Virus record (IMG/VR): IMGVR_UViG_3300017743_000194
Location: 1 to 20,123 of that record
Strand: one strand, 5' to 3'
Source of the DNA: a virus
DNA length: 20,123 bases
This document shows, one piece after another, positions 1-20,123 of this stretch (positions within the stretch are counted from its first letter, which is position 1; each line of letters begins with the position of its first letter). The notes under the pieces were generated by a model. It had not been told where the DNA came from. It saw only the letters and a list, made by a program, of their open reading frames with translations, and did not search any database. The translations under genes and the position numbers were made by a program.

Positions 1-1
1 C

Positions 2-2824
2 CAAAGAGCTTTGCCTAGTGGTGGGCCAGAAAGAACTCTGCGTATGGTTGAAGCCCAGCGAAAATTTAATAGTGCTTTGGATGCATCTCAGGAAAAATTT
101 AGAGGCCTCAACGGAACAGTGGACACGGCGGTTCGTCGTACTGGCCGATTGGGCAATAGCTTTTCTGGATTGCGAGGCATACTCTTGAACACGGGTGTGG
201 CTTTAAGCAGCTTGACCGCCATCCTAGGCTTTAGAGAAGTTCTTGATGCTATTCGCACCATTCAGCGGTTCCAATTTACTATTCAAGCGGCATCCACTGA
301 TACCCTCCAGTTTAATAAAAACATGGATTTTTTGAGTAAAGCCGCTCAAGAAATTGGGATTAACTTGGCAGAGGTAGGTCAGCCCTTTGGCCGGTTTATT
401 CTAGCTGCAAAGCAATCAGGAATTGAGGGCGAGACTGCCAACCAAGCTTTCGCGAAGATCGCCGCATCGATGAGGAACCTTGGCGGATCAGCCGCTGATA
501 CAGCCGGTGTTGTTCGAGCTTTTGAACAATCTTTGTCAAAAGGCAAGTTCATGGCTGAAGAAGTCAGATTGCAGCTCGGCGACCGCTTGCCAGTGGCTAT
601 GACCGCGCTTCAAACAGCAACTGGCATGACAGGCGATGAACTTAACAAAGCATTTGAGGCTGGCACCCTATCAACTGAAAAGTTTTTCTTACCGTTTGTG
701 CAAGCATTGTTTGATGCCACTGGCGGGTCTGATCAATTAGCTCAAGCTTCACGCGGGTTAGCCGCTGAACAAGCTCGATTAGGAACCGCTGGACTAGAGG
801 CCGCTGAAGCCTTCGGCGATGGTGGGTTCACAGGAGCTATGACAACGGTGAACAGAGAGTTTGCCACATTCCTTCAAAATCCAGAGACACTTGAGGCAAT
901 TCGTTCTCTTGGGCAAATGGTTGGCAAATTAGCCATGACTTTTGCAGACCTAGCCAAAAATATCGGGCTTGTGACGGGAGCGGTAGCCGAAGGGAACAAA
1001 GCGGCGGGAGAAGGAGGGCGTGACCCCCTAAGTAGGATGAACAATTTCATGCAAGGTGCTGGTGAATTCATGCAAAGCCAAGACTTTTTAAGTTTAGCCG
1101 AACCAGTTCAAAAAGCCATGAGGGGGCTTGCAGGGCTACTTAAAAACGCATTTTCGCTTGATGGAGCTTACATTAGTGGCGAAAATTCTCTTGCTCCCAA
1201 CGTAAACAGATTAAGACCAGATCGATCTGGAAATGTGAGTTCCGTTTTGGGGGGTGATTTCGCTATGGCCCCCACCGGCGTTCAAACAACTGCTAGGCCA
1301 CCCGCACGACCAACTGGAGATGCTCTTGCATTTATCGGGCGGCGAAATGAAGCCTTTGGTCGTTTAAATAATCCAACAAGGACAGCATACGAAAATTCTG
1401 AAGCACTTACTGGCGCAGCGTTTGAAGGAAAAAAGGCACATGATGCTCTTGAAAGAGAAATCCTTATTCGGGAAAAAGTAGACCAAGCGATTGTAAAGAA
1501 CAATGTTTCTACAATGCTTGGCGTTGAGGTTATGAAACAAGCTGTCTCACTAACTTTAGCAAATGAAGACGCAATTCAAATTAGGCTGAAAGCTGAAGCA
1601 GACGCGGCGGCAGCAGAGAAAAAATCAGCAGATCAAAAGGCGCGAAATAGACCTCTTATTGAAGGTCTTCAAGATAAAATTATTCAGCAAAAAAACGATC
1701 AGAAAGCCTTGAACGATGCGACATACGATGGAGCGATAGCAGAAAAGAGAGTTGCTGGCGAGATACAGATACGAAACACCGTCGAAGCCTACAAAAATAA
1801 ATTGATTGCCTTGGGAATGCAAGAAACGAGTGCAGCCAACATTGTTACGGGTCTTGAAGCGCAACTCACCCGCGAGCTAACTATTGACCTCTTAGCGCTC
1901 GCAGCCGCCAGAGATGCTGAAAGAGAAGCCGCTGACGCTAGAGAGCGGGCAGAAGCTCAAAGGCTTGCCGCCGAAGCGGCCAGATCCAGACAAAAAGTTA
2001 CTGACGTTAAACTACAAATCCAAAATATGGATGCGGAAAACGATGCGATGCGGCGGGGCGCTACAGCCCTCAAAAAGTTCAACGCCGCACTAGCAGAAGA
2101 AAACCTTCTCCGCGACATTGAGAAGAAGCTCACCGACGATAACATCAGCGCAAAAGAGCGCGAGTTTTTACTCGATGAAATGCGGCGTGTTCAATCAGAG
2201 CGCAAGATTGCCCAGCGCGGGCCGCAAACACTGACAGAAGGCTTTGTGGCAGCGGGTGATACGCTGAAAGACTATTTTGACCCGGATAATTATGACTCCC
2301 CAGGTAAAGCACTTGAAAACTCCTTGGTAGGTGCATTCGACATGGGGGCTGAAGCATTGGGCAACTTTATCAAGACAGGTAAAGGAAGTTTTGCGGATCT
2401 AAGAGATCAAATTATTATTGATATTTCTTATGCCTTGGCAGTGGCTTTTGCAAAAAAAGCAATAACAGCCGCAACCGGATTTGCTTTTGCTGATGGCGGG
2501 ATAATGACCGGGTCTGGCCCAATGCCCCTGCGCTCATATGCAAGAGGCGGCGTTGCAAATAGCCCGCAAATGGCGCTGTTTGGAGAAGGCTCAACACCAG
2601 AAGCTTATGTGCCACTTCCTGATGGTCGGACAATCCCAGTTACGATGAAAGGGGGGGGCGGTGGAATGACCATCGTACAGAACTTTGATTTCTCCAACGC
2701 GGATGGCGGTACTGAGGCTAATCTGCGCCAAGCAGCGGCGGTAATCCAAGAACGAACCAAGCAAGCCGTTTACGCCGAAATGCAAGACGGCGGGAATGTC
2801 TCTAAAATAAGTGGGCGCAGATAA
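2..2824 (+). CDS. Tail tape measure protein (5' end outside window)
   Basis: This protein sets siphovirus tail length and is threaded through the tail tube. The reading frame is open to the left edge, and the first possible start inside the window is a TTG at 11 without a clear ribosome-binding site, so the true start may lie upstream. About 937 residues are visible. A hydrophobic stretch lies near residues 53-74. Residues about 70-230 match the phage 'tape measure domain' pattern, including a segment reading RNLGGSAADT and later EEVRLQLGDRLP. Residues about 520-750 are rich in Ala, Glu, Lys and Arg and look like coiled coil. The C-terminus has the FADGGIMTG / ARGGV / GEGSTPEAYVPLPDGR pattern usual at the end of lambda-like tape measures. 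The stop overlaps the next start (TAATG at 2822). A run of eight G lies near 2651 within Gly codons. Confidence 0.93.
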   Translation, partial: QRALPSGGPERTLRMVEAQRKFNSALDASQEKFRGLNGTVDTAVRRTGRLGNSFSGLRGILLNTGVALSSLTAILGFREVLDAIRTIQRFQFTIQAASTDTLQFNKNMDFLSKAAQEIGINLAEVGQPFGRFILAAKQSGIEGETANQAFAKIAASMRNLGGSAADTAGVVRAFEQSLSKGKFMAEEVRLQLGDRLPVAMTALQTATGMTGDELNKAFEAGTLSTEKFFLPFVQALFDATGGSDQLAQASRGLAAEQARLGTAGLEAAEAFGDGGFTGAMTTVNREFATFLQNPETLEAIRSLGQMVGKLAMTFADLAKNIGLVTGAVAEGNKAAGEGGRDPLSRMNNFMQGAGEFMQSQDFLSLAEPVQKAMRGLAGLLKNAFSLDGAYISGENSLAPNVNRLRPDRSGNVSSVLGGDFAMAPTGVQTTARPPARPTGDALAFIGRRNEAFGRLNNPTRTAYENSEALTGAAFEGKKAHDALEREILIREKVDQAIVKNNVSTMLGVEVMKQAVSLTLANEDAIQIRLKAEADAAAAEKKSADQKARNRPLIEGLQDKIIQQKNDQKALNDATYDGAIAEKRVAGEIQIRNTVEAYKNKLIALGMQETSAANIVTGLEAQLTRELTIDLLALAAARDAEREAADARERAEAQRLAAEAARSRQKVTDVKLQIQNMDAENDAMRRGATALKKFNAALAEENLLRDIEKKLTDDNISAKEREFLLDEMRRVQSERKIAQRGPQTLTEGFVAAGDTLKDYFDPDNYDSPGKALENSLVGAFDMGAEALGNFIKTGKGSFADLRDQIIIDISYALAVAFAKKAITAATGFAFADGGIMTGSGPMPLRSYARGGVANSPQMALFGEGSTPEAYVPLPDGRTIPVTMKGGGGGMTIVQNFDFSNADGGTEANLRQAAAVIQERTKQAVYAEMQDGGNVSKISGRR

Positions 2825-3465
2825 TGACACATATAACCTTTCCCACAATGAAGGCTCCAGCTTCAATTAATTTTGGGCTGAGAGGATCGGCACAAGCATT
2901 CACCTCAGAGTTTACGGGTTCAAGCCAATATGTTCGCCTTCCCGGTTCGCGCTGGTATGGATCAACAAACTGGGACAACCTGGATGGCGAAGATTTAGAG
3001 AAGCTAAAAGCATTCTTGGCTCAAGTCGAAGGGCCGCATAACACCTTTTCTTTTGGTGATGTATCACGGGATGTCCCTCGATCCGGTTTAGCCGCAACAG
3101 TGGTTCTAGAAAAAACATCTGGCACTACTGCTGCCCATCAAACAGCGTTTTCTATACAAAAAGCATCTTCAAGCTCAACAATCAGCGGCACCGTTTCTGC
3201 GTTCAAAACGGGAGACTATTTCCACATAACATCGAGCAAAGGTACTGAGCTTAAAATTGTAACCGCTGACGCCACCATTACAAACACGGGCACATCAACT
3301 TTGAACTTTGCCCCTGCCCTGCGTGGCACGGTTTCGGGCGGTGCAGATCTTACACATAGAGCGCCTCGCGGCGTCATGCGCCTCACCGACAACGAACAAG
3401 CAATGTGGGATATCAGAGCGCCGATTTTGGGGTCGGTAGGCTTTGCATTTCAAGAGGCTTTCTAA
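2824..3465 (+). CDS. Minor/distal tail protein
   Basis: The 213-residue protein follows the tape measure gene, where siphoviruses place distal tail (Dit-like) or minor tail proteins that join tube and tip. Visible features are the N-terminal region with WYGSTNW followed by LDGEDLEKLKAFLAQVEG and NTFSFGD. After these comes a beta-rich, Ser/Thr-rich insert (about residues 95-175), then a closing segment with MRLTDNEQAMWDIRAP and GFAFQEAF. This N-domain, insert, W/G/F closing arrangement is common in minor tail proteins of alphaproteobacterial siphoviruses. It could be a DUF2460-like or Dit-like protein, and I cannot choose between them by eye. The start overlaps the tape measure stop, and its own stop overlaps the next start, indicating translational coupling. 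Confidence 0.72.
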   Translation: MTHITFPTMKAPASINFGLRGSAQAFTSEFTGSSQYVRLPGSRWYGSTNWDNLDGEDLEKLKAFLAQVEGPHNTFSFGDVSRDVPRSGLAATVVLEKTSGTTAAHQTAFSIQKASSSSTISGTVSAFKTGDYFHITSSKGTELKIVTADATITNTGTSTLNFAPALRGTVSGGADLTHRAPRGVMRLTDNEQAMWDIRAPILGSVGFAFQEAF

Positions 3466-4064
3466 TGACTAGAGTTTATACGAATACAGCAAAAACGGCT
3501 AAAGCTGGAGATCACTCCAGATGCTATTTTGTGACGTTAACTGTGCCCGGTTGGACAGAGGCACCATTTACAGATGGCGTTTTGAGGTTCAACACAAGCT
3601 CTTTGGATTTTGATTACTCAAGCAAAACATATCTAGGCGCTCAAGGTGTTATGAGTGTTGCAAGCGTTAAAGAGCAAGAAGAGTTAAAACGAAACGGAAT
3701 AGAGGTGGTTTTTTCTGGACTTAGCAATGACGTACTAAACCTATTTTTAACCGATACATATGACATCAACAGAGTAGTGGTAGAAGTTTTTGATGTGACA
3801 TTAGTATCGTCGGGTGTGACTGAATATAGCATTAACTCAGTTATTAAAGTCCACAAAGGCAAGGTGGATGCAGTTAATTACAAAACGTCACAAGAGCAAA
3901 CAAACATAGCCATCAAAACTGTATCTCAATTCTCAGATTGGTCTAGACCAAGAGTTTTCAAGCTTGGAGATTCATCTCAAAAAGTGAAAGACAGCACCGA
4001 CAAGTCATTAGAATTCATAACCGATACGATAATAAAACAGGTGACCTGGGGCATTGGAAGTTAG
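3465..4064 (+). CDS. DUF2163-like tail protein
   Basis: The 199-residue protein resembles the DUF2163 / BR0599 family, a tail tip component next to the NlpC/P60-like gene in gene transfer agents and related phages. Supporting features are LRFNTSSLDFDYSSKTYLGAQG followed by VKEQEELKRNGIEVVFSGL near the N-terminus, which is the family's typical 'tYlg... e.eLk.ngl.v.lsGl' pattern. The C-terminal DKSLEFITDTI..VTWG corresponds to the family's closing motif. I chose ATG 3465, which overlaps the previous stop as TAATG. An in-frame ATG at 3405 would extend deep into the upstream gene and add residues unlike the family. The 3' end overlaps the next gene by 11 bases. The role in the tip hub is inferred from position. 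Confidence 0.75.
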   Translation: MTRVYTNTAKTAKAGDHSRCYFVTLTVPGWTEAPFTDGVLRFNTSSLDFDYSSKTYLGAQGVMSVASVKEQEELKRNGIEVVFSGLSNDVLNLFLTDTYDINRVVVEVFDVTLVSSGVTEYSINSVIKVHKGKVDAVNYKTSQEQTNIAIKTVSQFSDWSRPRVFKLGDSSQKVKDSTDKSLEFITDTIIKQVTWGIGS

Positions 4065-4455
4065 TTCGTATATACGTCCGTATATGGACGCAAGGTTTGA
4101 ATATGGAGTGAATGATTGTGTTCTCTTTATATCGGGGTTTTGGGAACCCAAATCTGGAAAAATATTCAAAGTAATCAAAAACAGAATTGGCGTCGATGAC
4201 ACCAGTTGGCCTCAAAGCTTTGAAGAATTGCAGAAAGTTGCTCATGCACATGGCTACAAAAACGTGGCAGCAATGCACATGCGCTTGATGCGCGAAATTG
4301 GCTTCAAGCCACATCCTGACAAACAAAACGGAGATGTTTTGGTGGATCGAAAGACACACACTCTCGGCCTTTATTGGAAGGGAATGGGATCGTTTTTATC
4401 CGATGATGGGGTCGTTCTAACCAAAACCGACATTAAGTACGGCTGGAGACTTTAA
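4054..4455 (+). CDS. Small NlpC/P60-like (DUF6950-type) tail tip protein
   Basis: The 133-residue protein sits between a DUF2163-like gene and the tail tip gene, the place usually occupied by an NlpC/P60-type peptidase or its DUF6950 relative. The N-terminal YGVNDCVLFISGF (Cys at residue 22) matches the 'W/YG..DC.lf' catalytic-cysteine motif. QNGDVLVDRKTHTLGLYW later fits the usual GDV segment. A clear catalytic His after GDV is not obvious, so hydrolase activity is uncertain and the protein may be structural. The start is TTG 4054. An in-frame stop at 4042 leaves no upstream alternative, and the next choice, ATG 4084, has no ribosome-binding site. The stop is immediately followed by the ATG of the next gene. 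Confidence 0.72.
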   Translation: MEVSSYIRPYMDARFEYGVNDCVLFISGFWEPKSGKIFKVIKNRIGVDDTSWPQSFEELQKVAHAHGYKNVAAMHMRLMREIGFKPHPDKQNGDVLVDRKTHTLGLYWKGMGSFLSDDGVVLTKTDIKYGWRL

Positions 4456-7400
4456 ATGCCACAATATATTGCCGCCGCGATAAAAATCGTCGCCGCCTAC
4501 ACTGGCAGCACCGCCGCCGCTACAGTGATTGTCTACGGTTCTATGGCCATTGCAACTGGATATGTTGCCGTGAAAACCGCTGAATCAAAAGCAAAACGCG
4601 CTGAAGAAAAGATGCGTACAAAGGCCAGAAATCGCGCTCAAGAAATTCAAAACATGCAATTTGGAACCGTTGCACCAAGGCGGTTTATTTACGGTCAAAC
4701 AATTACAAACGGACATTTGGTTTTTCAAGAAGCAGCCGGAACAGACAACAAAGAACTGTACCGAGTATTGTATCTGGGCGAAGGCCCGATTGAAAACGCA
4801 GATCAACTTTTCTTTAATGAAGATCAACAGAGCCTAATTGGTGATTTAGACAATACTGGTGCGATTATCAGCACTACTGCTTACAACGGCTACGCTGCGG
4901 CGCGGGTAGGATTAAACGGCAATGCTGGTTCAGCAAGCTATCTAAGCTCCATAGACTTAGTAGGTCAAACATCTTGGACAGCCAATCATAAGATGACGGG
5001 CAATGCTTGGCTTGCTTATAAATTAATCCACAATAATGAGGTCTGGACTAGTGGCGTCCCAAACGTGCGCGTTAGAGTACTTGGCCGCAAAGTTTACGAT
5101 CCACGGTTGGACAGTACAAACGGCGGTAGCGGATCTGCACGATATAACGATGAAACAACTTGGGGCTATTCAAACAATTCAGCAATATGCGTATTAGATT
5201 TTCTAATCAATGGAATGAAGGTTGATATTGAGGATCTTGACATTCCCTCTTTCGTAGCCGCCGCAAACACATGTGATGATGATATTTCTATCGAGGATGC
5301 CTCTGGGGTCACACAAACACAAAAAAGATATACCACAAATGGCGTTGCTTTTCTCGATGAAGAGGTGATCACAACTCTGGAAGAGTTGTTAATCCCTTGT
5401 CACGGGAGCTTGATAGAAGAAGGTGGCACAATACGACTTTTAGTGCCGGGAGCTTCAACTACTGTCACAGCGAATTTGACCGAAGACGATCTGATCTCAG
5501 AGCTTTCAATTAAAGTTAACGCACAAATTTCAAATCGAATGAACAAAGTCGGCGGCTCCTTTACTTCAGCCGTTGATAATTACCAAGAGGTCGATTTTAG
5601 CCCCATAAGCAGTTCCGCGCTTATTGCTGACGATGGGCGAGAACACATCCAAGAACTTTCACTGGCGATGGTTACATCGGAAGCCCATGCTCAAAGAATG
5701 GCTTCCATAGTTCTCAAAGAAAATGCTCTGACCAACTCAATTAATGTAAACTTAAAACCAGAATTTGCTTATTTGCGCGTAGGCGACATCGTTACTCTGA
5801 CCTTCCAGCCGGAAGTAATAGGCGGAACTGGTACAGACTCTATTCTTACTAACGCCACAAAATTTCAAGTTACCTCTTATAGCTTACAGCCAGAAGGCGA
5901 AGTTGCAGTCGAGCTACAAGAGTATTCCGATGCCTCTTATACATGGAACACCGCTGATCATAACTATGTCACTAGAACTGCACTTTCTGACAGTTTCATA
6001 GACACAATCGCAGCGCCCACTCTCGGCACTCCTGTGAAAGAAAACTTTTTAGATCAAAATGGAAATCAAGTGCTTGGGATGTGTGTTCCAGTAACACATG
6101 GCAGCCATCCAAACTTCGTATATACTGAAGTGAAACTGCTTCAGCATCGATACAACAGTTCAAACGTACTGCAACAAACAAATATATTTGACACGATAAA
6201 TGCTGGGGCCGCTGAAAGCACTGTTTTTTTTAGTGGGATGTCATCGATCCCACCTTTTACTTCAAACACGGGTGATTATATCAGATACTCTCTTTCTGCA
6301 CGAACTAATGTGGAAAATGGTAAAGTTTCAGCCGAAGCAACAAAAGATCAAAATTATATTAACAATGGCGGTTTCATCGCGAAAGACACTACTGCCCCAG
6401 CGGCTCCGACAAGCGCTTCTGCAACAAGCGGCAAAGGCCAGATCTTTTTAACTTGGACAAATCCAACAGATTTAGATTTTGATTTTATAAAAATTTATAG
6501 ACACACCAGTAACGCAGCCAGTGGTCGAACTGAAATAGGAACAGTAAAAGGAACAATTTTTGTAGACTCTGGGTTACCAAATAATGTGACGCGTTATTAT
6601 TGGATCACATCCATTGATAAAGTGGGCAATGAAAGCGCATTTGTTGGGCCTGTCAGCGCCAATACGAACACAGCCGAAATATCAATTGAAACATCGGGAT
6701 CATTCTTCACTTTTGACGCAAGCGGCCCCACCCCAAGCAATCAAACTATATCGATCAAAGCAATTGTGCAGGGCACCTCATCAAGTCCGACAATTACAGC
6801 GACAAACAACAGCGGCTCATCAGTCACCTTAACCGATGATACTGACAACACAGACGTTACAGCAAATTATGTCTTTCCGGCTGAAAGCACATCAAATGCA
6901 AACGGCGCTACCGCTGGATCATTGTATATTAGAGAGGCTGGTGAGGTATGGTATAACCGAATTGACACGAATGATGCTTGGAGCCGAACGGGAACCCTTG
7001 TAATTAAACACACAGACAATGACGGCACTGATCGCGGAACTGACCTCGACGCTTTGACCACAGCCGATAAGATCATGGTTTACATAGACAGTTCAAACTA
7101 TGCCCTTTTTAACATTACAAACAATAATACCAATAGCTCTGGCTTAAACTTTATAACTGTTTCTGTGAATTCTAGCGTTGGCTCTTTTACCGCCAGCACA
7201 AATGACGTTATCCAATTAAAATATGGGTTTTCAGACAAGCTTCTCAGCGTTACAAACTTTGGAACCGCTACTAGTGTAACGATAAGTGCAACCGCTGATG
7301 GGGCAACTAGCACAGCCACAATTCAAAAATCAACAGAGGGATCTAAAGTCAGCGGTGTAGCTCTAAACGGTGCCGAAATCCCGATGAATAACGGGTTGAA

Positions 7401-9117
7401 CGCTGATGGGTCTGGAACAGAGCAAGGCGTCGATCCAAGGCCGAATAATACATCAACCCAAGCGAAACTTGACGAAGCCTTCCTAGAAACAAATCCTCTT
7501 TTATCTTCAATGAGCGATATTCCAGAAGATGCGGTTGTGTGGGGCCGTTTTGTTTTTGAAAAAGTGCAAACCTTCACAACGACTGCGAACCAAACAACCT
7601 TAACGATCACGGGCGGTCACACGCCTGACGCGAAAACTAAAGTAATTTATGACACTGGGTCAGGGGGTGCATCTGAACAATTAATCAGCGGCGACTTTAC
7701 CTCTGCTGCCGTTGATGCCTCTGGCAATAGCGCCTCCATAACTCTCACTAACCAGTTTTTTAATCGCCTCGGCATTTCAGCAATGCCATCAGGGAAACAA
7801 ATCACGGTAACATTCATCCAAGCTTCAGCGAGAAAATGGGATTACAGTAGTCAAAACTGGACTGATAACGCTCAAATTTTTGACAGCCCTGTCGTTTTTT
7901 CTCCGTTGGTTCTGTCCAATGAAGTGCTTTCTCAATCTCTTTCATCAGTGGAGGTTACCGCTGATCAGTTGATTGTAAACAAAGATGTTGATCTGCTGGA
8001 TGGCGCAGCTTGGAGAATTGGTAAAACAGAATATTCGTCTTTGGTAGATGGTATATTTTTTGGAAACCCATCAGGAACAGGCGCAACCAATTATGATTTT
8101 GCTTTCGTTGCCACATCTAATTCTGGAACCTCAAGTGAGCATGGGATTGAAATAACTCCCCAGCAAACAAAGCTAATTCAGCCAGTAATAACAAAGCAAT
8201 CAACTGGTGCGGTCGCTATCTCAGATACACAAACCACTTCGTCAATAGTAGTAAAAAGCGGTAGTGAAAATCCAGATGCTCAAACTGTAACCATTAACGC
8301 AATAGGCGGTGGTGGGGGAGGCGCGGGTGCGGAAAGTCAGTCTGGATCGGCTGGGAGCGGGGGCGACACTGTTTACACGCTAACCCTGACTAAGGCAGGG
8401 CAGTCAAACACGGTTTATTCAAACGTAACAGCAAGCGGTGGCGCGGCGGGTACGGGCTACGGCGCGGCTAAAACGGATGGTGACGCAGGGGAAGCATCTG
8501 CAAGAGCTTCTGGTGGCTATGGCGGCGGGGCTTATGGCGTTGGTGGTACTGGTTCTTTAGGATCAGGTGGCGGCGGTGGTGGTGGTCGTGACTACAACTG
8601 GAATACATCCTCACGAAAAGGTGGTGGGGGTGGTAGTGCTGGCTCTCACATTTCAAATTCTTACGACATTTCAAATTTTGATGCGGCGATAATTACAATA
8701 GCTTCTATTGGCGCGGGTGGCACAGGGATGTCATCAAGTCGTGGTAATGGTGGCGCGGGTGGTGCGGGTGTTTTATATGGAACCATTGAAACCCAAGGTC
8801 TTGATCCTGTTTTTATGAATACGGCAAGAACACACTCTATTGTAACTACCAGTAGAGCTTTTGATACTTGGTATCTGAACACCAGCAATGAAGCGGTCAT
8901 TTCGCTGTTCGTATATCCTAATACATACAGGGTTTTTACATTTCACACAAACACTTCGGCTTCCACAACAGGCTCTACAATCATAGGGCAAACCGAACCA
9001 ACCGCCTACACAGGTGGCGACCTAACCGTAATAGTTCCCGCAGGGCAGTATTACAGTTTGAGGCGAGTTAACGTTAATAGCGGTGACCAGATTAAATTTT
9101 GGGGAGAATACAAATGA
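4456..9117 (+). CDS. Tail tip / host-specificity protein (gpJ-like) with FN3 and glycine-rich adhesin region
   Basis: The 1553-residue protein ends the tail operon and probably contacts the host surface. Residues about 8-40 are hydrophobic and alanine-rich. Residues about 65-500 are the hub part, with PRRFIYGQ, ELYRVLYLGEGPIE and LDFLINGMKVDIEDLDIPSFVAAANTCDD, as in lambda J-like tail tip proteins. Residues about 644-737 form a fibronectin type III domain (DTTAPAAPTSASA ... FIKIYRHTSN ... RYYWITSIDKVGNES). Threonine/serine/asparagine-rich beta segments follow up to about 1280. Residues 1284-1440 are very glycine-rich (runs of five to seven Gly), resembling glycine-rich phage adhesin tips. A final domain of about 105 residues ends in KFWGEYK. 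Base use in the glycine-rich part (8305-8780) is G-rich compared with its surroundings. The next gene overlaps by ATGA. The receptor is unknown. Confidence 0.9.
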   Translation: MPQYIAAAIKIVAAYTGSTAAATVIVYGSMAIATGYVAVKTAESKAKRAEEKMRTKARNRAQEIQNMQFGTVAPRRFIYGQTITNGHLVFQEAAGTDNKELYRVLYLGEGPIENADQLFFNEDQQSLIGDLDNTGAIISTTAYNGYAAARVGLNGNAGSASYLSSIDLVGQTSWTANHKMTGNAWLAYKLIHNNEVWTSGVPNVRVRVLGRKVYDPRLDSTNGGSGSARYNDETTWGYSNNSAICVLDFLINGMKVDIEDLDIPSFVAAANTCDDDISIEDASGVTQTQKRYTTNGVAFLDEEVITTLEELLIPCHGSLIEEGGTIRLLVPGASTTVTANLTEDDLISELSIKVNAQISNRMNKVGGSFTSAVDNYQEVDFSPISSSALIADDGREHIQELSLAMVTSEAHAQRMASIVLKENALTNSINVNLKPEFAYLRVGDIVTLTFQPEVIGGTGTDSILTNATKFQVTSYSLQPEGEVAVELQEYSDASYTWNTADHNYVTRTALSDSFIDTIAAPTLGTPVKENFLDQNGNQVLGMCVPVTHGSHPNFVYTEVKLLQHRYNSSNVLQQTNIFDTINAGAAESTVFFSGMSSIPPFTSNTGDYIRYSLSARTNVENGKVSAEATKDQNYINNGGFIAKDTTAPAAPTSASATSGKGQIFLTWTNPTDLDFDFIKIYRHTSNAASGRTEIGTVKGTIFVDSGLPNNVTRYYWITSIDKVGNESAFVGPVSANTNTAEISIETSGSFFTFDASGPTPSNQTISIKAIVQGTSSSPTITATNNSGSSVTLTDDTDNTDVTANYVFPAESTSNANGATAGSLYIREAGEVWYNRIDTNDAWSRTGTLVIKHTDNDGTDRGTDLDALTTADKIMVYIDSSNYALFNITNNNTNSSGLNFITVSVNSSVGSFTASTNDVIQLKYGFSDKLLSVTNFGTATSVTISATADGATSTATIQKSTEGSKVSGVALNGAEIPMNNGLNADGSGTEQGVDPRPNNTSTQAKLDEAFLETNPLLSSMSDIPEDAVVWGRFVFEKVQTFTTTANQTTLTITGGHTPDAKTKVIYDTGSGGASEQLISGDFTSAAVDASGNSASITLTNQFFNRLGISAMPSGKQITVTFIQASARKWDYSSQNWTDNAQIFDSPVVFSPLVLSNEVLSQSLSSVEVTADQLIVNKDVDLLDGAAWRIGKTEYSSLVDGIFFGNPSGTGATNYDFAFVATSNSGTSSEHGIEITPQQTKLIQPVITKQSTGAVAISDTQTTSSIVVKSGSENPDAQTVTINAIGGGGGGAGAESQSGSAGSGGDTVYTLTLTKAGQSNTVYSNVTASGGAAGTGYGAAKTDGDAGEASARASGGYGGGAYGVGGTGSLGSGGGGGGGRDYNWNTSSRKGGGGGSAGSHISNSYDISNFDAAIITIASIGAGGTGMSSSRGNGGAGGAGVLYGTIETQGLDPVFMNTARTHSIVTTSRAFDTWYLNTSNEAVISLFVYPNTYRVFTFHTNTSASTTGSTIIGQTEPTAYTGGDLTVIVPAGQYYSLRRVNVNSGDQIKFWGEYK

Positions 9118-9470
9118 GCCAAGAAACTCAATATAACTACATTGATAATGACGGTAATCATTTTGTTTCTTTTGACGTAGTAGAAGGCTTGACAGAGATC
9201 TCTCCAAAACCCAGTCCTTTTCACGAATGGTCTGGCTCTGCTTGGGTGGAAAATACCAGTGTTAAATTAGCCAGCTTAACGAGTGAGATAAGAGCTTTAA
9301 GAAATAGTTTACTTGATTCTGAAGTAGACCCAATAGTTTCCAACCCTCTGAGATGGGCTGATTTGACAGATGAAAAACGTGCGGAATGGACTCAATATCG
9401 CACAGATCTTTTAGGCGTTCCCCAACAAGCTGATTTCCCAACAGTTACCTGGCCAACAAAACCTTCTTGA
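9114..9470 (+). CDS. Phage tail assembly chaperone-like protein
   Basis: The 118-residue protein overlaps the tail tip gene by the ATGA at 9114 and is preceded by the strong site GGGGAGAA at 9101-9108, so I chose this ATG over the TTG at 9099. The C-terminal half reads LRNSLLDSEVDP, then DEKRAEWTQYRTDL and PQQADFPTVTWPTKP. This is the pattern of the phage tail assembly chaperone family (PF16778 type), whose members follow tail fibre or tip genes and help fold or attach them. The N-terminal half (YIDNDGNHF, FHEWSGSAWV) looks like the beta-rich binding part of such proteins. The likely partner is the adjacent tip protein. The gene ends the tail operon, with 51 bases to the next gene. Confidence 0.75.
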   Translation: MSQETQYNYIDNDGNHFVSFDVVEGLTEISPKPSPFHEWSGSAWVENTSVKLASLTSEIRALRNSLLDSEVDPIVSNPLRWADLTDEKRAEWTQYRTDLLGVPQQADFPTVTWPTKPS

Positions 9471-9521
9471 CGATTCCTACAGACAAAATTCACACTGCAC
9501 TTATGAAGGCTGGAGGAGAAA

Positions 9522-9860
9522 GTGACAAAAAAAGTTACTGACTCCAACTCAATCCGCGCTGAAATAAGCGAATTGATTGCATGTTTGTATCTGATGTCGA
9601 AAGGATTCGCGATCTTTCGAAACATGATTCCCAAGGGGCCAATCGATTTTGTAGCAGTAAATTTGGAAACGAAAGAAGCACACTTCATCGACGCAAAAAC
9701 AGTCGTGAGGAAAGGTCATAAGGCAAGGCGTAGGCACACACCGGAGCAAGAAAAACTGAAAGTTATTTTTGCGTACCTAAGCCCTAATCAAGCTCAAGAG
9801 ATGCTTGAGAATTATCACATCAACTTCGTTAACGAAAAGGGCGAAGACATCGAAATTTAA
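9522..9860 (+). CDS. Small PD-(D/E)XK nuclease-like protein
   Basis: The 112-residue protein starts at GTG 9522 behind the strong ribosome-binding site GGAGGAG. Its pattern suggests the PD-(D/E)XK nuclease fold, as in Hjc-type resolvases and restriction-like enzymes. There is an N-terminal helix with E14 (IRAEISELIACLYLMSKG), a strand with GPIDFVAVN (D42), and a strand with HFIDAKT (D57, K59). D-x-K in place of the usual E-x-K is permitted in the fold. A basic KGHKARRRHTPEQ segment follows. The length is short but sufficient for the catalytic core. I do not recognise a specific family name. It lies between tail and lysis genes, away from the replication genes, so its role in infection is unclear; DNA processing or attack on competing DNA are possibilities. 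Confidence 0.6.
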   Translation: MTKKVTDSNSIRAEISELIACLYLMSKGFAIFRNMIPKGPIDFVAVNLETKEAHFIDAKTVVRKGHKARRRHTPEQEKLKVIFAYLSPNQAQEMLENYHINFVNEKGEDIEI

Positions 9861-9875
9861 CCGCCGGGGTTTATA

Positions 9876-10049
9876 ATGATTTGTGCGCTGACCAGCATAG
9901 CATTCGGAATGCTTCCGCATGGGCAGATGTACAAGTCTTGCACCTATCGCTGCCCGCGAGAAGTATCTCAGTTCTATTATCATTATCCAAAGCGCATCAG
10001 AACGCTTCCAGAACTGCCCTGCCCTAGCCGTGCAAAGGTGGGGGCTTAA
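9876..10049 (+). CDS. Small Cys-containing protein (57 residues), hypothetical
   Basis: This short gene starts at ATG 9876 behind GGGG at 9866-9869 and stops at 10049, one base before the next ATG. The tight packing between two good genes is the main support. The 57-residue product begins with a short hydrophobic stretch (MICALTSIAFGML) and has four cysteines at residues 3, 22, 26 and 49. The central part reads SCTYRCP and is followed by aromatic and basic residues and LPCP. This layout (hydrophobic start, C-x3-C, later CP) looks like small exported or membrane-attached proteins I have seen described as hypothetical in marine phages. No function can be assigned; a role at the envelope during lysis is a guess from its neighbours. 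Confidence 0.55.
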   Translation: MICALTSIAFGMLPHGQMYKSCTYRCPREVSQFYYHYPKRIRTLPELPCPSRAKVGA

Positions 10050-10050
10050 C

Positions 10051-10494
10051 ATGGTTGATCCGTTCACTGCGCTAGCAGCCGTAAAAGCAGCCGTGTCAGC
10101 GGGCCAAGAGCTAGTCAATGTAACCAAGCAGATCGGAGAGTTTTTCGAAGGAGTCGATGAGCTTCGCGCTAAACATGAAAAGAAGAAGAACAGCGTTTTT
10201 TCTTCGGCCGACGAAAATTCAATGGAAACCTTCGTCAATTTGCAGCGCGCCAAAGATGCCGAGCAGAATCTAAGAGAAATTATCATTTCGACCAGAGGAT
10301 TCTCCGCTTGGGGCGAACTCCAGGCCATAAGAGTTCAAGCACGAAAAGACCGAAAGGCGAAGATCGAAGCCGAAAGAAAACGCAAACAAAAACTGATTGA
10401 GCGGATAATTATTTACGGGGGATCTGCGATTGCAATTTCAATCCTCATTGGCATTGCCGTTGTAGTGATCCTCGCGCAGCAAGGTCGGCTATAA
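10051..10494 (+). CDS. Tail-anchored membrane protein of the lysis cassette, hypothetical
   Basis: The 147-residue protein starts at ATG 10051 behind AAGGTGGGGG (10035-10044). This is preferred over an in-frame upstream ATG at 9919, which would overlap another small gene and has no binding site. Residues 1-95 are mostly helical (VDPFTALAAVKAAVSAGQE, then a region with LQRAKDAEQNLREI and GFSAWGEL). Residues 97-117 are strongly basic, and residues 119-141 form one clear membrane helix at the C-terminus. The likely topology is a cytoplasmic coiled domain anchored by its tail. The 'DPFTALA' start with a helical body resembles a hypothetical protein found in marine phages near lysis genes. The stop overlaps the next start as TAATG. 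It may support holin function or virion assembly at the membrane, but there is no direct evidence. Confidence 0.68.
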   Translation: MVDPFTALAAVKAAVSAGQELVNVTKQIGEFFEGVDELRAKHEKKKNSVFSSADENSMETFVNLQRAKDAEQNLREIIISTRGFSAWGELQAIRVQARKDRKAKIEAERKRKQKLIERIIIYGGSAIAISILIGIAVVVILAQQGRL

Positions 10495-10748
10495 TGTCCG
10501 ATGGAGTGTCCGGCATCGGCAACATGCCATTCAATGTACAAAGCGACATCCACCAACTTAGTCGCGCAAGAGAACGCATCGAAAGCCATTTTGAAAAACA
10601 AACAATAGAAAAAGAACATCGGCGAGTTCACTCCGCCGAAGACGCGGCACAGATACGCACCGAAACAAACAATTATCGATATGACCGATTTCTCCGCCAA
10701 CAGGAGAAAATTCAAGAAGGCATACACGTTAATTTTGAGGTGAAGTAA
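10494..10748 (+). CDS. Small charged hypothetical protein
   Basis: The 84-residue protein starts at ATG 10494, overlapping the previous stop as TAATG, and its own stop overlaps the next start in the same way. This supports it as a real, translationally coupled gene. It is hydrophilic, with many Glu, Arg, His and Gln residues. A predicted long helix covers about residues 20-75 (LSRARERIESHFEKQ, IEKEHRRVHSAEDAAQIRTE). The first 15 residues are Gly- and Ser-rich. There is no membrane segment and no motif I recognise. Because it lies between a tail-anchored membrane protein and an EF-hand membrane protein, it may be a soluble partner of one of them. Confidence 0.6.
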   Translation: MSDGVSGIGNMPFNVQSDIHQLSRARERIESHFEKQTIEKEHRRVHSAEDAAQIRTETNNYRYDRFLRQQEKIQEGIHVNFEVK

Positions 10749-11086
10749 TGAACCCCCCAAAGCAGTTACAGCAAGATAGCCAGTACAACGGCATGGATCT
10801 GGACGGCGATGGAGTTGTCACAGACGATGAACTCCGCATGTCAGAAAAGATGATGCAGATCGAAAATCACGACCGGATGCAAGATCAGCAACGCCTGATG
10901 GCATGGGTCGCAATGTTAAGCACCATAGGGGCCGTTGTGGTGCTTCTCACGCCTCTCATAGGGCTAGACAGGATGGCAGCGGCTTCCGCGTTCCTAAACA
11001 CCTTCCTAGTGGCTCAGACAGGCGTTGTGGGCGGCTTTATGGCGTCCTCAGTCCTCTCCAAGCGGTCATCTGACAAAGGAGCTTAA
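10748..11086 (+). CDS. EF-hand-containing two-helix membrane protein (holin-like candidate)
   Basis: The 112-residue protein starts at ATG 10748 (TAATG overlap). Residues 17-28 form a textbook 12-residue EF-hand loop, D-L-D-G-D-G-V-V-T-D-D-E, with Asp or Thr at all side-chain ligand positions and the invariant Gly and final Glu. A charged helix with several Met and Gln residues follows (31-50). Two hydrophobic segments come next (about 51-72 and 78-104) with LLTPLIGLDR between them, then a short basic tail. One EF loop plus two membrane helices suggests a small membrane protein that may respond to divalent cations. Position just before the 3TM holin-like gene suggests a lysis role (second holin, antiholin or regulator). 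This is inference, and metal binding is not shown. Confidence 0.7.
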   Translation: MNPPKQLQQDSQYNGMDLDGDGVVTDDELRMSEKMMQIENHDRMQDQQRLMAWVAMLSTIGAVVVLLTPLIGLDRMAAASAFLNTFLVAQTGVVGGFMASSVLSKRSSDKGA

Positions 11087-11087
11087 A

Positions 11088-11549
11088 ATGCTCACTATCC
11101 TCGGTAGCGCCCTGGGCTTTGCGACAAGCATTGTCCCAGAAATTCTTTCGTTCTTCAAACAAGCGCAGAAGAACAAGCAAGACCTCAAAATGCTAGAGGC
11201 AAAAGCGAAATACGCTACTCACCTATCTGAGTTGAAAATCGACGAACTTAACGTCCAGGCTGACATCAGCGAAATGCAGGGCATCCACCAAATGCAAACC
11301 GCCGCAAACGCAAACAGCAAATTTGCAGCCGCTCTTAGTGGGTCGGTTAGACCCATTATCGCATACAGCTTTATGCTTCTGTTTCTGGCCATAAAAGGTC
11401 TAGCGGCTTGGCAAGTCTACGGTGATGTAGGCCTAAACTGGTCGCAGATGATGACCGTGGTTTGGGATCAAGAAACCCAAATTTTGTGGTCGGCAATCAT
11501 CAGCTTCTATTTCGGCCATCGCGCCATGCAGAAAATAAGGACAACGTAA
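11088..11549 (+). CDS. 3TM-type (GTA-like) holin candidate
   Basis: The 153-residue protein starts at ATG 11088, two bases after the previous stop, with AAAGGAG as binding site at 11075-11081. An in-frame ATG at 11025 lies inside the upstream gene. Residues 1-23 are hydrophobic and amphipathic, and residues 24-75 are a charged coiled region (KMLEAKAKYATHLSELKIDEL). SVRPIIAYSFMLLFLAIKG (about 86-108) and QILWSAIISFYFGHRAMQK (about 131-149) are two further membrane segments. The RP before a helix, a Trp/Asp link and a closing FYFG.RAM.K motif match the GTA_holin_3TM family (PF11351). A holin would form lesions that release the endolysin encoded two genes downstream. The stop overlaps the next start as TAATG. 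Confidence 0.75.
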   Translation: MLTILGSALGFATSIVPEILSFFKQAQKNKQDLKMLEAKAKYATHLSELKIDELNVQADISEMQGIHQMQTAANANSKFAAALSGSVRPIIAYSFMLLFLAIKGLAAWQVYGDVGLNWSQMMTVVWDQETQILWSAIISFYFGHRAMQKIRTT

Positions 11550-11803
11550 TGACTGATCTTAAAATCCCGGTCGCGTTGGTCTTCGCCATCGTGGCCCAGA
11601 CTGTCGGAGCCGTATGGTGGATCTCAGATCAAGCGCATCAAATCGAAGCGCTGAAAACTGAACTCACAGCCGTGCATGACGCCGTCATTCAGCTTGAACT
11701 TGATGCCGACGGTCTCATCCAATTTGCAACTTACACTGAAAACAAGTGGGCAGAAGGCTACGACGAAGATCCTAGCTACATCCGCATCTTTGGCACGAAA
11801 TAA
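11549..11803 (+). CDS. Single-span membrane protein, i-spanin-like candidate
   Basis: The 84-residue protein starts at ATG 11549, overlapping the holin-like stop as TAATG. Residues 6-25 form one N-terminal membrane helix (VALVFAIVAQTVGAVWW). A likely coiled coil over about residues 28-56 follows (SDQAHQIEALKTELTAVHDAVIQLELDA), then an acidic/aromatic tail. An N-terminal anchor with a periplasmic coiled coil is the topology of Rz-like inner-membrane spanins, and the position between holin and endolysin fits. It is shorter than typical Rz, and no outer-membrane partner is adjacent, so it could instead be a holin accessory protein. Family membership is not certain. Confidence 0.62.
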   Translation: MTDLKIPVALVFAIVAQTVGAVWWISDQAHQIEALKTELTAVHDAVIQLELDADGLIQFATYTENKWAEGYDEDPSYIRIFGTK

Positions 11804-11818
11804 GAAAGGCAAAAAGTA

Positions 11819-12637
11819 ATGCAGCTAACAGAAAAGCAATGCAAAGCAATGCTGAAAGGAAACAAAGAGTACGCTGAATGGTGCGCTTTGTTTAATCGAA
11901 TTCTCCCGGCAAAGAAGATAGACACGCCAATCCGAATGGCGGCGTTTCTGGCTCAAACATGTCACGAGTCTAATTACTTTCGGGTGTTAGAGGAGAATCT
12001 AAATTATTCATCAAAAGCGCTCAAGTCGATCTGGGGGAAAAGGTTCGCTAACGCGGGCAAAGATCCAGATGATTATCACCGCAAGCCTACTGCTATCGGC
12101 AATTTTGTGTACGCTAATCGCATGGGTAATGGAACCGAGGAGTCGGGTGACGGGTTTGACTTTCGTGGCAAAGGAGCGATTCAATGCACCGGGCGTCGAA
12201 ATACTACCGACTTTGCCAGAAGTGTGGATCTCACCGTTGAAGAAGCCTTAGATTATCTGACCACTAAGGAAGGCGCACTTGTGTCAGCAACTTGGTATTG
12301 GAACCTCAACAATCTTAACAAATACGCTGATGCAGGGGATCTCAGGACGCTCTGCAAACGCATCAACGGCGGCTACATCGGCCTCGATGACCGCAACCAC
12401 AAATATGAAAAGTTCCTTGCCATATTAGGCGGCGAAATTGATGATTATGAATCACAAGTTTGCTTGAAAGTCGGCTCCAGGGGAGATGACGTTAAACGCA
12501 TTCAAGAGGCGCTTGGGCTTGAGGCCGATGGCATCTTTGGAATGATGACCGCAGAAGCGGTGATGAATTGGCAAGCCGACAATGGATTAACTAGAGATGG
12601 GATCGTTGGCCCGAAAACGATGGCCAAAATGCTGTGA
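11819..12637 (+). CDS. Endolysin: GH19 chitinase-like domain plus peptidoglycan-binding domain
   Basis: The 272-residue protein is a two-domain lysis enzyme that cuts the glycan strands of peptidoglycan once holin lesions open. Residues about 1-205 are a glycoside hydrolase family 19 domain. CHESNYF carries the likely general acid E50, E59 in LEEN is the likely second catalytic glutamate, FRGKGAIQCTGRRN (115-128) is the family's 'rGrGpiQlTG' signature, and INGG (182-185) is the late conserved loop. Residues about 214-272 are a PG_binding_1 repeat (LKVGSRGDDVKRIQEALG ... DGIFGMMTAEAV ... GIVGPKTMAKM). No signal peptide is visible, so export should depend on the holin. ATG 11819 follows a purine-rich AAGAAAGG (11803-11810). 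The gene lies inside the membrane protein cassette. Confidence 0.93.
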   Translation: MQLTEKQCKAMLKGNKEYAEWCALFNRILPAKKIDTPIRMAAFLAQTCHESNYFRVLEENLNYSSKALKSIWGKRFANAGKDPDDYHRKPTAIGNFVYANRMGNGTEESGDGFDFRGKGAIQCTGRRNTTDFARSVDLTVEEALDYLTTKEGALVSATWYWNLNNLNKYADAGDLRTLCKRINGGYIGLDDRNHKYEKFLAILGGEIDDYESQVCLKVGSRGDDVKRIQEALGLEADGIFGMMTAEAVMNWQADNGLTRDGIVGPKTMAKML

Positions 12638-12646
12638 GGCGAAAAG

Positions 12647-12865
12647 ATGGAAGATCAACAGATCACGCACATCGACATTTACCACAGGTTGGGAAAATTG
12701 GAATCCAAGGTCGATCATATTCTAGACAAGTTATCCGATGGAGCCAAGAAAATGGACGATCTGGATGCGCGGGTTTCGTCGCTTGAAAAGTTGAAGGCGT
12801 GGGGCTTTGGAGCCGCTGCCGCGATTGGATTTATTGCTGCAATGATAAAGGATTGGATGATGTGA
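12647..12865 (+). CDS. Small coiled-coil, tail-anchored membrane protein
   Basis: The 72-residue protein starts at ATG 12647, nine bases after the endolysin stop, with GAGGCG as binding site. Residues about 8-50 form a coiled coil with heptad spacing (IYHRLGKLESKVDHILDKL, MDDLDARVSSLEKL). Residues 51-67 are one small-residue-rich membrane helix (WGFGAAAAIGFIAAMI), followed by a short KDWMM tail. The layout resembles haemolysin XhlA-like and other small phage membrane proteins beside endolysins, where they can help the holin. Its stop overlaps the next start (GTGA). The family assignment is only by overall shape. Confidence 0.65.
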   Translation: MEDQQITHIDIYHRLGKLESKVDHILDKLSDGAKKMDDLDARVSSLEKLKAWGFGAAAAIGFIAAMIKDWMM

Positions 12866-13059
12866 ATTTCTTAGCCATCGCGTGGGTCTGTGCATCCCCG
12901 ATGATAACGAGTTGTGAGTTAATGGTAGTGCAGACACCCTTCCCCACATACAAAGCTTGTGAAGAGAAACTTGCCCGTTTAAAGCCCGTTTTGGATGAAC
13001 GTAAAAAGATCTATTCCCTCTTTTGCTACCCGATAAAAACCGCAAAAATTGCTTTGTAA
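12862..13059 (+). CDS. Small exported or lipoprotein-like protein (o-spanin-like candidate)
   Basis: The 65-residue protein is read from GTG 12862, overlapping the previous stop as GTGA. A longer frame from 12799 would lie almost wholly within the upstream gene. The N-terminus is hydrophobic (NFLAIAWVCASPMITSC), and ITSC resembles a lipobox with Cys at residue 18, although there is no positive charge before the hydrophobic part. The remainder has a TYKACEEKLARLKPVLDERKK helix and a further CYP. The protein may be exported and either lipidated or disulfide-linked. It is the last gene of the rightward late operon. An outer-membrane spanin is possible, but so is an unrelated secreted peptide. 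Confidence 0.55.
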   Translation: MNFLAIAWVCASPMITSCELMVVQTPFPTYKACEEKLARLKPVLDERKKIYSLFCYPIKTAKIAL

Positions 13060-13080
13060 GTTGGGGGAAGGATTTTTAAG

Positions 13081-13100
13081 TATTTGGTATTATTTGGTAT
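13081..13100 (+). repeat. Tandem 10-bp repeat TATTTGGTAT x2
   Basis: Two exact copies of TATTTGGTAT stand head to tail between the first and second arm-type repeats of the putative attP. The inner ATTTGGTAT also occurs on the minus strand at 17014-17022, upstream of another leftward gene. It could be an accessory site for excisionase or another DNA-bending protein. Confidence 0.5.
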
Positions 13101-13149
13101 TTTTTAAAAAGTTGGGGGATCTAAGTCATTGTTTTTAAACATTTTATCT

Positions 13150-13168
13150 AGTCCCTCCGGGCCTACCA
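13150..13168 (+). other. attP core candidate matching a tRNA 3' end
   Basis: The bases AGTCCCTCCGGGCCTACCA can be read as the end of a tRNA gene. AGT gives T-loop positions 58-60 with the invariant A58. CCCTC is the 3' half of the T stem starting with the invariant C61. CGGGCCT is the acceptor 3' strand, A is the discriminator, and the encoded CCA closes it. No other part of a tRNA is present, as expected when a phage carries only the crossover segment that restores the host tRNA. The identity of the tRNA is uncertain; the end is somewhat like that of tRNA-Ile. Confidence 0.68.
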
Positions 13169-13246
13169 ACCCCCTATTTTTTCCTTTATTTTCAATGACT
13201 TAATTTTAGTTGGGGGAAAGTTGGGGGAACTCCACTTTAAGTTGCG

Positions 13247-14296
13247 TTAATCCCAACCCAACAACTGCATCGATGATTCCACCAATTTTTCACGCTCTAC
13301 GTTCTTCGTATATGTGTGAACTTCACCAGTTCCATTGTGTGCTAACCAAGCAGCAATCATCTGATCAGTGGCTCCAAGATGAGCCAGTTTCACCGCCATC
13401 GCTGATCTAAGACCATGCGTTGTGCAGTGTGGAATGCCAGCCTTAGTCGCCCACTTCTTAAACTTATTTCCAAACCCGTCCGACATGTACGCTTTTCCGT
13501 ACATGGTGATCAAAAATGTGTCCTGATCTCTGGGAATATCTTGCAATTCTTCCATCAAGAAATTCGGTATACGCGATGCTTTTGACTCATCTGTTTTTTG
13601 ACGATCAAAGTAAATTTTATTGTTTTTCACATTGCCCCAACCCAGCTTAACAACATCTGATCTGGCTGCCCCAGTACACATCATTAAATACAGCGCAAGT
13701 CGCGCCTCAGATCCAGCCTGATGACAGGCTTCAAATGCTTCAACCTCTTCTCGCGTCCAAGTGTGAAATCCACTGGAATTTACGTTTCTTTTCTTTGTTA
13801 ATTTTGCAGGATTTTTGCTCTGTGGAATCCACTCTAACGCTTGAGCAAAGTTGAACAATACACTTAGTTCTTTTCTGACCTTATTTGCTTCTGACGGAGC
13901 CGACTTTTTATTCATCAAAGCATCACAATGTGCTTTGTTCATATCTTCCACGCTGTGCGGCCCGACATAGCTTACAATGAACTGCATAACGCGAGATTTA
14001 AGGTCGCGAGTTTTAGGGGCCAAATCTCTAAATTCCGGTGATGCTTTATATAAATTTATTAATTCATCAAAACTCTTTTTTTTCTTTTGGGCTTTTACTC
14101 CAATGCCAAGAAATCTGTTATATTCTAATAAAAATGCCTCTGTCCCAGGTGCGCTTCGAAAATACTGCTTTTTGTCTTTCTTTTTCCGCTGAAAATAAAA
14201 ATACTTGTAACCCTTAGAAAAATTGCAAGAAACGTATTTAAATGGGCGTTCCCTCAAAGAGGAAATCAAGGCTGTTGGTCTTATCAGATGCTTCAT
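13247..14296 (-). CDS. int: Tyrosine-recombinase integrase
   Basis: The 349-residue enzyme would integrate and, with a helper, excise the phage by strand exchange at the att site next to its 3' end. The N-terminal part (RPFKYVSCNFSKGYKYFYFQR, then SAPGTEAFLLEYNRFL) and a SAM-like core-binding region (about 75-165) precede the catalytic domain (about 177-349). All catalytic residues are visible: R212 in CTGAARSD, K234 in RQKTD, H294 and R297 in THGLR, H320 in WLAHNG and nucleophile Y329 in VHTYTKN. The start ATG 14296 overlaps the upstream excisionase-like gene by 59 bases and has only a weak GGA upstream. A TTG just before RERPFKY is an alternative that would still overlap that gene. It is the last gene of the leftward operon. 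Confidence 0.95.
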   Translation of the reverse strand: MKHLIRPTALISSLRERPFKYVSCNFSKGYKYFYFQRKKKDKKQYFRSAPGTEAFLLEYNRFLGIGVKAQKKKKSFDELINLYKASPEFRDLAPKTRDLKSRVMQFIVSYVGPHSVEDMNKAHCDALMNKKSAPSEANKVRKELSVLFNFAQALEWIPQSKNPAKLTKKRNVNSSGFHTWTREEVEAFEACHQAGSEARLALYLMMCTGAARSDVVKLGWGNVKNNKIYFDRQKTDESKASRIPNFLMEELQDIPRDQDTFLITMYGKAYMSDGFGNKFKKWATKAGIPHCTTHGLRSAMAVKLAHLGATDQMIAAWLAHNGTGEVHTYTKNVEREKLVESSMQLLGWD

Positions 14297-14495
14297 TTGG
14301 TAGATCCATAAGTGCAGCGGTCAATTCATCTTTGACCCAGATTTTTGTGTGTTCAGTCAAGCATCTTGGCGATGGTAAAGTACCTACACTTACTAGCTCT
14401 TCAAATGTAGGAACAGAAACCCCACAGAACATCGCAGCGTCCGATTTCCGCAAAGCCATCGGCTCAACTAACGATTTTCTGAGGGTTTTTGCCAT
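14238..14495 (-). CDS. AlpA/MerR-type helix-turn-helix protein, excisionase candidate
   Basis: The 85-residue protein has one small winged or MerR-like DNA-binding domain over residues about 13-62. MALRKSDAAMFCGVSVPTFEELVSVG is the helix-turn-helix, and TKIWVKDELTAAL follows the usual 'wi..W....l..al' wing. Such proteins commonly stand directly upstream of integrases in alphaproteobacterial prophages and act as excisionases or directionality factors. Its 3' end overlaps the integrase start by 59 bases, which strongly suggests coupled expression. The usual tail acidic stretch is present. ATG 14495 has AAAGG (about 12 bases upstream) as a modest binding site. A purely regulatory role is the alternative. 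Confidence 0.75.
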   Translation of the reverse strand: MAKTLRKSLVEPMALRKSDAAMFCGVSVPTFEELVSVGTLPSPRCLTEHTKIWVKDELTAALMDLPNEASDKTNSLDFLFEGTPI

Positions 14496-14549
14496 TTTGA
14501 GTCAACCTTTATTTTTTGGTGCCGGGGTAAGTCCTACATACAAAAGATA

Positions 14550-16460
14550 CTACAAAATCTCACAGGTGCCGCCTGTGCAAGCAAGCTCTTGAGATGACGT
14601 TGTAGTGTCTTCGATTTCAAACTCAGGAAGTCTCGACCAATTCACGGCAGCGGGAAACTTAGCGTCAAGCGCCTCATACTCCTCGCGAGTGATTTGCTCA
14701 TTGGGCGCTTGGACATAAAGATGATCATCGTAGGGCAAGAACGATACGCCCGCGATTTCATCGAAGTGACTGTAAACGAACTCAGCCAGATCATCCCACT
14801 CATCGCCCTTAACAGATATCGTGGCGCTGACCTTATGCATCGTCCAATGCCGCTGATATGTAAGCCACATTTCCATTTGCTCAATCGCTGTGCGAGTGCC
14901 GTTAGTGATAGCCCCAGCCGGAGCCGCAATCGGAAACGAAAACACTGTCTCCAGGTCAGGCTTGGACGCTGATGGTTCCGATGGCACCCCCTCATCGATC
15001 ATAAGCTGCGTCAGAGGATCTGTATTAGATTGAACGGTGCGCCGAATGTAGTGATCTGACCATCGAGCATGGATGCCAGAAGCCGTCCCGGTTAGCGCAC
15101 TAACAGAGCCGCTTGGCTTAACGCAAGTGACAGAGGCCGAAGGCTGAATGCCAATTTTCTCAGCCCATTTCTTATTCGTCGCGATAGCGTGATCCCGTAG
15201 CTCTTCTAAGCGCTCTGGAAGGCCCGTGAGAACGCCATTGGTCAGCGGGTTGTCCATGATGCCCGTCATGCTTACGCCCAACAGGCGCTCCTCATCGCAG
15301 TTCGCAGCCCACTCCGTAGGGAGTGATGGGAAATAAGTGAAAGTGGACTGTACAGTCCCAATTATTGTGGCAAGTTCGACTTTGCGCTTGAGGTCATTAA
15401 AATCATCGTCTTCCCGAATGATAATTTCCGATAAGTTGCAAAACTGCCCTGTCGGCAAAAGCAGAATTTCAGAACACGGGTTGCAGCCAAAATCGGCAAC
15501 TTTCCGGTCAAACTTTTCAGCCTGGGCTTTTGCACTTGCTCGGTTGAAAATACCGCGCTCGCCGGACTTGCCATCTACCATCGCGTTCCACTCAGCGTCG
15601 AAATCTTCCTTGCTTGGAGTGCCGTCTGTCACATAAGAATTGTTCGCGTAATATCGCTCCTTTGGGAACTGACCCAACGCCCAGTTTTTTGCGTTACGCA
15701 TTTCAACATCATCGATATCGCCGAGCGAAATCATTGCAGATCTGCGAACACCACCGCTGACAATACAACTCGCAATCACGCACATAACGTCATGGCACTC
15801 CAAAGACGTTAGCTGCCGGCCACTCGCCTTGATGAAGAGATCGTTGATGTACTCAAGTGTTTTGCGAAGAGGCTCTGGGCCGCTTGAACGCCCACCAAAG
15901 GTTTTAAGCAACGCTCCTTCTGGACGCAGAAGTGATAGGTCGTAATGATATAGACGGCCCTCAAAGCCTTCTTCCATCGCGTTCTGAACGGCGCTTTGCC
16001 ACCCTTCCCGGCTGTCCTCTACAACATAGTCATCTTTCTGTGCTGTCATGCTGTCGGAAACAACGGGAAGTTGGCTGATATACTGCTTCTCAACAGAATA
16101 ACCCATCCCGGTGCCGCTTGAGAGAATAAACAGCGCATCGGAAAAATCACGGGGGCGCGTAATGGCCTTGTATGCGCAATTATATCCACACACATTGTCA
16201 CGATCCAGCGCAGGGCCAGCCGTTGTCAGCATACGCATTGATGGCACAACGTCCATCATGGTAATCGACTTTGCAATAGTCTGAGACATCTCTTCGCTCA
16301 AGAAACGATCAAGAACATTTTCTTTATATCTTAGCACGGTTTCCGGCCAAGTTTCCCGGCGCTGTTCATCGTGCAGAAATTTCGCGTACTTAGAAACGTA
16401 AACGTACTCTTCCAAAGCCACTTTTGCCGACTTTGAGTTCAACTGCCTCATCATATTCAT
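14550..16460 (-). CDS. Class II (adenosylcobalamin-dependent) ribonucleoside-triphosphate reductase, monomeric type
   Basis: The 636-residue enzyme reduces ribonucleotides to deoxyribonucleotides using adenosylcobalamin to make the radical. It matches the monomeric RTPR family. C95 (NCAY) and C341 (QFCNLSE) form the redox pair, and NPCSE (N327, C329, E331) carries the radical cysteine and proton-transfer residues. TCVKPSGSVSALTG (445-458) is the substrate loop, and C628-x4-C633 at the C-terminus is the rereduction pair. All expected catalytic residues are present, so it should be active. It is about 100 residues shorter than the Lactobacillus enzyme, as is common in phage versions. ATG 16460 follows AGGGG about 10 bases upstream, where GTAG and CTAC could pair across it. 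It sits in the leftward operon between a DUF3310 gene and the excisionase candidate. No intein or nrdB-like gene is seen. Confidence 0.94.
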   Translation of the reverse strand: MNMMRQLNSKSAKVALEEYVYVSKYAKFLHDEQRRETWPETVLRYKENVLDRFLSEEMSQTIAKSITMMDVVPSMRMLTTAGPALDRDNVCGYNCAYKAITRPRDFSDALFILSSGTGMGYSVEKQYISQLPVVSDSMTAQKDDYVVEDSREGWQSAVQNAMEEGFEGRLYHYDLSLLRPEGALLKTFGGRSSGPEPLRKTLEYINDLFIKASGRQLTSLECHDVMCVIASCIVSGGVRRSAMISLGDIDDVEMRNAKNWALGQFPKERYYANNSYVTDGTPSKEDFDAEWNAMVDGKSGERGIFNRASAKAQAEKFDRKVADFGCNPCSEILLLPTGQFCNLSEIIIREDDDFNDLKRKVELATIIGTVQSTFTYFPSLPTEWAANCDEERLLGVSMTGIMDNPLTNGVLTGLPERLEELRDHAIATNKKWAEKIGIQPSASVTCVKPSGSVSALTGTASGIHARWSDHYIRRTVQSNTDPLTQLMIDEGVPSEPSASKPDLETVFSFPIAAPAGAITNGTRTAIEQMEMWLTYQRHWTMHKVSATISVKGDEWDDLAEFVYSHFDEIAGVSFLPYDDHLYVQAPNEQITREEYEALDAKFPAAVNWSRLPEFEIEDTTTSSQELACTGGTCEIL

Positions 16461-16487
16461 TTTGTAGTTTCCCCTACTTTGATTTTA

Positions 16488-16754
16488 CTATTTGTCTGTA
16501 CGATTTTTAGAGAAAAGCTCTGGGTGATTAAACACGGTTTCAGCCGCCCATCTGGCATAAACACTTGCCTTTTGGAAGTTGTTGCCGATGTCATCAGCCG
16601 TTTCGCCTTTTTCTAATGCTCGATGCATGTACTTGATGACACAGCCGCGACAGTGCGCGACAAACCCTTCCGGCCCCAGTACTGCTCGCTGGTAGTCGAT
16701 GCACTCAATACTTGAATGAGTATAATGTGCTGGCTTGTTAACTTCATCCATCAT
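16488..16754 (-). CDS. DUF3310 family protein
   Basis: The 88-residue protein matches the phage family DUF3310. The N-terminal VNKPAHYTHSSIECIDYQRAVLGPEGFVAHCRGCVIKYMHRA pattern (VnkPaHY...IEcID... lgpegf...RGnviKYl.R) is nearly complete. A helical end with NNFQKASVYARWA follows. The biochemical role of the family is not established; members are usually found near nucleotide or DNA metabolism genes, which fits the adjacent ribonucleotide reductase. There are two adjacent in-frame ATGs (16754 and 16751), and no good ribosome-binding site is visible. An 11-bp repeat (see 16755-16789) begins immediately upstream of the start. There are 27 bases between this gene and the reductase, so co-transcription is likely. 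Confidence 0.85.
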   Translation of the reverse strand: MMDEVNKPAHYTHSSIECIDYQRAVLGPEGFVAHCRGCVIKYMHRALEKGETADDIGNNFQKASVYARWAAETVFNHPELFSKNRTDK

Positions 16755-16789
16755 GTAGGTACAGAATCAAGGTCTTGTGTATGTACAGA
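16755..16789 (-). promoter_or_regulatory. Pair of 11-bp direct repeats upstream of the DUF3310 gene
   Basis: On the minus strand, TCTGTACATAC (16789-16779) and TCTGTACCTAC (16765-16755) are direct repeats with 10 of 11 bases equal, 24 bases apart. The second ends right at the start codon of the DUF3310 gene. They could be a regulator-binding pair or a translational control site. Nothing else is recognisable in this 44-base gap. Confidence 0.35.
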
Positions 16790-16798
16790 TTTGAACCA

Positions 16799-16972
16799 CT
16801 ATAAATAGTCCAAGTCGCGGATCAAGTCAGATATTCTGAGATCCAAATCTTTTCTTTGTTCGTTCGATAGGTCTGAACGATATAACATTACAGCTTCTTT
16901 CAAGTCTTCGATGAAAGCTGCCGTATTTTCTGTATGGGCACCCCTCATTTTCTCGGGGTTCTCTATTTTCAT
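16799..16972 (-). CDS. Small helical hypothetical protein (57 residues)
   Basis: This short leftward gene starts at ATG 16972 behind AAGGA (9 bases upstream) and stops at 16799. The 57-residue product is hydrophilic and mostly helical: MKIENPEKMRGAHTEN, then AAFIEDLKEAVMLYRSDL and a Leu/Asp-rich heptad-like end (LDLRISDLIRDLDYL). The good binding site, the gap it fills between same-strand genes and the sensible amino-acid composition support it. No family is recognised. The C-terminal leucine pattern suggests oligomerisation or a protein partner. Confidence 0.6.
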   Translation of the reverse strand: MKIENPEKMRGAHTENTAAFIEDLKEAVMLYRSDLSNEQRKDLDLRISDLIRDLDYL

Positions 16973-17019
16973 TTTTTATTCCTTTTTTGCCCGATAAAAA
17001 AACCAAATTTCTGATACCA

Positions 17020-17041
17020 AATCAACATTCAAAAATTGATT
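17020..17041. repeat. Inverted repeat AATCAA-N10-TTGATT
   Basis: A perfect 6-bp inverted repeat with a 10-base spacer lies in the AT-rich 114-base gap (16973-17086) between two leftward genes. The motif ATACCAAAT (17014-17022) overlaps it. It may mark an internal promoter or operator for the downstream half of the operon. No convincing -35/-10 pair is visible, so the assignment is weak. Confidence 0.25.
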
Positions 17042-17086
17042 ATTTTGATATTGGGCCACTGCCTCAATTATTATATTTTATTGATC

Positions 17087-17578
17087 TTACTGGGCTTCGA
17101 GTCCCATTATTTCATCTACGACTGCACACTTATTGAACTTTTCAGTCACGTTGGTTCGCTTCGCGCATTTAAACACATAAACCGTAAACTCAAGATAGGA
17201 ATCAATCATTTCTTGAGATGCATGGTAACAAATCACCATTCGGTTTTGGTCGTTCCTAGCTTTATTTGTGTAGACTAGCTTGGACTTCATTAGATTTTTT
17301 AAGATGTACAAGGCCGCCGATCTGCTTACTCCGATAGACTCTATAAAATAGGTCAGAAAAACCCCAGCGCCTCTCAAGCCGTGTTCTTGAAGAGCGTGAA
17401 TCATCCAACGATGATTATCGCTCTTCTTACTAATCTTTCGGGTTTGATCATCGATCAATCGATCAATGTCCGATGCATCGTTCTTGTAATAAAGTGTTTC
17501 TAGGTTGCTTATTGCCAAAGCATACTCTTTGATGACCTTTGTCCGTAGAATTTCGCAGCCATGTGACTCATCTTTCAT
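17087..17578 (-). CDS. Winged-helix (MarR-like) transcriptional regulator candidate
   Basis: In the 163-residue protein, residues about 58-135 look like a winged helix. HALQEHGLRGAGVFLTYFIESIGVSRSAALYILKNLMKSKLV fits 'helix, GVSRSAA recognition helix', followed by a beta hairpin (YTNKARNDQNRMVICYHASQ) and another helix. Residues 1-55 are charged and helical, possibly for dimer contact. The C-terminus carries two Cys residues (138 and 150). ATG 17578 follows AGGAAG. It stands 14 bases downstream of the repressor gene and is almost certainly co-transcribed with it, so it may be a second lysogeny regulator. MarR-like is by shape only; no ligand site can be read. Confidence 0.65.
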   Translation of the reverse strand: MKDESHGCEILRTKVIKEYALAISNLETLYYKNDASDIDRLIDDQTRKISKKSDNHRWMIHALQEHGLRGAGVFLTYFIESIGVSRSAALYILKNLMKSKLVYTNKARNDQNRMVICYHASQEMIDSYLEFTVYVFKCAKRTNVTEKFNKCAVVDEIMGLEAQ

Positions 17579-17592
17579 CTTACTTCCTTTTT

Positions 17593-18231
17593 TTATTTTA
17601 AGTTTATAGTGACGATTGGATAAACAGCGCTTGGATCAACCTCAAAGGACTCACCAACCCAAGGCTTGCATTTTATAGAGGTTTCCGAAAAGCCCTCAAT
17701 CTGAGAAATAGTGTAGTTGTCACCACGATCTGCAACTACCAGCCCACCCTTGGAAAGCGGTGCTTTGGATGAGCAAAAGCACACAGTGCCCGCGCCAAGC
17801 CAAGGAGCTACTTCTTCTAGACTGTCAGGCACAACCGGGATGGTCACCGCAAAAGCTGATGGGTCGTCCCAGATGGATGAGGGGCAAGCAATAAAAGAAG
17901 CTGTTTGTTCTTTTGGAATACCCAGACCCGATGATTTGAATAGCTGAATAGATCTATTCGTGAATACGTTTGGGTCATTAGCGCCGGGCTTACTGACAAC
18001 TGAGCTAATCCGAGCTTCTTGATCAATCTCTTGGCCATTCGCCAGTTCATGCGGGTCTACCCGCAACGCTTCAGCCGCTCTGACTAAAAAATATTGTTTT
18101 AGCCGCCGCTGCCCTTTTTCAACTTTTTCGATTGAACTTTGTGAAACGCCCATCATTTGAGACAGTGTCTCAAGAGTGTGCCCTTGCGCTCTCCGTATGT
18201 CACGGATCTTATTTTTAACTTCGATAGACAT
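17593..18231 (-). CDS. CI-like phage repressor (XRE HTH plus S24-like domain without the catalytic Lys)
   Basis: The 212-residue protein is the likely lysogeny repressor. Residues 9-62 are an XRE helix-turn-helix (RDIRRAQGHTLETLSQMMGVSQSSIEKVEKGQRR). Residues about 124-212 resemble the LexA/S24 C-terminal fold: AFAVTIPVVPDSLEEVAPWLGAGTVCF corresponds to the 'v.GdSMeP.l..Gd' strand, with S137 at the serine position. KGGLVVADRGDNYTISQIEG corresponds to the strand that normally bears the catalytic lysine, but I find no Lys there. The domain may thus serve dimerisation rather than SOS self-cleavage. ATG 18231 follows GGGG in a purine-rich leader. The tandem TTGTTAAC sites 31 bases upstream are the natural operator candidate. 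A winged-helix gene follows in the same operon. Confidence 0.82.
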   Translation of the reverse strand: MSIEVKNKIRDIRRAQGHTLETLSQMMGVSQSSIEKVEKGQRRLKQYFLVRAAEALRVDPHELANGQEIDQEARISSVVSKPGANDPNVFTNRSIQLFKSSGLGIPKEQTASFIACPSSIWDDPSAFAVTIPVVPDSLEEVAPWLGAGTVCFCSSKAPLSKGGLVVADRGDNYTISQIEGFSETSIKCKPWVGESFEVDPSAVYPIVTINLK

Positions 18232-18261
18232 TTTTTTCCCCGAAAAAGTAATTAGATAAAT

Positions 18262-18277
18262 TTGTTAACTTGTTAAC
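18262..18277. promoter_or_regulatory. Tandem operator candidate TTGTTAAC x2
   Basis: Two exact copies of TTGTTAAC stand head to tail, each containing the palindrome GTTAAC, 31 bases upstream of the repressor start. The placement fits autoregulation of the repressor. A related TTGTTAGC lies at 18570-18577 within the rightward promoter candidate, so the same protein could bind both ends of the control region. Confidence 0.5.
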
Positions 18278-18486
18278 AGGGAAAGGGGTGGAGCGAGTGA
18301 AACTATCGGACTGCCCCATACCTTATATCCCGTCCAATCAGAGGGTGATCCAATCAGTGCTTTGCTTAAAGCTTTTGAAAATTTTCGAAAGTGTGCGCCG
18401 TAATTTCCAAGCAAATACGCACCTGACCAAGTGTGAGCCACTATGCCTTTCCAATGATCAACTGCGTTAAAGTATTGTAGTGTCAT
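18265..18486 (-). CDS. Possible small hypothetical protein upstream of the repressor
   Basis: A 73-residue frame starts at ATG 18486 (weak AGAAG site upstream) and ends within the tandem TTGTTAAC operator candidate. The product is aromatic and basic, with FNAVDHWKGIVAHTWSGAYLLGNYGAHFRKFSKAL followed by SDWTGYKVWGSP. No family is recognised. It is on the repressor strand, 33 bases upstream. Composition is plausible for a protein, but there is no strong start signal, and an opposite-strand frame (18270-18470) is open over the same stretch. I rate it slightly better than even as a real gene or a leader ORF. Confidence 0.4.
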   Translation of the reverse strand: MTLQYFNAVDHWKGIVAHTWSGAYLLGNYGAHFRKFSKALSKALIGSPSDWTGYKVWGSPIVSLAPPLSLLTS

Positions 18487-18708
18487 TCTTCTATTCTGTC
18501 GTTATTTTTTTAAATTTGTACAAAAAGTACATACATATAAAACACTCCCGGTCAAGAGCTTTGCTTAATTTGTTAGCATTTTTATTTCATAATGATAATT
18601 TCAAGCGTTAAATACATTCACATTTTGTTCTTTTTTCTCTACATACAAAATGGGTTGATATGTATCATAATTCATGGTTTAACTTCGAAAACAAAACAAA
18701 GAAGCAGA
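18487..18708. promoter_or_regulatory. Divergent early control region
   Basis: This AT-rich, probably non-coding stretch separates leftward lysogeny genes from rightward early genes. Rightward it offers TTGTTA (18570-18575) and GATAAT (18594-18599) with 18 bases between, with an operator-like TTGTTAGC (18570-18577) over the -35. Leftward it offers TTGACC (18555-18550) and TATGTA (18533-18528) with 16 bases between. An inverted repeat TGTAC-A5-GTACA (18517-18531) sits at that -10. From 18600 to 18700 is an AT-rich leader whose in-frame ATG at 18592 would add an unlikely hydrophobic extension to the resolvase. Confidence 0.45.
18517..18531. promoter_or_regulatory. Inverted repeat TGTAC-AAAAA-GTACA, operator candidate
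   Basis: A perfect 5-bp inverted repeat around an A5 centre lies at the -10 of the leftward promoter candidate and upstream of the 73-residue frame. It differs from the TTGTTAAC sites, so a second regulator, perhaps the winged-helix protein, could bind here. Confidence 0.35.
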
Positions 18709-19206
18709 ATGACAGAACCCTTTTATTACATAGGCATTGATGTTGGTTTAGGCGGAGCCGTTGCAGTGTTTGGCACTGACGGCACCCTCGATGTTTACGA
18801 CATGCCCATCGTTGAAGTGAAGCGAAATAACAAGCTGAAAAAAGAAGTATCAGCCGCTGGACTGCACTCCATCATAAAATATCAGAAACCCTCAACCTGT
18901 TTGGTTGAACAAGTAGCCGCCCGACCTGGTCAGTCGGTGACCGCTATGTTTCAGTTTGGCCGATTCCTTGGCCAGATTGAGGGCGTGATCGCCGCCCATG
19001 AGATCCCCATCAGCTATGTGCAACCTCGCGTATGGCAGAAAGCGGTTGAGCTTAGGGGCGGCGACACAAAAGAAGCTTCAAGATTACGCGCAATGGAACT
19101 CTTCCCAGGTTACGCTGAAAAGTTCCGGCGCAAAAAAGATCATGGACGCTCAGATGCCAGCCTAGTGGCATATCACGCGTTCTTGACGGGGGTTGGTGGA
19201 AGATGA
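18709..19206 (+). CDS. RuvC-like Holliday junction resolvase
   Basis: The 165-residue protein has the RNase H-like fold of phage RuvC relatives, which cut branched DNA during replication, recombination or packaging. Supporting motifs are GIDVGLGGAVAVFG with D11, CLVEQVAARPGQS with E67, FQFGRFLGQIEGV, ISYVQPRVWQK and KKDHGRSDASLVAYHA with D149. I start at ATG 18709 (AAGAAG upstream) because the family begins a few residues before the first Asp. The longer frame from 18592 adds about 39 hydrophobic, AT-rich residues. It is the first gene of the rightward early operon, just after the control region, and is followed by recombination genes. Its last 19 bases lie in the 5' arm of a terminator hairpin. 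Confidence 0.88.
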   Translation: MTEPFYYIGIDVGLGGAVAVFGTDGTLDVYDMPIVEVKRNNKLKKEVSAAGLHSIIKYQKPSTCLVEQVAARPGQSVTAMFQFGRFLGQIEGVIAAHEIPISYVQPRVWQKAVELRGGDTKEASRLRAMELFPGYAEKFRRKKDHGRSDASLVAYHAFLTGVGGR

Positions 19207-19235
19207 CTCCCCGGCACAACCGCCAACCCCCTTTT
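19188..19235 (+). terminator. Rho-independent terminator/attenuator overlapping the resolvase stop
   Basis: The 5' arm GGGGGTTGGTGG (19188-19199) pairs with CCGCCAACCCCC (19220-19231) over 12 positions, one of them a G-U pair. The loop is 20 bases and TTTTATT follows directly. The resolvase stop codon (19204-19206) lies in the loop. This is a strong intrinsic terminator placed inside what looks like one operon, between the resolvase and Sak4 genes. Confidence 0.8.
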
Positions 19236-19257
19236 ATTCAGACTGAAAGGAAAAAAA

Positions 19258-20007
19258 ATGGGCTTTGACCTAAAATCAATATCGGTCACAAATCGTGACA
19301 AATTCAAACCAATAATGTGTCTATATGGCGTCGAAGGAATCGGTAAAACAACATTTGCAGCCGGTGCAGAAAAACCAATCTTTCTTCCAACAGAAGACGG
19401 GCTGGTCAGCACTCCAGGCGTACACGCCTTCCCTACCCCTCAATCATGGGATGATGTGCGCGAAGCTTGCGGATCTCTGGCCGGTGATCACGACTTTAAA
19501 ACACTTGTGATCGACACCGTCGATTGGCTCGAACCTCTACTGTTCGCTGAGATAGCAAAAGAACAGGGCAAAACCTCGATTGAGGACATCGGATACGGCA
19601 AGGGATACGCAATGGCTGCCGAGAAATTCCGCAAGTTTTTAAGTGCTTTAGACGCCCTTAGAAAGAAAAAGGACATGACAGTTCTGTTTCTCGCGCACTC
19701 AGCAATCAAAAAATATGATGCGCCAGACACTGACCCGTATGACCGTTTTCAACTTAAATTAAACAAGCACATCTCAGCAATTGTTATGGAAGCATGTGAC
19801 GCCGTTTTGTTCGCAAATTGGCAAGTACAAGTAACCAAACAAGACGGTGGTTTTAATCGTAAAATCACTAAAGCAATCGGGGAAAGTGAGCGCGTCCTAT
19901 ATACAAGCCACTCACCCACACATGATGCCAAAAACCGCTTCTCCATGCCGGATCGGATAGATCTGGATTGGGAAGCATTCGCAACCGCAATGAAAGGGGA
20001 AAAATAA
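19258..20007 (+). CDS. Sak4-like RecA-fold ATPase (AAA_24 family)
   Basis: The 249-residue protein matches the phage Sak4 / AAA_24 group, a RecA-like ATPase that helps single-strand annealing recombination. Walker A is GVEGIGKTT (residues 24-32) with K30, Walker B is TLVID (82-86), and a downstream TVLFLAHSAIKKYDAP segment is typical of the family. KLNKHISAIVMEACDAVLFANW and a basic NRKITKAIGESERVLYT end follow. ATG 19258 has AAAGGA 8 bases upstream. Expression would depend on reading through the terminator just before it or on an unseen promoter. The stop overlaps the DUF669 start as TAATG, and this Sak4-DUF669 order is common in phage recombination modules. Confidence 0.88.
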   Translation: MGFDLKSISVTNRDKFKPIMCLYGVEGIGKTTFAAGAEKPIFLPTEDGLVSTPGVHAFPTPQSWDDVREACGSLAGDHDFKTLVIDTVDWLEPLLFAEIAKEQGKTSIEDIGYGKGYAMAAEKFRKFLSALDALRKKKDMTVLFLAHSAIKKYDAPDTDPYDRFQLKLNKHISAIVMEACDAVLFANWQVQVTKQDGGFNRKITKAIGESERVLYTSHSPTHDAKNRFSMPDRIDLDWEAFATAMKGEK

Positions 20008-20123
20008 TGGCTAGCTTGAACTTTCAAACTTTTGACGATCCAGAGGATCAAAATAACGCTCAACTGAACGAGCCGGTGCCAAAAGGCGACTATTATGCCA
20101 AGGTCGTGGATAGTGCCGTCAAG
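20007..20123 (+). CDS. DUF669 family protein (3' end outside window)
   Basis: Only the first 39 codons are present, starting at ATG 20007, which overlaps the Sak4 stop as TAATG. The visible segment, with NFQTFDDPEDQNN, then PVPKGDYYAKVVDSAVK, is the typical start of DUF669 proteins ('pvPaGdY.akivdsevk'). These lie next to Sak4/AAA_24 ATPases and are thought to work with single-stranded DNA in phage recombination. The biochemical role is not established for most members. Confidence 0.8.
   Translation, partial: MASLNFQTFDDPEDQNNAQLNEPVPKGDYYAKVVDSAVK

Follow-up and report, generated by a model that had tools for sequence, protein, structure and literature searches.

The locus considered here raises the question of whether, and where, a virus represented by a 20,123-nt stretch of DNA (the window, analysed over its whole length) would insert into a bacterial chromosome. 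Next to the 3' end of a tyrosine integrase gene lies the 19-mer AGTCCCTCCGGGCCTACCA, which had been proposed from the sequence to be an attP core formed by the 3' end of a tRNA gene. Our analysis makes it very probable that a temperate tailed phage has its attP here, and that its integrase would recombine this core with the identical 3' end of a host tRNA gene bearing a CAT anticodon, probably tRNA-Ile2.

Identity of the core and of the probable target tRNA gene

The 19-mer occupies a single position, with no second site in the window even when three mismatches are allowed:

13150..13168, + strand: probable attP core, from T-loop A58 to the CCA of a CAT-anticodon tRNA gene, probably tRNA-Ile2 (sequence identity, ARAGORN loci, E. 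coli matches)

It equals exactly positions 58-76, the 3' end, of an alphaproteobacterial CAT-anticodon tRNA gene, and fits the cloverleaf throughout (A58-G-T-C61...C65, the acceptor 3' strand CGGGCCT, A73 and CCA). ARAGORN found no tRNA in the whole window and the rest of the tRNA is absent from it, so that the initial annotation was right in describing an exact tRNA end with its body missing. When the window was compared with 38 distinct 19-mers from tRNA 3' ends of fetched loci, allowing up to three mismatches, only AGTCCCTCCGGGCCTACCA was present, and without mismatch. The block of identity begins at A58, since base 57 differs (T in the window, G or A in the tRNAs); phage sequence follows directly after the CCA. 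The crossover class is thus the 3'-end type, with identity lying 3' of the T-loop centre, and a T-loop crossover was rejected on account of the mismatch at position 57.

Exact scans found the 19-mer at least 119 times in genome contigs and 63 times among viral ones. Among the matches listed, 116 genome and 37 viral copies lay inside a tRNA gene placed by ARAGORN, all 153 with a CAT anticodon, which bears out the expectation that bacterial tRNA genes ending in this sequence would be found. ARAGORN labels every CAT tRNA as Met; both genomes checked (L188 and L189) also encode a Met-like CAT tRNA whose acceptor stem differs, and the best E. coli matches to the 19-mer-bearing tRNA are annotated as tRNA-Ile. 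Since separate Met-like CAT tRNAs coexist with it and the E. coli matches are tRNA-Ile, the target is named, by homology, as probably the AUA-reading tRNA-Ile2, and elongator tRNA-Met was rejected on the same two grounds. The acceptor 5' strand had been predicted as AGGCCCG or close to it: that strand was found exactly in four genomes of 1.3-1.4 Mb (L071, L280-L282; 30-33% GC around the gene), while most other carriers have GGGCCTG or GGGCCCG, pairing with the 3' strand via G.U wobbles.

The same gene is matched in another manner by 11 viral contigs (L126, L129, L135, L137, L139, L155, L159, L161, L166, L169 and L177), in which a longer identity of about 40 bp runs from the anticodon stem onwards, with a TAA..CATTGA-like motif in front of it. 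They have the appearance of attPs belonging to a second type of integrase.

Integrase gene and probable attP arms

The genes relevant to integration and lysogeny all lie to the right of the core:

13247..14296, - strand: tyrosine integrase, 349 aa (PF00589, 9e-12; phrog_1, 9e-34)
14238..14495, - strand: possible excisionase or small regulator, 85 aa, overlapping the integrase start (weak phrog_66 match, E 3e-4)
17593..18231, - strand: CI-like repressor, HTH_3 (Pfam and PHROG matches)

The integrase carries the catalytic set R-K-HxxR-H-Y in conserved alignment columns (R212, K234, H294-x-x-R297, H320 and Y329), and its stop codon starts 78 bp past the core, in agreement with the distance of about 80 bases first reported. 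Together with the weak excisionase match and the CI-like repressor, it is consistent with a temperate phage. Two further genes were recorded in this part of the window, both on the minus strand: a 163-aa ORF beside the repressor (17087-17578) with neither a Pfam nor a PHROG match, and a 636-aa ribonucleotide reductase (14550-16460), about 50-52% identical to the enzymes of Roseobacter and Lentibacter phages, with a weak Pfam match.

On both sides of the core, the following elements were located:

13059..13069, + strand: presumed integrase arm-type site, P arm, AGTTGGGGGAA (GTTGGGGGA repeat)
13110..13120, + strand: presumed arm-type site, P arm, AGTTGGGGGAT (GTTGGGGGA repeat)
13122..13134, - strand: IHF-like site, P arm, half of the inverted repeat TAAGTCATTG/CAATGACTTA, one mismatch to WATCAANNNNTTR
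13169..13200, + strand: P' stretch beside the core, visibly similar to L143 and L138 in an alignment (ACCCC...TTTTCCTTT.TTTTC)
13190..13202, + strand: IHF-like site, P' arm, other half of the inverted repeat TAAGTCATTG/CAATGACTTA, one mismatch to WATCAANNNNTTR
13208..13218, + strand: presumed arm-type site, P' arm, AGTTGGGGGAA (GTTGGGGGA repeat; repeats recur in the P' arms of relatives)
13219..13229, + strand: presumed arm-type site, P' arm, AGTTGGGGGAA (GTTGGGGGA repeat; repeats recur in the P' arms of relatives)

The window holds four exact copies of GTTGGGGGA, all within a stretch of about 170 bp (13060-13228) and two on each side of the core. In the P' arms of the integrase family, direct or inverted repeats of at least 8 nt were found in 19 of 28 cases (shuffle mean 4.5, maximum 9), with sequences that differ from those of the window. 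As GTTGGGGGA is unlike the relatives' repeats (GTTTGACAC, GGTTTACA and similar), its own role is only inferred, and the four AGTTGGGGGA repeats are presumed to be integrase arm sites. The first 30 bases after the core are the part that aligns with L143 and L138.

The 10-bp inverted repeat TAAGTCATTG/CAATGACTTA brackets the core, each half falling within a one-mismatch match to the IHF consensus WATCAANNNNTTR, and the pair is presumed to represent IHF sites. Over the window as a whole, matches of this kind show no enrichment (33 against 27 expected); in the arms of the family they are enriched, occurring in 13 of 28 P' arms (shuffle mean 2.8, maximum 7) and in all five P arms (shuffle mean 0.45, maximum 2), the latter being five sequences of which two are near-identical and one is the window itself.

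The identity of the core, the integrase family, the geometry and the repeats can be read from the letters of the window; recombination by this phage, the roles of the arm and IHF-like sites and the host group are inferences. The integrase (13247-14296, minus strand) would recombine the core with the identical 3' end of the host CAT-anticodon tRNA gene; the phage copy of the core would restore the tRNA end at the integrase-side junction (attL), and the displaced host copy would mark the opposite junction (attR). The AGTTGGGGGA arm sites and the TAAGTCATTG/CAATGACTTA IHF sites may together build a lambda-like intasome. The arm repeat GTTGGGGG is present also in the variable loop and T-stem of the target tRNA gene (GGTTGGGGGTTC), just upstream of the core. 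That the arm domain of the integrase reads the host tRNA gene itself through this sequence is improbable; coincidence is likelier, because the arm repeats of relatives at this tRNA are of unrelated sequence.

Related junctions and integrated elements

Loci were retrieved by the 19-mer alone and then tested for integrase homologues using tblastn and HMM searches. With the window included, 28 distinct junctions in the orientation of the window carried a homologous tyrosine integrase, L192 alone having been retrieved via its integrase. The integrase 3' end points toward the core, and in the tblastn list, one distant match excepted, 81-124 bp separate the core from the matched end of the integrase. 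Most junctions of the HMM set are attL-like, with the tRNA followed by the integrase, and five are attP-like, without a tRNA body, as in the window; L122, L125 and L182 display this short-core form. In two viral contigs, L132 and L173, the 19-mer is reversed with respect to a related integrase, which means that the family does not have one invariable attP geometry.

Integrase homologues were also retrieved by protein from Rhodobacterales genomes, and 26 of 30 had a tRNA 3' end 78-133 bp away, the tRNAs being Glu(ttc), Lys(ttt), Arg(cct), Ser(gct), Arg(acg), Arg(tct) and one CAT. These wider integrase relatives mostly adjoin tRNA genes other than the CAT one (Glu, Lys, Arg, Ser), again at the 3' end. 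The family targets tRNA 3' ends in general, and the phage of the window would use the CAT one. The nearest integrases are about 36-40% identical over the matched stretch. The integrase search of viral contigs confirmed no relative, several being brought in by the 19-mer scan of viral contigs.

Two genomes contain inserted elements bounded by copies of the core. In Pseudovibrio exalbescens (L030/L265/L266), a single contig has cores at 163060 and 175371, a spacing of 12.3 kb. One of them makes up the end of the tRNA and looks towards the integrase, whereas the other is not preceded by a tRNA body; identity continues past the CCA to give a 27-bp direct repeat. In an Allorhizobium MAG (L003/L267/L268), 61 kb separate the two cores and the direct repeat measures 21 bp. 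Both repeats begin at A58, like the identity block of the window. These elements share with the window the tRNA, the 19-mer (at both element ends) and a related integrase, here 111-114 bp away, and differ from it in their arm repeats and in the integrase itself, which is about 30% identical. In relatives at the same tRNA, therefore, core copies flank the element and the tRNA is restored. A further locus, L270 (G398 contig 57), shows a second, non-tRNA core copy with arm-like repeats after it; as the genome has a tRNA-integrase junction as well, the copy is perhaps a second element. The proposal of an attP core is upheld by these data, in that bacterial tRNA genes carry the 19-mer end and homologous integrases adjoin it.

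Alternatively, the 19-mer might be the last remnant of a decayed tRNA gene carried by the phage, with no part in integration. Complete CAT tRNA genes do occur in some viral contigs with the 19-mer, L131 and L148 among them, with no adjoining integrase homologue. This explanation is nevertheless very improbable, since the identity begins abruptly at A58 with no degraded 5' part, the 19-mer lies between repeats and next to an integrase, and this short core recurs in other phages, equally far from related integrases.

It is just as improbable that the locus is a prophage end, attR or attL, with one flank belonging to another element or to host DNA and no intact attP. The window is a 20-kb fragment, and no relative was found linking its left (tail/lysis) half to a homologue of its integrase; those retrieved by tail proteins stop before the attP region or have no integrase homologue. 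Against this, the tRNA body is absent upstream of the core, and the AGTTGGGGGA repeats are common to the P and P' arms, as expected of an intact attP and not of a chance junction. Since the sequence on either side of the core resembles phage DNA, the contig is read as the non-integrated form. An integrated copy of this phage was not found in the genomes or viral contigs scanned, nor was a close integrase relative, and megablast of the window against phage records gave no match.

Chance resemblance to a tRNA end would have nothing more than the shortness of the 19-mer in its favour and is practically negligible, given that none of 100 shuffled sequences matched, that any one given 19-mer (each tRNA end) is expected about 1.5e-7 times in the window, and that the same context recurs in relatives.

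Two partial relatives were noted in the course of these searches. L238 (6300-12050) is related through tail protein J, in its C-terminal part (77%). It has lysis-like genes and then a DUF3310-like ORF and a ribonucleotide reductase on the minus strand, with neither an integrase homologue nor the core between them; the integration module seems absent from it. L221/L240 (IMGVR_UViG_3300034410_000580) matches the window ORFs 10748-11086 and 11025-11549 at 96-98% and ends short of attP.

Probable host group and comparison with known systems

The exact 19-mer was present in 92 of 293 sampled Rhodobacterales genomes, and, with GGTTCR in front, in 6 of 385 genomes sampled from the wider class (four of the six being 1.3-1.4 Mb genomes with the AGGCCCG start), two counts that are not strictly comparable, as the search patterns differed slightly and genome completeness was not given. 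Carriers comprise Rhodobacterales, Caulobacterales, some Rhizobiales, a sphingomonad and the streamlined 1.3-1.4 Mb lineage. The initial annotation had regarded the 19-mer as a direct way to the host: it does narrow the host to Alphaproteobacteria, but, being spread over several orders, the core alone fixes neither species nor group. The window has a GC content of 45.7%; its ribonucleotide reductase is closest to those of Roseobacter and Lentibacter phages (50-52%), and several best tail-protein matches are Roseobacter phages (25-27%). An endolysin search of the 293 Rhodobacterales genomes gave no match and is uninformative. Our best guess, a judgement we consider likely, is a marine member of the Rhodobacterales.

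An attP at a tRNA 3' end beside an integrase is a common and well-known arrangement, of which this locus is a sound, ordinary example, and the finding leaves accepted views unchanged. Its value lies in marking the phage as very probably temperate, predicting its insertion site and narrowing its host, and in delineating an alphaproteobacterial integrase family that holds the spacing between core and integrase 3' end at about 80-130 bp but changes the tRNA gene used. Thousands of islands with tRNA fragments are catalogued in Islander, with crossover classes at the anticodon, the T-loop and the T/acceptor junction (PMC4383910).

Integration at a CAT tRNA gene has already been published for a roseophage, the HMO-2011-type Roseobacter phage CRP-3, which integrates in tRNA-Met (CAT) of the RCA strain FZCC0040, as verified by sequencing and PCR (PMC6918029). 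CRP-3 resembles the phage of the window in its tyrosine integrase, in a core that overlaps a CAT-anticodon tRNA gene at its 3' end and in being a roseophage, a status that for the window is a best guess, whereas the two are of different phage types (PMC6918029). The first 3 kb of the CRP-3 genome contain neither the 19-mer nor any match of at least 11 nt to the Ile2 or Met tRNA, and do not establish that its core is the same. The best integrase match in the phage collection was Sinorhizobium phage phi2LM21 (31% identity). In phiLM21-like prophages of Sinorhizobium, tyrosine integrases likewise act in tRNA genes that are reconstructed, although the sites lie in tRNA-Lys, Ser, Leu and Pro genes (PMC12429752). 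KplE1, inserted at argW by IntS, likewise has the 3' end of a tRNA gene as its target and brings together arm and core sites for the integrase, IHF and an excisionase, the counterparts of which are predicted in the window; it differs in its tRNA and integrase, and its attL overlaps the integrase promoter, whereas in the window the integrase 3' end faces the core (PMC2951348).
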